Assembly (NCBI GenBank): GCA_017469355.1
Contig: JAFUGM010000058.1
Span: 1-64,000, forward strand
Direction of reading: 5' to 3'
DNA: 64,000 nucleotides
DNA from: Solobacterium sp.
GTDB taxonomy: Bacteria; Bacillota_I; Bacilli_A; Erysipelotrichales; Erysipelotrichaceae
Positions 1-64,000 of this stretch are shown piece after piece (the stretch's first letter is position 1; each line of letters begins with the position of its first letter). A model generated the notes under the pieces. The model was not told the origin of the DNA. It was given only the letters and a program-made list of their open reading frames with translations, and ran no database searches. The translations under genes were made by a program, and so were the position numbers.

Positions 1-138
1 ATATTTGGGGTTGGAATCCAATGGTTGTTTGAAGAGCCGTATGCGGGAGAATCGCACGTACGGTTCTGTGAGGGGCGTCAGGCAAGCCTTTCACAAGTTT
101 ATTTTGTTTGAAAGGAGTGTCGAGAATGCCTACTCGAC
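1..138 (+). mobile_element. 3' end of a group II intron (domains V and VI)
   Basis: Domain V lies at 34-66: an outer 8-bp stem (GAGCCGTA with TACGGTTC) carrying the AGC catalytic triad, an inner TGCG/CGCA stem, a two-base CG bulge and a small purine-rich loop, which is the bacterial group II consensus. Domain VI follows: bases 70-78 pair with 126-135, leaving A132 bulged as the expected branch-point adenosine. A further stem (87-93 with 109-115) sits at its tip. The CTACTCGAC ending at 138 resembles the 3' end of bacterial class C introns, so the splice site is placed near 138. Domains I-IV and any reverse transcriptase would lie upstream of the window. Whether the intron is still active cannot be seen. 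Confidence 0.82.
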
Positions 139-1373
139 AAATGAATATGTCGACATTATTGAAAACGTATATGGAACCGAATCGGAAACTTCGGATCATA
201 GAGCAGGTGCTGCTTGTGATGCTGCTGGGGGTTTCCGTGGCTGCGTATGGATATGGATTTTCCAGGGTGCACACTTCACCCGGTGTTGCCTCCTATGTGG
301 GGAGCCTGGAAATGGAACGGGTGTTTGAAGAAGAGGATTATGATGAGGACAGTACGGTCTGTGATGTGATCTATGAAGCAGATGACCAGCAGATGATTGT
401 CTCTTATTCCTATGAAGACTATGAGGAGCTGGAAGACAGCACTATTACCGCATATGAATATGCATTTGCGGATGGCACATCGCTGTTCTTCGATCATCCC
501 GATCCTTCCGCAGATGAAATCATTGACACCTACCAGCAGGTGCGTGCCAATGACCTGATGCCGGTATTTAACCTGGCGAACGCATTGGTGATTCTGGCGC
601 TCTCACTTGGCATTGTGCTGTTATTCTCGGGGTTCTTCACGCTCTATGAAAAATCCTGGTTCCTGTCGATCATGGTGTTAGCGACCATATTTGCGGTATT
701 GTTTCCGGAAGAAAGCGCCAATGGCGTTAATGGCATCATTATCATGTTGCTGTATCTGCTGGATACGTTCTTGAATATTCTCTGCGAACTGCTGATCTCC
801 AAGCAGTCCCGCTATAACTTTCTTGTATCAGTGGCTGTAGAGATTACCGAGATTGCGATTTGTCTTGTTCTCATGTATCGGTTTGCGACTATGGCGGTCA
901 CCTTATTCTTCTGGCTGCCGATTGATATCATCAGCTATATTAACTGGTCCCGGCATAAGGATGATGAGGAGGATGAACTTACGGTTGTCCGCCGCCTCAA
1001 AGGGTATCAGGAAGTGCTGGTGATTGCCGGAATTGCGATATGGACAGTCGTAGTTGGGTATCTTCTGAGCGGACTCAATATCACAACGGACTTCTTCGGT
1101 GGAAACCGTTCCCTGGAAGTAGCGATCAATTATATAGACGCCTGCGCGTCTGCGGTGGGAATCGCCAACGGCCTGTTCATCTTCTTCCGGTTACGGGAAC
1201 AGTGGATCGCATGGTACATCTGTGCCTTCCTGGAAGCAGTGATCAATATTCTTGCGGGACAGTATGTCCTGCTTGTGCTGAAGCTTGGATATTTTACAAA
1301 TACCACGTATGGATATATCAAGTGGAGCCGTTATATTAAAGAACATAAAGAAGTGCAGAGTGGACTTCTTTGA
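126..1373 (+). CDS. pnuC: PnuC-family nicotinamide riboside/mononucleotide transporter with an extracytoplasmic insertion
   Basis: A 415-residue polytopic membrane protein. The C-terminal half has the PnuC look: repeated hydrophobic segments, two W-S-R motifs (INWSRH and IKWSRY) and a WIAWYI segment near the end. PnuC proteins take up nicotinamide riboside by facilitated diffusion for NAD synthesis. It is much longer than the usual 220-270 residues, because an acidic, Tyr-rich stretch of roughly 100 residues sits between the first hydrophobic segment and the rest, probably outside the cell. The start at 126 is chosen for the AAAGGAG at 111-117 with 8-base spacing. ATG codons at 141 and 147 are alternatives, and would be the only ones left after splicing if the intron ends near 138. 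Family call is fairly sure; substrate is inferred. Confidence 0.72.
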   Translation: MPTRQMNMSTLLKTYMEPNRKLRIIEQVLLVMLLGVSVAAYGYGFSRVHTSPGVASYVGSLEMERVFEEEDYDEDSTVCDVIYEADDQQMIVSYSYEDYEELEDSTITAYEYAFADGTSLFFDHPDPSADEIIDTYQQVRANDLMPVFNLANALVILALSLGIVLLFSGFFTLYEKSWFLSIMVLATIFAVLFPEESANGVNGIIIMLLYLLDTFLNILCELLISKQSRYNFLVSVAVEITEIAICLVLMYRFATMAVTLFFWLPIDIISYINWSRHKDDEEDELTVVRRLKGYQEVLVIAGIAIWTVVVGYLLSGLNITTDFFGGNRSLEVAINYIDACASAVGIANGLFIFFRLREQWIAWYICAFLEAVINILAGQYVLLVLKLGYFTNTTYGYIKWSRYIKEHKEVQSGLL

Positions 1374-1383
1374 TCTGAAACAA

Positions 1384-1412
1384 TTGATGAAGCACGGATT
1401 AATTGATAGAAT
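1384..1412 (+). promoter_or_regulatory. Promoter of efp
   Basis: A -35 box TTGATG (1384-1389) and a -10 box TAGAAT (1407-1412) are separated by exactly 17 bases, in the gap after pnuC. Transcription would start about 25 bases before the efp ATG. Confidence 0.65.
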
Positions 1413-1441
1413 ACCAACGAAATACAAAGAGGTGAGAACAT

Positions 1442-1999
1442 ATGGCAATTGAAGCTGGCGATTTTAAAACAGGACTGACAATTATCGTAGATGATGACCC
1501 ATGGGTGGTGCTGGACTTCCAGCATGTTAAACCGGGCAAGGGAGCTGCGATTTTAAAGACAAAGCTCAAGAATCTGAAGACTGGTTCTACCCAGGAGCGT
1601 AACTTTAACGCTTCCACAAAATTTGATGCGGCACCGATTGAAAAGATGTCTGTCACGTTCTCCTATGAGTCGGATAAGACGTATTACTTCATGAACATGG
1701 AGACCTTTGAAACCTATGAACTGAGTGAAGAACAGATGGGATTCAATAAGTACTTCATGGTGGACAATCTGGAAGTAATATTGATGCTGTTTGAAGGACA
1801 GGTGCTTACGGTTTCCTTACCGGCAACAGTAAACCTGACCGTCGTGGAGACAAGCCCGGCAATCAAAGGCGCACCGTCCACTCAGACAAAGGATGCGACA
1901 ACCGATACCGGTCTTACCCTGCGCGTTCCCCAGTTTATTGAACAGGGTGAAGTCATTGCGGTTTCCACAGACGATGGAAAGTATTCGGGAAGGGCTTAA
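1442..1999 (+). CDS. efp: Translation elongation factor P
   Basis: At 185 residues this is full length for EF-P, which enters the ribosomal E site and relieves stalling on polyproline. The three-domain layout is complete: KOW-like N-terminal domain, then two OB domains ending in the conserved GEVI...DGKYSGRA C-terminus. The domain I loop reads HVKPGKGAA, with Lys33 at the tip where many EF-Ps carry a modification. No epmA/epmB or ymfI-type modification gene is seen nearby. The start at 1442 follows GAGGTGAG with good spacing. The gene has its own promoter, and its stop codon lies inside the following terminator hairpin. Confidence 0.97.
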   Translation: MAIEAGDFKTGLTIIVDDDPWVVLDFQHVKPGKGAAILKTKLKNLKTGSTQERNFNASTKFDAAPIEKMSVTFSYESDKTYYFMNMETFETYELSEEQMGFNKYFMVDNLEVILMLFEGQVLTVSLPATVNLTVVETSPAIKGAPSTQTKDATTDTGLTLRVPQFIEQGEVIAVSTDDGKYSGRA

Positions 2000-2014
2000 G
2001 CAAAGCCCTTTTTT
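1990..2014 (+). terminator. Rho-independent terminator overlapping the efp stop
   Basis: AAGGGCTT (1990-1997) pairs with AAGCCCTT (2003-2010) around a five-base loop, followed by six Ts. The efp stop codon (1997-1999) is inside the hairpin, and the next gene's ATG begins at the base after the T run. Confidence 0.85.
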
Positions 2015-2761
2015 ATGAAGAAGGTAGTATGTATCACCGGCGGAGCCGGTGGGATTGGCAGGGCGATCGCGGAGACACTTGCGGAGCAGGGCTACGATAT
2101 CGTACTTAATTACTGTCACTCCGCCTTTGATGCCAGGGGTATTGCGGATGACCTTGAGACACAGTTTGGGGTGCGGTGTCTTGCCATACAGGCAGATATT
2201 TCAAAGGAAGATGACGTCGACCGCATGGTTACTGAGGCAGAAGAAGTGTTTGGCGGAATTGATATTCTGATCAATAACGCAGGCATTGATATGCCAAATC
2301 TGTTTCATCTTAAAACCGCAGAGGAATTCCGTCATGTGCTGGATGTCAATGTTGTTGGCGCTTATAACTGCGCAAAGCGTGTCTACCCCCATATGAAGGA
2401 ACAGGAATATGGACGGATCGTCAATATCTCCTCCACCAACGGAATCAACACCTATTATCCGATGTGCTTTGACTATGATGCCTCAAAGGCAGCACTCAAT
2501 TCTTTGACGCATAATCTGGCGATGCAGTATGGGCCGTATGTGACGGTGAATGCCATCGCTCCGGGATTCATAGGAACAGAAAAGGAACTCGACGGTTATG
2601 ACGAAGAGTTCCTGAAGAGTGAGACAGATAAGATCTTTGTGAAGCGGTATGGAAAACCGGAGGAGGTCGCTGCTCTTGTGGCATTTCTGATCAGCGAGGA
2701 AGCCTCCTTTATCAACAATGCGATTATCCGCATCGACGGCGGACAGGCAGGGAGCTGTTAG
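2015..2761 (+). CDS. Short-chain dehydrogenase/reductase (FabG-like)
   Basis: A 248-residue classical SDR. It has the Rossmann cofactor motif TGGAGGIGRA near residue 8, NNAG in the middle, an ISS serine, the YDASK catalytic Tyr/Lys pair, and a C-terminal RIDGGQ. Such enzymes reduce a keto group with NAD(P)H; a FabG-like 3-oxoacyl-ACP reductase is one possibility, but the solitary context (no fab genes) does not fix the substrate. The ATG at 2015 is supported by the conserved N-terminus, yet no ribosome binding site precedes it, only the T run of the efp terminator. The 3' end overlaps the convergent gene by four bases with no terminator between. Confidence 0.88.
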   Translation: MKKVVCITGGAGGIGRAIAETLAEQGYDIVLNYCHSAFDARGIADDLETQFGVRCLAIQADISKEDDVDRMVTEAEEVFGGIDILINNAGIDMPNLFHLKTAEEFRHVLDVNVVGAYNCAKRVYPHMKEQEYGRIVNISSTNGINTYYPMCFDYDASKAALNSLTHNLAMQYGPYVTVNAIAPGFIGTEKELDGYDEEFLKSETDKIFVKRYGKPEEVAALVAFLISEEASFINNAIIRIDGGQAGSC

Positions 2762-4014
2762 GCTTCTTGTTTTGCTTTGGTGAGGGCAAGCAGGATGGAG
2801 AGTTTTCCATATTCATAGGAGAGCCCTCCCTGCATGAACAGCGTATACGGTTCATTGACTGGCGCATCGGCACTCAGTTCAATGGTGCTGCCCTGGGTGA
2901 ATGCCCCGCATGCCATGACCTCATCAAACGGATATCCTGGCATCGGCGCCGGCATAACCCGGACAAAGGAGTCAATCGGCGAGGCTTCCTGAAGCCCCTG
3001 GGTAAAGGCGACCAGTTTTTCCTTTGTGCCAAGTTCCATCGTCTGAATGATGTCGGTACGATGTTCATCATAAGACGGAGAAACATTCTTATAGCCGCAT
3101 TTCTGTAACATATAGGACGCAAATACCGCAGTTTTGAGTGCCGCATTTACTGCCCGGGGTGCCATGAAGATTCCCTTGAAGAAGGAATTGTTCTGATTGA
3201 AGTTGGCCCCAAGTTCCTTTCCGATGCCTGGAGCAGTGAGGCGATCCGCACACATGGCGATCAGATCAGCTCTGCCAGCGATATAACCACCCGAGGCCGC
3301 AATACCGCCACCGAGGTTTTTCATTAAGGAACCGACGACCAGATCTGCCCCGATATGCCCGGGTTCCAGTTCTTCCACCAGTTCTCCATAGCAGTTATCT
3401 ACCATGATGATGACATCGGTATTCACTTCCCGGATTCGTTCAATGATCGCTTTCATCTGATCAATACGCAGGGAGCTGCGCTGTGCGTAGCCACGGGACC
3501 GCTGAATTTCCACAAGCCGGACATCATTATTTTTTAAACGAGCTACAATCGCTTCTGTATCGAATTCATTTTCCAGAAGCTCAATCTGCTCATAATGAAC
3601 TCCATTGGCTTTCAATGACTGCGTGGAATTTCCAAACAGACCTACCATCTCCTGCAGGGAGTCATAGGGAGCACCACTTAATGAAATCATCGTGTCTCCA
3701 TATTTCAGGAGGGAAGAGAAGGCAAGATAGAGGGCATTGGTTCCGCTCATGATCTGCGGGCGCACCAGCGCATCTTCGCATCCCAGCACTTCCGCAAAGA
3801 TGGCTTCGAGTTTATCCCGGCCTGGATCGTAGTTTCCATATCCGTTAATATCCGCAAAGTCCTGATAGGATACGTGATTATGTATAAACGCGGACAGGAT
3901 CCGGTCGGAGTGAATCAAACTGATTCGGTCCAGTTCTTCAAATATACCCCTGAGGTCCCGTTCGGCCTGCTGTGCAAGTACCAGAAGCTCATGGTCAATC
4001 TGATCAATGATCAT
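2758..4014 (-). CDS. PLP-dependent 'methionine gamma-lyase / aluminium resistance' family protein
   Basis: A 418-residue fold-type I PLP enzyme of the family named for aluminium resistance (Met_gamma_lyase, PF06838). The likely PLP lysine is K232 in SLMKNLGGG, with Asp206 in VDNCYG for the pyridine nitrogen and a phosphate-binding SGTNAL near residue 90. Despite the family name the reaction is poorly established; cystathionine/methionine lyase chemistry is assumed from homology. Translation begins at 4014 behind a GGGAGGAC-type site. A TACAAT -10 box is seen upstream on this strand (complement of 4049-4054) without a good -35. It converges on the SDR gene with a four-base overlap. Confidence 0.88.
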   Translation of the reverse strand: MIIDQIDHELLVLAQQAERDLRGIFEELDRISLIHSDRILSAFIHNHVSYQDFADINGYGNYDPGRDKLEAIFAEVLGCEDALVRPQIMSGTNALYLAFSSLLKYGDTMISLSGAPYDSLQEMVGLFGNSTQSLKANGVHYEQIELLENEFDTEAIVARLKNNDVRLVEIQRSRGYAQRSSLRIDQMKAIIERIREVNTDVIIMVDNCYGELVEELEPGHIGADLVVGSLMKNLGGGIAASGGYIAGRADLIAMCADRLTAPGIGKELGANFNQNNSFFKGIFMAPRAVNAALKTAVFASYMLQKCGYKNVSPSYDEHRTDIIQTMELGTKEKLVAFTQGLQEASPIDSFVRVMPAPMPGYPFDEVMACGAFTQGSTIELSADAPVNEPYTLFMQGGLSYEYGKLSILLALTKAKQEA

Positions 4015-4094
4015 AAAAGTCCTCCCAAGCGATTGAGTCGCAGAAATTATTGTAGCTTAATGGGAAAGGAATGAAGGAAGAAATTAGAAAAGGA

Positions 4095-4126
4095 TTGATT
4101 TTACTAGTTAGTCATATTAAACTAAC
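4095..4126 (+). promoter_or_regulatory. feo promoter with an embedded operator-like dyad
   Basis: TTGATT (4095-4100) and TAAACT (4118-4123) are 17 bases apart. Between and across the -10 lies a perfect inverted repeat, GTTAGT (4107-4112) and ACTAAC (4121-4126), with an 8-base spacer. A repressor bound there would block the polymerase. A DtxR/MntR- or Fur-type metal regulator is the natural guess ahead of an iron uptake operon, but the half-site alone does not identify it. Confidence 0.6.
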
Positions 4127-4175
4127 TCATGTTACACAAGAGGGATACTGACCCTCACTGAAAGGAGGTTCGGAT

Positions 4176-4385
4176 ATGCCGTTAACGTTAGCGGAGATCG
4201 GAACTGAACATACGATTGTCCATATCGGCGGAAATGAAGCCACCAAGAAACATCTTGAAGACCTTGGATTTCATGTCGGCGGAAAAGTGATGGTTGTATC
4301 AAAAATCGGCGGAAATCTCATTGTGAATGTCAAGGAAACCAGAATCGCATTGGATGCGAAGATGGCTGCCAAAATCAGTGTTTAG
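4176..4385 (+). CDS. feoA: FeoA domain protein 1
   Basis: A 69-residue SH3-like FeoA domain, the small cytosolic partner of the ferrous iron permease FeoB. It has the typical L-x(5)-G opening, a central DLGF turn followed by G-x-V, and the final beta strand IALDAKMAAKI. The ATG follows GAAAGGAGG. It is the first gene of a three-gene feo operon, 18 bases ahead of a second FeoA. The two FeoAs are clearly different in sequence, so this is not a recent duplication. Confidence 0.93.
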   Translation: MPLTLAEIGTEHTIVHIGGNEATKKHLEDLGFHVGGKVMVVSKIGGNLIVNVKETRIALDAKMAAKISV

Positions 4386-4403
4386 CACGAAGGGGGAGAA
4401 GTA

Positions 4404-4625
4404 ATGAAGACATTGCGTGATGCAAAGATCGGTGAAACGGTCAAAGTAGTAAAGCTTCATGGCGAAGGTGCCGTCAAGCGCAGAATCATGGACATGGGCA
4501 TTACAAAAGGTGTTGATGTTTATGTCCGTAAGGTCGCTCCGCTGGGTGATCCCGTGGAAGTGACCGTACGTAACTATGAACTCTCAATCCGTAAGTATGA
4601 TGCGGAAATGATCGAGGTTGCGTAA
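4404..4625 (+). CDS. feoA: FeoA domain protein 2
   Basis: A 73-residue FeoA domain with the classic pattern: G-E-T-V-K-V near the start, RRIMDMGI in the middle, then P-L-G-D-P and a final strand RNYELSIRKYDAEMI. It is closer to the canonical FeoA than the preceding paralogue. An AGGGGGAG site lies 6 bases upstream of its ATG, and feoB begins 16 bases after its stop, so all three should be co-translated from one message. Tandem FeoAs are common in Bacillota feo operons. Confidence 0.95.
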   Translation: MKTLRDAKIGETVKVVKLHGEGAVKRRIMDMGITKGVDVYVRKVAPLGDPVEVTVRNYELSIRKYDAEMIEVA

Positions 4626-4641
4626 AGCATAGGGGGTAACA

Positions 4642-6798
4642 ATGAAAGGTAATACAGTAATTGCGCTCGCAGGTAATCCAAACTGCGGTAAAACAACATT
4701 ATTTAACGCACTTACCGGCGCAAACCAGTTTGTAGGTAACTGGCCGGGAGTCACAGTTGAGAAGAAGGAAGGTAAGCTCAAGGGCCATGACGGCGTCATC
4801 ATTGAAGACCTTCCGGGAATTTATTCCCTGTCTCCATACACACTGGAAGAAGTTGTTTCCAGAAACTATCTGATCGAAGAAAAACCGGATGCGATTCTGA
4901 ATATCGTTGACGGAACCAACCTGGAACGCAACCTCTACCTGTCCACACAGTTAGCGGAAACCGGCATTCCGATGATCATGGCTGTCAATATGATGGACCT
5001 GGTCGAAAAGCGCGGTGACAACATCGACTTCAAGAAGATCGAATCCGCTCTTGGCTGTAAGGTAGTACAGATTTCTGCGCTGAAGGGCACAGGAATCATG
5101 GAAGCGGCTGAAGCTGCCATCAAGGCGGCGGAAGTTAAGTCCGTTCCGACTCCGATCACCTATTCCAAGGATGTCGAGGCAGCGCTTTCCACCATCGCTT
5201 CCAAGCTGAACGTTTCCGAAGATACCAAGCGGTTCTACTCCGTTAAGGTATTCGAACGTGATGACAAGGCGATTGAAAAACTCGGTCTTGGCGCAGATAC
5301 GATCAAGGCATGTGAAGCGGCAAGTGCAACTGCCGAAAAGAAACTGGATGATGATGCGGAATCCATCATTACCAACGAACGTTATGTCACCATCGAGAAC
5401 ATTCTCGAAGGTCACTATGAGAAGCAGGGAGCTGGTAAACTTACCATTTCCGATAAGATCGACCAGATCGTCACCAACCGTTGGCTGGCACTTCCGATCT
5501 TCGCGCTTGTCATGTTCATCGTCTACTATGTATCCATTCAGACGATTGGTACCGGGGCAACCGACTGGGTCAATGATGTCCTGTTTGGAGAAATCGTTCC
5601 CGATGCGGTCGGCGGCTTCCTGACAGCAGTTGGCGTTGCGGAAGAATCCTGGCTGTATGGTCTGATTCTCGACGGTATCGTTGCCGGTGTCGGCGCGGTT
5701 CTCGGCTTCGTTCCGCAGATGCTCGTTCTGTTCTTCTTCTTAGCATTCCTGGAAGGATGCGGATATATGGCTCGTATCGCGTTCATCATGGACCGTATCT
5801 TCCGTAAGTTCGGTTTATCCGGTAAGTCCTTCATCCCGATGATGATCGGTACCGGATGCGGCGTGCCAGGTGTCATGGCCAGCCGTACCATCGAAAACGA
5901 ACGTGACCGTCGTATGACAGTCATGACCACAACCTTCATTCCGTGCGGTGCGAAACTTCCGATTATCGCTCTCATCGCCGGTGCGCTGTTTGACAACTCC
6001 GCATGGGTCGGATGGAGTGCATACTTCATCGGTGTCGCTGCGATTATCATCTCTGGTATCATCCTAAAGAAGACAAAGCGTTTCGCAGGCGATCCGGCAC
6101 CGTTCGTTATGGAACTTCCGGAATATCATATGCCGACCATCTCCGCAGTTCTCCATTCCATGTGGGAACGTGGCTGGTCCTTCATCAAGAAAGCCGGAAC
6201 AATCATCACACTGGCTACAATTCTTGTATGGTTCCTTTCCAACTTCGGTGTCTACGAAGGCGCATTCCAGATGCTGCCGGAAGAAGACTTCATGGAGCAC
6301 TCCTTACTTGCGGCATTCGGTAATGCATTCGCATGGCTGTTCGCACCTCTGGGTTGGGGAACATGGAAGCCGGCAGTTGCGACTATCACAGGTCTGATTG
6401 CGAAAGAGAATGTTGTCGGAACCTTCGGTGTCCTCTACAAATTCGGTGAAGTATCCGAAGAGGGTGAAGAAATCTGGGCAAACCTCCAGGCGGATTACAC
6501 CGCACTCTCCGCATACTCCTTCCTCGTATTCAACCTGCTATGTGCACCTTGCTTCGCTGCGATCGGTGCAATCAAGCGTGAAATGAACAACGCCCGCTGG
6601 ACATGGTTCGCGATTGGCTACGAGTGCCTGTTCGCATATTGCGCAGCACTGATCGTTTACCAGATCGGCGGACTGATCTCGGGTGAAGTTGGATTCAACC
6701 TGTTCACCATTGTGGCTCTTGCGGTACTGGCATGCGCAATCTGGCTGCTGTTCCGTCCGTATAAGGAGGCTACAAAGCTGGAAGCTGTAAAGGCATAA
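4642..6798 (+). CDS. feoB: Ferrous iron transporter FeoB
   Basis: A 718-residue FeoB, the inner-membrane Fe(II) permease. The N-terminal G domain has G1 GNPNCGKT (11-18), switch I NWPGVTVEKK, G3 DLPG, G4 NMMD and G5-like SALKGTG. A helical linker follows, and the membrane region begins near residue 280. It includes the two gate motifs GCGVPG and PCGAKLP with their conserved cysteines. The length is normal and both halves are intact. No feoC follows. It is the last gene of the operon and is closed by a terminator at 6816. Confidence 0.97.
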   Translation: MKGNTVIALAGNPNCGKTTLFNALTGANQFVGNWPGVTVEKKEGKLKGHDGVIIEDLPGIYSLSPYTLEEVVSRNYLIEEKPDAILNIVDGTNLERNLYLSTQLAETGIPMIMAVNMMDLVEKRGDNIDFKKIESALGCKVVQISALKGTGIMEAAEAAIKAAEVKSVPTPITYSKDVEAALSTIASKLNVSEDTKRFYSVKVFERDDKAIEKLGLGADTIKACEAASATAEKKLDDDAESIITNERYVTIENILEGHYEKQGAGKLTISDKIDQIVTNRWLALPIFALVMFIVYYVSIQTIGTGATDWVNDVLFGEIVPDAVGGFLTAVGVAEESWLYGLILDGIVAGVGAVLGFVPQMLVLFFFLAFLEGCGYMARIAFIMDRIFRKFGLSGKSFIPMMIGTGCGVPGVMASRTIENERDRRMTVMTTTFIPCGAKLPIIALIAGALFDNSAWVGWSAYFIGVAAIIISGIILKKTKRFAGDPAPFVMELPEYHMPTISAVLHSMWERGWSFIKKAGTIITLATILVWFLSNFGVYEGAFQMLPEEDFMEHSLLAAFGNAFAWLFAPLGWGTWKPAVATITGLIAKENVVGTFGVLYKFGEVSEEGEEIWANLQADYTALSAYSFLVFNLLCAPCFAAIGAIKREMNNARWTWFAIGYECLFAYCAALIVYQIGGLISGEVGFNLFTIVALAVLACAIWLLFRPYKEATKLEAVKA

Positions 6799-6815
6799 AT
6801 CAGAACTTACAGATC

Positions 6816-6847
6816 AGGGACTGCTCTTCAACGAGTGGTCCCTTTTA
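6816..6847 (+). terminator. Terminator of the feo operon
   Basis: AGGGACTGCTC pairs with GAGTGGTCCCT (with wobble) around a TTCAAC loop and runs into TTTTAT. Confidence 0.8.
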
Positions 6848-6898
6848 TATTGGCGTTTCGAAAAAAAGAAAATTTCACAAAAAAATTCAAATTACCAG

Positions 6899-6927
6899 TT
6901 GACAGAATGCGCTTACATTCCTACACT
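6899..6927 (+). promoter_or_regulatory. Promoter of the sugar ABC operon with an internal cre site
   Basis: A consensus -35 TTGACA (6899-6904) and -10 TACACT (6922-6927) are 17 bases apart. On the opposite strand, 6904-6917 reads TGTAAGCGCATTCT, matching 12 of 14 positions of the Bacillus cre consensus TGWAANCGNTNWCA. CcpA bound there would sit between the two boxes and repress directly. Confidence 0.75.
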
Positions 6928-6939
6928 GAGAGTACAGGC

Positions 6940-6993
6940 TGTAAACGTTTCCGGTAACGATACCGGAAACGATACCGGAAATACCATCCGGTA
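6940..6993 (+). promoter_or_regulatory. LacI-type operator array, tandem CCGG dyads
   Basis: Just downstream of the expected transcription start, TTTCCGGTA (6948-6956) and TACCGGAAA (6961-6969) form a perfect 9-bp dyad with a 4-base spacer. The 12-mer ACGATACCGGAA occurs twice head to tail (6957-6968 and 6969-6980), and a third weaker CCGGTA half-site follows at 6988-6993. The CG-centred dyads suit the LacI-family regulator encoded at 10262 in the same cluster. Confidence 0.72.
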
Positions 6994-7024
6994 CAGCAAT
7001 ACCGAATATTAGGAGGAAAGGTAT

Positions 7025-8341
7025 ATGAGCTTCAAAAAAGTATTCGCTTCATTACTTGCGGCTGCTATGCTCGTTGGATGCGGATCCGGCTCCACCGGTT
7101 CTGACACAACTGCCAGCAGCACATCCGGAAGTTCCGATTCCGAAAGCGGACGGGTTTACTTCCTGAACTTCAAGCCTGAGCTTGATGAAACACTGCAGGA
7201 ACTCGCAGCTACTTACACCGATGAGACTGGTGTAGAAGTGCAGGTTGTTACTGCGGCATCTGGAACATACAGCCAGACACTGACTGCTGAAATGGACAAG
7301 TCCGCAAAGCCGACACTGTTCGTTATCGGTAACCAGGCTGGTGTTCGTGAATGGTCTGATTACGCAATCGATCTGACAGGAACTGCAATCGCTAATGAAC
7401 TCAGCACAGACGCATACAACCTCTATGATGAAAGCGGAAAGCTCGTTTCCATCGGTTACTGCTATGAGTGCTATGGCATCATCGTTAACCCGGATCTGCT
7501 GGAGCAGGCTGGACACTCCCTTGATGAAATCACAAACTTCGATTCCCTCAAGGCAGTTGTAGAAGACATCCACGCTCGTGCAGATGAACTGGGATTCGAC
7601 GCATTCTCCTCTTCCGATATGGACGGCAGCTCCTCCTGGAGATTCACCGGACACCTCGCAAACCTCGAGTACTACTATGAAGAGCGTGACGCAGGCGGAT
7701 GGACCGAAGCTCCGGCTACTCTGACTGGCGCATATGTAGAGAACTTCAAGAACCTCTATGATCTCATCATCAACAACTCCCTGACTGATCCGAAGGATCT
7801 GGCAACAGGCGGACATGACGCAGAGAACGAGTTCAAGACAGGCCAGGCCGCATTCTTCGTAAACGGCTCCTGGGAATACGCTGCAGTCAGCGAAGATGTT
7901 CCGAATGCACGTATGATTCCTTACTACTGTGGTGTTGCAGGCGAAGAAAAAGCCGGCCTCAACTGCGGTACTGAAAACTGCTGGGCAGTTAACTCTCAGG
8001 TTTCCGAAGCTGATCAGCAGGCTACCATCGACTTCATGGTATGGCTGGTAAGCGATTCCTTCGCAGCTTCCAAGATGGTTGAACAGCTTGGTGTTCTCCC
8101 TTACAAGAACGCTCCGGAATCCGCAAATGGCTTCCTGGCTGATGCGGCGAACTACACAGACAATGGCTGCTATGTCATGGACTGGGCTACAAACTATCAG
8201 CCGAATGTTGATGAATACCGTGCAGGTCTCGTTGCGGCGCTCAATCAGTATGATGCAGATCAGAGCGATGCAAACTGGGCAAATGTTGAAACAGCATTTG
8301 TACAGGGCTGGGCTACACAGTATGCGGCTGTAAACAACTAA
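7025..8341 (+). CDS. Carbohydrate ABC transporter substrate-binding lipoprotein
   Basis: A 438-residue family 1 extracellular solute-binding protein. It opens with a lipoprotein signal: KK, a hydrophobic core and the lipobox LVGC, with Cys19 as the lipidated residue, followed by a Ser/Thr/Gly-rich linker. The body has aromatic-rich binding-cleft segments and the family hallmark NGSW near residue 280. It would capture a sugar or oligosaccharide outside the membrane for the two permeases that follow. The specific sugar cannot be read. The ATG follows AGGAGGAAAGGTAT. Expression is probably governed by the LacI operator and cre site upstream. Confidence 0.93.
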   Translation: MSFKKVFASLLAAAMLVGCGSGSTGSDTTASSTSGSSDSESGRVYFLNFKPELDETLQELAATYTDETGVEVQVVTAASGTYSQTLTAEMDKSAKPTLFVIGNQAGVREWSDYAIDLTGTAIANELSTDAYNLYDESGKLVSIGYCYECYGIIVNPDLLEQAGHSLDEITNFDSLKAVVEDIHARADELGFDAFSSSDMDGSSSWRFTGHLANLEYYYEERDAGGWTEAPATLTGAYVENFKNLYDLIINNSLTDPKDLATGGHDAENEFKTGQAAFFVNGSWEYAAVSEDVPNARMIPYYCGVAGEEKAGLNCGTENCWAVNSQVSEADQQATIDFMVWLVSDSFAASKMVEQLGVLPYKNAPESANGFLADAANYTDNGCYVMDWATNYQPNVDEYRAGLVAALNQYDADQSDANWANVETAFVQGWATQYAAVNN

Positions 8342-8377
8342 TTACAGTTCAACACAAGACTAAGAGAATTTAACAAT

Positions 8378-8405
8378 GACGGGGCGGGCCGAGGTCCGTC
8401 CCGTC
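8378..8405 (+). other. Intercistronic stem-loop after the binding-protein gene
   Basis: GACGGG (8378-8383) pairs with CCCGTC (8400-8405), extended inward by GC-rich pairs, followed only by TTTC. It is a partial terminator or a 3'-end-stabilising hairpin. Such elements commonly give more binding protein than permease, which is the inferred role here. Confidence 0.7.
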
Positions 8406-8437
8406 TTTCATGAAAATTACAAAGGAGTTATGCGCTT

Positions 8438-9361
8438 ATGTCAGAAACAAAGAAATCTAAGCATACCGCAGGCAAGAATTCCAGCAATCTGAAGGATCAG
8501 ATCCGTCGCTGGTGGTGGCTGTTTCTTCTTCCGGTAACTCTGGCGTTTGTAATCGGCTTTATCTGGCCGTTCCTGCAGGGAATCTATCTTTCCTTCTGCA
8601 AGTTCAAGACTACATCAGACGCTACATTTATCGGATTATCCAACTATGGCCGGGCATTATCCGATCCGACCTTCGTACATTCGTTCTGGTATTCCGCACT
8701 GTTTGCGGTTACTTCCCTGGTGTTCATCAACATTCCTGCCTTCGCTGTAGCGTATGCACTGACCCAGGATATCAAGTTTTCCAATCTGTACCGTACCGTC
8801 TTCTTCATGCCAAACCTGATTGGCGGTATCGTACTCGGCTATATCTGGTCGATGATTTTCGATGGAATTCTATCGGCCTACAACACATCCATTCTTCTTA
8901 ACAGCACTTATGGATTCTGGGGTCTCATCATTCTGATCTGCTGGCAGCAGATCGGATATATGATGATCATCTATATCGCTGGGTTACAGGCTATTCCGAC
9001 CGATATGATCGAGGCGGCAGAGATTGATGGGGCCAATGGATGGCAGACATTGTTCAAGGTCATCATTCCCAACGTCATGCCGTCGATTACGATCTGTATG
9101 TTCCTGAGTATTACCAACGGATTCAAACTCTTTGACCAGAACCTGGCACTTACCGCCGGTCAGCCATTCATCATGAATCCGGATGGAACAACAATCAAGA
9201 CAACCGAAATGCTGGCGCTGAATATCTACAATACGTTCTATAACTCCAATGCCGCATCCCGTGGTACGGCACAGGCGAAGGCCGTGCTGTTCTTCATCCT
9301 CGTTGCCGCAATTGGATTGATTCAGCTTCGATTCACAAGAGAGAAGGAGGTTCAACAATGA
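8438..9361 (+). CDS. Sugar ABC transporter permease, MalF/UgpA type
   Basis: A 307-residue permease of the binding-protein-dependent family with about six membrane helices. The EAA loop that docks the ATPase reads EAAEIDGANGWQTLF about 100 residues before the C-terminus. A basic, Ser/Lys-rich cytoplasmic start precedes the first helix. The ATG follows AAAGGAG. It overlaps the next permease by four bases (ATGA), so the two should be made together as a heterodimer. No ATPase gene lies in this operon; msmK at 13625 is the likely energiser. Confidence 0.95.
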   Translation: MSETKKSKHTAGKNSSNLKDQIRRWWWLFLLPVTLAFVIGFIWPFLQGIYLSFCKFKTTSDATFIGLSNYGRALSDPTFVHSFWYSALFAVTSLVFINIPAFAVAYALTQDIKFSNLYRTVFFMPNLIGGIVLGYIWSMIFDGILSAYNTSILLNSTYGFWGLIILICWQQIGYMMIIYIAGLQAIPTDMIEAAEIDGANGWQTLFKVIIPNVMPSITICMFLSITNGFKLFDQNLALTAGQPFIMNPDGTTIKTTEMLALNIYNTFYNSNAASRGTAQAKAVLFFILVAAIGLIQLRFTREKEVQQ

Positions 9362-10200
9362 AAACCGCAAAGCAGGGAAAGACAATTCTCTCCATCGTTC
9401 TGGGTATCATTTCCATCATCTATGTCATTCCGATGGTGGTAGTTGTACTGAACTCCTTCAAACTTAATACCTACGTAAAGACAGATACCTTCGCATTCCC
9501 GACGGGTGAGATGTGGGCAGGAGTCTCCAACTTTACCAAAGGCATGACATTTGGAAACTATCCGTTTGCGTCGTCTGCCTGGTACAGTGTGCTGATTACG
9601 GTTGCCTCCACTTTCCTGATTCTGTTATTCACTTCCATGGCCGCATGGTATATCGCTCGTGTAGATTCCAAAATCTGCCGAATCATCTATTACCTCTGCG
9701 TATTCTCCATGGTGGTTCCGTTCCAGATGGTTATGTTTACCCTGGCAAAGACAGCGGATACGCTGAAGCTCAATACCCCCTGGACGATTCCGGTGGTATA
9801 TCTCGGATTTGGGGCAGGACTTGCGATCTTCATGTTTGTCGGATTTGTAAAGTCTATCCCGCTTGAGATCGAAGAAGCAGCGGCGATTGACGGTGCTGGA
9901 CCGGTGAAGACCTACTTCCAGGTAGTGCTTCCAATGATGAAGCCGACCATGATCTCTGTTGGTATTCTTGAGATCATGTGGGTATGGAATGACTATCTGT
10001 TACCGTATCTGGTTCTTGATCGAACCAAATACATGACCATTCCGATTCATATTCAGTTCCTGAAGGGAAGCTATGGCACGGTAGACCTTGGGGCTACCAT
10101 GGCGCTGATTCTTCTGAGTATCATTCCGGTCATTGTATTCTATCTGCTCTGCCAGAAGCACATCATCAAGGGTGTTGCGGCAGGAGCTGTAAAAGGGTAA
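9358..10200 (+). CDS. Sugar ABC transporter permease, MalG/UgpE type
   Basis: A 280-residue partner permease with six predicted helices and the EAA loop EEAAAIDGAGPVKTYF followed by the usual LPMMKP. Its start ATG overlaps the stop of the preceding permease. Together with the binding lipoprotein it forms a CUT1-type sugar importer lacking only its ATPase subunit. The gap to the LacI gene is about 60 bases. Confidence 0.95.
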   Translation: MKTAKQGKTILSIVLGIISIIYVIPMVVVVLNSFKLNTYVKTDTFAFPTGEMWAGVSNFTKGMTFGNYPFASSAWYSVLITVASTFLILLFTSMAAWYIARVDSKICRIIYYLCVFSMVVPFQMVMFTLAKTADTLKLNTPWTIPVVYLGFGAGLAIFMFVGFVKSIPLEIEEAAAIDGAGPVKTYFQVVLPMMKPTMISVGILEIMWVWNDYLLPYLVLDRTKYMTIPIHIQFLKGSYGTVDLGATMALILLSIIPVIVFYLLCQKHIIKGVAAGAVKG

Positions 10201-10261
10201 TTATTATCTGTACGTGTTACATTAGATAAAGACAGATTATTACTGTCGGGAGCAGTTCACT

Positions 10262-11302
10262 ATGACCACGATTAAAGATATTGCTAAGCTCTCGGGTTAC
10301 AGCATCGGAACCGTATCTAGAGTCATCAACAATCATCCGGATGTCAGCGAAGAGGCGAGACGCCGCGTCGAAGAAGTGATCCGTGAGCAGAACTTTCAGC
10401 CGAATTCCAATGCGAAACAGTTAAAACAGCAGTCCAACTCGGCGATTACCATCATCGTCAAGGGTAATGAAAACATGTTCTTCGAAGGTATTCTGGAGCG
10501 TGTTCAGGCCCAGCTCAAGGAAAGCGGAGAAGATGTGGCTGTTACCTTCCTGGATGAATACTCCAATGAGGTGCAGGCAGCGATTCAGCTTTGCGCGCTC
10601 CGTAAACCGAAGGGATTCATCTTCTTAGGCGGCAACCTGGAATTCTTCCGGATGGATTTCGATAAGATTGATGTGCCATGTGTACTTCTGACAAATACTG
10701 CGGCAGATCTTGGATTCTCGAATCTTTCCAGCTTTACTACCAATGACATGGATGCCGGATATGCGGTGATCGACTATCTGATCAAGAAGGGCCATACCAA
10801 AATCGGTATTATTGGAGGAAGTGCTTCAAAGATTGGTTCGCAGATCGGCTTCCGCCGCATTGAAGGATGCCGGAGGGCATTTGAAGACCATGGAATTACA
10901 TTTGATGAGTCCATGCAGTTTGAACCCTCAAGGTTCTCTATGTCCGGTGGCTATGAAAGTGCGCAGCGTATTCTGAAGAAGAACCCGGAGATTACAGCTC
11001 TGTTTGCGATCGGTGATACGATCGCCATCGGGGCAATGCGGGCAATCAAGGATATGGGACTCTCCGTACCGGAGGATGTCTCTGTCATTGGATATGATGG
11101 AATTGAGTCTGCACGATTCTCGATTCCGCGCCTGTCCACGATTCATCAGGATACAGATGCATTAGCCAGAAAGGGTGTGGAAGACCTGCTTCTCAGGATC
11201 AACTACCGCCATCCTCTGGCGCATGAAGATGTGCCATTCAGCCTGATGGAAGGGGAATCTGTGAAAACCATCGAGACAAAGAAAAAAAGATCAACAAAAT
11301 AG
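10262..11302 (+). CDS. LacI-family transcriptional regulator
   Basis: A 346-residue LacI/GalR regulator. The N-terminal helix-turn-helix reads TTIKDIAKLSGYSIGTVSRVINN, with the hinge ending near residue 60, followed by a periplasmic-binding-like effector domain with the typical FAIGDT and DVSVIGYDG segments. It lies directly after the sugar permeases and most likely represses that operon through the CCGG dyads at 6940-6993, with the transported sugar or a derivative as inducer. A short dyad (TTATCT...AGATAA) lies in the preceding gap and may be a further site. A clear terminator follows. Confidence 0.93.
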   Translation: MTTIKDIAKLSGYSIGTVSRVINNHPDVSEEARRRVEEVIREQNFQPNSNAKQLKQQSNSAITIIVKGNENMFFEGILERVQAQLKESGEDVAVTFLDEYSNEVQAAIQLCALRKPKGFIFLGGNLEFFRMDFDKIDVPCVLLTNTAADLGFSNLSSFTTNDMDAGYAVIDYLIKKGHTKIGIIGGSASKIGSQIGFRRIEGCRRAFEDHGITFDESMQFEPSRFSMSGGYESAQRILKKNPEITALFAIGDTIAIGAMRAIKDMGLSVPEDVSVIGYDGIESARFSIPRLSTIHQDTDALARKGVEDLLLRINYRHPLAHEDVPFSLMEGESVKTIETKKKRSTK

Positions 11303-11322
11303 CAAAAGCATCACTCTTAATG

Positions 11323-11351
11323 AAACCGCCTGTTTTTCATGGGCGGTTTTT
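11323..11351 (+). terminator. Terminator after the lacI-type gene
   Basis: AAACCGCC (11323-11330) and GGCGGTTT (11342-11349) form the stem around a loop rich in T, followed by a short T run. Confidence 0.85.
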
Positions 11352-11477
11352 AAGAACTAATATGGTTCCAATCCGTATTTTCCATAAGCAGAAATTAAAA
11401 CTCTCACTGTAAGTCAGGATTGATGAATAAATGGTAATGAAAGGAAAAGAAATGGAACTGTAATGGAGATCAATTTA

Positions 11478-11506
11478 TTGATATTCCTCATAATTTTGCA
11501 TATACT
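11478..11506 (+). promoter_or_regulatory. Promoter of the HTH/AlbA_2 module
   Basis: TTGATA (11478-11483) and TATACT (11501-11506) with a 17-base spacer. The surrounding 11352-11544 stretch is AT-rich and otherwise without recognisable features. Confidence 0.65.
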
Positions 11507-11544
11507 CTTCTTGAAGATTGCATTTAAATATAAGGATGATCATC

Positions 11545-11748
11545 ATGAAAGAATATATGACTATAAAAGAGGCATCTGAAAAATGGGGAATAGGAACAAG
11601 GTGGATCAATACGCTCTGCCACGAGGGAAGGATTGAAGGCGTTGTCATGTTCGGTGCATCTTTCGCCATACCCAGAGACGCACAAAAACCGAGAGACCGA
11701 AGAATCAGGAGTGGGAAGTATATCAAGAATAAAGATGAGAGGCACTGA
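11545..11748 (+). CDS. Small excisionase-like helix-turn-helix protein
   Basis: A 67-residue basic protein with a MerR/excisionase-type winged helix: MTIKEASEKWGI (helix-turn-helix), TRWINTLCHEGRIEG (recognition helix and wing), then a short basic tail. Such proteins are often encoded ahead of AlbA_2/Schlafen-like genes and in mobile elements. The start at 11545 follows AAGGATGAT. The next gene begins 4 bases after its stop, so the pair is one operon with its own promoter. Its operator is not evident. It may control its own module. Confidence 0.72.
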   Translation: MKEYMTIKEASEKWGIGTRWINTLCHEGRIEGVVMFGASFAIPRDAQKPRDRRIRSGKYIKNKDERH

Positions 11749-11752
11749 CGTT

Positions 11753-13264
11753 ATGAACGAAGTTTTCGACATCAGAAAATTTGATGAGTATAGAGAAGAC
11801 AACCGCCGTGAAGTAAAGAAGGCGAAAGGAGGACTTCCGCATAGCCTGTGGGATACATATTCTTCTATGGCTAACTGTTATGGAGGCGTCATCATACTTG
11901 GCATTGTGGAAAATCCGGATGGAAGCTTTGCTACTACCGGACTACAGGATGCCGCAAAGCTGAAAAGGGACTTTTGGAATACGATTAACAGCGCTTCCAA
12001 AGTCAACATCAACCTTCTAACGGATGATGATGTAAAAACCTATGATAGAGATGGTGATGTCATCATGGTGATTAAGGTTCCACGCGCAAAACGTGAGCTT
12101 CGTCCGGTATATATCAACAATGACATCTGGAAGGGGACGTTTCGCAGAAACTGGGAAGGGGATTATCACTGTACTCCTTCGGAAATCAGAGCTATGCTTC
12201 GGGATGAACCGGAAGAGACGATGGACATGACGGTGCTAGAAGATTTCACGCTGAAGGATCTCAGTGAAGAAACCGTACAGGCATATCGAAATTATCACTC
12301 CGCAGTTCGTCCGGGACATGTATGGGGAAAGTTGCAGAATGAGGACTATCTTGAGAAGATCGGGGCGGCAGCAATCCTGAAGGATGACGGAAAGCTTCAT
12401 CCTACAGCAGCAGGCCTTCTGATGTTCGGAGAAGAATACCATATCGTGCGCTATTTTCCGGAGTATTTTCTGGACTATCGGGAAGTACTGGATCCGACGA
12501 TCCGTTGGACCGACCGAATCCAATCCAGTTCCGGCGACTGGTCAGGCAATCTGTTTGATTTTTTCTTTCGCGTGTATAACAAAATTTCACGTGATATTGA
12601 AAAGCCTTTTGCGCTGGACGGCGTAAACCGCATAGATGATACGCCAGTACATAAGGCGATCAGAGAGGCTCTGGCAAACTGTATCGTCAATACGGATTTT
12701 TATCTTCCGAGAGGAATTGTGATCCTGAAAGAACAGGATAAGATCATTCTGCAAAATCCAGGAAGCATTCGGACAGGTAAGGATCAGATGTTGCGCGGTG
12801 GCATTTCCGATCCCCGCAATAAAGCGATCATGAAGATGCTGAATCTGATTTCTATAGGGGAGCGTGCGGGAAGTGGTGTTCCGGATATATATTCCATCTG
12901 GGAGAACGAAGGATGGAATAGCCCTATTGTCGAAGAACAATACGGGCCAGATCGAACGATTTTAACGCTTGCCTTCACACAAAAGCAAGCGGTAAAAACA
13001 GGCGGAAAAAACAAGCGAAAAAAACAAGCGAAAAAAGCAACATCAATTTCAAAAACTTATGAAAACAAGAAGAAGGTTGTCAAATACATTCAAAAATGCG
13101 GAGCATCTTCCACTTCCGAACTTGCTAAATATCTGGGGTTGAGTACTTCCAGAACGAGAGCGTTGTTATCTGAGATGGTCTTCGAAAAAAAACTCCTGCC
13201 AGTCGGGGATGGGCGAGCACGTAAATATATAAATCCGGCCAAATATCTGGACACAGATTCATAG
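11753..13264 (+). CDS. AlbA_2 (Schlafen-like) / HATPase domain protein
   Basis: A 503-residue protein. Residues about 15-140 form an AlbA_2 domain (EVKKAKGG...; SMANCYGGVIILGI). Residues about 290-400 resemble the RecG-like HATPase_c_4 region, with EALANCIVNTDF, a QNPGSI turn and ERAGSGVPDIY. A very basic Lys-rich linker leads into a C-terminal winged helix near residues 440-503. Related bacterial proteins are annotated as transcriptional regulators or ATP-dependent helicases and are frequent in accessory regions and defence islands; the function is not established. The start at 11753 is preferred; an ATG at 11735 is in frame. It separates a sugar importer from its probable ATPase. Confidence 0.78.
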   Translation: MNEVFDIRKFDEYREDNRREVKKAKGGLPHSLWDTYSSMANCYGGVIILGIVENPDGSFATTGLQDAAKLKRDFWNTINSASKVNINLLTDDDVKTYDRDGDVIMVIKVPRAKRELRPVYINNDIWKGTFRRNWEGDYHCTPSEIRAMLRDEPEETMDMTVLEDFTLKDLSEETVQAYRNYHSAVRPGHVWGKLQNEDYLEKIGAAAILKDDGKLHPTAAGLLMFGEEYHIVRYFPEYFLDYREVLDPTIRWTDRIQSSSGDWSGNLFDFFFRVYNKISRDIEKPFALDGVNRIDDTPVHKAIREALANCIVNTDFYLPRGIVILKEQDKIILQNPGSIRTGKDQMLRGGISDPRNKAIMKMLNLISIGERAGSGVPDIYSIWENEGWNSPIVEEQYGPDRTILTLAFTQKQAVKTGGKNKRKKQAKKATSISKTYENKKKVVKYIQKCGASSTSELAKYLGLSTSRTRALLSEMVFEKKLLPVGDGRARKYINPAKYLDTDS

Positions 13265-13399
13265 TAAGGGTCATTCATGACTTTTCCTAGGCTTCTTGGA
13301 TGATCCTTTCTTACCACTTGCTGTACAAAAGGAGCCATCGGTATGGCAAAACAGAAAAAACACATGGCCGTTTATTTTGAAAAATAGCTAAAAATGCAA
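13265..13399. other. Intergenic stretch with a 14-codon remnant-like ORF
   Basis: No full gene is visible. An AAAAGGAG site precedes an ATG at 13343 that opens only 14 codons (MAKQKKHMAVYFEK) before a stop. It may be a decayed gene start; no match is claimed. Confidence 0.3.
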
Positions 13400-13429
13400 T
13401 TTACAGACATTGTGAAATGAGATTATAAT
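13400..13429 (+). promoter_or_regulatory. Promoter of msmK
   Basis: TTTACA (13400-13405) and a perfect TATAAT (13424-13429) with an 18-base spacer. Transcription should begin near 13436, giving a leader of about 190 bases. Confidence 0.75.
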
Positions 13430-13446
13430 CATTCACATAGGAGCCA

Positions 13447-13460
13447 TGAAAGCGCTGTCA
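13447..13460 (+). promoter_or_regulatory. cre site (CcpA) in the msmK leader
   Basis: TGAAAGCGCTGTCA matches the Bacillus cre consensus TGWAANCGNTNWCA at all 14 positions. It is centred roughly 18 bases after the predicted start, where bound CcpA acts as a roadblock. Confidence 0.75.
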
Positions 13461-13624
13461 TTGAGCAGCGAGTTCAGGACTCTCGCCAGTAAGTTTCGCA
13501 GCTGGGTGAAACCGTCGTACACAGGCACATGATGCGGACATGGAATGTGATGCGACGCGGGTTCATCGACGCGGGAACTTCAGAATTCTTTCTATTACAT
13601 ACAGAAAGGGGCAAGGAGAAAGAC
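13461..13624 (+). other. Structured 5' leader of msmK with a possible leader ORF
   Basis: The leader contains several potential hairpins: CGCTG/CAGCG around 13452-13470, GCGAG/CTCGC after it, and an arm closed by CGTCG (13513-13517) and CGACG (13553-13557) around CACAT/ATGTG. A 28-codon ORF starting at 13446 ends at a TGA that overlaps an ATG at 13529, which is in frame with msmK. No known riboswitch class fits. Confidence 0.35.
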
Positions 13625-14809
13625 ATGGCAACAGTATCACTTAGACACATCGTAAAGATTTATCCCAACAGCGGTGACGGCAAGAAAAAGCCCACCAACC
13701 TGAAAGTTACGGAAGAAGGCGTTCTTGCCGTACAGGATTTCAACCTTGAAATCGCAGATCAGGAATTTATCGTACTGGTAGGTCCTTCCGGATGCGGAAA
13801 GTCCACCACACTGCGTATGGTCGCAGGTCTTGAAGAGATTTCCAAAGGCGAACTCTACATCGATGACAAACTGATGAATGACGTCGCTCCGAAAGACAGA
13901 GACATCGCAATGGTATTCCAGAACTACGCACTGTATCCGCACATGACAGTTCGTCAGAACATGGAATTCCCGCTGAAGTTACGTAAAGTTCCGAAGGATC
14001 AGATTGACAAGGCAGTAGATCAGGCCGCAGAAATTCTCGGTATCACACAGTATCTCGAGCGTAAGCCGAAGGCTCTCTCCGGTGGTCAGAGACAGCGTGT
14101 AGCGATCGGACGTGCGATCGTTCGTGAGCCGAAGGTTCTCCTGATGGATGAGCCGCTCTCCAACCTGGATGCGAAACTCCGTAACCAGATGCGTGCAGAG
14201 ATTATCAAGCTCCGCCAGAGAATTCAGACAACATTCATCTACGTCACACATGACCAGACCGAAGCTATGACTCTCGGTGATCGTATCGTCATCATGAAGG
14301 ACGGCGTCATCCAGCAGATCGGAACTCCGCAGGAAGTTTATGACAACCCCGTTAACATCTTCGTCGCAGGATTTATCGGTGTTCCGCAGATGAACTTCTA
14401 TGATGGAAAGCTCCTGAAGTCCGATGACGGCAAGTACTGTGTACAGGTTGAAGACGCAGTAATCGATCTTCCGGAAGACAAGCAGAAGAATCTGGCTGAC
14501 CATAAGGTAGCAGCTCAGGACATCACAGTCGGTGTCCGTCCGGATCATATTTCCCTCAAGGAAGTGCCGGGCAAGATGGTAAAGGGAACCGTAGACGTAT
14601 CCGAACTTATGGGTTCTGCAGTACATCTGCACATCAATGCGTTAGGTAAAGACGGTGTCATCATCGTTCCTACCCTCGACCTCAAGGGCAACAAGTCCTA
14701 CACTATGGGTTCTCCGATCGAGTTCACATTCGGCGGAAATGTTACTCACATCTTCGCGAAGGAATCCGGCAAGAACCTGGAATATTCCAACGATACCGTT
14801 CAGGAATAA
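13625..14809 (+). CDS. msmK: Multiple-sugar ABC transporter ATPase (MsmK/UgpC type)
   Basis: A 394-residue MalK-family ATPase. Walker A is GPSGCGKST (53-61), the signature LSGGQ (151-155), and Walker B LLMDEP near residue 173 followed by the D-loop SNLD and the switch histidine in VTHD. The C-terminal third is the OB-like regulatory domain of MalK/UgpC (MNFYDGKL, VGVRPDHI). Such ATPases often serve several CUT1 sugar importers that lack their own, as the importer at 7025-10200 does. The start at 13625 matches the family N-terminus MATVSLRHI and follows CAAGGAG. An upstream in-frame ATG at 13529 would add 32 atypical residues. Confidence 0.94.
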   Translation: MATVSLRHIVKIYPNSGDGKKKPTNLKVTEEGVLAVQDFNLEIADQEFIVLVGPSGCGKSTTLRMVAGLEEISKGELYIDDKLMNDVAPKDRDIAMVFQNYALYPHMTVRQNMEFPLKLRKVPKDQIDKAVDQAAEILGITQYLERKPKALSGGQRQRVAIGRAIVREPKVLLMDEPLSNLDAKLRNQMRAEIIKLRQRIQTTFIYVTHDQTEAMTLGDRIVIMKDGVIQQIGTPQEVYDNPVNIFVAGFIGVPQMNFYDGKLLKSDDGKYCVQVEDAVIDLPEDKQKNLADHKVAAQDITVGVRPDHISLKEVPGKMVKGTVDVSELMGSAVHLHINALGKDGVIIVPTLDLKGNKSYTMGSPIEFTFGGNVTHIFAKESGKNLEYSNDTVQE

Positions 14810-14818
14810 TCACCTATG

Positions 14819-14845
14819 AAAGCATCCCTCCATGGGGTGCTTTTT
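14819..14845 (+). terminator. Terminator of msmK
   Basis: AAAGCATCCC and GGGGTGCTTT pair around a five-base loop, followed by a T run. Confidence 0.85.
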
Positions 14846-14892
14846 GTGTGTCTTTACAGAACATGTCAGTGGTGTTTAACTTCAGTTTCCCA

Positions 14893-14898
14893 TATAAT
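14893..14898 (+). promoter_or_regulatory. -10 box of ldh
   Basis: A perfect TATAAT stands 42 bases before the ldh ATG. The -35 region is weak (TGGTGT at the right distance), so the element is given as the -10 only. Confidence 0.5.
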
Positions 14899-14939
14899 AA
14901 AAGCAGTGAATGGGTATAACCCAAAGGAGAAAACAATAC

Positions 14940-15905
14940 ATGAGTGTTAATCATCGCAAAGTGGCCGTGATCGGCTGTGGTTTTGTTGGATCGACCAGCG
15001 CATTCGCTTTAATGCAGAGTGGGCTGTTCTCAGAGATGGTTCTTCTGGATGTAAATCAGGACAAGGCGGAAGGGGAAGCCATGGATATCAGTCATGGTAC
15101 AGCACTTTCCAATCCGATGCGAGTCTATGCGGGAACCTATGATGACATCGCTGATGCGGCGATCATCGTCGTAACCGCAGGTGCTGCCCAGAAGCCGGGC
15201 GAGACCAGACTGGATCTGATTCACAAGAATGTCTCCATCTTCTCCGGAATCATGAAGGAGATCCGTGCTCGTAAGCCGGAAGGAATCATGCTTGTTGTAG
15301 CGAACCCGGTTGATATTCTTACCTACTACGCTGCTAAAACCAGCGGAATGGGTGAAACACGGGTCTTTGGCTCAGGAACTGTTTTGGATACCTCTCGCTT
15401 ACGCACCCTGCTTGGCACAAAGCTGGATGTCGACAGCCGCAGTATTCATGCCTATATCGTTGGTGAACATGGCGACAGTGAAATCGTCTGCTGGAGTAAT
15501 GCGAATGTCTCTGGAGTTCCGCTGCCTGACTTCTTCGCATTAAGAGGAATGGGCGATATTGACCTTGTGGCGGCACAGAATGAGATCAGCAACGATGTAA
15601 AAAACAGTGCATATGAGATCATCGCCAAGAAACATGCGACATATTATGGCATCGGTATGTCAGTTACCCGCATCTGCCGGGCAATCATAAAAGATGAGAA
15701 GTCCGTTCTTCCGGTTTCCACCGTCCTTCATGGGGAATATGGAATTGAAGAATGTGCGCTCTCCGTACCGGCCATTGTCGGTCATAATGGTATCGAAAGT
15801 CTGGTTCCTATCTCCATGAGTGAAGATGAACGCACGGCGCTTGATAACTCCTCCAGAGTACTGAAGGAAAATATGAGCGACATTAGCTTTGAAGTTAATG
15901 ACTGA
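14940..15905 (+). CDS. ldh: L-lactate dehydrogenase
   Basis: A 321-residue NAD-dependent lactate/malate dehydrogenase family enzyme, reducing pyruvate to L-lactate. The Rossmann motif GCGFVGSTSA is near residue 12. The substrate loop reads GAAQKPGETRLDLI, with Gln in the discriminating position as in lactate rather than malate dehydrogenases, and the catalytic His is in GEHGDSE. The start at 14940 follows AAAGGAG. It is monocistronic, with its own -10 and terminator. Its presence supports a homolactic or mixed-acid fermenter. Confidence 0.96.
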   Translation: MSVNHRKVAVIGCGFVGSTSAFALMQSGLFSEMVLLDVNQDKAEGEAMDISHGTALSNPMRVYAGTYDDIADAAIIVVTAGAAQKPGETRLDLIHKNVSIFSGIMKEIRARKPEGIMLVVANPVDILTYYAAKTSGMGETRVFGSGTVLDTSRLRTLLGTKLDVDSRSIHAYIVGEHGDSEIVCWSNANVSGVPLPDFFALRGMGDIDLVAAQNEISNDVKNSAYEIIAKKHATYYGIGMSVTRICRAIIKDEKSVLPVSTVLHGEYGIEECALSVPAIVGHNGIESLVPISMSEDERTALDNSSRVLKENMSDISFEVND

Positions 15906-15914
15906 ATCATGAGG

Positions 15915-15937
15915 GAAGCTCTTCGGGGCTTCTTTTC
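15915..15937 (+). terminator. Terminator of ldh
   Basis: GAAGCTC and GGGCTTC close a stable TTCG tetraloop, followed by TTTTC. Confidence 0.85.
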
Positions 15938-15984
15938 ATTTCCGCGGATCGGCGGTATTCTTTTGGGCGAAGGGAGAAGCAGAG

Positions 15985-16722
15985 ATGAAACCGTTGTTAT
16001 TTGATCTTCACACCCACACCATTGCGAGCGGTCACGCTTACAGCACACTGCTGGAAAACATTCAATGCGCGAAAGATGCGGGGCTTAAAGCCTATGGATT
16101 CTCCGACCATACCGGAGAGATGAATGTCATGGGCCGGATGTATTTTGGGAACTTCAAAGTTATTCCCCGGCGGATTGATGATCTTCTGATTCTAAGAGGT
16201 GCGGAAGTCAATATTGTCGATTATGACGGAACGATTGATCTTGCGGAGCGGTATTGTAAACAACTGGACTATGTCATTGCCAGTATTCATAAGATTCCGG
16301 AATACGTCGCTGGAAGCAGGGAAGAAAATACTGCCGCTGTCATTGGGGCCATGCATAATCCGTATGTCCGGGTGATCGGACATCCCGATGATGGCCGGTT
16401 TCCGTTGGATCCGGAAGCGATCGTACTTGCGGCGAAGGAGACCGGTGTATTACTGGAACTTAACAACGCATCACTTCGAACCGATATGTCGCGTCTCAAT
16501 GCCCGAGAAAACATTACAGAGGTTCTCCGTCAATGCAAGAAACACGGAGTTCGGATTGTGGTGAACACCGACAGTCACTTTGCGTTATCGGTGGGAAGGT
16601 TTGAACTGGCAGAACGATTGATCGCAGATCTGGAGTTTCCGGAAGAACTGATCGCCAACTATGACATGGATCGTCTGAAGTGGATTGTCCGGGAAGAAAA
16701 GATTGCGGAACTTGGCATCTGA
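15985..16722 (+). CDS. PHP-domain metal-dependent phosphoesterase (YcdX-like)
   Basis: A 245-residue stand-alone PHP domain. Metal-binding histidines and aspartates follow the family order: DLHTHT (residues 7-12), a FSDHTGE near 40, a Glu in GAEVN, the ASIHK histidine, GHPDD, and the C-terminal NTDSH. These bind a trinuclear metal centre; YcdX-type proteins hydrolyse phosphate esters, but the true substrate is not known. The gene is monocistronic between two terminators, with a GGGAGAAG site before the ATG. Confidence 0.9.
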   Translation: MKPLLFDLHTHTIASGHAYSTLLENIQCAKDAGLKAYGFSDHTGEMNVMGRMYFGNFKVIPRRIDDLLILRGAEVNIVDYDGTIDLAERYCKQLDYVIASIHKIPEYVAGSREENTAAVIGAMHNPYVRVIGHPDDGRFPLDPEAIVLAAKETGVLLELNNASLRTDMSRLNARENITEVLRQCKKHGVRIVVNTDSHFALSVGRFELAERLIADLEFPEELIANYDMDRLKWIVREEKIAELGI

Positions 16723-16724
16723 AC

Positions 16725-16747
16725 GGCTGTGACATCACAGCTGTTTT
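16725..16747 (+). terminator. Terminator of the PHP gene
   Basis: GGCTGTGA and TCACAGCT form an 8-bp stem with a tiny loop, then GTTTTT. Confidence 0.85.
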
Positions 16748-16769
16748 TCTATGTTTGATCTATGAGTTC

Positions 16770-16798
16770 TTGAAACTACTGGCGAAACCTTTTATTAT
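16770..16798 (+). promoter_or_regulatory. Promoter of panT-coaBC-coaX
   Basis: TTGAAA (16770-16775) and TATTAT (16793-16798), spaced by 17 bases. A leader of about 100 bases follows before panT. It holds GGTGAA and TTCACC segments that could pair, but no known riboswitch class is recognised. Confidence 0.7.
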
Positions 16799-16906
16799 GA
16801 ATTCGGTGAAGAAAACCGTGACACTGCATGGATTTTCAAAGGTTCACCACAGGTACATTCATTCTGTATTCGCTGCATCCCTATAGGAGCGGCAGGAGGT
16901 AAGAGT

Positions 16907-17536
16907 ATGAGCAGAAGTAAGAAACGTATTCAGCAGCTGACTCTGGCGGCTTTTTTTGTCGCCATTGAGGTCATTATGGCAGTCACTCCCATCGGATTTA
17001 TTCCCGTCGGAGCCATCAACATCACGACCATGCATCTGCCGGTTATCCTGGCGGGGATTGTTCTCGGGCCGATTTATGGCGCAATGATGGGATTCGTCTT
17101 TGGGATGACCAGTATGTTGCGGGCAACGTTTATTCCCGGCATCACCAGTTTCTGCTTCAGTCCGTTTATTACGGTCGGCGGAATTTCCGGTAACTTCTGG
17201 AGTGCCTTTATAGCGTTAGTTCCGAGAATGACATTGGGCTGTCTTTCATTCTATATCTACCGTGCGGTAAGAAAACTGAAGAAATCACGCATTACTGCGG
17301 CGGCAGTCTCTGCTGGACTGAACACCTTGATTCATACGCTGTTTGTGATGGGCTCCATCTGGCTGTTCTTCGGCGAAGCTTATGCGAGTGCGGCAGGTAT
17401 TGGCGTTGGCGCAGTGATTGTGACTGTACTTACCAGTAACGGAATTCTTGAAATTCTGCTGGCATCCATAGTGATTCCGGCTCTTGTCAAAGCATTAAAG
17501 CCTGCGATGGAAAGGATGGGATTCTATGACAAATAA
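16907..17536 (+). CDS. panT: ECF transporter S component, probably pantothenate (PanT)
   Basis: A 209-residue, strongly hydrophobic protein with about six membrane helices and a basic N-terminus (MSRSKKRIQQLT) typical of energy-coupling-factor S subunits. It overlaps coaBC by 11 bases and is followed by coaX, so it shares an operon with the enzymes that act on pantothenate. Pantothenate is therefore the inferred vitamin, as in known panT-coa clusters. The EcfA/EcfA'/EcfT energising module is not in the window and is presumably shared. The ATG follows GGCAGGAGG. Confidence 0.82.
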   Translation: MSRSKKRIQQLTLAAFFVAIEVIMAVTPIGFIPVGAINITTMHLPVILAGIVLGPIYGAMMGFVFGMTSMLRATFIPGITSFCFSPFITVGGISGNFWSAFIALVPRMTLGCLSFYIYRAVRKLKKSRITAAAVSAGLNTLIHTLFVMGSIWLFFGEAYASAAGIGVGAVIVTVLTSNGILEILLASIVIPALVKALKPAMERMGFYDK

Positions 17537-18737
17537 TCCATGTGTTGTAGTAGGTGTTACCGGAGGAATTGCTGCATATAAGATCTGTACACTGGTGTCT
17601 TCCTTACATAAACAGGGAATGGAAGTCCATGTGCTCATGACAAAAGAGGCCCAGGAGTTTATCACTCCCTTAACCATGCAGAGTCTGTCTGGACAGAAAG
17701 TCATTACGGATATGTTTTCCGTTGATTATACGCCGGATGTGCATCATATCAGCCTGGCGCAGAAAGCGGATGTGTTTGTGATTGCACCAGCCACCGCAAA
17801 TGTGATTGCCAAAGTCGCTAACGGCATCGCCGATGACATGCTTACAACCACATTTCTTGCCAGCACATGTGAGAAACTGATTGTTCCGGCAATGAATACC
17901 GCAATGCTGGAGAATCCGATCACGCAGGATAATCTGAAGAAGTGTGCTTCCTATGGAATGCATATCCTTGAGTCGGGTACCGGATATCTTGCCTGTGGGA
18001 CGACAGGAAAAGGCCGTATGCCGGAGGCTTCAGAGATCGAGGATGCTGTAAAAGAACTGCTGGTAACAGACAAGTATCTCCATGGCAAGAAAGTGTTGAT
18101 CACGGCAGGGCCAACCTGTGAAGCGATTGATCCGGTACGCTATATTACCAATCATTCCAGTGGAAAGATGGGATACGCATTAGCAAGAGCTGCTCGCAAT
18201 GCTGGGGCAGAAGTGACGCTGGTGACAGGGAAAACAAACCTTGCGGATTTACGAGGAGTTCATATGATTCCGGTAACTTCTGCCAAAGATATGGCAGAAG
18301 CAGTTCTTCCTCTTCAACAGGATATGGATCTCATGATTCTTGCGGCGGCAGTGGCAGACTATACTCCATCCATAACCGCAGAGGAAAAGATTCATAAGAG
18401 TGAAGGGGGAATGACACTGGAGCTTGAGCGTACAACGGATATTCTCAAAACGCTTGGAAGCCATAAACCAGAGGGACAGATACTGGTTGGCTTCTCCATG
18501 GAGACAGAGCATCTGATTGAAAACTCCCAGCGTAAGCTCACCTCCAAGAACTGTGATTTCATTATCGCCAACAGTATTCGTGAAGCTGGCGCTGGCTTTG
18601 CGGGAGATACGAATATTGTGACTGTGATTTCTAAACAGGATCAGAAGGAACTTGGACTGCTGTCCAAAGATGAAACGGCAGAACAGATCCTGCGTCTTGT
18701 AACACGGAGGGTTGAGCATGTACTTATTGACGATTGA
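17526..18737 (+). CDS. coaBC: Bifunctional phosphopantothenoylcysteine decarboxylase / phosphopantothenate-cysteine ligase
   Basis: A 403-residue CoaBC. The N-terminal flavoprotein decarboxylase half has GVTGGIAAYK, the catalytic histidine in VHHISL (73-74), PAMNTAM with Asn124, and the redox Cys157 in YLACG. The C-terminal ligase half starts near residue 185 with ITAGPT.EAIDPVRYI and the dimerisation motif NHSSGKMG, and has the ADYTP...IHK segment with the conserved lysine. It catalyses two steps from 4'-phosphopantothenate to 4'-phosphopantetheine. The gene overlaps panT at its start and coaX at its end, indicating translational coupling. Confidence 0.96.
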   Translation: MTNNPCVVVGVTGGIAAYKICTLVSSLHKQGMEVHVLMTKEAQEFITPLTMQSLSGQKVITDMFSVDYTPDVHHISLAQKADVFVIAPATANVIAKVANGIADDMLTTTFLASTCEKLIVPAMNTAMLENPITQDNLKKCASYGMHILESGTGYLACGTTGKGRMPEASEIEDAVKELLVTDKYLHGKKVLITAGPTCEAIDPVRYITNHSSGKMGYALARAARNAGAEVTLVTGKTNLADLRGVHMIPVTSAKDMAEAVLPLQQDMDLMILAAAVADYTPSITAEEKIHKSEGGMTLELERTTDILKTLGSHKPEGQILVGFSMETEHLIENSQRKLTSKNCDFIIANSIREAGAGFAGDTNIVTVISKQDQKELGLLSKDETAEQILRLVTRRVEHVLIDD

Positions 18738-19506
18738 TGTGGGAAATACGCATATTAAGATGAATCTTCTCTCGGATGAGGATAAGGAGATCGCCGGGTT
18801 CCGTCTTACTACCCGCACCCCGAGAACCTCAGATGAGTTTGGTCTCAGTATTCGTGAGTTTCTGAATGCGAATAATCTGACAAGAGAAGATGTGAAGGAT
18901 GTCATTATCTCTTCCGTTGTTCCGAAGGTGATGTATTCTCTGACTTCCAGTATTGTGAAATATCTGGGAAAGGAACCGATTATCATCGGCCCTGGAATCA
19001 AAACCGGAATCTCCATCCGTACGGATAACCCAAGAGAAGTCGGCGCTGATCGGATTGTGGATTGTGCAGCTGCTTTCTACACCTATCATCGGTCCTGTAT
19101 TATCGTTGATTTCGGTACCGCCACAACATTTGACTATGTATCCGCAGAAGGCGTGTTCCAGTATACGGTAATCGCACCGGGACTGGAAACCTCAGCGACC
19201 GCCTTGACCTCTCAGACTGCGAAACTTCCGGAAATTGAAATCCGGAAGCCGGAATCTATTCTTGTGAAAAATACGATTGCGGGCATGCAGGCGGGGGTAG
19301 TATACGGATATATCGGATTAGTCGAATATATCATCCGCCGCATGAAACGGGAACTTCAGGATGAAGACGCAATGGTAATCGCGACCGGAGGGCTTGGCCG
19401 GGTAATTGCCGAAGAAACCAGCCTGATTGATATTTATGAACCGGATCTTGCCGGTAAGGGCATGGCAATCATTTATCAGAGGAATAAGGAAAAGGCTTCT
19501 GCCTGA
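18718..19506 (+). CDS. coaX: Type III pantothenate kinase
   Basis: A 262-residue CoaX of the ASKHA fold, phosphorylating pantothenate in the first step of CoA synthesis. The phosphate-1 motif is DVGNTHIK (7-14), the type III pantothenate-binding motif GADRI.D follows near 105, and phosphate-2 is VDFGTATT. The ATG at 18718 follows ACGGAGGG and overlaps the end of coaBC by 20 bases. The type III enzyme is not feedback-inhibited by CoA, a family property. The operon is closed by a terminator. Confidence 0.96.
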   Translation: MYLLTIDVGNTHIKMNLLSDEDKEIAGFRLTTRTPRTSDEFGLSIREFLNANNLTREDVKDVIISSVVPKVMYSLTSSIVKYLGKEPIIIGPGIKTGISIRTDNPREVGADRIVDCAAAFYTYHRSCIIVDFGTATTFDYVSAEGVFQYTVIAPGLETSATALTSQTAKLPEIEIRKPESILVKNTIAGMQAGVVYGYIGLVEYIIRRMKRELQDEDAMVIATGGLGRVIAEETSLIDIYEPDLAGKGMAIIYQRNKEKASA

Positions 19507-19514
19507 ATCATACG

Positions 19515-19536
19515 ACCCGGGGATACCCGGGTTTTC
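19515..19536 (+). terminator. Terminator of the panT-coa operon
   Basis: ACCCGG (19515-19520) pairs with CCGGGT (19527-19532), followed by a short T run. Confidence 0.8.
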
Positions 19537-19601
19537 TATACCGGAAGTTCGGGTATGGAATGGAAGAACACCGTCATCTACATTATGAAAGGAGGCCAGA
19601 T

Positions 19602-19871
19602 ATGAAGAATACAGATGACATTGATGCGCAGCGCAGATATGTGCGAAAACTGGAGATTGCAATTACAGTGTTGGGGATATCCGACGTGGTTTCACTTTCA
19701 CTTCTGCCAATTTCATCCTGGTCGGATCGTTCCCCCGCATGGGCGTTTCCATATATGAAGTGGCTGATTATCGCAGATGTTCTGCTTTATCTTTGTGCCG
19801 TCCTTGCTGTGAAATGGTATCAGAAGGATGTTAAGAAACAGGAAGAACGCATGCAGAAAAATGAAGAGTAG
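19602..19871 (+). CDS. Small two-helix membrane protein, function unknown
   Basis: An 89-residue protein with a charged N-terminus, two hydrophobic segments (about residues 14-32 and 46-66) and a Lys/Glu-rich tail likely on the inside. A good GAAAGGAGG site precedes the ATG at 19602. No family is recognised. It stands alone between the coa terminator and the minus-strand tRNA. From 19872 to 20090 nothing recognisable is seen. Confidence 0.6.
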   Translation: MKNTDDIDAQRRYVRKLEIAITVLGISDVVSLSLLPISSWSDRSPAWAFPYMKWLIIADVLLYLCAVLAVKWYQKDVKKQEERMQKNEE

Positions 19872-20090
19872 AACGTGAGTTCATGTTTATAACTCCAAAG
19901 AAACATATGCTCTTTGTCTCATCAGGAACGTAGATCATTAAATTCATTTGATTCATCTATATGCTCAGAATAGTTCTGGGTGGGCATACAGAGAAAGTGA
20001 CGAAACTGCTGTTAAATAAAGGCGATTCGGAAGATTTACTTGAAAACATGAATTGTCGCGAAACAGGGATAGTCAAAGTGCTTTGAGCAG

Positions 20091-20131
20091 AAAATAAAAT
20101 GTGCCATAACCTCCTATGGTTACAGCACATT
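20091..20131 (-). terminator. Terminator of tRNA-Ala
   Basis: On the minus strand a long stem (ATGTGCTGTAACC with GGTTATGGCACAT) ends in TTTTATTTT. Confidence 0.85.
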
Positions 20132-20139
20132 TGAATTTA

Positions 20140-20212
20140 TGGAGCCGAAGAGACTCGAACTCTCTACCTCATCGCTGCCAGCGATGCGCTCTCCCAGGTG
20201 AGCTACGACCCC
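20140..20212 (-). tRNA. tRNA-Ala (anticodon GGC)
   Basis: Read on the minus strand the cloverleaf is complete: acceptor GGGGTCG with CGGCTCC, including the alanine identity pair G3-U70, D arm AGCTCACCTGGGAGAGC, anticodon stem CATCG/CGATG with loop CTGGCAG, and T arm GTTCGAGTC. The 3' CCA is not encoded. It has its own promoter and terminator. Confidence 0.96.
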
Positions 20213-20224
20213 GTGTGTGGCTTT

Positions 20225-20254
20225 ATTCTAACAGAAAGTAAGACGTCGCTTCAA
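20225..20254 (-). promoter_or_regulatory. Promoter of tRNA-Ala
   Basis: On the minus strand TTGAAG (-35) and TAGAAT (-10) are separated by 18 bases, with the tRNA starting about a dozen bases downstream. Confidence 0.7.
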
Positions 20255-20269
20255 TGGGGTCATTACGAG

Positions 20270-21139
20270 TTATAAGGACTGTTTGTGCTTCACAGGATGA
20301 CCAAGAAATTCTTCTAAGCGTTCATCTGAATATATCAGGTTGACGGATTTATACAGATGTTGCCAGGCATTGCCATGAGGAGAATGGAATGGGCGATCAT
20401 TCTCATAAGATGAAGATAATTCATGCTCGAAGCACTCAATCAGCTCATCTAAACATCGCTTTTCGATGGGTGTTTTTTCATGAGCAGGATAGATTGCATT
20501 GATTTCATTGATTCTTGCCTTTAGTTTTTTCAAGCTGTTGAGTGTGATTTGAAATGGGGCTTGTTCATCGGAAGAAGAGAAATGCCAGATATTATGCTCA
20601 TCCATCAGCTGATCTCCTGCGAACAGTCGACCTTGTTCTTTTTCAAGAAACATCAGATGCCCATAGCTATGACCGGGAGTAAGAATGCATTCCACATGCT
20701 TATTACCAAGATTAATTATTTCTCCATGTCTTAGAAAGTGAGCAGTCGCATGAAGGCGAGAATTACAATATTCTTCTTCGTTGATAAATGAGGCAAGACT
20801 CGGGAGCTTCTTCAGCCGGTAATCAAGCATACTTTTCCGTTCGTCATAAGTATCATTACGGAGCAGCTTTCCGTAATCCAGAGGATGAATCCAGAAATCG
20901 GAGAAGTTCGCGGCACCAAGTCCATGATCTGGATCTCCGTGAGTAATTACTAACATGACCGGCTTATCCGTTATCTTCCTGAGAATCGGATGAATATCCT
21001 CATATCCCCATCCGGCATCAATTAATAATGCTTTTTCAGATCCAATCAGAAGATAACAATGAATGCTTTCGGCTTCGGTAATGATATACAGATCATCGCT
21101 GACCTGTTTGACTGTATTGATTGATGTGGAATAGTTCAT
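20270..21139 (-). CDS. MBL-fold metallo-hydrolase
   Basis: A 289-residue metallo-beta-lactamase-fold protein. The first metal motif reads THGDPDHG, so the second histidine of the usual HxHxDH is an aspartate (HxDxDH). The later ligands are present: PGHSYGH and the bridging Asp in FAGDQ, with a C-terminal YPAHE. Substrate unknown. It is the last gene of a minus-strand operon behind a PTS permease and a PRD regulator, so a role in processing the imported, phosphorylated compound is plausible. The start follows AGGAGGTATAT. No clear terminator lies before the tRNA promoter. Confidence 0.85.
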   Translation of the reverse strand: MNYSTSINTVKQVSDDLYIITEAESIHCYLLIGSEKALLIDAGWGYEDIHPILRKITDKPVMLVITHGDPDHGLGAANFSDFWIHPLDYGKLLRNDTYDERKSMLDYRLKKLPSLASFINEEEYCNSRLHATAHFLRHGEIINLGNKHVECILTPGHSYGHLMFLEKEQGRLFAGDQLMDEHNIWHFSSSDEQAPFQITLNSLKKLKARINEINAIYPAHEKTPIEKRCLDELIECFEHELSSSYENDRPFHSPHGNAWQHLYKSVNLIYSDERLEEFLGHPVKHKQSL

Positions 21140-21192
21140 ATATACCTCCTGAATAAGGAAGCTGAACAGTAGTCCAGCTTCCTCATTAATTC

Positions 21193-22593
21193 TTATTTTT
21201 CACTTGTTCCGTACACGCTGTCATCGAAGCCAAGAATCCATGTGGAGACAAAGCTTACAACAATGGTAATTACGGTGGCAACGATTGCGAACCAGAAATT
21301 GCTCATTGAACCATCTGGATTCATGAAAATCGGCATCGTGAAGAAGGATGGAGCACCGAAGCTGAATACCTTTACACGGAAGATTGCGCAGAAGATCGCA
21401 TTTACGATGCAGGCAATCCAGGTTGCGTACAAAGGCTTCTTCATTCGCAGGCAGATACCGTACAGGGTTGGCTCCGTGACTCCTGCCAGGAACGCTGTAA
21501 GGGCACAAGATCCTGCCAGTTCCTTTAAATTTGGATTCTTTGTTTTCAGGAATGCCGCAAGCGCAACGCCAAACTGAGAGAAATTCATACCGATAAATGC
21601 CACAAACAGCATATTGTCATAGCCTACAGTCGCAAATTCTGTAATGACCAATGGTATTAACGCAAAGTGCATGCCTGTGAGTACTAACAGAGGTGCCAGT
21701 GCACCAACGATGAGAATGGTTGCCCAAGGTGCGACATTATTGATGGAGGTCATCACAAGATTTAACAAGTCGCCAATATAGCTTCCGATCGGACCAGTGA
21801 CACATAACGCGATCGGCAAAATGATCAGAACGCTTATGAGCGGCCGGAATACGAATTTTATAGAATCTGGGATGAGCTTTTCAGATAACTTTTCTACATA
21901 TTTCAATGCCCAGATTGTTAATACGATAGGAATCAGAGTACTCGTATAATCTGCAGTTTTGACTGGAAGTCCAAATAATGTGACAAATGATCCAAGTTCG
22001 GAAAGACCGACAATTGAAGGATGAATCATTAAGGCACCGACAAACAGCGATAACATTGTATTAGTGCCAAACTTCTTCGACGCGGTATATGCAATGAAGA
22101 TAGGAAGGAAATACATTGCGGCATTTGCGGCAACGTTCAGAATGGTATAGGTGGAACTTGTGTCGGAAAGGCCAGCCCATCTTGTCAGAATGGTAAGAAT
22201 GGCTGTGAGTAGTCCGCTTACCATAATTAGAGGGATTGCAGGTCCAATCAAGGATGACAGAATATCGAGGATTCGATTAAATACATTAGTGGATGTTTTC
22301 TCCTGATCAAGATTCTCATCGGTGTTGGTTCCTTGTTCAAGGGTGGGATACTGTTCAATCGCAGCATCGAATACTTTGCTTACATCATTTCCAATGATAA
22401 CTTGTACACCGCCTGGAGCTTCTACAACACCCATGACACCATTGATGGCTTTAATTGCTTCAAGATCTGCGATGCTCTGATTTACAAGAGAAGTCCGGAG
22501 ACGAGTAGCGCAATGAAAGATTCTGGAAATGTTTTCCGGACCTCCGAGTTGCTCAATAATCGCTTTTGATAATTCGCTGTAATTTTTTGCCAT
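21193..22593 (-). CDS. PTS transporter EIIBC component (glucose/glucoside/sucrose superfamily)
   Basis: A 466-residue fused EIIB-EIIC. The EIIB domain comes first, with the phosphorylated Cys28 in FHCATRLRTSL and the usual VxxVxGV and VIIGxDV segments. A short linker leads from about residue 105 into a ten-helix EIIC permease. No EIIA domain is attached, so EIIA must come from another protein. The ATG at 22593 follows AAAGGAG and matches the family N-terminus MAKNYSELSK. It lies between a PRD regulator and an MBL hydrolase on the same strand. The sugar is not identifiable; a beta-glucoside, trehalose or sucrose type is likely. Confidence 0.93.
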   Translation of the reverse strand: MAKNYSELSKAIIEQLGGPENISRIFHCATRLRTSLVNQSIADLEAIKAINGVMGVVEAPGGVQVIIGNDVSKVFDAAIEQYPTLEQGTNTDENLDQEKTSTNVFNRILDILSSLIGPAIPLIMVSGLLTAILTILTRWAGLSDTSSTYTILNVAANAAMYFLPIFIAYTASKKFGTNTMLSLFVGALMIHPSIVGLSELGSFVTLFGLPVKTADYTSTLIPIVLTIWALKYVEKLSEKLIPDSIKFVFRPLISVLIILPIALCVTGPIGSYIGDLLNLVMTSINNVAPWATILIVGALAPLLVLTGMHFALIPLVITEFATVGYDNMLFVAFIGMNFSQFGVALAAFLKTKNPNLKELAGSCALTAFLAGVTEPTLYGICLRMKKPLYATWIACIVNAIFCAIFRVKVFSFGAPSFFTMPIFMNPDGSMSNFWFAIVATVITIVVSFVSTWILGFDDSVYGTSEK

Positions 22594-22691
22594 AACCTTT
22601 CTCCTTTGAATGACAACCAAAGTATAGAAAATGAGGAACTAACAAAAAATAGAAGGTGATGCGCAAGTAGTGCCGCAACGATCCGGTATGA

Positions 22692-24455
22692 TCATCTTCT
22701 GGAATTTACAGCAATTCCGATGTAATCACAAAAACTGTTTGAGTCATTATCACGACTGATATTGAAATATGAAATTCTGGCAATGTGGTTATTCAGGAAA
22801 TATGACTCTGAGTTCAATGTCATTAGTACATGCATATGTTCTGAAAGATCATGTGTAATAACCAACAGGGTATCTGCATCGATAAAGGAGGTGCTGATTG
22901 CTTCTGGTAAAGGAACTGACCGGTACTTTTCTAATAGATCTTTCCATGAGTCATCTGAGGAATTCACTTGAATCTCAGAAGTCTGGAATTGCTCTATAAA
23001 CCGCTGGATAGACTGAATTCGAAGTTGATTATATTTCTGTCTGATCTGGCGGGAGATCATTTCCGACTGGTAAGCTTCTTCAAACAAGTCTACATAAACC
23101 AGTTCCGGATATTCAAATACCAAGGAAGGCTCTGTGGTTAAAAACAATGCATCCTCATCAGAGTCATGGAATTTTTTTAGATAAAGATAAGAGGGAAAGA
23201 TACGTATGATCTCAATATACGCACTGTAGCGTTCATATAATTCTTTGCGGAATCGGTATATATAAGCGACCGGCGCATCTGAAACGATATTGATACGCAG
23301 TTTTCCACCTGCACCATACATTAAAGACGCAATATATGGGACAAGCATATGTTCTTCTTCAGGAGGGATCTCCTCATCGAGGAGATCCCTCAGGATTGTA
23401 TGAACAAGATGAAAGGCAGCGGGATATTGGGATTCGATTAATGCAGAATGAGATGTCACAGGAGTGCTTCCGGTGTGAATTCGCTGTCTCATCCGATATA
23501 GCTGTTCGCAGAGATGTCTGATATAACCGTTGTCCTTCGAAAAGCGGATACCGGTATCTGCTTCTGCTTTGCGAAAGAAACGGTGCACAAGTTCCTCAAT
23601 CTCCGGGTAACTTTTTCGCGCTGATCCAATACGATTAAACTCTTCATAGCGACGACTCAAGCACATAAGCTCCGTTTCATCCAGATGTGTTGCGAACGAT
23701 TCTTCCATGCGTGTCACGATTCGCTGCAGGGTGGGATCTACTGGATGCGGAGAAGGAGAAGAGGTGTGTATAAATCCATAGGATGGTCTGATAATTGCCA
23801 GAGCACAATGGCGGATAAATGGAAGGAATGAATTTCCCTCTACGATATCTGACTCCGATGTAAGGACGTCGATGACGATGTTTTCCATGGGTTCAAGTGT
23901 ATCGTATAATTCCTTGACCGCTTCGTATTGCTTTCCTACTTCCGTGATCTTATCAGGAAGAAAGTTTACTATCAAAATTCGTTTGATATATTCTGGTGCT
24001 TCCAGCCGAAATCCTTTTCTTGGATGAACACATAGTTCCGCGTGTTTCGTGTCTGAAATGATCTGCCTGACTTTACTTAGATTGAAGTTAACTGATGAAG
24101 GCGCAAGGAACGTTCGATCAGCTATTTCGTTGATGGTTATATAATCCGTTTCATATAACAGAATGGTAAGGATGTCCGAAATATTATGAAGTGGATCAGC
24201 CAGTGGGACAGGTTTCTGTTTGGCGATATAGGCTTTCAGCTGAGTTCGGTTTCCCTCAAGATAGTATCCGAGACGATGGTTAGAGGCGATCTTTATCGTT
24301 GTGAAGTTCTGGCGCAGCAATCGGTTCACCTGAGCAATTTCGCCCTGAAGCGTACGAGCACTGATATATAACATGTTCGCAAGAACTTTTCCAGGCAGCC
24401 ATTCTTCTCTTCCCAGAAGGATCGCAAGGAGTTTTAGATCACGATCATTGAACAT
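22692..24455 (-). CDS. PRD-containing transcriptional regulator of the PTS operon
   Basis: A 587-residue multidomain regulator of the MtlR/LicR/BglG-like class: two N-terminal helix-turn-helix regions (about residues 1-60 and 90-140), then PTS regulation domains with histidines in FIRHCAL and GYIRHLCEQLYRMRQ, then an EIIB-like region starting with LRINIVSD and a C-terminal segment resembling the EIIA end of such proteins. PTS components phosphorylate these domains to couple sugar uptake to transcription. It precedes the PTS permease and should control it. The start at 24455 fits the family; no ribosome binding site precedes it, and a TATTAT -10 box ends only 9 bases upstream. Confidence 0.88.
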   Translation of the reverse strand: MFNDRDLKLLAILLGREEWLPGKVLANMLYISARTLQGEIAQVNRLLRQNFTTIKIASNHRLGYYLEGNRTQLKAYIAKQKPVPLADPLHNISDILTILLYETDYITINEIADRTFLAPSSVNFNLSKVRQIISDTKHAELCVHPRKGFRLEAPEYIKRILIVNFLPDKITEVGKQYEAVKELYDTLEPMENIVIDVLTSESDIVEGNSFLPFIRHCALAIIRPSYGFIHTSSPSPHPVDPTLQRIVTRMEESFATHLDETELMCLSRRYEEFNRIGSARKSYPEIEELVHRFFRKAEADTGIRFSKDNGYIRHLCEQLYRMRQRIHTGSTPVTSHSALIESQYPAAFHLVHTILRDLLDEEIPPEEEHMLVPYIASLMYGAGGKLRINIVSDAPVAYIYRFRKELYERYSAYIEIIRIFPSYLYLKKFHDSDEDALFLTTEPSLVFEYPELVYVDLFEEAYQSEMISRQIRQKYNQLRIQSIQRFIEQFQTSEIQVNSSDDSWKDLLEKYRSVPLPEAISTSFIDADTLLVITHDLSEHMHVLMTLNSESYFLNNHIARISYFNISRDNDSNSFCDYIGIAVNSRR

Positions 24456-24580
24456 GGATTTATGATAATACAAGAACTTGATGGTTTGGGAACCTGCTAT
24501 AACGTAGTATTGATAATTGCTATTGGCGGGAGGAATTCTCCCGCTTTTACAATGAAGAAAAAGCAAGGGGTGTTTTTGTT

Positions 24581-24802
24581 ATGAAACTTATTATTTCCGG
24601 GGAAATTAAAACCTATGAGGATGGAATTACAATTTCTCAGCTGATCAAGGAAGAGAAGGTGGAAACGCCAGACTATGTGACAGTTTCGGTAAATACAGAA
24701 TTTCCGGATCGGGAAGCGTATGAGACAACGGTTCTTAATGAAGGAGATCAGGTTGAATTCCTGTACTTCATGGGAGGAGGAGCGTATGGCGCTTTCCAAT
24801 GA
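24581..24802 (+). CDS. ThiS/MoaD-like ubiquitin-fold sulfur carrier with a masked C-terminus
   Basis: A 73-residue beta-grasp protein of the ThiS type (MKLIISGEIKTYEDG.TI opening, GDQVEFLYFMGGG ending). Sulfur carriers end in Gly-Gly, which an E1 adenylates and converts to thiocarboxylate. Here residues 65-67 are Gly-Gly-Gly but six more residues (AYGAFQ) follow, so the tail must be cut first. A JAMM protease encoded two genes on would do that, as in the known CysO/Mec and QbsE/QbsD pairs. The codons for the glycine run also form the ribosome binding site of the next gene, which overlaps by 17 bases. Confidence 0.88.
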   Translation: MKLIISGEIKTYEDGITISQLIKEEKVETPDYVTVSVNTEFPDREAYETTVLNEGDQVEFLYFMGGGAYGAFQ

Positions 24803-25601
24803 GCAGATTGAACGCTACAGCCGTCATCTGATTCTGAAGGGAGTCGGTGTCTCCGGTCAGAAGAAACTGCTTGCCGGGAAGGTGCTGGTCATTGGTGCTG
24901 GCGGGCTGGGAGCCCCGGCGTTAATGTATCTTGCGGCTGCGGGTGTTGGTACGATCGGAATTGCGGATGCGGATGTGGTAGACCGGTCCAACCTTCAGCG
25001 TCAGATTATTCACTCTACGCCTGATATCGGGAAAAAGAAGGTGGATTCCGCAAGGGAAACCATTGAGGCATTAAACCCGGATGTAAAAGTGATTACCTAC
25101 CCGGATTATGTGAAGGCAGATAACATCCTGGATCTGATTAAAGACTATGATTTTATCCTGGATGGGACGGATAACTTTCCTGCGAAGTTTCTGATTAACG
25201 ATGCCTGTGTCATAGCGAAAAAGCCGTTCTGCCATGCGGGCATCATCCGCTTTTCCGGACAGTTAATGACCTATGTGCCGGGAGAAGGGCCCTGCTATCG
25301 CTGTATCTTCAAAGACATGCCGCCAAAAGATGCGGTTCCTACCTGTAAGGAGGCTGGTGTCATTGGAGCGGTGGCTGGGGTCATCGGTTCCCTGCAGGCG
25401 ATGGAAGCGGTGAAATATCTTCTTGGCACTGGAGAGTTATTGACTGGGAAACTGCTGACCTATGATGCCTTGGTATCTAAGTTCAACCGCATTACCCTTC
25501 CGTCTCACGTCAGTAACTGCGCCGTATGCGGAGATCACCCGACCATTCCTAAACCAATTGATTACGAACAGCCCGCATGTGATCTCAGAAAGGGTGTGTG
25601 A
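24786..25601 (+). CDS. E1-like ThiF/MoeB/HesA-family adenylyltransferase
   Basis: A 271-residue E1-like enzyme that would adenylate the C-terminal glycine of the neighbouring carrier. The nucleotide-binding motif GAGGLGAP is near residue 36, followed by the acidic DADVVDRSNLQRQ segment with the conserved Asn/Arg, KKVDSA, and DGTDNF. Two CxxC pairs (CYRC and CAVC) make the structural zinc site. A cysteine in VPTCKEAG corresponds to the conserved catalytic-loop cysteine. The ATG at 24786 follows GGGAGGAGG inside the carrier gene. It overlaps the JAMM gene by a TGATG junction. Confidence 0.95.
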   Translation: MALSNEQIERYSRHLILKGVGVSGQKKLLAGKVLVIGAGGLGAPALMYLAAAGVGTIGIADADVVDRSNLQRQIIHSTPDIGKKKVDSARETIEALNPDVKVITYPDYVKADNILDLIKDYDFILDGTDNFPAKFLINDACVIAKKPFCHAGIIRFSGQLMTYVPGEGPCYRCIFKDMPPKDAVPTCKEAGVIGAVAGVIGSLQAMEAVKYLLGTGELLTGKLLTYDALVSKFNRITLPSHVSNCAVCGDHPTIPKPIDYEQPACDLRKGV

Positions 25602-26026
25602 TGATCGTTCTTACAAAAGCACAGGCCGATCTGATTCTTTCCCATGCCAGAGCACAGCTTCCTGAGGAAGCCTGCGGCATTCTTGCCGGACATCGGGAGA
25701 ATGATGTCAGTGTTGTATCACAGGTATACCTTTGTGAGAATACCGATCACAGTGCCGAACACTTTACCATTTCCCCAAAAGAACAGCTGAGTTGTCTGCT
25801 GGACAGCCGTAAGCAGAACCTTGAACTGATCGGCAACTGGCACTCCCATCCGGAAACCCCATCCCGGATGTCGGAAGAGGATAAGCGGATTGCGGTCAAT
25901 CGATCCTGGTCGTATCTGATTCTCTCTCTGCAGGATACAGCACATCCGGTTCTGAATGCGTTTCGTTATTCAGAAGAACAACAGTCATTTGAACAGGAAC
26001 CATTACAGATACAGGAGGAACGCTGA
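25601..26026 (+). CDS. JAMM/MPN+ zinc metalloprotease for the sulfur carrier
   Basis: A 141-residue JAB1/MPN/Mov34 domain with an intact JAMM centre: Glu in PEEACG (22-23), then H81-S-H83-P and S91-x-x-D94, matching HxHPx(6)SxxD exactly. In known bacterial systems such proteins (Mec, QbsD, HcyD) trim residues after the Gly-Gly of a ubiquitin-like sulfur carrier or release product from it. Here the substrate is very probably the carrier at 24581, which has a six-residue extension. The ATG at 25601 overlaps the stop of the E1 gene. Confidence 0.92.
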   Translation: MIVLTKAQADLILSHARAQLPEEACGILAGHRENDVSVVSQVYLCENTDHSAEHFTISPKEQLSCLLDSRKQNLELIGNWHSHPETPSRMSEEDKRIAVNRSWSYLILSLQDTAHPVLNAFRYSEEQQSFEQEPLQIQEER

Positions 26027-26028
26027 CT

Positions 26029-27132
26029 ATGGCAGAATACAAAACAATACAAGCAGAAGAATTTGACGCTCTAATCGGACAGGATGTTACATTTGTGGAT
26101 CTAAGAGAACCGGATGAAATACTGGTTGCGGGAATTGATGGAGCGCTGAACATTCCGTTCAGTAAGATCGGTACCGGTCTGGATTTCATACCTTCCGGCA
26201 AACCGGCTGTGGTATTCTGCCGGGTCGGAGACTGGAGCTCGGAAGTTGCGGAACTGCTCGCAGATCGGGGAATTGAGGCATATCACCTGGAAGGTGGATT
26301 TCAGGCTTACCGTACCTACCTTCAGGAAACAGATCCCGCAAAGGCAGAGGCACTATCTCATGCGGTGGAAACGGCTGTAAATCCAGCTGCTCCAGTCACA
26401 GAAAAAACAGACGAAGTGAAGATCGATGCCAAAGGACTGAAATGCCCTGGCCCGATTGTCAAAGTGGCAGATACCATTCGTGAACTGGACGAAGGTACAC
26501 TTGTTCGGGTAGAAGCGACGGAAGACGCTTTTGCCTCAGATATTGCTGTATGGGCAGAGCGCACAGGGAATCCCCTGCAGTCTTTAAACGTAGAAGATGG
26601 TGTGATTACCGCAGTGCTGAAAAAGGGAAGTGCTGTTAAGGAATCGGTCAGTGAAGTTCATCCTCATGAAAAAACCATGGTGGTATTCAGTGGGGATCTT
26701 GATAAGACCATCGCCGCATTTATCATGGCCAATGGCGCCGCATCCATGGGCCGTCCGGTAACGATCTTCTTTACCTTCTGGGGATTGAATATTCTTCGCC
26801 GTCCGGAAAAGGTCAATGTGAAAAAGGACTTCATTGAGAAGATGTTTGGTTTCATGATGCCAAGAGGAACCACGAAGCTCGGGCTGTCCAGAATGAATAT
26901 GGGCGGGGCCGGAGCGAAGATGATTCGCTATATCATGAAGAAGAATGGAATCAGTTCCCTGGAGGAACTGATTCAGGATGCGATCCAGCATGGCGTTCGC
27001 CTTGTCGCATGCCAGATGTCGATGGACATCATGGGAATCCGCAAAGAAGAACTGATCGACGGAATTGAACTAGGCGGTGTCGCAACGATGTTGGGATCCG
27101 CGGAGAATTCTGATCTGACCTATTTCATCTGA
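26029..27132 (+). CDS. Rhodanese-TusA-DsrE triple-domain sulfurtransferase
   Basis: A 367-residue fusion of three sulfur-handling domains. Residues 1-100 are a rhodanese with active Cys64 in VVFCRVGDWS. Residues 128-200 are a TusA/SirA domain with Cys139 in KCPGP. Residues 213-367 are a DsrE/DsrF-like domain with Cys328 in ACQMSMD. Each cysteine can carry a persulfide, so sulfur could be passed along one chain and finally to the activated carrier encoded upstream. The gene follows the JAMM gene after 2 bases with an AGGAGG site. Family chemistry is known; the direction and final acceptor here are inferred. Confidence 0.93.
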   Translation: MAEYKTIQAEEFDALIGQDVTFVDLREPDEILVAGIDGALNIPFSKIGTGLDFIPSGKPAVVFCRVGDWSSEVAELLADRGIEAYHLEGGFQAYRTYLQETDPAKAEALSHAVETAVNPAAPVTEKTDEVKIDAKGLKCPGPIVKVADTIRELDEGTLVRVEATEDAFASDIAVWAERTGNPLQSLNVEDGVITAVLKKGSAVKESVSEVHPHEKTMVVFSGDLDKTIAAFIMANGAASMGRPVTIFFTFWGLNILRRPEKVNVKKDFIEKMFGFMMPRGTTKLGLSRMNMGGAGAKMIRYIMKKNGISSLEELIQDAIQHGVRLVACQMSMDIMGIRKEELIDGIELGGVATMLGSAENSDLTYFI

Positions 27133-27138
27133 TCATGG

Positions 27139-27161
27139 CACCGGCATTCGCCGGTGTTCTT
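27139..27161 (+). terminator. Terminator of the sulfur-carrier operon
   Basis: CACCGGC and GCCGGTG pair around ATTC, followed by TTCTTAT. Confidence 0.75.
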
Positions 27162-27293
27162 ATGTTCAAAAAGCGTTCTGGTGAAGATATTTTTGTTGGT
27201 CATGTATAATGTAACCACAACACATCCCTTCAGGGGGATCGATACGAGAATGTTCATATAAAGAATGTGATACAGGAAGAAAGAGGAATACGC

Positions 27294-28271
27294 ATGACAA
27301 GACCAGTATATGTACCATTTGAAGAACGCACCGGCGACGAATCCATCGTCTACTTTACAAGAGAGCTATCCCCGGCGGGAATCAGTAAGATCTATCGCCG
27401 TGTCAACGCAAATCTTCAGGGGAAGATCGCAGTAAAACTTCATACCGGAGAACCTCATGGACCGAATATCATTCCGGCCTCCTGGGTGAAGGAATTCCTG
27501 GCGAATGATATTCCGGATGGAACAATCGTGGAAACCAATACCTACTATACGGGCGACCGTTATACCACCGAGCAGCACCGCAAGACTCTGGAAGTCAACG
27601 GATGGAACTTCACCACCGTGGATATCATGGATGAAGATGGCACGGAGATGATTCCGGTAACTAATGGGAAATGGTTCACTGAGATGTCGGTTGGTGACCA
27701 TATGAAGAACTATGATTCCCTGCTCGCATTGACACATTTCAAGGGCCATACGATGGGTGGCTTCGGTGGATCTAATAAGAACCTTGGAATCGGATGTGCC
27801 GATGGCCGCATCGGAAAGAAGATGATTCATGCCCATGAGGGAGAAGATGACATGTGGGGTGTAACAGAAGATGAACTGATGGAAAAGATCAGTGAGTCCA
27901 CCAAGGCAACCGTAGACCACTTCGGTTCCCACATCAGCTTCATCAATGTCATGCGCAATATGTCGGTTTCCTGCGATTGCGAGGGCGTGGAAGCCCAGCC
28001 GGTTGTGACACCGAATGTAGGTATTGTCGCAAGCCTTGATATTCTGGCGGTAGATCAGGCATCGATTGACTTAATCTATGCGATGTGTGAAGAAGATCAT
28101 CATGATCTGGTAGAACGGATTGAAACCCGCCATGGGCTGCGTCAGCTGTCCTATATGAAAGAGCTTGGCATGGGCAATGACCGTTATACGCTCATTGATA
28201 TCGATCATGACGATGCGGTAATCACAGCTGCCAAAGCAGTGGAAGGCGTAAAGCCATTCAAACTCATCTGA
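27294..28271 (+). CDS. DUF362 domain protein
   Basis: A 325-residue DUF362-family protein, recognised from AVKLHTGEPHGP, the ETNTYY segment, the Gly-rich HFKGHTMGGFGGS.KN, and ASLDILAVD. No 4Fe-4S ferredoxin tail is attached, unlike many members, although cysteines occur in IGCADG and SCDCEG. Function of the family is not firmly known. The ATG at 27294 follows AGAGGAATACG. A TATAAT (27205-27210) upstream suggests its own promoter, and it is closed by a terminator. Confidence 0.85.
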   Translation: MTRPVYVPFEERTGDESIVYFTRELSPAGISKIYRRVNANLQGKIAVKLHTGEPHGPNIIPASWVKEFLANDIPDGTIVETNTYYTGDRYTTEQHRKTLEVNGWNFTTVDIMDEDGTEMIPVTNGKWFTEMSVGDHMKNYDSLLALTHFKGHTMGGFGGSNKNLGIGCADGRIGKKMIHAHEGEDDMWGVTEDELMEKISESTKATVDHFGSHISFINVMRNMSVSCDCEGVEAQPVVTPNVGIVASLDILAVDQASIDLIYAMCEEDHHDLVERIETRHGLRQLSYMKELGMGNDRYTLIDIDHDDAVITAAKAVEGVKPFKLI

Positions 28272-28281
28272 GGAGTTAAGC

Positions 28282-28306
28282 AAAACAGGGAAACCTGTTT
28301 TCTTTT
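28282..28306 (+). terminator. Terminator of the DUF362 gene
   Basis: AAAACAGG and CCTGTTTT pair around a GAAA tetraloop, followed by CTTTT. Confidence 0.88.
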
Positions 28307-28326
28307 GGATTACAATAGGGAGGAAT

Positions 28327-29322
28327 ATGAACCTCCGATCCTTACAAGTGAAGATGTTATGCGGACTGCTTTTTCTCTGTGCGTTTTTACGTCCGGTGCA
28401 GGCAGAAACCGTGATCAACAGTTGGGATGAGACAAAAAAGGCGCACTATCAAAGGCGCCGTATCAGTACTGCGATCAATATTTATACAAAAGAAGGAACG
28501 ATTCCCCGTGTCCTTCATGAGACGGGAAAGATGGATGGGGTGGAATACGATATTCTTCGAATCGACCCAAGTGAGGACACATTTCTCAAAGTGGATTACA
28601 GTGAGACACCTGTCTATCTCTCTCAGCTTTATGATACTGAGCTGATTGAACAGGGGTATCTTCGGGTCGGAGGAATCAATGCGGGTTATTTTGTGAATAA
28701 CTCCTATCAGTATGGAAGGCCAGTCGGAGCAGTGCGGGTAAACAATGAATGGACCACCTGGCATGGCGAAGCCAATACTCCAGCCTATGGCACGGGATAC
28801 GCAACTGCTTACTTCAATACCTATGACATGGAGCTCCGCTACCATGGGTGGCGGAACTACTCCTGGCAGGGAGATCATAACTGGTCTTACTGGACGGGAT
28901 ATCTGATCGATGCGGAGAATGCGATCTCAGGTTCCTATACCTATTTTGCGGATGGCGAAGAGCAGGACATCACCCATGGGGATATCGGCGGAATCAACTA
29001 TCACCGTTATGGCAGAGCGTTAACCATTTTCGCTCAGAAACCGGATCACCAGTTTCTGTTAATTGAGTTTTACGGAACGGTTTCGGAATCCAGTGTGAAG
29101 GAATTTCTGCGAAACGAAGGCGTCAGTGATGCGATCCGCCTGGATGGCGGAGGTTCCTGCCAAATGATCTATGAAGCGGAACTGGTGAATCAGGAGTATC
29201 CCGAACTGGAGATTCCGGAAGATCGTTCCCCATCCTTTGATCGGGACGCAGTAGAGCGCAGGCGGGAATCCGTGGAATTCATCATCGCCAGAAATAATAT
29301 GTCAACGCATAAGGACTCTTAA
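28327..29322 (+). CDS. Secreted phosphodiester glycosidase (NAGPA-domain) protein
   Basis: A 331-residue protein with a cleavable signal peptide (hydrophobic core about residues 8-22, cleavage near VQA-E). The mature part carries the NAGPA fold signs: GINAGYF near residue 118, and IRLDGGGSCQM near 278, the bacterial version of the LDGGGS catalytic signature. Members uncap or cleave N-acetylglucosamine phosphodiesters, often on cell-wall polymers; the substrate here is unknown. An AGGGAGG site lies just before the ATG. A TACAAT lies immediately upstream, so the transcript may start very close to the gene. Confidence 0.85.
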   Translation: MNLRSLQVKMLCGLLFLCAFLRPVQAETVINSWDETKKAHYQRRRISTAINIYTKEGTIPRVLHETGKMDGVEYDILRIDPSEDTFLKVDYSETPVYLSQLYDTELIEQGYLRVGGINAGYFVNNSYQYGRPVGAVRVNNEWTTWHGEANTPAYGTGYATAYFNTYDMELRYHGWRNYSWQGDHNWSYWTGYLIDAENAISGSYTYFADGEEQDITHGDIGGINYHRYGRALTIFAQKPDHQFLLIEFYGTVSESSVKEFLRNEGVSDAIRLDGGGSCQMIYEAELVNQEYPELEIPEDRSPSFDRDAVERRRESVEFIIARNNMSTHKDS

Positions 29323-29340
29323 CCAGGGGTCCTCGTTTTT
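29312..29340. terminator. Terminator at the 3' end of the NAGPA gene
   Basis: AGGACTC (29312-29318) pairs with GGGTCCT (29327-29333), then CGTTTTT. It overlaps the stop codon region and lies at the end of the convergent MATE gene. Confidence 0.75.
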
Positions 29341-30682
29341 ATAGCTTTGTCATCCAGGTCTTCCGATGAAACATCACGATGGAGATGATACAGCGTACCA
29401 CTTCTTCCAGCCCGATAATGAAATAGACGGTAACGACAGGCAGATGGAATACCCGTGCAGACAACAGCCCGAGCGGAACACCCAGCACCCATGTTCCGAA
29501 AAGATCAATCCACATCACGATATCGGTTTTACCGCCGCTTCGAAGAATTCCTCCGCCGATGATCATGTTTTCTACCTTAAATGGGGCTAATACCGCAAAT
29601 GCCAGAAGCAGCTGTGCAGCTGTACGTTTTACTTCTTCTTCCACATTGAAGATTGCAGTATAGAGGTTTCGTAACGGGAGTAACAGCACAGATAAGAATA
29701 ACGCGCCCGCAAGTCCATACCACATGAGGGAAATGGAATCCTGATAGGCAAGCTTGGTTTCCTCTGCTCCGATGCGTTTTCCGATGAGAATTCCCGCTGC
29801 CTGTGCGATTCCGCTCAACAGGCCGATTAACAGAGACTCCACCGGAGAAATCAATGCGACTGACGCAAGAGAATATGTGGATATATGACCATAGATAAAG
29901 GTGTTCACATTCTGCCCAAGACTCCAAAGTAATTCTGTTACCAACAACGGTATCAACATCCGCAGATACGCAAGATGTTCGCTCTGGCTCGCGAATAACG
30001 AGAACTGGAACGGGACTTCCCGCCGGTGCAGACTGCGAAGGAAAAACCACAATGTCATACCTGCCCCCGCAAGACATCCGCATACCGTAGCGATGGCAGC
30101 TCCTTGAAGTCCAAGCTGCGGAAATCCGAAGTGACCGAAGATGAGCAGATAGTTTAATCCGGTATTGGTAAGCGCAGAAACCACGCTGGCCCATAAGGGA
30201 GCCTGGGGATCATCTGCGCAGCGCAGGCTGACGGAAAGGATAGCAGTTAATCCAAGCGGGAGGTACGTGCCGGATAGAATGCGCAGATATATTGCCGCTG
30301 CTTCAATAGCTGCTTCATCAGACGAATAGAGGGAGGTAATACGAGTTGGCGCAACTAGACTTACGAGCGTAAACAAAAGACCAAGCAGGAGCACGGACCC
30401 AAGGGTCGTGCAGAGACTGCGGTCAGAGGATGATCGATCACCCTGACCTTCATATTGGGAAATCATGATGCCTGCGATTGCGGCGATAGCACCAATCGCG
30501 GTACTGTACATGAATGCGAATTTCCCCGCGATTCCAATTCCCGCAATACTGGTGCTGCCAAGCTGCCCAGCCATAATCTGATCGACCATGGAGAAGGAAC
30601 TTTGAAGCAGAGACTGCAGAGCGACCGGGATGGCGATCGCAGCTACGGAATGAATTAATGGCTTTGTACGGATGACTGACAT
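29339..30682 (-). CDS. MATE-family multidrug/metabolite exporter
   Basis: A 447-residue protein with about twelve hydrophobic segments in two similar halves, and MATE signatures such as PVALQSLLQSSFSMVDQIMAG near the N-terminus and GIAQAAGILIGKR.GA in the second half. MATE proteins export cationic drugs or metabolites using sodium or proton gradients. The start follows AAAGGAGAATTCC. It lies 32 bases after a TetR regulator on the same strand, which is a familiar arrangement for regulated efflux. Confidence 0.94.
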   Translation of the reverse strand: MSVIRTKPLIHSVAAIAIPVALQSLLQSSFSMVDQIMAGQLGSTSIAGIGIAGKFAFMYSTAIGAIAAIAGIMISQYEGQGDRSSSDRSLCTTLGSVLLLGLLFTLVSLVAPTRITSLYSSDEAAIEAAAIYLRILSGTYLPLGLTAILSVSLRCADDPQAPLWASVVSALTNTGLNYLLIFGHFGFPQLGLQGAAIATVCGCLAGAGMTLWFFLRSLHRREVPFQFSLFASQSEHLAYLRMLIPLLVTELLWSLGQNVNTFIYGHISTYSLASVALISPVESLLIGLLSGIAQAAGILIGKRIGAEETKLAYQDSISLMWYGLAGALFLSVLLLPLRNLYTAIFNVEEEVKRTAAQLLLAFAVLAPFKVENMIIGGGILRSGGKTDIVMWIDLFGTWVLGVPLGLLSARVFHLPVVTVYFIIGLEEVVRCIISIVMFHRKTWMTKL

Positions 30683-30714
30683 GACGGAATTCTCCTTTCG
30701 TTGGTTGAACTGGC

Positions 30715-31329
30715 TCAGAATCCAAGCAGATCCCGCCAGCCGGCGGTAAAGAAGCGATCAATGGATTCGGCATAGCGTTTTGCGTCTTCTTTCGACATGT
30801 TCTGGATGACGATTTCTGCTTCTGACCGATAATAGTGCTTGGTCAAAAGATGAATAAAAGCTGGATCAGGATCGGCGGATGTGATGCCCTGCTTTCTTAG
30901 ATAGGGAAGGGTGGAAATGATGATATATGCTTCATGAGCAGCGGCTTTGTCCACCATCAATTCATAGCCGGTGCCTTCACTTGCGCATAACAATAAGCGC
31001 ATCTCGGTGAAATGAGCGTAGACAAAGTCCAGCAGAGAATCGATGGTATTCGATTTATCCCATACCGAATGTTCCTGCCGTTCTTCAAACATGGTTTCCT
31101 TCTGTGTCTGGGCAGTCTTGAAAATGGATTGCACGGTTTCGATGAGTGGATCAACTAATGATGCGTATAATTCCTGTTTCCCAGAAAAATGCTTGTATAT
31201 GGCAGGGGTGGAAATCCCAACCTTCTGCGCAATCATACTCATTGTGGTATCCAGAAATCCATATTCCAGAAAGATCTCTGCCGCAGCAGCTTGAATTTTC
31301 TGATCGGTTGTTCCTTTATGTGCTGGCAT
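30715..31329 (-). CDS. TetR/AcrR-family repressor
   Basis: A 204-residue regulator with the TetR N-terminal helix-turn-helix (KIQAAAAEIFLEYGF, then MSMIAQKVGISTPAIYKHFSGK). The C-terminal ligand domain is not assignable to a known effector. The start at 31329 follows AAGGAGGAGTT. It is co-transcribed with the MATE gene and probably represses both through the 31-bp dyad just upstream. Confidence 0.93.
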   Translation of the reverse strand: MPAHKGTTDQKIQAAAAEIFLEYGFLDTTMSMIAQKVGISTPAIYKHFSGKQELYASLVDPLIETVQSIFKTAQTQKETMFEERQEHSVWDKSNTIDSLLDFVYAHFTEMRLLLCASEGTGYELMVDKAAAHEAYIIISTLPYLRKQGITSADPDPAFIHLLTKHYYRSEAEIVIQNMSKEDAKRYAESIDRFFTAGWRDLLGF

Positions 31330-31337
31330 AACTCCTC

Positions 31338-31368
31338 CTTGAAAGGTTAATGGCGTTAACCTTTCAAG
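31338..31368. promoter_or_regulatory. TetR operator: 13-bp perfect inverted repeat
   Basis: CTTGAAAGGTTAA (31338-31350) and TTAACCTTTCAAG (31356-31368) are perfect complements with a 5-base spacer. On the minus strand the repeat ends in the first bases of the tetR ribosome binding site, so it lies in or next to the transcript leader. Its position identifies it as the probable autoregulatory operator. Confidence 0.85.
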
Positions 31369-31429
31369 CATCATAGCACCAATCTTTCCTCCTGCCAAGG
31401 GTACAAAGTTAAATGTTCGAGGGATAGAC

Positions 31430-31466
31430 AAAAGAAAAGCAGGCCCCAGCAATTCCTGGGGTCTGC
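31430..31466 (-). terminator. Terminator of the glycosyltransferase gene
   Basis: On the minus strand GCAGACCCCAG pairs with CTGGGGCCTGC around six bases, then TTTTCTTTT. Confidence 0.87.
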
Positions 31467-31482
31467 CTGAAATGGACAACTC

Positions 31483-32562
31483 CTATTTCTTCAATGCGTC
31501 CTGATAGATGGCGTCATAGCCCTGAGCCATGGCTTCGATACTGTAATTGGAACAGATGTCTTCATAGGCATGTTCAATCAGGGCTGTGGTCTCCGGGTCT
31601 TTTGCGTGATGAATCGCATTGACGAAGGCTGCGGCACTGTTGACCACATAGCCGTTTTCTCCATTTGTGATGACATCTCTTGAACCTACTACATCATTGA
31701 CGATACACAGTTTTTTAAGATACATCGCTTCCAGCAGAGAAATCGGAAGCCCTTCCCAGAGAGAGGTCAGAATGAAGACATCCGAAGCGAAGGCACGCTT
31801 CAGTGTTTCCTCCCGACTCAGCCAGCCGGTGACTTCGATATTCGGGGCGATCAGCTTGTATTTAAACATGCCATCACCGATCCAGACGAACTTCACATCC
31901 GGCATCGCCATCGCGATCTCATTGAAGAGATCCGGGTTCTTCTGCTTGTTGATTCGGCCGATGGTAAATACGGTGAAGGGATGTTCTTCTTCCTTGAGGT
32001 CTTTGATTGCCTCATTGACGGATGCGATGTCGAGACCGTTATTGATATAGGTCGCATTTCTTGTAAGACCCAGTGTCTCAGCGAATTCGCCCTTCGAGCA
32101 GGCAATCGTCATACAGTCGGTACGGGCAGCGGATACTTCATTACTGCGGTAAAGGGAGCGGGAGAGAATGTTTCTTGTTTCAGAAAGGTACATATATCCA
32201 TGCGGTGTATAGAACATGGGAATTCCCATCCCATCCAGTGCCTTTCGGCCAATCTTACCCGCTTTATATCCATGCATGTGAATAAGATCGGGATGTTCCT
32301 TCTCCACAAGTTCCCGCAATTGGCTCCGGGCTGTGCTTTCCTTCAGAAGATTTCCTTCCTTTTCAAAGGTTTCAATACGCACCATCGGAATATCTCTGGA
32401 AAACAATGCGCGTACATCCTTAGGGGATTCGGCGTCGGTCGCAAATGCGATGACAATGTCATAGCTATCTTTCAGGCGCTCGGTAAGATTGATGAGGTAG
32501 GTAAGTACACCTCCGCTGAGGTTCTGAACAACATAAAGAATCTTAGGTTTCGGACTGCTCAT
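31483..32562 (-). CDS. Family 4 (GT-B) glycosyltransferase
   Basis: A 359-residue GT-B glycosyltransferase of the GT4 type. The N-terminal acceptor domain has a Gly-rich SGGVLTY loop near residue 16 and HMHGYKAG. The C-terminal nucleotide-sugar domain has FTIGRINKQKNPD and the E-x7-E pattern in LWEGLPISLLEAM. Such enzymes add sugars to lipids, capsule or cell-wall precursors on the cytosolic face. The gene stands alone with AAAGGAGG before its ATG and its own terminator, so its pathway is not visible. Confidence 0.92.
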   Translation of the reverse strand: MSSPKPKILYVVQNLSGGVLTYLINLTERLKDSYDIVIAFATDAESPKDVRALFSRDIPMVRIETFEKEGNLLKESTARSQLRELVEKEHPDLIHMHGYKAGKIGRKALDGMGIPMFYTPHGYMYLSETRNILSRSLYRSNEVSAARTDCMTIACSKGEFAETLGLTRNATYINNGLDIASVNEAIKDLKEEEHPFTVFTIGRINKQKNPDLFNEIAMAMPDVKFVWIGDGMFKYKLIAPNIEVTGWLSREETLKRAFASDVFILTSLWEGLPISLLEAMYLKKLCIVNDVVGSRDVITNGENGYVVNSAAAFVNAIHHAKDPETTALIEHAYEDICSNYSIEAMAQGYDAIYQDALKK

Positions 32563-32684
32563 AGGGTCCTCCTTTCTTCGAATTGTGTGACAGGTTCTGT
32601 TTCTGTTTTTATCATACCGTGTTTCCAGCGCTTTTTGTGAAAAGAGAAATGATCTCTGCTTTCCGCATGAGTGAGAACAGTTTT

Positions 32685-32693
32685 TGTTAAAAT
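32685..32693 (+). promoter_or_regulatory. Extended -10 promoter of the beta-galactosidase gene
   Basis: TGTTAAAAT is an extended -10 (TGn plus TAAAAT). Its last base is six bases before the ATG at 32700, which places the predicted transcription start on the A of the start codon. Confidence 0.55.
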
Positions 32694-32699
32694 GGTTCT

Positions 32700-35330
32700 A
32701 TGAAGAAGTTCTTCGCCGGAATTCTCAGTGTTCTGTTTGCAGTATCGGGTATGCATGCCAATGTGGCTGCGGAACCCGACGTGTTTGTGGTACAGGGAAG
32801 GGATACCCTGTTCAACGATGGATGGATGTTTCAACGGCTTGAGGCAGATGCTTCACCAACTGAGGTAACTCTGCCGCATGATTGGTCCATTCAGGAAGAC
32901 TACAGCACGGACTATGAAGCGGAAAGTGGGTTTCTTCCCGGTGGAAGTGCAATCTATACAAGAGAACTGGTTCTTCCAGAATCCCTGCAGGGGAAACGGG
33001 TCGTGCTGGAGTTTGAAGGAGTGTCAATGAATGCGGAAGTCTCTGTTAATGGACGACAGTTAGGAACGCATCCCTATGGCTACACTTCATTTGCGTTTGA
33101 TCTCACACAGGATCTCATCATGGATGGAATAACATCCAATCAGATTGAGGTGGCTGTGACGAATCAGATTCCTTCCAGCCGATGGTATTCGGGAAGCGGA
33201 ATCTATCGGGATGTTCATCTGATCGTTACCGATCCGGTTCATATTGAGCGGAATGGAATTACGATCGAAGCACCGGATCTTTCTTCTTCCTCTGGCCGTA
33301 CGGAACTGAAAGTGAAAGCAGTAAATCAATCGCAGACGGATTCCATTGTTTCCCTTCATACGACCGTCTTCGATCCTGAGGGACATCAGGTAAGTGAAGT
33401 GATGAGTGAGCCGATCCGTATGGATTCTGAACAGGAAACCGTGCTGCATCAGGAGGTCATGGTTGAAGAACCCAGACTCTGGAGTCTGAGTGATCCGGTA
33501 CGCTATCGGTTTGAAACAGAACTGGTAGAAGCGGATGGAACGGTTCTTGACCATGTGGAGACGTTGTTTGGATATCGCTATTTCAGCTTTGATTCAAATA
33601 CCGGCTTTTCTTTGAATGGGGAACCGGTCAAATTGAAAGGCGTCTGTCTTCATCATGATCTTGGGGCACTGGGGGCAGCGTCAGTCAAAGCCGCCTGGAG
33701 TTATCGGCTTGACCTGTTGCGTGAGATGGGAGTTAATGCGATTCGCATTGCCCATAACCCGGCAGATTCCACTCTGCTTGAACTCTGTGATGAAATGGGA
33801 ATCCTTGTGGTTGAGGAGGCGTTTGACACCTGGTCCAACAACAAGAACTACAACTGGAATGATTACGGGAGTATTTTTCTTGAAACGATAGAAAAGGACA
33901 ATGAAATTCTCGATGGACAGGCGGGAATGACCTGGGCAGAGTTTGACATTAAGGCGATGACTGCCCACTCCCTCAACCATCCGTCGGTCATTCTTTATTC
34001 CATCGGCAACGAAATTCTTGGGAATATCGGCGGAGATACCAGTGCATATCCTCTCTATGCGGAACAGTTAATTTCCTGGATTCAGGAGATCAGCGATTCT
34101 CGTCCGGTTACGATTGCAGATAATATGACTCTGAATGAAACAGAGATCCAGCTTGCGCTGGATTCGGCGGTAGATCAGGAAGGCGGTGTTGTCGGCTTGA
34201 ATTATGCGACGGCAGAATCGATGGATCATCTTCATGAAGTATATTCGGACTGGAAACTGTTTGGCAGTGAGACTGCCAGTGCCTATGGCTCAAGAAGTGA
34301 ATATGGAACTTCAGGCATTGATGAATCACGCCATCAGATTACCGCATATGATCGGGAGTCCGTCGAATGGGGAACCACGGCTTCCCAGGCATGGAAGGAA
34401 ACGATAGAACGGGATTATATCGCCGGAGAGTTTGTCTGGACAGGCTTTGATTATATTGGTGAGCCAGAGCCCTGGAATGGACTGGAACCTGGATCCGTTA
34501 CGGATGGAAGTCCTGCGCCCAACAGTTCCTACTTTGGAATTCTGGATACGGCAGGACTGAAGAAGGATAGTTATTATTTCTATCAGAGCCAGTGGCGGGA
34601 GGACATCACTGTTGCGCATATTCTTCCCGATTGGCAGGAAGGAAACCTGAAACGGAGCCTGCTTGGGAAGGTGGACGTAGATGTTTATACCAATGCGCCG
34701 GCGATCGAACTGTTTCTTAATGGTGCCTCGTTGGGGAGAAAGACAGCAGAAACACATGAGACACCTGCTGGGTATCAATACCAGACCTATGAAGGCGAAC
34801 TCGTTCCGCATTGGAAGGTTTCGTATCATGAAGGTACACTTGAAGTTGTCGCATATGATGAAGATGGAAGTGTACTGGAGGTGGACAGCGGCAGAACCCA
34901 GGTGCACTCTGCCGGAGATCCGGTATCGATTCTGTTGACGGCAGACCATGGCACCCTGCGGGATAAAACGGATGTGATCTATGTCAGAGCGGATCTTCTG
35001 GATTCCTCTGGAACCATTGTCAGCGCATCAGACAGGGAACTGGAGTTTCAGCTGAATGGGGCTGGAACGATTCTTGGGGCAGATAATGGTGACCCGACGG
35101 ACTGCCAGAGATATCAGGACACCGATGGGCATACCATTACCCAGAGGTCTTTTCATGGGTCTGCGGTAGTGTTGGTTGGCGGAACGAATGAAGCAGGAGA
35201 AGTCACCCTGCGTGTAAGCGGCGAAGGGTTAAGTGAAGCAGTGATTCATCTATCTGCGGGGAGGAAACGGTCCAATGGACTGTTTGCCCGCATGATCACT
35301 GCAGTACAACAGATGGGAGGACAACAATGA
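32700..35330 (+). CDS. Secreted glycoside hydrolase family 2 beta-galactosidase-like enzyme
   Basis: An 876-residue GH2 enzyme. A signal peptide (MKKFFAGILSVLFAVSG..., cleavage near residue 24) precedes the sugar-binding jelly roll with LPHDWSI. An Ig-like domain and the TIM barrel follow. The acid/base is Glu438 in SIGNEI and the nucleophile Glu524 in FGSETAS. C-terminal DUF4982-like and Ig-like domains complete it. There is no sortase motif, so it is probably secreted. No ribosome binding site precedes the ATG and the -10 box is only 6 bases away. Its stop overlaps the start of a ROK kinase gene. True substrate could be another beta-galactoside or a glucuronide. Confidence 0.92.
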   Translation: MKKFFAGILSVLFAVSGMHANVAAEPDVFVVQGRDTLFNDGWMFQRLEADASPTEVTLPHDWSIQEDYSTDYEAESGFLPGGSAIYTRELVLPESLQGKRVVLEFEGVSMNAEVSVNGRQLGTHPYGYTSFAFDLTQDLIMDGITSNQIEVAVTNQIPSSRWYSGSGIYRDVHLIVTDPVHIERNGITIEAPDLSSSSGRTELKVKAVNQSQTDSIVSLHTTVFDPEGHQVSEVMSEPIRMDSEQETVLHQEVMVEEPRLWSLSDPVRYRFETELVEADGTVLDHVETLFGYRYFSFDSNTGFSLNGEPVKLKGVCLHHDLGALGAASVKAAWSYRLDLLREMGVNAIRIAHNPADSTLLELCDEMGILVVEEAFDTWSNNKNYNWNDYGSIFLETIEKDNEILDGQAGMTWAEFDIKAMTAHSLNHPSVILYSIGNEILGNIGGDTSAYPLYAEQLISWIQEISDSRPVTIADNMTLNETEIQLALDSAVDQEGGVVGLNYATAESMDHLHEVYSDWKLFGSETASAYGSRSEYGTSGIDESRHQITAYDRESVEWGTTASQAWKETIERDYIAGEFVWTGFDYIGEPEPWNGLEPGSVTDGSPAPNSSYFGILDTAGLKKDSYYFYQSQWREDITVAHILPDWQEGNLKRSLLGKVDVDVYTNAPAIELFLNGASLGRKTAETHETPAGYQYQTYEGELVPHWKVSYHEGTLEVVAYDEDGSVLEVDSGRTQVHSAGDPVSILLTADHGTLRDKTDVIYVRADLLDSSGTIVSASDRELEFQLNGAGTILGADNGDPTDCQRYQDTDGHTITQRSFHGSAVVLVGGTNEAGEVTLRVSGEGLSEAVIHLSAGRKRSNGLFARMITAVQQMGGQQ

Positions 35331-36250
35331 ATTATCTGGTATTTGACTGGGGCGGAACATTTTTGAAGTATGCCATTATGAATGAAGAGACGGATATTCT
35401 GGAGAAGTCCAAAGTGCCTGCACCGTCAGTTGAAGCGTCGGTGGAGGAAATGCTGGAGCGGATTGATCCGATCGTAGAACAATATCGGGACAGCGTGCAG
35501 GGGATTGCGATTTCCATGCCGGGAATGTTGAATGACCGCAACGGTTATTGCCGTACCGCAGGCTCCCTTCGGTTTTTTACCGGAATTACGGTAGGAACAC
35601 TTCTCCATGAACGCTATCATCTGCCGGTTTCAGTCCAGAATGATGGGAAGAGTGCGGTGCTTGCGGAGCACTGGAAAGGGGCCTTACAGGGATGTAAAGA
35701 CTGCGCCGTGATCGTCATCGGAACTGGAATCGGAGGCGGAATCATACTGAATGATCGGCTGCTTGTCGGAAAAGATTTCTCCGCTGGTGAGTACAGTTTT
35801 CTGAATACCAATGATTCAATCACAGATTCCTGGGATGGATACTGGTGTCGGAATGGGCATACAGCTCTTGGGGAGTATGTCGCTTCCAAAACCGGAGAGT
35901 CCCCCGATACCTTGAATGGCATAGAGATCTTCCGCCGCATTCGGGAAGATGATGATCCGATTGCCAAAGAGGCACTGCGCCATCTGACGGATGCCTATGC
36001 GGTGCAGATCTACAACCTTGCGATCCTGCTTGATCTTGAGCGGATCGCTATTGGCGGAGGAATTTCGGAAGATCCGCTTTTGATGGAATACCTGTATGAC
36101 AGTATCCGTAAGATGCGGTCGAATCTGCCTTTTGAGGTCTACAGTGAACTGTTGCCGGAGGCAGAAGTGGTCGTATGCCGGTATCACAACGATGCCAATC
36201 TGATTGGCGCACTGTATCATCACCTGTATGGGGAATGGGAGAACCGATAG
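35327..36250 (+). CDS. ROK-family sugar kinase
   Basis: A 307-residue ROK protein without a DNA-binding domain, so a kinase rather than a repressor. The phosphate-binding loop DWGGTFLKYAI is at the start, the catalytic Asp is in VQNDGK, and GTGIGGGI follows. The usual ROK zinc motif CxCGxxGC is degraded (WCRNGHTALGEY). It probably phosphorylates a hexose released by the GH2 enzyme, whose stop codon overlaps its ATG. A GGGAGGACAAC site precedes the start. Confidence 0.9.
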   Translation: MNYLVFDWGGTFLKYAIMNEETDILEKSKVPAPSVEASVEEMLERIDPIVEQYRDSVQGIAISMPGMLNDRNGYCRTAGSLRFFTGITVGTLLHERYHLPVSVQNDGKSAVLAEHWKGALQGCKDCAVIVIGTGIGGGIILNDRLLVGKDFSAGEYSFLNTNDSITDSWDGYWCRNGHTALGEYVASKTGESPDTLNGIEIFRRIREDDDPIAKEALRHLTDAYAVQIYNLAILLDLERIAIGGGISEDPLLMEYLYDSIRKMRSNLPFEVYSELLPEAEVVVCRYHNDANLIGALYHHLYGEWENR

Positions 36251-36254
36251 TTTC

Positions 36255-36938
36255 ATGGAAGTATTGATCGGAGGAAGAAATCTCCCGGTCGCGATTACCC
36301 GCAGGAGGGTGAAGAATATCACCCTGCGCATCGGAGCAGATGGAGAGATACGCATTACCTGTCCTCCATGGGCAAACGACAGCGAGATTCAGAAGCTGAT
36401 CTATGCCAATGAAGCCTGGATTCTGGAACAGCAGCTGCGCCGGCAGCGGGAGAAGGAACTCAACCGGGAAGGGGTCAATGGCCCGGTGCTGTATTGGCTG
36501 GGAGAAAAGAAGTATGTGCGGTATGAAGCAGCCGCCAGAGACAGTTTTACGATTGATGGCGATATCGCAACCTTCTACCTGAAGGAAGAAACGGATCAGC
36601 GGATTGAAACAACATTCCGTAACGCCGCAAACCGCACGATTCTTTCCATGGCAGAAGAAAGCAGAGAAGACTGGGATGCATGGATCTGCACTGCCAATGG
36701 AATTGAACCTCCGGAAATCCATGTTCGCTATATGACCAGCCGGTGGGGTGTATGTTATCCATCCAAACATAAAATCACCCTGAGCACGCGACTCATTCAC
36801 TATCCAAGAGAATGTTTTGAATATGTATTACTTCATGAATATGCCCATTTTCTGGTACAGAACCATTCCCCGGCATTTTATGATGTCGTGGCCACCTATA
36901 TGCCAGACTATAAACAATGGCGTAAGATGTTGAAGTAG
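36255..36938 (+). CDS. YgjP-like (DUF45/WLM-type) metallopeptidase
   Basis: A 227-residue member of the YgjP/SprT-like metal-dependent hydrolases. The zinc motif is LLHEYAHFL (H194, E195, H198), preceded by RWGVCYPSKHKITLS, the family's SxWGxC signature. The physiological substrate of the family is not known. The start at 36255 gives the usual N-terminal beta-strand; a GGGAGAA lies a little far upstream. It is 4 bases after the ROK gene and 14 before mscS, so all may share one message. Confidence 0.88.
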   Translation: MEVLIGGRNLPVAITRRRVKNITLRIGADGEIRITCPPWANDSEIQKLIYANEAWILEQQLRRQREKELNREGVNGPVLYWLGEKKYVRYEAAARDSFTIDGDIATFYLKEETDQRIETTFRNAANRTILSMAEESREDWDAWICTANGIEPPEIHVRYMTSRWGVCYPSKHKITLSTRLIHYPRECFEYVLLHEYAHFLVQNHSPAFYDVVATYMPDYKQWRKMLK

Positions 36939-36952
36939 TTAGGAGGGAGACG

Positions 36953-37813
36953 ATGTACGATATCCTGAACTTTGGGGCAACCTATTTCGAAGATGGATTG
37001 ATTATTTTTGCGGTGAAGGCACTGCTTCTGTTTGTCTTCGGAAAAATCATCACCGGTATTCTGCGGAAGTCACTGCAGAAGGAGACGGTGATTACCACCG
37101 ATACCGCAAAGACACCGGTCTATTTCATCGGCCGGGTGATGATTGCGGTGGTATGGATCGCGATTGTCTTCCTGATCCTCAGCGGAGTAAAACCGCTCTC
37201 CGGCATTGGAAAGGCTGCGCTTGGGGCAACATCCATTCTGGCTGTGATTGTTGGACTTGCGGCACAGGAAGCCTTTGGGAACTTCGTTGCGGGGTTCTTT
37301 CTGGCGTTATATCAGCCGTTTCGTCTGGGAGATATCATTACCTTGACCGGGGAAGGGATTACCGGAACGGTAGTGGAACTGAACATGCGTCATACCGTCA
37401 TTCGCACGTATGACGGGAGTTATGTCGTAGTCCCAAACTCCAAGATGAACTCGGCGATTATTGAAAACCGCCGAACCGGAGATAAGTTTCCTTCCCGTGA
37501 GATTGTGCTTTCCGTTGCCTATGATTCGGATCTGGATCTGGTCCGGGATGTGATCGTTAAAACCGTATCTTCCATGCCGGGATTTATTGATCAAAGGACA
37601 CCAGAGGAGGTAGCGGCGGGAACGCCTGCGGTGAATGTGTTCTTTACCGATTTTCTGGACTCCGGAATCGAGGTGCGGTTCCGTATCTATGCGGAACTTC
37701 CAACCAAGCTGTATTCGTATGGCAGTTCCGTGCGGGAAGCACTCATGATTGCGTTCCGGGAAAACGGCATCACCATTCCATTTCCGACCAGGACCGTGGA
37801 AGTGCTTCATTGA
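36953..37813 (+). CDS. mscS: Small-conductance mechanosensitive channel MscS
   Basis: A 286-residue MscS channel. Three N-terminal membrane helices end in the Ala/Gly-rich pore helix around GLAAQEAFGNFVAGF, followed by the beta domain (PFRLGDIITL, GTVVELNMRHTVIRTYDG, VPNSKM) and the cytosolic cage with a C-terminal ITIPFPTRTVEV. It opens under membrane tension to release solutes on osmotic downshock. The ATG follows TTAGGAGGGAG. Confidence 0.95.
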   Translation: MYDILNFGATYFEDGLIIFAVKALLLFVFGKIITGILRKSLQKETVITTDTAKTPVYFIGRVMIAVVWIAIVFLILSGVKPLSGIGKAALGATSILAVIVGLAAQEAFGNFVAGFFLALYQPFRLGDIITLTGEGITGTVVELNMRHTVIRTYDGSYVVVPNSKMNSAIIENRRTGDKFPSREIVLSVAYDSDLDLVRDVIVKTVSSMPGFIDQRTPEEVAAGTPAVNVFFTDFLDSGIEVRFRIYAELPTKLYSYGSSVREALMIAFRENGITIPFPTRTVEVLH

Positions 37814-37873
37814 AAAAGTTTCATGAATCCTTCCGTATTTCAGGAATCTTTCATAAAATCCCATGTATTTTGA

Positions 37874-37901
37874 TTGAAGATTTCGGGGGATACGGTAAAA
37901 T
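37874..37901 (+). promoter_or_regulatory. Promoter before the small ORF and ankyrin gene
   Basis: TTGAAG (37874-37879) and TAAAAT (37896-37901), spaced by 16 bases; the start would be near 37908. Confidence 0.6.
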
Positions 37902-37944
37902 AGACTCAGAAGTAATTTTCGGATTAGAACGGAGTGAATCTATC

Positions 37945-38046
37945 ATGAACTACGCTGATAACTTACGTCCTTTTTCTGCACAGCGCGAAAGCGAAGGAGC
38001 TGTTATTTTCGGCGGGGTTGTGGATTCAAAAAAGATGGCTTTTTAG
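37945..38046 (+). CDS. 33-residue small ORF, possible leader peptide
   Basis: An ATG at 37945 behind AACGGAGTG opens 33 codons (MNYADNLRPFSAQRESEG..., ending SKKMAF). It has its own promoter, and its stop codon lies at the base of a terminator hairpin, so the transcript may be a stand-alone small mRNA or an attenuator leader for the ankyrin/EF-G genes. No family is recognised. A regulatory role is only a possibility. Confidence 0.4.
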   Translation: MNYADNLRPFSAQRESEGAVIFGGVVDSKKMAF

Positions 38047-38072
38047 ATGGAACGTATGTGTCCATCTTTTTT
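38045..38072 (+). terminator. Terminator between the small ORF and the ankyrin gene
   Basis: AGATGGA (38045-38051) pairs with TCCATCT (38061-38067), followed by TTTTT. It lies 40 bases before the ankyrin ATG and could attenuate that gene. Confidence 0.8.
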
Positions 38073-38111
38073 GTTCTACCGTTTCAAAGAATATTAAGGA
38101 GGTTACATTTT

Positions 38112-38780
38112 ATGGATCAGATCAATCAGGAATTCTTTGATGCAGCGGCAAGAGGGGACTTCGATAAAGTCTGCTCGATGGTTTCCAAGGGGGCCAACGT
38201 CAACGTCGCAAACGGCGACGGCCGGACAGCTCTGATGCGGAGCGCGAAGCGGGGATATGAGGATATCGTTCGCTTCCTTCTCGACAATGGCGCAAGCACA
38301 CGGGCAAGAGATAAGAATAATAAAACCGCTATGATGGGTGCCGCAAAGAAGGGACATCTCGCCATCTGCAAAATGCTGGAACATGCAGGTGCTGATGTCA
38401 ACGCACATGATAATAAGGGCCGTACTTCCCTGATGCGTGCCGCATTGCTTGGCGAGCGGGAAGTTGTAGATTACCTCATTGCCAAGGGTGCTGATGTCAA
38501 TGCGAAAGATGAGCAGGGCCGTACAGCATTAATGGAAGCGGTCAATGCATATAAGGCGGATATCATCAAGCACCTGGTAGAAGCAGGCGCAGATATCAAT
38601 GCCGCGGATAATAAGGGCTGCACAGCGCTTATGCGTGCGGCATACATTGGCTATCCGGAACTTGTCACCTTCCTTCTTGGACATGGCGCAGACAAGGATA
38701 AGACAGACTATGACGGAAATATGGCAATCCATTATGTTCGTAAGGAATGCCTCGCTGATCTCAAGGACATTCTGAAATAA
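38112..38780 (+). CDS. Ankyrin repeat protein
   Basis: A 222-residue protein made almost wholly of about six 33-residue ankyrin repeats, with repeated GRTALM.A, GADVNAKD-type turns. There is no signal peptide or membrane segment, so it is probably a cytosolic protein-binding scaffold. The ATG at 38112 follows TTAAGGAGG. The EF-G paralogue begins 18 bases after its stop, so the two are very likely co-expressed. Its partner is unknown. Confidence 0.92.
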   Translation: MDQINQEFFDAAARGDFDKVCSMVSKGANVNVANGDGRTALMRSAKRGYEDIVRFLLDNGASTRARDKNNKTAMMGAAKKGHLAICKMLEHAGADVNAHDNKGRTSLMRAALLGEREVVDYLIAKGADVNAKDEQGRTALMEAVNAYKADIIKHLVEAGADINAADNKGCTALMRAAYIGYPELVTFLLGHGADKDKTDYDGNMAIHYVRKECLADLKDILK

Positions 38781-38798
38781 GAGGGAGAAGATAACATT

Positions 38799-40871
38799 AT
38801 GAAAGACTATACAGCCAATCAGGTACGCAACGTCACCGTCCTTGGACATTCCGGTGCTGGTAAATCCACACTGATTGAGGCATGTCTCTACTTCAACAAG
38901 CAGATCGACAAGTTTGGAAAGAGCGGAGATGGCACTACTTATCTGAACTTTGATGCGGAAGAGGGAAAGCGCGGCTTATCCGTCTATGCGCATCTGGCTC
39001 CGGTAGAGTGGAAGGGAAAGAAAATCAACTTCATCGATACACCGGGCTACATGGATTATGAAGGGGAAGAAGTTACCGGTCTTACCGTCGGCGACAATGC
39101 ATTAATCGTCGTTGATGGAAAGGAAGGCGTTGAGCCTGGTACAGAGCGTGCCTGGAAGGAAGCGGTCAGCCGCCGCAAGCTCCCGACCATCTTCTTCGTC
39201 AACAAGATGGATGATCCAAATGCGCACTTTGACGAGGCACTGGAAGAACTCCGTGATAAGTTCGGAAAATCCGTAATTCCGTTTGAGATGCCGATCGTAG
39301 AAAACGGCAAATCCGTCGGTTCTGTCAATATTCTTCGTAAGAAGGCATGGTATCACAACAACCGTGAAGAAGCGCAGGAAGTTCCTGCAGCACTTGCGGA
39401 TAAGGTTGAAGAATACTATGCGGAAATCGCTGAAGCGATCGCAATGACCGATGATGAACTGATGGAGAAATTCTTCGGTGGAGAAGAATTTGATATGCAT
39501 GAGATCGCCAAGGGACTCCGTATCGGTGTGCGCTCTGGTGACATTCGTCCGGTATACTGCGGTACCGCAACCGAACAGATCGGTATTGAACGTATCATGG
39601 ATCTGATTACGGAGTACTTCCCGTCCTATGCGGAAAAGGGACATGTCACCGCAATTGGTGCCAAGGGCAATACCATCGACATGGAAACCAATGAAAACGA
39701 AGCGATGTCTGCCTTTGTCTTCAAGACCGTCATTGACCCGTTTGTTGGAAAGATTTCCTACCTCAAGGTCATGTCCGGTGTCCTGAATTCGGACTCTCAG
39801 ATCTATAACAGCGTCAAGGAAGTCAACGAAAAGGTTTCTCAGGTTTATGTCATCAACGGTAAGTTCCAGAATGGTGTCGGAAAACTGTTCACCGGTGATA
39901 TCGGCGCGGTAGTAAAACTCCAGAACACTCAGACCAACGATACCCTCTGCACCAGTGCGAAAGTTGTTCATTATGAACCGATCGATTTCCCGAAACCGAT
40001 GCTGGGATATGCGATCTGGCCGAAGACCAAGGCAGATGAAGACAAGATGTCCGTTGGTATCAAGAACATGTGTGAAGAAGATCATACCATCCGTCTTGAT
40101 AAGAATGCGGAAACACACGAGCAGGTACTCTATTCCCTCGGTGACCAGCATACCGATCTGATCGTTTCCAAGCTGAAGTCCAAGTACAAGGTAGAAGTTA
40201 CTACAACGGTTCCTACCGTTCAGTATCGTGAGACGATCCGCGGTAAGGCAGAAGCTCAGGGTAAATACAAGAAGCAGAACGGCGGCGCCGGTCAGTATGG
40301 TGACGTCTGGGTACGCTTTGAGCCGACTGACAGCGAAGACATGGTCTTTGCGGAAGAAGTATTCGGTGGTGCTGTACCGAAGCAGTACTTCCCTCCTACA
40401 GAGCAGGGACTCCGTGACTGCATGAACAAGGGTGTTCTTGCGGGATTCAAGGTTGTCGGTGTAAAGGCGACGCTGTACGATGGATCCTACCATCCGGTAG
40501 ACTCCAAGGAAGTCGCGTTCAAGGAAGCAGCGCGTCTTGCGTATAACGCTGCGATGCCTAAGGCAAATCCGGTGCTCCTTGAGCCGATCGGAAAGGTTAC
40601 CATCACTGCTCCGGAAGAATATACCGGTACACTGATGGGTGACGTAACCAAGCGCAGAGGTCTCATTCTGGATATGCAGATGAACGCAGATAACGAGCAG
40701 GTCATCGTCGCAGAAGCTCCGATGTCTGAGATTCTGACCTACGCTAACGATCTTCGTTCCATGACACAGGGACGCGGTAAATATGTCGTAGAGTTCGACC
40801 GTTATCAGGCAGCTCCGAAAGAAGTTGCGGATAAGGTTATCGCCGCTGCCAAGGCTAAGGCAGAAGCCTGA
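38799..40871 (+). CDS. Elongation factor G-like translational GTPase (paralogue)
   Basis: A 690-residue EF-G family GTPase with all five domains by length. The P-loop reads GHSGAGKST (16-24) rather than the AHIDAGKT of canonical FusA. G3 is DTPG, G4 NKMD. Domain IV and V signatures are present (NGGAGQYGDVWVRFEP, GYE/TITAPEEYTGTLMGDVTKRRG). This divergent P-loop marks the FusA2/EF-G-like group found beside true FusA in many Bacillota, whose role is not settled. No rpsL/rpsG/tuf genes accompany it; instead an ankyrin gene precedes it. A terminator follows. Confidence 0.9.
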   Translation: MKDYTANQVRNVTVLGHSGAGKSTLIEACLYFNKQIDKFGKSGDGTTYLNFDAEEGKRGLSVYAHLAPVEWKGKKINFIDTPGYMDYEGEEVTGLTVGDNALIVVDGKEGVEPGTERAWKEAVSRRKLPTIFFVNKMDDPNAHFDEALEELRDKFGKSVIPFEMPIVENGKSVGSVNILRKKAWYHNNREEAQEVPAALADKVEEYYAEIAEAIAMTDDELMEKFFGGEEFDMHEIAKGLRIGVRSGDIRPVYCGTATEQIGIERIMDLITEYFPSYAEKGHVTAIGAKGNTIDMETNENEAMSAFVFKTVIDPFVGKISYLKVMSGVLNSDSQIYNSVKEVNEKVSQVYVINGKFQNGVGKLFTGDIGAVVKLQNTQTNDTLCTSAKVVHYEPIDFPKPMLGYAIWPKTKADEDKMSVGIKNMCEEDHTIRLDKNAETHEQVLYSLGDQHTDLIVSKLKSKYKVEVTTTVPTVQYRETIRGKAEAQGKYKKQNGGAGQYGDVWVRFEPTDSEDMVFAEEVFGGAVPKQYFPPTEQGLRDCMNKGVLAGFKVVGVKATLYDGSYHPVDSKEVAFKEAARLAYNAAMPKANPVLLEPIGKVTITAPEEYTGTLMGDVTKRRGLILDMQMNADNEQVIVAEAPMSEILTYANDLRSMTQGRGKYVVEFDRYQAAPKEVADKVIAAAKAKAEA

Positions 40872-40884
40872 TTGATTCAGTTTC

Positions 40885-40917
40885 AAGGAAGGGGAAATCG
40901 ATCTCCTTCCTTTCTTT
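40885..40917 (+). terminator. Terminator of the EF-G-like gene
   Basis: AAGGAAGG and CCTTCCTT pair, extended inward by GGGA/TCTCC-type pairs, then TCTTTTG. Confidence 0.82.
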
Positions 40918-40977
40918 TGTATTCGGATCTGCTGTTATATAATGTTTACGTTTTAACAGAGTTGTGCAGGAAGATTC

Positions 40978-41907
40978 ATGAGTATGAAAAACCCTGTAGT
41001 CATCACGACGAAACAGGCAAAAAAGCAGGTGAACCACTTTGGCAGAGCCCTGCTTCTATATATACTGCTGTTCATGGCGCTGCGTTACGGAATGCCTTAT
41101 ATTTCCGAATACGCTCCTTTTATGCTGTTTGGAATGGACCCAGAGCTTGCGATGCTGGTTTATTCCAGTGTTCTGATGTTGTTTCTGGCATTGATTCCGT
41201 TTAATATTGCGTCCTTATTTCTGAAGCTGAATATCCGGGATTATCTGAAGAATCCGCGGCTTCGCTCGGATCGGGTATTTGCGTTAAACTGCATTGGTAT
41301 CGTGATAACACTCACGGTGACCTCGATGTCGACACTGTTCTATTTTTTCTTTCATACCCAGGGAACCGCATATTCGTTTCTTGGCAACTTTTCAACCAAT
41401 GAAGCGATATATAAGAATCTTGCGTATTTTGTCTTCTTTGTGATCGTCAAACCAATCTGCGATGAATATATCTTCCGGGGAATCATTCAGCGTCAGTTAG
41501 GACATTACGGACGATATTTTGGTGTACTTGGCTCTACCGTGCTGTATGCCATTGCGCAGACGAATCTGGTTGATGCGGTACCGGGATTTGCGCTTGGATG
41601 GTTTCTGGCACTGATTACGCTTCGCTATCATTCCATCCGTCCTGCCATTCAGGTTCATATGGCAGTATCATTGGTTCTGTTTGCGCTGAATGTGATACCG
41701 GGTAATTATCTCTGGGTGGTCACGGTTGTTATCCTGCTTATCTATATCCTGGCGGGGCTCTTCCTGTTCCAGAAACGGGTAGATACTGGTATGGTGCGAT
41801 ATGGCGCAACCGAGTGGAAGCTCTGGAAGATTCTTCTTACCAGTCTTTCTATTGTGATGTGCATCGCATTATTTATCGTCAATGTCGTATTGTCATTACA
41901 GATATGA
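40978..41907 (+). CDS. CPBP/Abi-family membrane protein with degenerate catalytic motifs
   Basis: A 309-residue polytopic protein of the CPBP (CAAX protease and bacteriocin-processing) family. The first motif is DEYIFRG, with Asp for the first Glu of EExxxR. The second motif, normally FxxxH, reads YAIAQTN without a histidine. The third keeps a histidine in QVHMAV. It may therefore lack protease activity. Eight or so hydrophobic segments are visible. A TATAAT stands upstream of the ATG at 40978; the terminator overlaps its stop. Confidence 0.8.
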   Translation: MSMKNPVVITTKQAKKQVNHFGRALLLYILLFMALRYGMPYISEYAPFMLFGMDPELAMLVYSSVLMLFLALIPFNIASLFLKLNIRDYLKNPRLRSDRVFALNCIGIVITLTVTSMSTLFYFFFHTQGTAYSFLGNFSTNEAIYKNLAYFVFFVIVKPICDEYIFRGIIQRQLGHYGRYFGVLGSTVLYAIAQTNLVDAVPGFALGWFLALITLRYHSIRPAIQVHMAVSLVLFALNVIPGNYLWVVTVVILLIYILAGLFLFQKRVDTGMVRYGATEWKLWKILLTSLSIVMCIALFIVNVVLSLQI

Positions 41908-41928
41908 GCTTCGCTTGTATCTGTTTTT
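41898..41928 (+). terminator. Terminator overlapping the CPBP gene stop
   Basis: ACAGATA (41898-41904) pairs with TATCTGT (41918-41924), followed by a T run. Confidence 0.8.
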
Positions 41929-42060
41929 GTTAGATGCTGAAGATTCGGAACAGGACATCCACACTACTCTCAGCGTTGAGCTGGTCCTGTGGCGAAAAGC
42001 CGTTAGTCAGATGAGGGGATTTGTGAACTTCAATTCTGCTATGATTTAGAAAACTATAGG
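41929..42060 (+). other. Possible gene remnant / structured intergenic region
   Basis: An open frame without a start runs to a TAG at about 42050 (fragment reads ...TTLSVELVLWRKAVSQMRGF...). The same stretch can fold: ACAGGAC and GTCCTGT are about 40 bases apart and enclose CTCA/TGAG. It could be the tail of a lost gene or a structured leader. Neither is firmly supported. Confidence 0.25.
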
Positions 42061-42071
42061 AGGATTCGATA

Positions 42072-42653
42072 ATGAAAGTGTTGATGTTGAATGGAAGTCG
42101 GAAAGAACATGGCTGTACGTATACAGCACTGAATCTTGTCGGAGAAGAACTGAACAAGAATGGAATCGACTATGAGATTGTTCATGTTGGCAAAGATGCG
42201 CTGAATGGCTCCATTGGGGCACTTGTAAAGCAAGTCAGTGAAAAACTGAAAGAATCCGATGGACTGGTGATTGGATCTCCGGTTTATTTTGCGGGCCCAT
42301 CTGCAGAGCTGAAAGCGGTTCTTGACCGTATCTTCATGAGCTGCGAAAAAGATCTGCGCCTGAAGCCGGCCGCGGCTGTTGCGTCCGCAAGACGTGCGGG
42401 AACCACCGCAACACTTGACGTCCTGAATAAATATCTGTCCTATACGGAAATGCCGATTGTGACATCAAGATATTGGAATATGGTTCATGGATTCACCCCG
42501 GAGGATGTGCTTAAAGATGAAGAAGGGGTTCAGATCATGCGTGTACTTGGACAGAATATGGCGTGGATTCTGAAATCCTTCGATGCCGCAAAGAAGGCAG
42601 GGATCCAGCCGCCTGAAGCAGTTACTAAGACCTTTACGAACTTCATTTCCTGA
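42072..42653 (+). CDS. Flavodoxin-like / NADPH-dependent FMN reductase family protein
   Basis: A 193-residue flavodoxin-fold protein. The phosphate-binding loop for FMN is LNGSRKEHGCTYTAL at the start, and GSPVYFAGPSAELKAVLDR is the second flavin-contacting loop, as in iron-sulfur flavoprotein and NADPH:FMN reductase relatives. A central RRAGTT segment also matches that group. There is no iron-sulfur cysteine cluster. Electron donor and acceptor are unknown. The ATG follows TAGGAGGATTCG. Confidence 0.9.
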   Translation: MKVLMLNGSRKEHGCTYTALNLVGEELNKNGIDYEIVHVGKDALNGSIGALVKQVSEKLKESDGLVIGSPVYFAGPSAELKAVLDRIFMSCEKDLRLKPAAAVASARRAGTTATLDVLNKYLSYTEMPIVTSRYWNMVHGFTPEDVLKDEEGVQIMRVLGQNMAWILKSFDAAKKAGIQPPEAVTKTFTNFIS

Positions 42654-42666
42654 AACAAAGTAAGAG

Positions 42667-42721
42667 CTGTACCACAATCAGTGTTCTGGTAAGAGGACCG
42701 CTGTGCTTCGGTACAGCTTTT
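42667..42721 (+). terminator. Terminator with two competing stems
   Basis: AGCTGTACC (42668-42676) can pair with GGTACAGCT before a T run. Alternatively the same 3' strand pairs with the nearer GCTGTGC across a TTCG loop. Both end in TTTTTT. From 42722 to 42913 no gene is seen; a CCCGGAT...ATTCGGG hairpin lies near 42886-42903, close to the end of the minus-strand gene. Confidence 0.7.
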
Positions 42722-42913
42722 TTACTATGCATTGGTATGAGTGACCTTTTAAAATATCGTGAGTTGAGCTGCTTCAGGGAAAAATCCGTGTGTTTACACA
42801 ACGTTTTCCCTGATACTCGAACTGTAATATAAAATGCCCATCCAAGATGGACATTCTGAATGAATCGGTTCAATTAAGAGGCAGCCCGGATATCCATTCG
42901 GGTAGTTTTCTTG

Positions 42914-43171
42914 TCAGCCTTTCAGACCTTCTTCCTGTCTCTGCATGTTCTCCACGACGACATCGTAGATATCACCGATCGACTGGCCATATTCCAGTAC
43001 CAGCCATGGCTCATTGGTATGGAAATGAATCTTAATCAGGGTGTCATCTCCGACTACCAGGAGGCAGTCGCCTTTGAAATGTTCTGTGATGTAATCATGA
43101 ATGACATCTTCATCGAGGTCTTCTCCGTCAATGAGAAGCTGCGTATCAAATTTGAACTCCAGTTGTTCCAT
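42914..43171 (-). CDS. Stand-alone FakA C-terminal (DegV/DAK phosphatase-like) domain
   Basis: An 85-residue protein that matches only the C-terminal end of FakA/YloV-type proteins: DTQLLIDGEDLDED, GDCLLVVGDDTLIKIHFHTNEP, then YGQSIGDIYDVVVENM. In FakA this region follows the kinase domain and interacts in fatty acid phosphorylation. Here the kinase (DAK2) part is absent. The ATG at 43171 has a proper AAGGAGA site, so it looks like an expressed small protein rather than debris. It may be an independent binding partner; the role is unknown. Confidence 0.7.
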   Translation of the reverse strand: MEQLEFKFDTQLLIDGEDLDEDVIHDYITEHFKGDCLLVVGDDTLIKIHFHTNEPWLVLEYGQSIGDIYDVVVENMQRQEEGLKG

Positions 43172-43300
43172 AACAATCTCCTTTTTTGGTTCACTGCCGA
43201 TTATAGCACGTTTCAATCTGTCAGTTAGTGTTTCATAACTTTCTGACTTTTCGCGTGGAGATTGCCACACCCCTCGCTATAGAAAATGTGGAGGGATGAT

Positions 43301-44236
43301 ATGGAATTCAAAGAAATATATCGAACGATTGAGAACGGTATTCGGAAAGTATATGATTCCGACCGCTATCAGGACTACCTGAAGACCATGGCAAGATTTC
43401 ATAACTACAGTACGAACAATTGCCTTCTGATCTTCAGCCAGTGCCCCGATGCGACTTTAGTCGCGGGGTATCAGAAGTGGCGCATGCAGTTTCACAGGTA
43501 TGTGAGGAAAGGAGAGAAAGGAATACGTATTCTTGCGCCGATGCGAAATGTCGTAGAAGAAGGAGAGGAGGTGTTTACAGGAGAACCGATGTTCAAATAC
43601 ATTTCGGTATTTGATATTTCCCAGACGGAGGGAGAGCCGCTCCCGACGTACATAGACGCCACTCTGGAGGGAAAGGTGAAAGACTACGATCAGTTCCTGC
43701 AGCAGTTGGAACTGATTTCTCCGGTTCCGGTGAAATTCAGTTCAAACACAGGGAATGCCAGCGGCTATTACCGGTCAGGAGAAGAAGTGATCTATCTGAA
43801 GCAGGGAATGTCAGAACTTCATACGATCAAGACTTTACTGCATGAAATGGCACATGCGCTGCTTCATAACAGGGAACTGGGAGGAATGCAGATGAGCAGG
43901 AGTCAGAAGGAGGTGGAAGCGGAAAGCGTTGCCTACATCATCTGTCAGCATTTTGGTTTGGATACCAGCGAGTATTCCTTCCCGTATCTTGCTGGATACA
44001 GCTCATCCAGCGAACTTCCGGAACTGAGGGAGTCGATCAATCGGATTCATACCGCAAGTAAAACTCTGATCCGTCAATTGGAGTCACTGCGCAATCCGGA
44101 TACCATACTGCGGTCCCCGCCGGATATTCGGGAACAGATCGTGGATGAAATTCTTGGCGCGGAGCGTCATCGGAAAGAAATCAGCTTTGAACAGATTAAA
44201 AACATAGGAGGACTGACTTATGGCAGTGAAACATGA
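43301..44236 (+). CDS. ArdC-like ssDNA-binding / ImmA-IrrE metallopeptidase protein
   Basis: A 311-residue protein with an ArdC N-terminal domain (about residues 15-110: YSTNNCLLIFSQ, AGYQKW, GEKGIRILAP) and an IrrE/ImmA-type zinc peptidase domain with LLHEMAHALLH (H181, E182, H185) and the downstream Glu in KEVEAESVAYI. Such proteins are typical cargo of integrative and conjugative elements or plasmids, where ArdC relatives protect incoming single-stranded DNA. No integrase or relaxase is nearby. The ATG at 43301 follows GGAGGGATGAT; its end overlaps the next gene by 17 bases. Confidence 0.88.
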   Translation: MEFKEIYRTIENGIRKVYDSDRYQDYLKTMARFHNYSTNNCLLIFSQCPDATLVAGYQKWRMQFHRYVRKGEKGIRILAPMRNVVEEGEEVFTGEPMFKYISVFDISQTEGEPLPTYIDATLEGKVKDYDQFLQQLELISPVPVKFSSNTGNASGYYRSGEEVIYLKQGMSELHTIKTLLHEMAHALLHNRELGGMQMSRSQKEVEAESVAYIICQHFGLDTSEYSFPYLAGYSSSSELPELRESINRIHTASKTLIRQLESLRNPDTILRSPPDIREQIVDEILGAERHRKEISFEQIKNIGGLTYGSET

Positions 44237-44723
44237 ATCATTAAGCATCAACCCACAATGGTTCGATCCAGATGATGAAGAGGAAATGAAACGATTCTTC
44301 AGAGAACACCTTCAGGATATTTTCCCTGTGGAAGAAGATCTGAACGGTTCGTTAGAAGATCATACGGGTGAAATTCAGGAGGACCTGGTGCTGCGGGATC
44401 TTGACTGCCTGCTTGAAGATGAACACCATTCCGTCATGATGACCTTTGACCCGTATGTGACGAGAACGATCTTTCAACTGACGGAACTGCATGTCGCAAA
44501 TATGGAACGGCTCTGTCGGAAGTATGGGCCGAATCATCATATGAAACAGTATCTGATTTTCCGATGCCAAGGCACATTTGAACGGATTCCGGTACCCAGC
44601 ATGTTTGTGATGTCGATGGTATCGGAGGATGAGGAACTTTGGAATGCGTTCAACTTTGTATTCTTCGATTTTTCGAAGATGAAAAAGAAGCTTGAGCCTG
44701 AAAACCCAGACCTGTATTCCTGA
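44220..44723 (+). CDS. Hypothetical acidic protein coupled to the ArdC/IrrE gene
   Basis: A 167-residue, Glu/Asp-rich protein with no signal or membrane segment. The N-terminal half is acidic (DPDDEEEMKRFFREHLQDIFPVEED); the C-terminal half is more structured in appearance (YLIFRCQGTFERIPVPSMF). No family is recognised. It overlaps the ArdC/IrrE gene by 17 bases with TAGGAGGAC before its ATG, so they are translated together and probably work together, possibly as antagonist, substrate or partner of the peptidase. Confidence 0.65.
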   Translation: MAVKHESLSINPQWFDPDDEEEMKRFFREHLQDIFPVEEDLNGSLEDHTGEIQEDLVLRDLDCLLEDEHHSVMMTFDPYVTRTIFQLTELHVANMERLCRKYGPNHHMKQYLIFRCQGTFERIPVPSMFVMSMVSEDEELWNAFNFVFFDFSKMKKKLEPENPDLYS

Positions 44724-44752
44724 TCCAGTGGGTTCCAGAATGTAACGTAAAA

Positions 44753-44783
44753 CGGCCATGTCGGGCAAACACCTACATGGCCG
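44753..44783. terminator. Convergent hairpin terminator
   Basis: CGGCCATGT (44753-44761) pairs perfectly with ACATGGCCG (44775-44783), followed by CTTCTTCC. It lies between a plus-strand gene and the end of the minus-strand cyclase gene. Confidence 0.7.
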
Positions 44784-44808
44784 CTTCTTCCTGTAATGAA
44801 GGGATAGG

Positions 44809-45978
44809 TTATTTCTTGTATTTGGCTTCTTCCGCTTCGGATGCGGCATCCCGTTCAGCTCTTGCCTTTGCGGCTTCCTTATTGGCTTCCCGGCTAAGAA
44901 TTTCGGAGTAAGGACGATCCTGGAGACGGAAGCCGTTCTTTCCGTTCTTCTTCATCTCATAAAGCAATGCATCTGCTTCATTGAAGATTGCTTCATAGGA
45001 AGGATACGAACCATCATTGATGACAGCACCCATACTTACGGTAATGTTGTCCTTTCCGGAAGAACAGGTAATCTCACGCATTCTCGCATTGATCTGCTGG
45101 AGTTTCCCATCAATGAAGAAGTAGTTTACAAGTCCCGGTGCGTAGACGATGAATTCATCTCCGCCCATGCGCATGACGACATCGCTGGAACGGAAGGCAC
45201 TCGACAGCTGCATGGATACAGAACTGAGTACTTCATCACCCATCGCATGGCCATAGGTATCATTAACATGCTTGAAGTCATCGATATCCAGAAGAATGAA
45301 GGTTCCGCCGATTTCATCTTCGATGCACTCACGGATCTTATCTTCTCCGCCACGACGGTTATAGATACCGGTCAAAGGATCATGTTCACTGTCTGTCTGG
45401 AACATCTGAGACTTCTCAACGTTTTCAATTCGGGTACTTAAGACAAAGACTTCCGAACCGATGGAGAATAATGCGGTCATAATCAGGTGAAGCAGATCAT
45501 GAAGGAGAAGTTCTCCCGTTTTTACCTTCGCGTCAAAGAATCCAAAGAGAAGGATGATGGCAAGAAGATAGATCAGAATGTTCCTTGGCCTATCGAGAAT
45601 GAATATCGGGAACGACACCAGCATCAACATGATGGAGAACGCCTTTGTGGCAGGAACCATATATGTTCCCATGATAATTCCGACAATGAGTACGGGAATC
45701 TGTGCCAGATAGAGGAATATGGTCGAGCGATCCACTTTGGTTTCTATATGTTTATGGTAATAGTAAAGGCATATCGCAAAATAAATCGCGAGGCCAATCA
45801 AAACCCAGAAATTCGTAGTTCGCAGCAGTACAAACTGAAGGACAACGGCGCAGATTGACACAATCAGTCCTAATGTTAAAAAGATTCCCAGGGCATCCGC
45901 ATTATATTCGGAGACCTTTTCCCGGTATTTTACAAAACACTGCGTATTCTTTAAATGCTTAAAGACTTCTTTCAGCAT
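44809..45978 (-). CDS. Membrane-bound diguanylate cyclase (GGDEF)
   Basis: A 389-residue protein with about six membrane helices (residues 30-180) followed by a GGDEF domain making the second messenger c-di-GMP. The active site is intact, MGGDEF (residues 272-276), and an inhibitory I-site RSSD lies exactly five residues before it, so product feedback is expected. DIDDFKHVNDTYGH is the usual metal/base segment. A charged Ala/Glu/Lys tail ends the protein. The start at 45978 follows GGGGGAGG. A cre-like site lies upstream. Confidence 0.94.
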   Translation of the reverse strand: MLKEVFKHLKNTQCFVKYREKVSEYNADALGIFLTLGLIVSICAVVLQFVLLRTTNFWVLIGLAIYFAICLYYYHKHIETKVDRSTIFLYLAQIPVLIVGIIMGTYMVPATKAFSIMLMLVSFPIFILDRPRNILIYLLAIILLFGFFDAKVKTGELLLHDLLHLIMTALFSIGSEVFVLSTRIENVEKSQMFQTDSEHDPLTGIYNRRGGEDKIRECIEDEIGGTFILLDIDDFKHVNDTYGHAMGDEVLSSVSMQLSSAFRSSDVVMRMGGDEFIVYAPGLVNYFFIDGKLQQINARMREITCSSGKDNITVSMGAVINDGSYPSYEAIFNEADALLYEMKKNGKNGFRLQDRPYSEILSREANKEAAKARAERDAASEAEEAKYKK

Positions 45979-46003
45979 ATTATGATCCTCCCCCAACCAA
46001 GGC

Positions 46004-46017
46004 AGAAAACGCTTACA
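46004..46017 (-). promoter_or_regulatory. cre-like site upstream of the diguanylate cyclase gene
   Basis: On the minus strand TGTAAGCGTTTTCT matches 13 of 14 positions of TGWAANCGNTNWCA. It is just downstream of a TAGAAT -10 box (complement of 46027-46032), a repressing position for CcpA. Confidence 0.6.
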
Positions 46018-46124
46018 TTTATCTATATTCTATCACTGAATTACAGTTCTACACGCCCGGAATCGCAAAATTAGACAAGGAATTCCTCCCATATCATTCT
46101 TCTTACGAATAAACAAACCTGTGA

Positions 46125-46153
46125 TTGAAAAGAAACGCGGTCAAAGATAAAAT
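46125..46153 (+). promoter_or_regulatory. Promoter of tRNA-Leu
   Basis: TTGAAA (46125-46130) and TAAAAT (46148-46153) with a 17-base spacer, ending 10 bases before the tRNA. Confidence 0.75.
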
Positions 46154-46163
46154 AACAACGTAC

Positions 46164-46247
46164 GCCCCAGTGATGGAATTGGTAGACGTAGGGGACTCAA
46201 AATCCCCCGGCAGCGATGCCGTGCCGGTTCGAGTCCGGCCTGGGGCA
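46164..46247 (+). tRNA. tRNA-Leu (anticodon CAA)
   Basis: A class II tRNA with a long variable arm: acceptor GCCCCAG/CTGGGGC, anticodon stem GGGGA/TCCCC with loop CTCAAAA, variable stem around CGGCAGCGATGCCG, and T arm GTTCGAGTC. The discriminator is A and CCA is not encoded. It decodes UUG. Confidence 0.96.
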
Positions 46248-46250
46248 CTT

Positions 46251-46271
46251 ACGGCAGAAATGCCGTTTTTT
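46251..46271 (+). terminator. Terminator of tRNA-Leu
   Basis: ACGGCA and TGCCGT close a GAAA tetraloop, followed by six Ts. Confidence 0.9.
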
Positions 46272-46274
46272 GTT

Positions 46275-47111
46275 TTAATCTTCTTCAGGCCACCAGTTCC
46301 CGGGTTCCTTTGTGACGAGAACCTTTGGGTCTGCGTCATAGGCTGGTGTGGCGGCACAGAGCCAATGGGTTCCATCCGGGAGTTCCAGATCATACACACC
46401 ATACATATTACCTTCAATCAGCTCTTCACCCATCGGTGCAAGTGTTCCACCTTGAACAAGTACTTCCTGAACGACCGGATCCATGGTTAACAGATCCAGT
46501 ACTGCCTGCCCATAGAACGGGAACTCTGAACTGTCCAGGTTGTCATAGGGTGTGATATCCACAATCCCCATATGGTAATCCGTCCGCAGGCTTCGCTCAA
46601 TCAGAGAACTTCCGGTGAAGAATTCATCCTCGATCAAAGAACCATCATATGTGCGCGCATAGCGAATAATACTGCGCGGGGTTGGACTGTCGCTGTCTTC
46701 CACATAGATCACTGCGCTGGAAAGATTGGCTTCATAATAGACCGTTGTCAGTTCCCCGGCATACCAGTTGTAGGCGCCGATAGTAAGAGCGGTATCTTTC
46801 GCGGGAATGAGCAGATAGACGTTATTGTAGGTCTCATCGGTTGAGCCATAGATGATGTCTTCTTCAGAAAGGGCAGTGAGGTCAGGAAAATCTTCCCAGG
46901 AAGCAGTACGTTCGATAATGTCGTTCACGGAACGGGTATCAGACGTAGCCCCAAGATAGGCGACCTCGAGTGATTCATATTCATCGGAGGGACGCAGTTC
47001 AATCACTGGTTCCGCTACTTCAGCGGGCTCGGGTTCTGTTGCGGTACTGGTTCCACAGGATGTCATCAGTACCGCCACCGCTAATAACCTCCATATATGC
47101 TTTGTCTTCAT
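46275..47111 (-). CDS. Lipoprotein of unknown function
   Basis: A 278-residue protein with a lipoprotein signal (MKTKHIWRLLAVAVLMTSC; lipobox MTSC, Cys19) and a Pro/Glu-rich linker. The body is acidic and rich in Tyr, with no recognised domain; it would sit on the outer face of the cytoplasmic membrane. A HAD phosphatase gene lies 33 bases upstream on the same strand, probably co-transcribed. The start follows AGAAAGGAAATAAGC. Confidence 0.72.
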   Translation of the reverse strand: MKTKHIWRLLAVAVLMTSCGTSTATEPEPAEVAEPVIELRPSDEYESLEVAYLGATSDTRSVNDIIERTASWEDFPDLTALSEEDIIYGSTDETYNNVYLLIPAKDTALTIGAYNWYAGELTTVYYEANLSSAVIYVEDSDSPTPRSIIRYARTYDGSLIEDEFFTGSSLIERSLRTDYHMGIVDITPYDNLDSSEFPFYGQAVLDLLTMDPVVQEVLVQGGTLAPMGEELIEGNMYGVYDLELPDGTHWLCAATPAYDADPKVLVTKEPGNWWPEED

Positions 47112-47144
47112 GGCTTATTTCCTTTCTGTTTTGTTCATCGATAG

Positions 47145-47939
47145 TCAATCCAGCAGACCCAGGGTGCGGAATGCGTTTACGAGTCCATCCTGATCCACAT
47201 GATCTGTCACAAGATCTGCGGCTGCTTTTACATGATCTGGAGCGTTTCCCATTGCGACACCAATCGGTGCGTACTTCAACATCTGGATATCATTTCCGCC
47301 ATCCCCAAAGGTAATACAGGATTCCTGTGGGAAGCCAATGTGTTCCAGCATCGCCTTGATGCCTTCCTGCTTTCCGCCATCGTTTGGAATCATATCCGCA
47401 AAGACATTCGTCCAGCGTGCGCATTGGATTCCCGGTGCCAGCGCAAGGAATTCCGCATCCATCGATTCATCCATATACGGGCATACCTGAATGGTTGAGT
47501 GTGTATAGGAACGGCGCGCATCCAGCACCTTCAGTTCTCTGCGAGGTTTTCCTGTGCGTTTTGATTCTTCCTGAAGCAGTGGATTGGGAAGATTGGAATA
47601 GGTGAAGTCCAGTTCATAGAAATTCGCTGGAATCTGATGTTCTTCCAGCCATGGGACAATGGCCATGAGATCTTCGGTCGGGATATAGGCAGTGCGAATG
47701 ATCCTGCGTGTTTTATCCATACAGACCTGCCCGTTTGCGGCGATGATGCCATCCCAGGGGAAGGTCTTGAGATCATCCCCAAGCAGTTCAATGGTTCCAG
47801 GTGGACGCCCTGTACAAAGAAACAGGCGATGACCACGCTCATGAAGAATACGAAGTGCTTCCAGTGCAGAGGGAGGAATCCGTCCGGTTTGATAAGAGAC
47901 GAGGGTTCCGTCAATGTCAAAAAATAATGCGTGCTTCAT
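47145..47939 (-). CDS. HAD-superfamily Cof-type phosphatase
   Basis: A 264-residue Cof/YbiV-type (type IIB) HAD hydrolase. Motif I is FFDIDGTL (nucleophile Asp8, acid Asp10), motif II is the CTGR threonine, motif III a lysine in the cap-adjacent region, and motif IV FGDGGNDIQML, then GVAMGNA. These enzymes act broadly on sugar phosphates, pyridoxal phosphate or FMN. It lies ahead of the lipoprotein gene. Confidence 0.92.
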   Translation of the reverse strand: MKHALFFDIDGTLVSYQTGRIPPSALEALRILHERGHRLFLCTGRPPGTIELLGDDLKTFPWDGIIAANGQVCMDKTRRIIRTAYIPTEDLMAIVPWLEEHQIPANFYELDFTYSNLPNPLLQEESKRTGKPRRELKVLDARRSYTHSTIQVCPYMDESMDAEFLALAPGIQCARWTNVFADMIPNDGGKQEGIKAMLEHIGFPQESCITFGDGGNDIQMLKYAPIGVAMGNAPDHVKAAADLVTDHVDQDGLVNAFRTLGLLD

Positions 47940-48035
47940 GGATACAGTCTAACAGATTCTTTAGATACGATCGGCTTCTGTTCACCGATCAGGCAATGAT
48001 ACAATGGAAAAAACGATTGGGAGATCATTGGAATT

Positions 48036-49040
48036 ATGGATATCTGGTATCTGCTTTGGCTACAGTCACTGCGTCAGGCGGCAGGCCCTCTGGTAGAGTC
48101 GATTTTTGTATTTATTTCTGCACTGGCAATCAATCCGGTGACGATGTTACTGCCATGTGTGCTTTATTGGGCATTTGATAAGAAGAACGGATTACGGGTG
48201 CTGCTTACCTTCCTTGCCTGTAACTGGGTGAATCAGATGATCAAGGTAACGGTATGCGCATACCGCCCATGGATTCGGGATGCCCGGATTCAGGTGGCCG
48301 CCGGCGCATTAAAAGACGCAACGGGTTACTCGTTTCCCAGTGGTCATACAACCATGGCGGTATCGGTATATGGAACCCTTGGCCTGCTGTATCAAAAGCG
48401 CAGTTCACTTCTCAAATGGGTCTGCTGGATCTTTGTGGCATTGACCGCATTCTCACGGAATTTTCTTGGCTGTCATACACCACAGGATGTTATTGTGGCG
48501 TTAATTGAAGCATCGCTGCTTGTGTTTCTTGTCGGCAAGGCAATTGACCGCTTTGAACAGGCAGGATCTCCAGCTAAGAAGGTACTGTGGGTGGTACTTG
48601 CGGTGAATACCGCAGGCCTGCTGTTCAATTATTTCAAACCGTACCCGATGGACTATCTGAATGGACAGCTCCTGGTGGATCCGGTATTGATGCAGAAAGA
48701 CAGTTTTGAAGCCTGTGGAATGATCTATGGTGCTGTGCTTGGCTGGTATCTTGAACGGAAGTATGTGGGCTATACCTGTGAAGGGCTTACCGCAAAAACA
48801 AGAGGAATCCGGATACTGATAGGAATTCTGCTGGGTGGCGGAACCTATGTTCTTGGAAAGATCGCACTGTCTTCTCTGGAATTACGGTTAGGGGCGATGC
48901 TGCGATATGGATTATTGTTCTTTGTATTGATGTATGTTGTTCCGCTTGTATTTACAGCACTGGAGCGCAGAAATCACGTATCGGAACCCCTTGTATTATC
49001 ACGCTCCGAAGAAAAGGAACCTGCATCTGTTAATAACTGA
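48036..49040 (+). CDS. PAP2-family membrane phosphatase
   Basis: A 334-residue membrane protein with the three PAP2 motifs in order: KVTVCAYRPW (K..RP), SFPSGHT (catalytic His) and SRNFLGCHTPQDV (second His). These enzymes dephosphorylate lipid phosphates such as phosphatidic acid or undecaprenyl pyrophosphate. It has about eight hydrophobic segments, more than the minimal six, with a longer C-terminal membrane part. The GGGAGA site is somewhat far from the ATG at 48036. A strong bidirectional terminator follows. Confidence 0.9.
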   Translation: MDIWYLLWLQSLRQAAGPLVESIFVFISALAINPVTMLLPCVLYWAFDKKNGLRVLLTFLACNWVNQMIKVTVCAYRPWIRDARIQVAAGALKDATGYSFPSGHTTMAVSVYGTLGLLYQKRSSLLKWVCWIFVALTAFSRNFLGCHTPQDVIVALIEASLLVFLVGKAIDRFEQAGSPAKKVLWVVLAVNTAGLLFNYFKPYPMDYLNGQLLVDPVLMQKDSFEACGMIYGAVLGWYLERKYVGYTCEGLTAKTRGIRILIGILLGGGTYVLGKIALSSLELRLGAMLRYGLLFFVLMYVVPLVFTALERRNHVSEPLVLSRSEEKEPASVNN

Positions 49041-49054
49041 AATGATACATAGAA

Positions 49055-49105
49055 AACGACCGGGTCTTCACCAACTTAAACCAGCGAAGATGCTCGGTCG
49101 TTTTT
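49055..49105. terminator. Bidirectional terminator between PAP2 and nnr genes
   Basis: AACGACCG (49055-49062) pairs with CGGTCGTT (49095-49102), extended by CTTC/GAAG inside. There is a T run on the plus side and a run of As (Ts on the minus strand) on the other side. Confidence 0.8.
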
Positions 49106-49129
49106 CATTTTTGAAACAATCGCATCCGA

Positions 49130-50596
49130 CTAATATCCGTGCTTCTTAAACAGCTGATCCATCAATTCCGGATAGGATTCCAGCGGGAATCCCTGAATGG
49201 AATGGGATTGGATGCCAAGATCCGCAAGATGACCATGAAGCCAGATTCCCATACATACAGCAGTTTCCACATCCCGTGTCATGGTCAGAATACCAGCCAG
49301 AATTCCGGTCAATAGATCACCTGATCCAGCCTGTGCCAATGCCGCATTCCCGCTTTCATTGATATACAATTCCCCATTAGGGAAAGCCGCAATGGTATTA
49401 GACCCCTTCAATACCACGATGACTTTATAATCCCGCGCAAACTCGCATGCCGTTTTGATCTTCTGATCCCGGATGACGGAAATCGGAAGTCCGGTGATCG
49501 CCGCGAATTCCCCGATATGCGGAGTCAGAATGACGGGTGCTTTTGCGAAGCGGAGAATATACATGTTATGGCTTAGAAGCCGTAATGCCGAAGCATCAAG
49601 AACGACCGGTACTCTTGATTCCTGAAGAATCAGATCGAGAATATCCTCTTTATGATGCATATAGGCGGCACCGCTGCCAAATGCGATGGCCCGGGCCGTA
49701 CTGATGAGCGGTTCAATCACTTCCTGATACGTCCATTGGCCAAAGGGATGGAAAACTGGCGTGAGGTGATAGGACGATACGATCGGATAGATTTCTTCCG
49801 GCAAGGCCGCATCGATATATGGTGCACCCACTGTTTTTGCCCCAAGCAGATTTAGCCCCATCGCACCTGCCATGCCATAACATCCGCCGATAATCAGCGT
49901 CTTTCCAAACGTTCCCTTATAGGAATTTTCCGACTTTTTCGGAAAGGATGCGAAGAACTGTGCTTCATCCATCGTGCGGAACCGTGAAGTTTCCGGATGG
50001 GGCAGTTTCATATCAAGTAATTCGGCAGAACGGAATTTCCCATGTTCCTTACGCAGCAGATGGAATGGCTTATAGCAGTCAATTGCCAGCGTGACATCCG
50101 AGATAATCGCATCGGAATCATAGGCATCACTGTCACATTCACATCCACTGTTGATATCTATACTGAACACAGGTACGTCAGTCTGATTGACCTTGGAAAA
50201 GATCGCTTTCATAGATGGAGTTAAAGCCCCATGAAACCCAAACCCATATACCGCATCCAGAACAAGGTCGGCAGAATGCAGTGCGTCATGAAATTCTTCC
50301 GGACCGATCACACTGTGCTTTGGAAGACGACGGTATGCACGTTTTGCGGCAGGGGTTGCAGGTTTTCCATCGCACAAGAACACCTTGCAGCGATACTCCT
50401 TCGCAAGCAGCCGACATACGACAAGGCCATCTCCGCCGTTATTTCCTTTCCCACAGAGAATCAAGATGAAGGAACCAGCGGGAAAAGAGGCGCGTATCCG
50501 TTCCGCTACCGCCGCTCCAACCTGATCCATGAGGGTTTCAACAGGAATGCCGGACGATGCTTCGATCGCCTTCATCCCTTCCTTATCCGTAATCAT
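49130..50596 (-). CDS. nnr: Bifunctional NAD(P)H-hydrate epimerase / dehydratase
   Basis: A 488-residue Nnr, repairing hydrated NAD(P)H. The N-terminal YjeF_N epimerase domain has LCGKGNNGGDGLV near residue 47 and a catalytic Asp in LVLDAVYGFGF. The C-terminal ribokinase-like dehydratase domain begins near residue 225 with GTFGKTLIIGG, has VLDASAL and LTPHIGEF, and ends with AGSGDLLTGILAG. Both domains are complete. It is monocistronic. Confidence 0.95.
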   Translation of the reverse strand: MITDKEGMKAIEASSGIPVETLMDQVGAAVAERIRASFPAGSFILILCGKGNNGGDGLVVCRLLAKEYRCKVFLCDGKPATPAAKRAYRRLPKHSVIGPEEFHDALHSADLVLDAVYGFGFHGALTPSMKAIFSKVNQTDVPVFSIDINSGCECDSDAYDSDAIISDVTLAIDCYKPFHLLRKEHGKFRSAELLDMKLPHPETSRFRTMDEAQFFASFPKKSENSYKGTFGKTLIIGGCYGMAGAMGLNLLGAKTVGAPYIDAALPEEIYPIVSSYHLTPVFHPFGQWTYQEVIEPLISTARAIAFGSGAAYMHHKEDILDLILQESRVPVVLDASALRLLSHNMYILRFAKAPVILTPHIGEFAAITGLPISVIRDQKIKTACEFARDYKVIVVLKGSNTIAAFPNGELYINESGNAALAQAGSGDLLTGILAGILTMTRDVETAVCMGIWLHGHLADLGIQSHSIQGFPLESYPELMDQLFKKHGY

Positions 50597-50730
50597 CGCT
50601 GTTCATTTCTCTTGACTGTAGTATAAGTCAGAAGACCCACGGTTGGGTGAAGATTGGTTGAAAAAAATGAAATGAATGCGTTTCCAATGTCTCGAAAACC
50701 GCATAAAACCGCTGTACATGCAGTAAAAAG

Positions 50731-50739
50731 TGCTATAAT
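50731..50739 (+). promoter_or_regulatory. Extended -10 promoter of the histone-like gene
   Basis: TGCTATAAT is a perfect extended -10. No good -35 is seen at the right spacing. Confidence 0.6.
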
Positions 50740-50786
50740 CCCCGTGTAAAGCAAACGTGCTTTATACCATTTAGGAGGATAGAAAG

Positions 50787-51290
50787 ATGGCCGCAAAGAA
50801 GACCGCAAAGACAACTGCTGCAGAGCCTGAAAAGAAGGCTGTTGCCGCAAAGAAGGCGCCTGCGAAGAAGGCAGCCGCAAAGAAACCCGCCGCTGAAAAG
50901 AAGCCTGCTGCGGAAAAGAAGGCACCTGCCAAGAAGGCAGTTGCGGAGAAGAAACCTGCCGCAAAGAAGGCGCCTGCGAAGAAAGCCGCTAAGAAGCCGG
51001 CAGTCGAAAAGAAGAGCTTCCAGGAATACAAGGATGTCATTAACTGGAAGAAGTGGGAAGCTCACAACATGAACTGGCTGTACATTGAAGTCAATGCCGG
51101 TGAACTCATGAATGAGCTGGAAGCTGGCGTAAACAACATCAAGACCGTTGTGGACGCAGTTCTTGATTCCATGCTGGAGGGTGATACCTTCATCGTTGAG
51201 TCCGAGAAGGCTTCTCCGAAACTCACAGTTCGCTACTACTGCGATAACCTTTCCGAAGAGCGCAGAAAGTACAGCGAAGTTAACGGTTAA
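50787..51290 (+). CDS. Lys/Ala-rich histone H1-like protein
   Basis: A 167-residue protein of two parts. Residues 1-75 are an imperfect repeat of AKKAPAKK and AAEKKPA units, very basic and like the C-terminal tails of histone H1 and bacterial HU/Hc1-type proteins. Residues 76-167 form a mixed, more acidic domain (SFQEYKDVINWKKWEAHN...SMLEGDTFIVE) that is not recognised. The basic tail suggests binding to DNA or RNA. The gene has its own promoter, a TTAGGAGGATAG site and a terminator. The repeats may vary in number between strains. Confidence 0.8.
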   Translation: MAAKKTAKTTAAEPEKKAVAAKKAPAKKAAAKKPAAEKKPAAEKKAPAKKAVAEKKPAAKKAPAKKAAKKPAVEKKSFQEYKDVINWKKWEAHNMNWLYIEVNAGELMNELEAGVNNIKTVVDAVLDSMLEGDTFIVESEKASPKLTVRYYCDNLSEERRKYSEVNG

Positions 51291-51312
51291 TTTATAACAA
51301 TAACCCAATGGA

Positions 51313-51339
51313 AGAATCGGAACGATCCGGTTCTTTTTA
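51313..51339 (+). terminator. Terminator of the histone-like gene
   Basis: AGAATCGGA and TCCGGTTCT pair around ACGA, then TTTTTAT. Confidence 0.88.
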
Positions 51340-51855
51340 TATCCTGCTTACTGTGACACAAAGTGCCAGCGCATACACCAGTTCACTCCATCCGTTAATC
51401 GAGGAAGAAAGTAATGCCACAAAGAATGCGGTGAACGTCATGGCGTAATAAAACAACGACAGGGTTTTCTTTGGCCATAGCAGATAAAACAACAGCCGGT
51501 TCAGATCCAGAAAACAGATCAGTGCCAATAACAGATGAAGATTGGTCGACAGGTCTGCTTCCCTGCGATATGGAACCGCACATAATGTCACAGTCAGAAC
51601 AAACAGCACAAGACATTCTCTTTGCCAGGATGAGCGAGACATGATATGTAATCCGGATCGATAGATCCGAAGGGAAAAGTAGAGCAGTGGAACACAGAGA
51701 AACAATGCGGTTTTGATGGGGGCAGCGGAAAACAGCCCGGTATAGTTCACATGGAAGGGATCTTCATGAAAAAACGGAATCGCACAAAGCAGAAAGGAAA
51801 CTGCGGCGCAGAGATTCTGTACATGCTTGCTTTGTTGCGGGGATGGCGTTGACAT
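51337..51855 (-). CDS. Small membrane protein of unknown function
   Basis: A 172-residue hydrophobic protein with four to five predicted helices and a short Ser/Pro/Gln-rich N-terminus (MSTPSPQQS). No family is recognised. The start at 51855 is chosen because a perfect TATAAT on the minus strand (complement of 51862-51867) ends exactly six bases before it; no ribosome binding site lies between. It diverges from pheA, whose promoter overlaps this one. Confidence 0.62.
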   Translation of the reverse strand: MSTPSPQQSKHVQNLCAAVSFLLCAIPFFHEDPFHVNYTGLFSAAPIKTALFLCVPLLYFSLRIYRSGLHIMSRSSWQRECLVLFVLTVTLCAVPYRREADLSTNLHLLLALICFLDLNRLLFYLLWPKKTLSLFYYAMTFTAFFVALLSSSINGWSELVYALALCVTVSRI

Positions 51856-51867
51856 AATAAAATTATA
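51835..51867. promoter_or_regulatory. Overlapping divergent promoters: pheA operon (+) and membrane gene (-)
   Basis: On the plus strand TTGCGG (51835-51840) and TAAAAT (51858-51863) are 17 bases apart and serve pheA. On the minus strand TATAAT (complement of 51862-51867) serves the 51855 gene. The two -10 boxes overlap, so the polymerases should exclude each other. Confidence 0.55.
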
Positions 51868-51889
51868 GTTCGTAAAGGACGGAACATAC

Positions 51890-52726
51890 ATGACAACGAG
51901 AGTCGGATATCAGGGAACCAACGGAACATTCAGTGAAATTGCTGTAATGCGTTATTTTGAAGGGCGTGATTACGAACCGAAGAATTATAAGAACTTTATT
52001 GATATTCTGAATGACTGTGACAGCGGTCTGCTCGATTATGCGCTTCTCCCGGTAGAAAATACAACGACCGGAGTCATTGCTCGAACGGTTGATCTGTTCC
52101 GGAATTATGGCATTCATGCGGTAGGGGAAATCACGGTTCCGATCCGTGAAGATCTGATCTCCATCCCTGGCGCAAAGCTGGAAGATATCAAGGAAGTATA
52201 CTCCCATCCAGAGGCTATTACCCAATGCAGTGAGTTCTTCGCAGCCCATCCGGATATCAAGGCAATTGCCTTTCAGGATACTGCCCGCTCGGTAGAGTAT
52301 GTCAAGGAATGTGCTGACCCATCCAAGGCAGCCCTGGGTTCTTCCAGAGCCGCAGAATACTATGGGCTGGAGTCCATTCTGCATAGTGTGCAGGATTCCA
52401 GTACGAATATGACCCGCTTTCTCTGCGTTACGGAAAAAAACGAGGTGGATCCGGAAGCGAATAAGATCAGTCTTTATTTTGCGGTAAAACATGAACCGGG
52501 CTCTCTGTATCAGGTGTTAGGAGTATTGGCGGATCGGAAGTTGAACATGGTGAAGCTGGAATCGCGCCCGATTCCCGGTCAGATATTTGAATATTGTTTC
52601 TATCTCGATTTTTCCGGAAATCTCAATGATGATAACGTGCGTCAGGCACTCACAGAGATTCGTAAGAGATGTGTGGAATGCCGGGTACTTGGCTGCTATA
52701 AGGCAGCAAGGGTGGAGACCCTTTAA
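51890..52726 (+). CDS. pheA: Prephenate dehydratase
   Basis: A 278-residue monofunctional PheA converting prephenate to phenylpyruvate. The catalytic domain opens with GYQGTNGTFSE, has PVENTTTG and the active-site TRF in STNMTRFL. The C-terminal ACT domain carries the phenylalanine-binding motifs GSLYQVL and ESRP, so feedback inhibition is expected. No chorismate mutase domain is attached. It is the first gene of the aromatic operon; AAAGGA precedes the ATG. Confidence 0.96.
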   Translation: MTTRVGYQGTNGTFSEIAVMRYFEGRDYEPKNYKNFIDILNDCDSGLLDYALLPVENTTTGVIARTVDLFRNYGIHAVGEITVPIREDLISIPGAKLEDIKEVYSHPEAITQCSEFFAAHPDIKAIAFQDTARSVEYVKECADPSKAALGSSRAAEYYGLESILHSVQDSSTNMTRFLCVTEKNEVDPEANKISLYFAVKHEPGSLYQVLGVLADRKLNMVKLESRPIPGQIFEYCFYLDFSGNLNDDNVRQALTEIRKRCVECRVLGCYKAARVETL

Positions 52727-52755
52727 TCAGAAGTGCGATTGGGAGGATATGAACC

Positions 52756-53757
52756 ATGGAACTGCAGGTAAATACAAAAGACAGAAGCTATCCCATTATC
52801 ATTGAACGCGGTGTTCTTTCCCGTGCGGGCTTCTATGTGACCACCGGGAAGGTGTTTCTGATCAGTGATGATGGTGTTCCGGAAGTATGGCGCAGTACAT
52901 TACAGCGTCAGTTTCCTGACGCCCCCATGCATGTGATTCCCCAGGGGGAGGGATCTAAATGTTTTGAAGTCTTTCAGGAGGTACTGGCAGATATGCTGGA
53001 ACATCATCTCTCCCGTAAGGATACCGTGATTGCGTTAGGAGGAGGGGTCGTTGGCGATCTATCCGGATTCTGCGCTGCTTCCTACATGCGGGGAATCCGC
53101 TATATCAATATTCCAACTACGATGTTATCCATGGTTGATTCTTCCATCGGCGGTAAGACCGCAATCGACTTTCATGGAATCAAGAACTGCGTTGGTGCGT
53201 TCTGGCAGCCCTCCTGTGTCATCATTGATCCAGAGGTGCTCAGCACCTTGAGCCCGCGCTTACTTCATGAAGGAATGGCAGAGTCCATCAAAATGGGACT
53301 GACCCATGATCCGAAGTTGTTTGAACTGTTTGAACAGGACGATTACGCCGATCATATCGATGAGATCATCGTGCGGTCACTGTTAGTGAAACAGGGCGTT
53401 GTGGAACGCGATGAGCGGGAAAGCGGAGAGCGAAAACTGCTGAATTTTGGCCATACCTATGGCCATGCGTATGAAAGCTACTATGACCTGAATACCTACC
53501 TCCATGGAGAGTGTGTTGCGATGGGAATGATGACGGTAGTCAAAAATCCTGAGCTTCATTCCCGGCTGGAACAGGTATTAAAGAGACTGGAGCTCCCGTT
53601 ATCCTGCGATTGTGATAAGGAACGGATCTGCCAGCTGGTACAGAGTGATAAGAAAGCAGACCATGGGATGGTAACGATCGTCCAGGTAGATGAGGCAGGA
53701 AAAGGGTATCTTGAAGAGTGGGATGAAGCTGCCATAAGGAAAGGAATCGGATTATGA
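52756..53757 (+). CDS. aroB: 3-dehydroquinate synthase
   Basis: A 333-residue AroB, second step of the shikimate pathway (DAHP to 3-dehydroquinate, NAD and metal dependent). The NAD-binding GGGVVGDLSGF, then IPTTMLSMVDSSIGGKT, and the metal ligands in NFGHTYGHAYE are all present. The order of the operon puts it before aroC with a four-base overlap. GGGAGGATATGAACC precedes the ATG. Confidence 0.97.
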   Translation: MELQVNTKDRSYPIIIERGVLSRAGFYVTTGKVFLISDDGVPEVWRSTLQRQFPDAPMHVIPQGEGSKCFEVFQEVLADMLEHHLSRKDTVIALGGGVVGDLSGFCAASYMRGIRYINIPTTMLSMVDSSIGGKTAIDFHGIKNCVGAFWQPSCVIIDPEVLSTLSPRLLHEGMAESIKMGLTHDPKLFELFEQDDYADHIDEIIVRSLLVKQGVVERDERESGERKLLNFGHTYGHAYESYYDLNTYLHGECVAMGMMTVVKNPELHSRLEQVLKRLELPLSCDCDKERICQLVQSDKKADHGMVTIVQVDEAGKGYLEEWDEAAIRKGIGL

Positions 53758-54854
53758 AGAATACCATCGGAAATGAAATCACCGTAACGGTCTTCGGGGA
53801 GTCTCACGGACCTTCCATCGGATGCGTGATTGACGGACTTCCATCCGGGTTCCGCATCGACCCTGAAGCACTTCGTCACGATATGAATCAGCGTCGGGCC
53901 GTCGGGGCGATTTCCACTGGGCGCTCGGAAGCCGATGAAGTTGAAGTACTCTCCGGCCTTAAAGACTGGGTTACGGAAGGAACACCAGTTGCGCTTATGA
54001 TTCGAAATACGAATGTAAGAAAACAGGATTATGACGATATTCGCTATCTTGCCCGGCCAGGACACGCAGATTATGCGGCAGAACGCCGTTACCTCGGTTA
54101 TCAGGATGCCTCTGGCGGAGGGCATTTCTCCGGTCGGTTAACGGCACCGATCGTCGCGGCTGGAAGTATTCTGCGGCAGATGCTGGAAGAGCGGGGAATA
54201 TTAATTGGAACCCATATCCGTTCGCTTTTCAACATTGAGGATGACCCATTTCTGGAACATGGGCTGGAAGATACAATTCGTCTTGTGAATGACAAAGACT
54301 TTGCGGTGATTAATGATGCGGCAGGGGCACAGATGAAGCAGGCGATCGAACAGGCAAGAACGGAACGCAACTCACTTGGCGGTGTGTTGGAAACTGCCGT
54401 AATCGGCGTTGAAGCAGGGATTGGCGAACCGATCTTTGAGGCGGTGGAAAGCCGTCTGGCCAGTGCATTATTTGCGGTACCGGCTGTCAAGGGTGTGGAA
54501 TTCGGCGCTGGCTTTGCGATTGCGGGCATGACAGGTCAAGAAGCCAATGACCGATTCACAATGTTCCATGGAGAAGTAGCTACTATCACCAACCATAACG
54601 GAGGAATAAATGGCGGAATTACCAATGGAATGACCATTCTTTTCCGTACAGCGGTAAAACCGACACCCTCCATCGCAGCACCACAGTTTACGGTCGACTT
54701 TAAAACCATGGAGAATACCTCCATTGAAATCAAGGGCCGTCATGATCCGGCGATTGTTCATCGGGCAAGAGCCGTTGTCAATGCGGTTACGGCAATTGTA
54801 CTTGCGGATATGTTGGCGTCCGCCCATGGCCGCCAATGGTTAGGAGGGAAGTAA
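53754..54854 (+). CDS. aroC: Chorismate synthase
   Basis: A 366-residue AroC making chorismate from EPSP with reduced FMN. Signatures: GESHGPSIGCVIDG, the RRAVGAISTGRSE loop, and R-PGHADY, ending in the conserved D-x-A-IVHRARAVVNAV region. The start overlaps the aroB stop (ATGA). Five bases later the aroE-aroK fusion begins. Confidence 0.97.
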   Translation: MKNTIGNEITVTVFGESHGPSIGCVIDGLPSGFRIDPEALRHDMNQRRAVGAISTGRSEADEVEVLSGLKDWVTEGTPVALMIRNTNVRKQDYDDIRYLARPGHADYAAERRYLGYQDASGGGHFSGRLTAPIVAAGSILRQMLEERGILIGTHIRSLFNIEDDPFLEHGLEDTIRLVNDKDFAVINDAAGAQMKQAIEQARTERNSLGGVLETAVIGVEAGIGEPIFEAVESRLASALFAVPAVKGVEFGAGFAIAGMTGQEANDRFTMFHGEVATITNHNGGINGGITNGMTILFRTAVKPTPSIAAPQFTVDFKTMENTSIEIKGRHDPAIVHRARAVVNAVTAIVLADMLASAHGRQWLGGK

Positions 54855-54858
54855 GAAT

Positions 54859-56100
54859 ATGAAACTCGGACTGATCGGAAATCCTCTGGGACACAGCTGG
54901 TCCCCGGAGATTCATGCATTTTTTCTGAAAGAAGAATGTTACACCCTTCATGAGATTCCCGAAGAAGAAGTGGAATCGTTTTTCAGGACAACAGATCTTG
55001 ACGGATTCAATGTCACAATTCCCTATAAGCAGAAAGTCATCCCGCTTCTTGATGAAGTGGATCCTGCTGCACAGAAGATCGGTGCGGTGAACACCGTTGT
55101 TCATCGCGATGGCAAATTCAAAGGCTATAACACGGACTATGAAGGTTTCGTAGAAATGGTTCGTGGAAACGGTATTGAAGTAAATGGAAAACATGTGGCA
55201 GTACTTGGGGACGGTGGCGTCTCAAAGGCCGTTACAGCAGGCATTGAAACACTTGGAGGAACTTATGATGTGGTTGGGATTCTCGGAAACCCGGGAACGA
55301 TCACTTATGAGGAACTCTTTGAAAAGCAGGCATCCTATTCCATCATCGTCAATGCGACGCCAGTCGGAATGACACCGAAAGAGAATGCGGCACCGGTGGA
55401 TCTGGATAAGTTTGAGCATCTGGAAGCGGTTGTAGATGTGATTGCTAATCCGCTTTGTACAAAACTCTGCTTTGAGGCAAAACGCAGGGGGCTGAAGCAT
55501 TGCGGCGGATTTGAAATGCTGGTGCGGCAGGCACTTGCGGCAGACCGTTATTTCACAGGCCATGCGATGGATGATACGGCGGTCAAGCCCTGCATGGATT
55601 ACCTGTTGAAGGATCGGCGCAGTATTGTTTTGATCGGAATGCCAACCAGCGGGAAGAGCACGATCGCAGCGATGATCGCAGCGAAGACCGGGCGGCCATT
55701 AATTGAAATGGACGAAGTGATTGAATCCCGGCTTGGGACGACGATTGCGGAGTGCTTTAAAGAACATGGTGAAGCATATTTCCGTGAAGTGGAAGCACAG
55801 CTTGCCTCAGAGCTGACCGCGACTAATGCGGTGATTTCCTGTGGGGGTGGCGTGGTTAAGAACCCGGAGAACATGCGCAGTCTTTCCATGAATGGACTGG
55901 TGTTCTGGATTGATCGGGATATTGATCTGCTCTTTGGCACAAGTTCCCGACCCCTCAGTCAGTCGAAAGAAGATATTACCCGCCTCTATGAAGAGCGGAA
56001 GGGGTTATATCAGGCCTATGCGGATGTACGGGTAGAAAATAACGGAGCGATTGAGGACGTTGTTAATGAAATTCTTAGCGCTACCGGAGATGCCGCATGA
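54859..56100 (+). CDS. aroE/aroK: Shikimate dehydrogenase - shikimate kinase fusion
   Basis: A 413-residue fusion. Residues 1-245 are AroE: LIGNPLGHSWSP for shikimate, NVTIPYKQ with the catalytic lysine, GAVNTVV, a Rossmann GDGGVSKAV for NADP(H). Residues about 255-413 are AroK: Walker A GMPTSGKS (260-267), the DEVIE aspartate, SCGGGVV, and the lid arginine in SSRPL. It carries out two consecutive steps, dehydroshikimate to shikimate to shikimate-3-phosphate. Separate genes are the rule in most bacteria, so this fusion is notable; both active sites look intact. Confidence 0.94.
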   Translation: MKLGLIGNPLGHSWSPEIHAFFLKEECYTLHEIPEEEVESFFRTTDLDGFNVTIPYKQKVIPLLDEVDPAAQKIGAVNTVVHRDGKFKGYNTDYEGFVEMVRGNGIEVNGKHVAVLGDGGVSKAVTAGIETLGGTYDVVGILGNPGTITYEELFEKQASYSIIVNATPVGMTPKENAAPVDLDKFEHLEAVVDVIANPLCTKLCFEAKRRGLKHCGGFEMLVRQALAADRYFTGHAMDDTAVKPCMDYLLKDRRSIVLIGMPTSGKSTIAAMIAAKTGRPLIEMDEVIESRLGTTIAECFKEHGEAYFREVEAQLASELTATNAVISCGGGVVKNPENMRSLSMNGLVFWIDRDIDLLFGTSSRPLSQSKEDITRLYEERKGLYQAYADVRVENNGAIEDVVNEILSATGDAA

Positions 56101-57368
56101 AGGTGACGATTCAGCCTGGACGCATGCCTGGTGTTCCGCTCCGGATTCCGGGATCGAAGTCGATTTCCCATCGGGCTTTGATCACCGCTGCCCTTGCGGA
56201 TGGGGAATCCCGTGTGTATGGGTTGGTTGAAAATAACGATACCATTGCGACGATGCGGTGTCTTGAAGCTCTTGGTGCGTCGTTTGAACGCCAGGAAGAT
56301 GCCTATGTGATTCATGGAATTCATGACATGTCCTGCTATGACGGACGGGTTGTGGATTGCGGAGAATCGGGTAGTACACTTCGGTTCATGATTCCATTAT
56401 TTTCACTGTGTCAGAAGGAAGTGGTTTTTAAAGGGCACGGGAAATTGATGGAACGCCCGCAGACCGTATATGAAGAACTGTTTCAAAGTCAGGGGCTGAA
56501 ATTTGAGCGAGCTGGCGATACGCTTCGTTTATGCGGTCCTTTACAGGCAGGGGAGTATGTCATAAGAGGAGATATCTCTTCCCAGTTTATCTCTGGCCTG
56601 TTGATGATGTTTCCTCTGCTTGATCAGGATTGTTCGATTACCGTACTTCCTCCCTATGAATCCCGCTCTTATGTCGGGCTTACGGAAGACGCGATGGAGT
56701 GTGCGGGAGTTCACCTTGAAGAAGAGGGAACAAGGATTGTTGTTAAGGGAACAGAATCCTATCACCCATCCACCCTGCGGGTAGATGGAGATGATTCCCA
56801 GGGTGCCTTCTTTGCGGTGCTGGGTGCGATTACCGGGTTCCCGGTTACGGTTCTTGGCATGCGCCATAACAGCCGTCAGGGAGATCATGTGATTGTGCGC
56901 CTGATCGAAGAAGCAGGAGCACATGTGATTGCGGTGGAAGACGGATACCGGTTTGAACCGGGAGAACTGCACAGTGGGACGATTGACCTGGCAGATTGTC
57001 CGGATCTTGGCCCGATCCTCTTTGTTCTTGCGGCATGCGCAAAAGGGACGACACGGTTTACCCATTGCGGGCGCTTACGAATCAAGGAAAGCGACCGGGT
57101 TACCTGTATGAAGGAAGAACTGGAAGCCTGCGGTATTACCGTAGCAGAAGAAGATGCGGATACGGTTCTCGTGGAAGGGAGTCCGGTGATTCATGGGAAT
57201 GTTACCCTGCATGGGCATAATGATCATCGGATTGTCATGGCGCTGTCCGTACTTGCCTGTGTGGCAGATGGACCGATTACGATCGAAGGAGCAGAAGCGG
57301 TCAATAAGAGTTATCCGCAGTTCTTCGATGATCTGAAACTGGCTGGAGCGGAGGTGATTCAGGAATGA
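56097..57368 (+). CDS. aroA: 3-phosphoshikimate 1-carboxyvinyltransferase (EPSP synthase)
   Basis: A 423-residue EPSP synthase. The shikimate-phosphate motif PGSKSISHRAL is near residue 17, the GESGSTLRFMIPL loop near 90, and the C-terminal LRIKESDR and HNDHRIVMAL are conserved. The first loop region reads ENNDTIATM rather than the canonical L-x-SDDT form, and GESGST replaces GNAGTT; this is the more divergent (class II-like) pattern. The start overlaps the preceding stop. Confidence 0.95.
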   Translation: MKVTIQPGRMPGVPLRIPGSKSISHRALITAALADGESRVYGLVENNDTIATMRCLEALGASFERQEDAYVIHGIHDMSCYDGRVVDCGESGSTLRFMIPLFSLCQKEVVFKGHGKLMERPQTVYEELFQSQGLKFERAGDTLRLCGPLQAGEYVIRGDISSQFISGLLMMFPLLDQDCSITVLPPYESRSYVGLTEDAMECAGVHLEEEGTRIVVKGTESYHPSTLRVDGDDSQGAFFAVLGAITGFPVTVLGMRHNSRQGDHVIVRLIEEAGAHVIAVEDGYRFEPGELHSGTIDLADCPDLGPILFVLAACAKGTTRFTHCGRLRIKESDRVTCMKEELEACGITVAEEDADTVLVEGSPVIHGNVTLHGHNDHRIVMALSVLACVADGPITIEGAEAVNKSYPQFFDDLKLAGAEVIQE

Positions 57369-58219
57369 CAGCGAAAGACGCACGCATCAGTATTCTTGGC
57401 CTTGGCGTGCTGGGCGGAAGCTATGCCCAGGCACTCTCTGCCGCCGGCTATACCAACCTCTGCGGCATCGATATCAATGAGGAATATGTCTCGATTGCCT
57501 TAGAACAGGGGTGGATACAGGAAGGCTCTGTTTCCGCTGAAGCGGTAGCTGACAGTGAGCTCGTGATCAGTTGCCTCTATCCTTCCATCTTCGTAGACTG
57601 GCTGAAAACAAATCAGGATCGTCTGACTCCAGGCAGTCTCCTCACTGATGTGACGGGTGTCAAGCGCTCGGTGATGGATGAGATTCATACCTTTCTGCGG
57701 AAGGATGTGGAATATATCGCCTGCCATCCGATGGCAGGACGGGAGTCGAAAGGAATTCATTACGCAGATGCTGGGCGGTTTTCTTCCGCCAACTTCATCA
57801 TCGTTCCGACCGAAGAAAACACGGAGTACGCAAAGGATACGATGATTTCACTGGCGAAGGATATGAATTTTGCGAACATTTCCTTTCTCAGCCCGGAAGA
57901 ACATGATCGAATGATCAGCTATCTGTCTCAATTGACCCATGTCATTGCGGTTTCACTGATGAATACCAACGACAATACGCATCTGGTGAAGTATACCGGA
58001 GACTCCTTCCGCGATCTGACCCGAATCGCTAAAATCAATGAAGAGATGTGGCCGGAGCTGTTTCTGCTGAATCGTGATTACCTGATTCAGGATATTGATT
58101 CCTTTATTGTGGAATTATCCCGGTTCCGGGATATGATCGCTTCTTCCGATGTGGAAGGGATGAAGCAGAAGATGATTCAGTCAACGGAACGAAGAAAACT
58201 GTTTGATGTGGAGAACTGA
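57365..58219 (+). CDS. tyrA: Prephenate dehydrogenase
   Basis: A 284-residue TyrA making 4-hydroxyphenylpyruvate. The NAD(P)-binding GLGVLGGSYAQAL is at the start, and the catalytic histidine is in CHPMAGRESKG; SPEEHDRM and LSQLTHVIAVSL are typical. There is no ACT domain, so tyrosine feedback would have to act on the catalytic domain or not at all. It overlaps aroA by four bases. Confidence 0.94.
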   Translation: MTAKDARISILGLGVLGGSYAQALSAAGYTNLCGIDINEEYVSIALEQGWIQEGSVSAEAVADSELVISCLYPSIFVDWLKTNQDRLTPGSLLTDVTGVKRSVMDEIHTFLRKDVEYIACHPMAGRESKGIHYADAGRFSSANFIIVPTEENTEYAKDTMISLAKDMNFANISFLSPEEHDRMISYLSQLTHVIAVSLMNTNDNTHLVKYTGDSFRDLTRIAKINEEMWPELFLLNRDYLIQDIDSFIVELSRFRDMIASSDVEGMKQKMIQSTERRKLFDVEN

Positions 58220-58220
58220 T

Positions 58221-58679
58221 ATGAAATTGATGATACTTAACGGTCCGAACCTGAATATGGTCGGAATCCGGGAAAAACAGATTTACGGAACTGAAACATT
58301 TGCGGATCTGATTCAGATGATTCGTGATGCGGCGAAGGAGCGGAATGTGGAAGTTGACTGCCGTCAATCCAACCACGAAGGGGATCTCGTGGACTGGATT
58401 CAGGAAGCCTACTTTAAGCAATATGATGGAATCGTAATCAACCCAGGCGCATATACCCATACAAGCATCGCGTTAGCCGATGCCGTACATGCGATTGAAC
58501 CGCTGCCGGTGGTGGAAGTCCATATCAGTGATATCAGTGAGCGGGAAAGTTTCCGCCATAGTTCCTATGAAGCTCCATTCTGCTTAGCGCAGATCAAAGG
58601 CCATGGCTTTGCGGGTTATGTGGAAGCGATGGATTTGATTCTTTCACATGGGAAGGAGTCCGCAGAGTATTCCTTATGA
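58221..58679 (+). CDS. aroQ: Type II 3-dehydroquinate dehydratase
   Basis: A 152-residue type II dehydroquinase. LNGPNLNMVGIRE is the family opening, with the catalytic tyrosine in the following QIYG, then the QSNHEG loop, INPGAYTHTSIAL, and EVHISD.SERE.FRH. The ATG at 58221 follows GTGGAGAAC. It supplies dehydroshikimate for the AroE-AroK fusion. Its stop overlaps the NusG-II gene. Confidence 0.97.
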   Translation: MKLMILNGPNLNMVGIREKQIYGTETFADLIQMIRDAAKERNVEVDCRQSNHEGDLVDWIQEAYFKQYDGIVINPGAYTHTSIALADAVHAIEPLPVVEVHISDISERESFRHSSYEAPFCLAQIKGHGFAGYVEAMDLILSHGKESAEYSL

Positions 58680-59023
58680 AGCGGAAGGAATGGATCATTA
58701 CCGCTGTGGTTGCGGCGATCGCAGTAATCGCGTTGCTGGTGCTGAAATTCCGTGATACCTCCAGTGGCTATGTGGTTGCGATTCAACATCGGAATACCAT
58801 TGTCATGGAATTTGATCCGATGGTAGATGCGGTATATACCGTGGATGGGGATACCGGAGGTCTGCAGGTAGAAGTGAAGGATGGCCGTTGGCACGTAATT
58901 AACGAACAGTGTCCGAATCATGTCTGTGCGAATATGGGATGGATGGGAGTAAACGATATTGGAATTCCGATTACCTGTTTGCCTAACAATATTATTATTT
59001 TCCTGGAGGAAACTCCGAAATGA
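58676..59023 (+). CDS. NusG domain II-containing membrane-anchored protein
   Basis: A 115-residue protein with one N-terminal membrane anchor and an outward NusG-II (KOW-like) domain that has the cysteine pattern EQCPNHVCANMGW...ITCLPN. Such proteins are regularly encoded next to Gx transporters and sometimes ApbE flavin transferases; a link to redox or flavin-carrier assembly is suspected. The start overlaps the aroQ stop and its own stop overlaps the next gene, so it is part of the same message. Confidence 0.88.
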   Translation: MKRKEWIITAVVAAIAVIALLVLKFRDTSSGYVVAIQHRNTIVMEFDPMVDAVYTVDGDTGGLQVEVKDGRWHVINEQCPNHVCANMGWMGVNDIGIPITCLPNNIIIFLEETPK

Positions 59024-59529
59024 CGATTGAACGGAACCGTCGGTTCACTTACCTTGCATTATTGAGCGCAGTTGCGATCGCACTGAATCTGTTGGAGTCG
59101 ATTTATATCGGCCCCATTTTCGGTGTGCTCCGGATCGGGCTTGCTAATATTGCGGCACTGCTGGCTCTGAAGATTCTTGGCCGCAGGGAGCTGTTGATTG
59201 TCAACGTCATGCGCGTGGTCATCGGTAATCTGCTGCGGGGAACGATTTTCGGCTCTACCTTCTGGATTTCCTCGGGTGGAGTGGTGCTTTCTTCGATTGT
59301 GATGGTGTTGCTGGACCTTGCGGGAAGTTCCCTGATGTTTACGTCGATCTTTGGATCCCTCGCTCATTCGGGAGGACAGGTACTGATTGTAATCCTGCTG
59401 TACCATCAGCCCGGTATGGCGGCGATTCTCCCGTATTTGATGCTGGGGTCCATTCCGACTGGTATTCTGATCGGTATTACGGCAGGGCTGGTGCTGAAGC
59501 GAATTCGGCCGCTGAAACCCCGTCCATGA
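59020..59529 (+). CDS. Gx transporter family (HepT-like) membrane protein
   Basis: A 169-residue protein with five to six membrane helices, of the family once annotated as heptaprenyl diphosphate synthase component I and related to ECF S components (NLLESIYIGP, GLANIAALLALK). The transported compound is unknown. It overlaps the NusG-II gene by four bases and ends the aromatic operon. No clear terminator follows. Confidence 0.87.
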   Translation: MTIERNRRFTYLALLSAVAIALNLLESIYIGPIFGVLRIGLANIAALLALKILGRRELLIVNVMRVVIGNLLRGTIFGSTFWISSGGVVLSSIVMVLLDLAGSSLMFTSIFGSLAHSGGQVLIVILLYHQPGMAAILPYLMLGSIPTGILIGITAGLVLKRIRPLKPRP

Positions 59530-59550
59530 GTAGTTACTTATACATTCAGC

Positions 59551-59579
59551 ACATAGAACTATGTAAAACGCATTACATA
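59551..59579. promoter_or_regulatory. Overlapping operator-like dyads before the sucrose operon
   Basis: ACATAG (59551-59556) and CTATGT (59559-59564) form a dyad with a 2-base spacer. TATGTAA (59560-59566) and TTACATA (59573-59579) form a second one around AACGCA. A TATAAT -10 box follows at 59610-59615, with only a weak -35. A LacI-type sucrose repressor is a candidate ligand; none is encoded in view. Confidence 0.55.
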
Positions 59580-59644
59580 ATTCTATTTTTTAATATTTCT
59601 TTCACCCTGTATAATTATTTTACAAATTGGAGGAATTGATAATT

Positions 59645-60616
59645 ATGTCTGAACGGTTCGATGTAACTGCACTGGGCGAGCTTTTAATTGACTTTACTCA
59701 GAATGGCATGTCGGAACAGGGAAACCCGGTTTTTGAGGCAAATCCCGGAGGTGCTCCCTGCAATGTGCTTTCCATGTTGGCACGTCTTGGCAGAACAACC
59801 GCGTTTATCGGAAAAGTAGGAAATGATGGATTTGGAAAACAGTTGACCGCAGCGATTGAAGAAGTAGGAATCAACGCTGAGGGGCTGCTGTACGATGATG
59901 AGGTTCATACCACTCTGGCATTAGTACATACACTGGAAGGCGGAGACCGTGATTTTTCGTTCTATCGGAATCCGGGTGCGGATGTCAATCTGCGTGCGGA
60001 AGAACTGCCGGAACAGCTGATTCGGGATGCGAAGATTTTTCATTTCGGAACACTGTCTCTGACGGATGAACCAGTCCGCAGTGCCACACTCAAGGCACTT
60101 GCGGTGGCGGAAGAGGAAGGAAAACTTCGTTCCTTTGACCCGAATCTTCGTCCTCCGCTCTGGAAGAGCCTGGATGAAGCGAAGAAGCAGGTGGATTGGG
60201 GACTTCGTCATTGCGACATTCTGAAGATTTCAGACAATGAGATTACCTGGTTTACCGGGCTGGAAGATTATGATGATGGCATCCGTTATCTGCAGGAACA
60301 TTATGATATTAAGCTGATCTGTCTTTCCATGGGACCGGATGGCAGCCGTGCTTATAAGGATGATATCCGGGTGGAAGCCAAACCGTTCCTTCAGGAAGCG
60401 ACGATTGAAACGACCGGTGCTGGAGATACCTTTGGCGCATGTGTGATTGATGGGGTGTTGACCTATGGACTCGATGGGCTGAACGAAGAGCGATTAACGG
60501 AAATCCTTACGTTCGCAAATGCGGCGGCTTCGATTGTTACCACAAGAAAAGGCGCGCTTCGTGTCATGCCGGAGCGGGCAGCGGTAGAGGCATTTATCGC
60601 CTCATATCAGGGATAA
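59645..60616 (+). CDS. PfkB-family carbohydrate kinase, probable fructokinase
   Basis: A 323-residue ribokinase-fold kinase. The N-terminal GELLIDF and the NPGGAPCNVLSMLARLG sugar-binding loop match fructokinases, and the ATP/anion-hole motif is TTGAGDTFGA with the catalytic Asp. It heads an operon with a GH13 sucrose enzyme and a PTS permease, so phosphorylating fructose freed from sucrose is the natural role. The ATG at 59645 follows TTGGAGG. Confidence 0.9.
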   Translation: MSERFDVTALGELLIDFTQNGMSEQGNPVFEANPGGAPCNVLSMLARLGRTTAFIGKVGNDGFGKQLTAAIEEVGINAEGLLYDDEVHTTLALVHTLEGGDRDFSFYRNPGADVNLRAEELPEQLIRDAKIFHFGTLSLTDEPVRSATLKALAVAEEEGKLRSFDPNLRPPLWKSLDEAKKQVDWGLRHCDILKISDNEITWFTGLEDYDDGIRYLQEHYDIKLICLSMGPDGSRAYKDDIRVEAKPFLQEATIETTGAGDTFGACVIDGVLTYGLDGLNEERLTEILTFANAAASIVTTRKGALRVMPERAAVEAFIASYQG

Positions 60617-60628
60617 GGAGAATTATTT

Positions 60629-62461
60629 GTGAGCGGCGAAGCGAAACGTGATCCGGTGTTCCAGGAACGCCTGGACCCGTATTATGATGAACTGAAATGG
60701 CTGTACATGGAGCTGTATCATGACGAACATGCGTTTTCCTATTTTCTGGACATGTTATATCGCTGTTATGCGGAACGTCCTGCCACACTGAAACGATGGG
60801 ACAAAAAGCGGATGGATGCCGGCACCTGGTATAAAACCAACCGGATGCTGGGGATGCTGATGTATGTCAACGCCTTTGCGGGAACGATCAAAGGGGTGCG
60901 CAGTCACCTGGACTACATTCAGGAAACCGGAGTGAATTATCTTCATTTAATGCCGCTGCTGGAAAGTCCCGAGGGGAAAAGTGATGGCGGATATGCGGTA
61001 TCGAATTTTCGTAAAGTTGATCCGAAACTGGGAACGATGAAGGATCTCTATGGATTGGCAACGGAGTGTCATAAGCACAATATTTCTCTCTGCCTCGACT
61101 TTGTGATGAATCATACCAGTGAAAATCATGAATGGGCCGTCAAGGCAAGGCAGGGAGATGAAGATGCACGCAACCGCTACTTCTTCTTTGATGATTGGAC
61201 CATTCCTGAACAGTATGAAGCTACGGTTCCCGAAGTCTTTCCAACGACGGCTCCGGGGAACTTCACCTGGAATGAAGAGGCTAAGAAGGTGGTTCTTACC
61301 ACGTTTTATCCTTACCAATGGGATCTGAATTACCGCAATCCTACGGTATTCAACGACATGACAGAGAACATGCTGTTTCTCTGCAACCATGGCGTGGATA
61401 TCGTCCGGCTGGATGCGGTTCCTTATATCTGGAAGGAACTTGGAACCAATTGCCGGAATCTGCCGCAGGTTCATACACTGGTGCGGCTTATGCATATGGC
61501 AGCTGACATTGTCTGCCCGGGAACACTTCTGCTGGGAGAAGTCGTCATGGAGCCCAGCAAGGTGGTTCCTTACTTTGGAACACTGGAAAAGCCAGAGTGT
61601 CAGATGCTGTATAACGTGACAACCATGGCAAGTACCTGGCATACCGTTGCGACACATAATGTCAAACTGCTGAACCATCAACTGGAATCGGTCTTTGCGC
61701 TGCCAAAAGAAACGACTTTCTTGAATTATCTGCGCTGTCATGATGATATCGGATGGGGGCTGGATTATGACTTTCTTGCGGAGGACCACTTCTATCAGAT
61801 TCCCCATAAGAAGTTTCTGAATGATTACTTTACCGGGAAATTTCCGGGAAGCAGATCTCGTGGGGAACTGTATAACGATGATCCTCGCCTTGGGGACGCA
61901 AGACTCTGTGGCACAACGGCTTCGCTTTGCGGAATGGAAAGTGCAGAGACAGAAGAAGAACTGCAGACAGCAGTGAATCTGGACCTGATGCTGCACGCAT
62001 TCCTTTTGACTCAAAGCGGCATCCCTGTTCTCTATGCCGGTGACGAAATCGCGCAGCTTAATGACAATCATTACCATGAAGACCCGTTAAAGAAAGAGGA
62101 CTCCCGTTATCTTCACCGCGGAAACTTCGATTGGGAAGCGGAAACTCGGAAAACGGATCCCAGTACACCTCAGGGAATGGTATATGGACGTCTTAGAACC
62201 CTGATCTCCATTCGCCAGAGAGAACCGCTGTTTGATGGTGATGGGGATGTATGGAGTGTTCCTACGGGAAATGAACATGTGCTTGGAATTGGCCGTTATA
62301 AGGAACAGAAACTGATTGCACTGTTCAATTTCTCAGATCATGAGGAAACCATCACGCTGGAAGAACAAGGGAAATATATCGATCTATTGGAAGGGACAGC
62401 AGTTTCCCTGCATCAGATCGTATTACAGCCATATCAGTTCCTTTGGGCAAAGGAAGTCTGA
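60629..62461 (+). CDS. Amylosucrase-family glycoside hydrolase (GH13_4)
   Basis: A 610-residue GH13 enzyme closely resembling amylosucrase throughout. It has the N-terminal helical region and the sequence GVNYLHLMPLLESPEGKSDGG. Region I is DFVMNH, region II has nucleophile Asp262 in VRLDAV, region III acid Glu304 in LLGEVV, and region IV HDD (371-373). The aromatic FTW near the substrate is also kept. Amylosucrases split sucrose, passing glucose to an alpha-glucan or water. No signal peptide, so it acts inside the cell. It uses a GTG start after AAGGAG. Sucrose hydrolase, or activity on sucrose-6-phosphate, are alternatives. Confidence 0.92.
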   Translation: MSGEAKRDPVFQERLDPYYDELKWLYMELYHDEHAFSYFLDMLYRCYAERPATLKRWDKKRMDAGTWYKTNRMLGMLMYVNAFAGTIKGVRSHLDYIQETGVNYLHLMPLLESPEGKSDGGYAVSNFRKVDPKLGTMKDLYGLATECHKHNISLCLDFVMNHTSENHEWAVKARQGDEDARNRYFFFDDWTIPEQYEATVPEVFPTTAPGNFTWNEEAKKVVLTTFYPYQWDLNYRNPTVFNDMTENMLFLCNHGVDIVRLDAVPYIWKELGTNCRNLPQVHTLVRLMHMAADIVCPGTLLLGEVVMEPSKVVPYFGTLEKPECQMLYNVTTMASTWHTVATHNVKLLNHQLESVFALPKETTFLNYLRCHDDIGWGLDYDFLAEDHFYQIPHKKFLNDYFTGKFPGSRSRGELYNDDPRLGDARLCGTTASLCGMESAETEEELQTAVNLDLMLHAFLLTQSGIPVLYAGDEIAQLNDNHYHEDPLKKEDSRYLHRGNFDWEAETRKTDPSTPQGMVYGRLRTLISIRQREPLFDGDGDVWSVPTGNEHVLGIGRYKEQKLIALFNFSDHEETITLEEQGKYIDLLEGTAVSLHQIVLQPYQFLWAKEV

Positions 62462-62485
62462 TTACACATTCAACATGGAGAATTT

Positions 62486-63307
62486 ATGAAACTTATCTTT
62501 CTCGACATTGATGGAACATTGACCGAACCTGGATCCAATGTTCCGCCAGTTAGTGCGCTGGAGGCGATCAGGCGCACACAGAACAAAGGAAATCTGGTCT
62601 TTCTCTGCACTGGGAGAAACTACGCTATGCTGGAACCGCTGCTGGTGTATCCATTTAATGGAATGGTAGCTTCTGCCGGTGGCTATGTCACCTGTGGAAA
62701 TGAGGTGCTCTATAACCATCCCATGCCAAGGGAAGAGTCTGATCTTGCGTTGGAACTGCTTCATAAAAATGGTGTGTTCTGCACGCTGGAGGCGCTGGAA
62801 GCGACCTATGGAGATGAAAATCTCGGGGACTTTTTAAGCACTGCCACAGCAGGGAACTCGGAAATTGAACGGTGGCGGAAGGCCTTATCCGAAAGCCTCA
62901 ATATTCAGCCGATGTCGCTGTATCAGGGAACACCGGTTTATAAAATCGTTGTCATGTGTCAGGAAGATGCCCAGCTTGATGAAGCAAGGGCTGCGCTTTC
63001 CGACCGATACGATTTTGTCATTCAGGAAGTCAAAGCTCATGGGAATTGTCAGAATGGAGAACTGATCAACCGGGCATTTGACAAAGGAAAGGGGATACGC
63101 CGGGTTGCGGAGTATCTGAATGTTCCGATGGAAGACACGTATGGATTTGGAGATTCCATGAATGATCTTTCCATGATTGAAACGGTAGGGCATTCAGTCT
63201 GTATGGAAAACGGCGCTGAGGCACTGAAGAAACGCAGTGATCTCATTGTCCCATCAGTAACGGAAGAAGGGCTGTTCAGGGGCTTTGAACAGCTTGGACT
63301 CATCTAG
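62486..63307 (+). CDS. HAD-superfamily Cof-type phosphatase
   Basis: A 273-residue type IIB HAD phosphatase. Motif I FLDIDGTL (nucleophile Asp7, acid Asp9), CTGR as motif II, and motif IV YGFGDSMNDLSM are all present. It sits between the amylosucrase-type gene and the PTS permease, 24 bases after the former. A sugar-phosphate phosphatase in sucrose use is plausible. It is only distantly similar to the other HAD gene at 47145. Confidence 0.92.
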   Translation: MKLIFLDIDGTLTEPGSNVPPVSALEAIRRTQNKGNLVFLCTGRNYAMLEPLLVYPFNGMVASAGGYVTCGNEVLYNHPMPREESDLALELLHKNGVFCTLEALEATYGDENLGDFLSTATAGNSEIERWRKALSESLNIQPMSLYQGTPVYKIVVMCQEDAQLDEARAALSDRYDFVIQEVKAHGNCQNGELINRAFDKGKGIRRVAEYLNVPMEDTYGFGDSMNDLSMIETVGHSVCMENGAEALKKRSDLIVPSVTEEGLFRGFEQLGLI

Positions 63308-63333
63308 TCATTCAACAAAAGGAGGAGAAACAA

Positions 63334-64000
63334 ATGGCATTAGATTACCGCAAGTGCGCCCAGGAAATCGTCGATCATATCGGCGGTCGCGATAATGTCG
63401 CTCAGGCCGCACACTGCGCCACCCGTCTGCGTCTTGTCATCAAAGACAATTCCAAGGTAGAGAAGGAGTACCTGGAGAATGTGGACGGCGTGAAAGGCAT
63501 GTTCGAATCCAACGGACAGCTTCAGCTGATTATCGGAACAGGAACTGTAAACAAGGTATATGACGAGTTCCTGGACATCACCGGTATGACCGCTGCTACA
63601 AAAGACGACGTCAAAGCCGCAGCCGCAGCGAAGGACCCCATGTGGAAACGGCTTCTGAAGCCGATTGGAGATGTATTCGTACCGATTCTGCCGGCGATCG
63701 TCGCTTCCGGTCTCATGATGGGACTTGTGGAAGCACTTGGAAAGGCCCTGCCTGGATTTGCGAGTTCCGACTGGTACGCCTTCCTGGACATGGTCGCGAA
63801 CGCAGCGTTTGTATTCCTGCCCGGTATCGTAGCGATTTCTGCGGCACGGGTATTTGGCGGAAATATTTTCCTTGGGGCAGTCATCGGTCTTCTGATGATC
63901 CACCCCAATCTGATCAATGCATGGAATGTTGCGGGATATGAAGGCGCAATTCCTACGTGGAAGATCTTTATTTTCCCGGTTCAGCAGACTGGCTATCAGG
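63334..64000 (+). CDS. PTS EIIBC component, sucrose/trehalose type (truncated by the window end)
   Basis: The first 222 residues of a PTS permease running off the window. The EIIB domain comes first, with phosphorylated Cys28 in AHCATRLRLVI and QLQLIIGTGTV, then a linker and the first EIIC helices (DVFVPILPAIVASGLMMGL). The following NIFLGAVIGLLMIHPNL matches sucrose/trehalose-type EIIBC. AAGGAGGAG precedes the ATG. In this operon sucrose is the probable sugar, which would enter as sucrose-6-phosphate. Confidence 0.92.
   Translation, partial: MALDYRKCAQEIVDHIGGRDNVAQAAHCATRLRLVIKDNSKVEKEYLENVDGVKGMFESNGQLQLIIGTGTVNKVYDEFLDITGMTAATKDDVKAAAAAKDPMWKRLLKPIGDVFVPILPAIVASGLMMGLVEALGKALPGFASSDWYAFLDMVANAAFVFLPGIVAISAARVFGGNIFLGAVIGLLMIHPNLINAWNVAGYEGAIPTWKIFIFPVQQTGYQ

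Follow-up and report, generated by a model that had tools for sequence, protein, structure and literature searches.

The window analysed here, the whole stretch of 64,000 nucleotides from a Solobacterium sp., belongs to a draft genome of 2.69 Mb in 92 contigs. Near its middle lies the gene of a GH2 glycosidase, which is followed on the same strand by a gene of the ROK family. The features of this locus are:

32587..32615, plus strand: competing promoter-like site GTGACA-17-TATCAT, transcripts from which would carry a leader of about 78 bases that lacks a Shine-Dalgarno (SD) site
32685..32693, plus strand: extended −10 element TGTTAAAAT of the GH2 gene, read from the sequence
32694..32699, plus strand: six-base spacer GGTTCT of the GH2 gene; gaps of 6-7 bases form the genome-wide peak
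32700..35330, plus strand: GH2 glycosidase, 876 aa, with Pfam GH2 domains above their cut-offs
35327..36250, plus strand: ROK-family gene, overlapping the GH2 stop and preceded by a good SD site

The start region of the GH2 gene reads TGT and TAAAAT (32685-32693), then GGTTCT and then ATG 32700, so that TG stands one base 5′ of the −10 (TGT, 32685-32687), as in an extended −10. An in-frame stop codon (TAA, 32688) lies just 5′, which makes 32700 the earliest start available. The initial annotation was right that TGTTAAAAT ends six bases before it without an SD site. The duplex energy with the anti-SD sequence is −2.7 kcal/mol for the GH2 gene; the gene that follows reaches −10.2 and the neighbour in divergent orientation −11.9. 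The GH2 transcript is predicted to begin on or close to the A of ATG 32700. The closest NCBIfam model for its product is the GalB beta-galactosidase (NF041463), which scores 616 bits and thus stays below its curated cut-off of 900; the N-terminus has the appearance of a signal peptide (judged by eye). On the same strand ATGGTTCTATGA (32691-32702) forms a three-codon open reading frame, out of the GH2 frame, whose stop overlaps the GH2 start (ATGA) and whose ATG would be missing from the transcript if the GH2 gene is leaderless. At the edge of the window (32-138, plus strand) there is a match to a group II intron RNA (RF00029, 58 bits).

A search of 60 genomes gave a match to the GH2 protein in 52, and 30 loci, the window's own included, were cut. 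The 20 best of the 29 others were examined (17 of the same genus and three of a sister family in the same order), and nine weaker matches were left aside. The layout was accepted with at most one mismatch, at a gap of 5-8 and at any candidate start no more than 150 bases from the expected position. It is kept in 15 of the 17 same-genus orthologs examined, every one at gap 6 or 7; nine of these 15 also have the TG 5′ of the −10, and two have GTG as their start codon. In L011 and L017, both among the 17, a stop lies inside the match. In all three sister-family orthologs examined the layout is absent, and these carry 7-base SD matches.

The retention of a −10 at gap 5-8 in 15 of 17 same-genus orthologs speaks against a reading in which the GH2 mRNA starts from the upstream site at 32587-32615 and carries an SD-less leader of about 78 bases, with TAAAAT as a chance match. 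The upstream site matches 10 of 12 consensus positions, and one promoter-like site was found in this region where 0.5 was expected. However, a long leader devoid of an SD site would be unusual, since 483 of the 804 genes used in the genome-wide analysis show an SD match of at least five bases at some candidate start, and this origin of the mRNA is considered improbable. Still less credible is a misassigned start, with the true one placed downstream behind a normal SD site. Extra in-frame ATG or GTG codons do occur at 32751-32787, 32751 being the next possible start, but initiation there or later would truncate the apparent signal peptide, and five orthologs of 55-57% identity have similar hydrophobic N-termini when read from the layout-bearing start (judged by eye). 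Initiation at ATG 32700 on a leaderless mRNA is the reading that we prefer.

The membrane-protein gene at 51855 and its divergent partner

A second gene with this layout lies on the minus strand, which the initial annotation left unstated when it correctly placed a TATAAT six bases before ATG 51855. The annotation had regarded the signal as strongest at the beta-galactosidase gene; this is not borne out, as the −10 of the gene at 51855 is the TATAAT consensus itself and this gene shows the better conservation. The features here are:

51337..51855, minus strand: membrane protein, 172 aa, with a predicted leaderless ATG at 51855 (from sequence, orthologs and a structure model)
51858..51863, plus strand: opposite-strand −10 TAAAAT, facing pheA and overlapping the putative leaderless promoter; found in 16 of 22 family members, with a predicted start near 51870
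51862..51867, minus strand: −10 TATAAT of the small membrane-protein gene, read from the sequence, six bases before ATG 51855
51890..52726, plus strand: prephenate dehydratase gene pheA (PF00800 match), SD-led, the divergent partner

The membrane protein was matched in 22 of 60 genomes searched, its own included, and all of them belong to the genus. When the 22 members are aligned at the start picked by the layout, an exact TATAAT at gap 6 is found in 17, TACAAT at gap 6 in one and TATCAT at gap 7 in two, while the remaining members have TATAAT at gap 9 (one) and gap 10 (one); one of the 22 starts is GTG. The layout at gap 6-7 is thus present in 20 of 22 members, at a protein identity to the window's copy of 20-39%. 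The conserved columns are −12 to −7 together with −4, −3 and −1, and neither a −35 box nor an SD site stands out as conserved in the alignment of 22 members. TG is absent one base upstream of the −10 at 51855.

The protein itself has five residues that are invariant in the 22 members (M1, N37, Y96, H107 and E158), and its structure model is helical and confident (pLDDT 94.5). Comparison of the model with the PDB gave no fold match (best E=0.78), and the window's protein hit no Pfam family at 0.001 and no NCBIfam family at 0.01; scanned singly, the 22 members gave scattered Pfam matches, the best being DUF6136 at 4e-6 in one member. The family often adjoins pheA or aroC, so that it is perhaps tied to aromatic amino acids.

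An ATG at 51891 is in frame and upstream of 51855, and a −10 of the opposite strand is present in the 51855 promoter, both of which would fit translation from 51891, the −10 near 51862 being then internal and serving only pheA on the other strand. Yet 14 of the 22 members lack any in-frame start codon upstream of the layout-bearing start, the other 21 all lack an ATG corresponding to 51891, and the ATG at 51891 is itself without an SD site. Likewise, 17 members have the exact TATAAT at gap 6 in the orientation of the gene itself, which speaks for a start at 51855, and we give the upstream start hardly any weight.

With the start of the membrane-protein gene taken at 51855, its promoter looks bidirectional, the other arm leading to an SD-led pheA. 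The predicted pheA mRNA would start near 51870 and have a leader of about 20 bases containing AAAGGA. At positions −3 to −8 of the family alignment, 16 of 22 members carry an opposite-strand −10, mostly TAAAAT or TAGAAT, and the conserved columns −4 and −3 fit such a second −10; it is mainly on these two columns that the count bears, because the last two bases of the element come from the gene's own −10. The two −10s thus overlap on opposite strands at a fixed spacing. The divergent partner is of pheA type in 12 of 22 members, of aroC type in four, and other or not visible in six. Partners were labelled as pheA-type where their first residues resemble those of the window's pheA, and as aroC-type by a GESHG motif which we take to be characteristic of that protein.

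Tentatively, the 15 bases of TATAATTYTANTATG may be a promoter, a start codon and a divergent promoter fused into one element, with a leaderless arm for the membrane protein and an SD-led arm for the aromatic gene. The element persists even though protein identity has fallen to 20-39% and the partner alternates between pheA and aroC. If such a switch exists, the relative amounts of both proteins could track the state of the ribosomes (leaderless versus SD initiation) as well as polymerase orientation. Bidirectionality was also tried as a general origin of the leaderless genes and was rejected: the geometry of 51855 (offset +4) recurs in none of 31 divergent and one of 34 co-directional leaderless genes, and an offset of +1 is found in 7 of 31 divergent and 5 of 34 co-directional candidates.

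Candidate leaderless genes across the genome and the order

For the genome-wide analysis genes were called in 1,014,477 bases, where 834 were found and 804 used, 30 being dropped for an open frame or a position near a stretch edge. The gene caller and the EM procedure were purpose-written scripts, and the starts are computed calls. A hexamer was accepted if it had the form TANNNT with at most one mismatch to TATAAT, and its gap was counted from any in-frame candidate ATG. Under this rule 30, 23, 10, 11 and 10 of the 804 genes fall at gaps 6 to 10, whereas the flanking gaps hold 23 (0-5) and 29 (11-16) in total, or about four per gap; the expectation from these flanks for gaps 6 and 7 together is 8.7 genes, with double counting possible in the 30 and 23. 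A second, broad rise at 20-30 bases is that expected of ordinary leaders. When a single called ATG is used per gene the peak is smaller (15, 8 and 8 at gaps 6-8, with 7 in total at gaps 0-5). The 1421 in-frame candidate ATGs that give the 30 and 23 can be set against 1335 out-of-frame decoys within 60 bases of called starts, which give only 3 and 2, and against in-frame ATGs inside genes (at most three from each), which give 9 and 2.

A mixture model with three classes (SD, promoter with a free gap of 0-40, and none) was fitted by EM and converged on TATAAT, with gaps 6 and 7 weighted most heavily; part of the promoter class lies at leader-like gaps above 20. It assigned 67 of 804 genes to gaps 5-8 with a posterior above 0.5, and 35 of them above 0.9. 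Genes of the class are found more often than SD-led genes at the head of transcription units. A divergent gene lies upstream of 31 of 65 leaderless candidates and 61 of 400 SD-led genes (p=3e-8; two leaderless and 15 SD-led genes at stretch edges were excluded), and the upstream gene is at a median distance of 99 bases in the leaderless class versus 18 for SD-led genes. A pyrimidine at −1 is expected of transcription starts, which commonly form a YR initiator; it is found in 53 of 67 genes of the class versus 281 of 405, with no significant enrichment (p=0.11). Codon bias per codon is lower in the class (0.155 versus 0.185, n=67 and 767, p=7e-6), which could reflect lower expression or some false genes. 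Among the candidates scanned (30 of the 67 and some more) there are replication and repair proteins (DnaE, PriA, a MutY-like glycosylase, O6-methylguanine methyltransferase, a SNF2 helicase, MgsA/RarA and a PD-(D/E)XK nuclease), regulators (LacI, AraC, WYL, two with sigma-70 regions and a response regulator) and envelope or sugar enzymes; no functional enrichment is claimed, because the scan had no control set.

The mixture model placed the GH2 gene, the gene at 24455 and, more weakly, that at 47939 in the class, and the gene at 51855 is absent from the genome-wide counts because the gene-calling script missed it. The further candidates in the window are:

22692..24455, minus strand: Mga/PRD-type regulator, 587 aa, candidate leaderless gene by its layout, without an SD site
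24462..24467, minus strand: −10 TATCAT, six bases before ATG 24455, overlapping the TATTAT (24465-24470) of the initial annotation
47145..47939, minus strand: HAD-type phosphatase, a weaker leaderless candidate (posterior 0.87)

At 24455 the TATTAT nine bases out does exist, on the minus strand that the initial annotation did not name, and the overlapping TATCAT is nearer the start; the sole close ortholog of the regulator lacks the layout, and the gene probably belongs to the leaderless class. Anti-SD duplex energies of the three cases that had been singled out are −2.7, −0.1 and +0.8, versus −7.9 to −11.9 for three neighbours. The priA gene, of leaderless type in genome G000, was followed in 29 relatives whose loci were cut (L285-L311 among the priA orthologs), of which the 26 with a readable start were counted. 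The layout is found in 9 of these 26 same-genus orthologs, the four nearest included, and an SD match of at least five bases in five, one of which (L290) is also among the nine. Within a single genus, priA thus has a leaderless-type start in some species and an SD-led one in others, and this difference between species makes it a test case for the gain and loss of leaders.

Whole genomes were compared by the count of exact TATAATN{6,7}ATG against that of the frame-matched TATAATN{12,13}ATG. In 36 genomes of the genus these counts are 2969 and 1804, with a ratio above 1 in every one (81 versus 35 in G000). Sixty-six genomes from 42 other genera of the family that holds the window gave 8308 versus 6892, unevenly distributed: z exceeds 3 in 12 genomes and 2 in 23, and is below −2 in one (G144). 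A strong excess marks six of these genera (g19, g23, g25, g27, g45 and g52) and three show none (g18, g20 and g37). The biggest excess of the order-wide sample, 96 versus 21, belongs to G138 of genus g52, and two genomes of the family (G079 and G096) lack TATAATN{6,7}ATG altogether over 2.3 Mb each; they are perhaps very GC-rich or use other promoters. The sister family as a whole shows no excess (43 genomes, 10873 versus 10918, ratio 1.00), the top genome among 19 of a second survey being G090 with z=2.5. The genomes sampled from the two families are not alike in GC content, and sister-family genomes with a low background are without an excess too (54 versus 57 in G046, 106 versus 109 in G055). 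Gene-based samples of 200 kb point weakly in the same direction. Three relatives of the same genus have 17 of 474 genes at gaps 6-7 with a background of 3.4 per gap, a weaker peak, and in two of these three samples the EM motif failed to settle on TATAAT; three sister-family genomes have 11 of 455 genes with a background of 8.5 per gap.

Proposed mode of expression and known leaderless systems

The initial annotation had suggested a distinct leaderless class, and this idea is supported by the gap peak, the out-of-frame decoys, the position in transcription units, the conservation among orthologs and the lineage distribution. It is very probable that a lineage-wide minority class of leaderless mRNAs exists, which would include those of the GH2 and 51855 genes and probably that of 24455. 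The positions of the transcription starts and the mode of initiation we infer. The lineage would have mRNAs with two types of 5′ end, most genes being SD-led and a minority (about 8% of the sampled genes) leaderless. In the minority the −10 of a sigma-A-type promoter would stand at a constant 6-7 bases from the start codon, which would make polymerase start at or beside the A of AUG and leave the mRNA without a leader. Ribosomes would then recognise the 5′-terminal AUG together with the initiator tRNA and not an SD site. Leaderless initiation elsewhere uses a 5′-terminal AUG with initiator tRNA rather than the SD interaction. The same recognition is stated in PMC6431027 and PMC10783764.

The mode of expression is of a known kind; for this lineage no record of it was found, and one of its examples here, at 51855, is unusually conserved. 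On the tree the class would extend across one genus and several other genera of the family, and it was not seen in the sister family. It would add a gut lineage to the Firmicutes with a standing class of leaderless genes, and gene finders that expect an SD site may assign wrong starts to these genes. The promoter at 51855, conserved as it is, offers a compact natural test for selection on the leaderless state itself.

As far as open-licence literature goes, no record of leaderless mRNAs in Erysipelotrichia was found, and the string 'Erysipelo' is absent from the main text of Zheng et al. 2011 (PMC3160421). According to that survey, TA-led genes make up on average 4.2% (2.4-16.6) in 56 of 209 Firmicutes genomes, and the leaderless genes of Firmicutes are concentrated in Lactobacillales and Mycoplasma (PMC3160421). 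The class described here resembles the TA-led genes, which are defined by a −10-like TANNNT close to the start (PMC3160421): the −10 stands at gap 6 for 32700, 51855 and 24455, and the genome-wide peak spans gaps 6 and 7. Leaderless mRNAs amount to under 1% in enterococci (PMC7724050) and to 15 genes in C. difficile (PMC7438776). A larger GeneMarkS-2 survey predicted leaderless use in 21.6% of bacterial species (cited in PMC9581028). The arrangement at 51855 recalls the bidirectional promoters of E. coli, where −10s overlap or are common to both strands and divergent starts are commonly 18, 10 or 23 bp apart (PMC12825309), about 15 bp being predicted at 51855; unlike those promoters, one arm would be leaderless, and the case is described here from its sequence.

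A close parallel is Streptococcus, where 5′-end mapping found 8.6% leaderless mRNAs in S. pyogenes and 8-9% in S. agalactiae, 81% of those of S. pyogenes being common to S. agalactiae (PMC6431027, PMC4448216). The present lineage belongs to another class of Bacillota (Erysipelotrichia), and its starts are predicted from DNA whereas those of Streptococcus are mapped. As far as these reports describe it, both are low-GC Gram-positive bacteria that are mostly SD-led, with a minority near 8% starting, or here predicted to start, at the A of AUG and conserved between species, and in both the class takes in a gene for a DNA polymerase III subunit, holA in Streptococcus and dnaE here.
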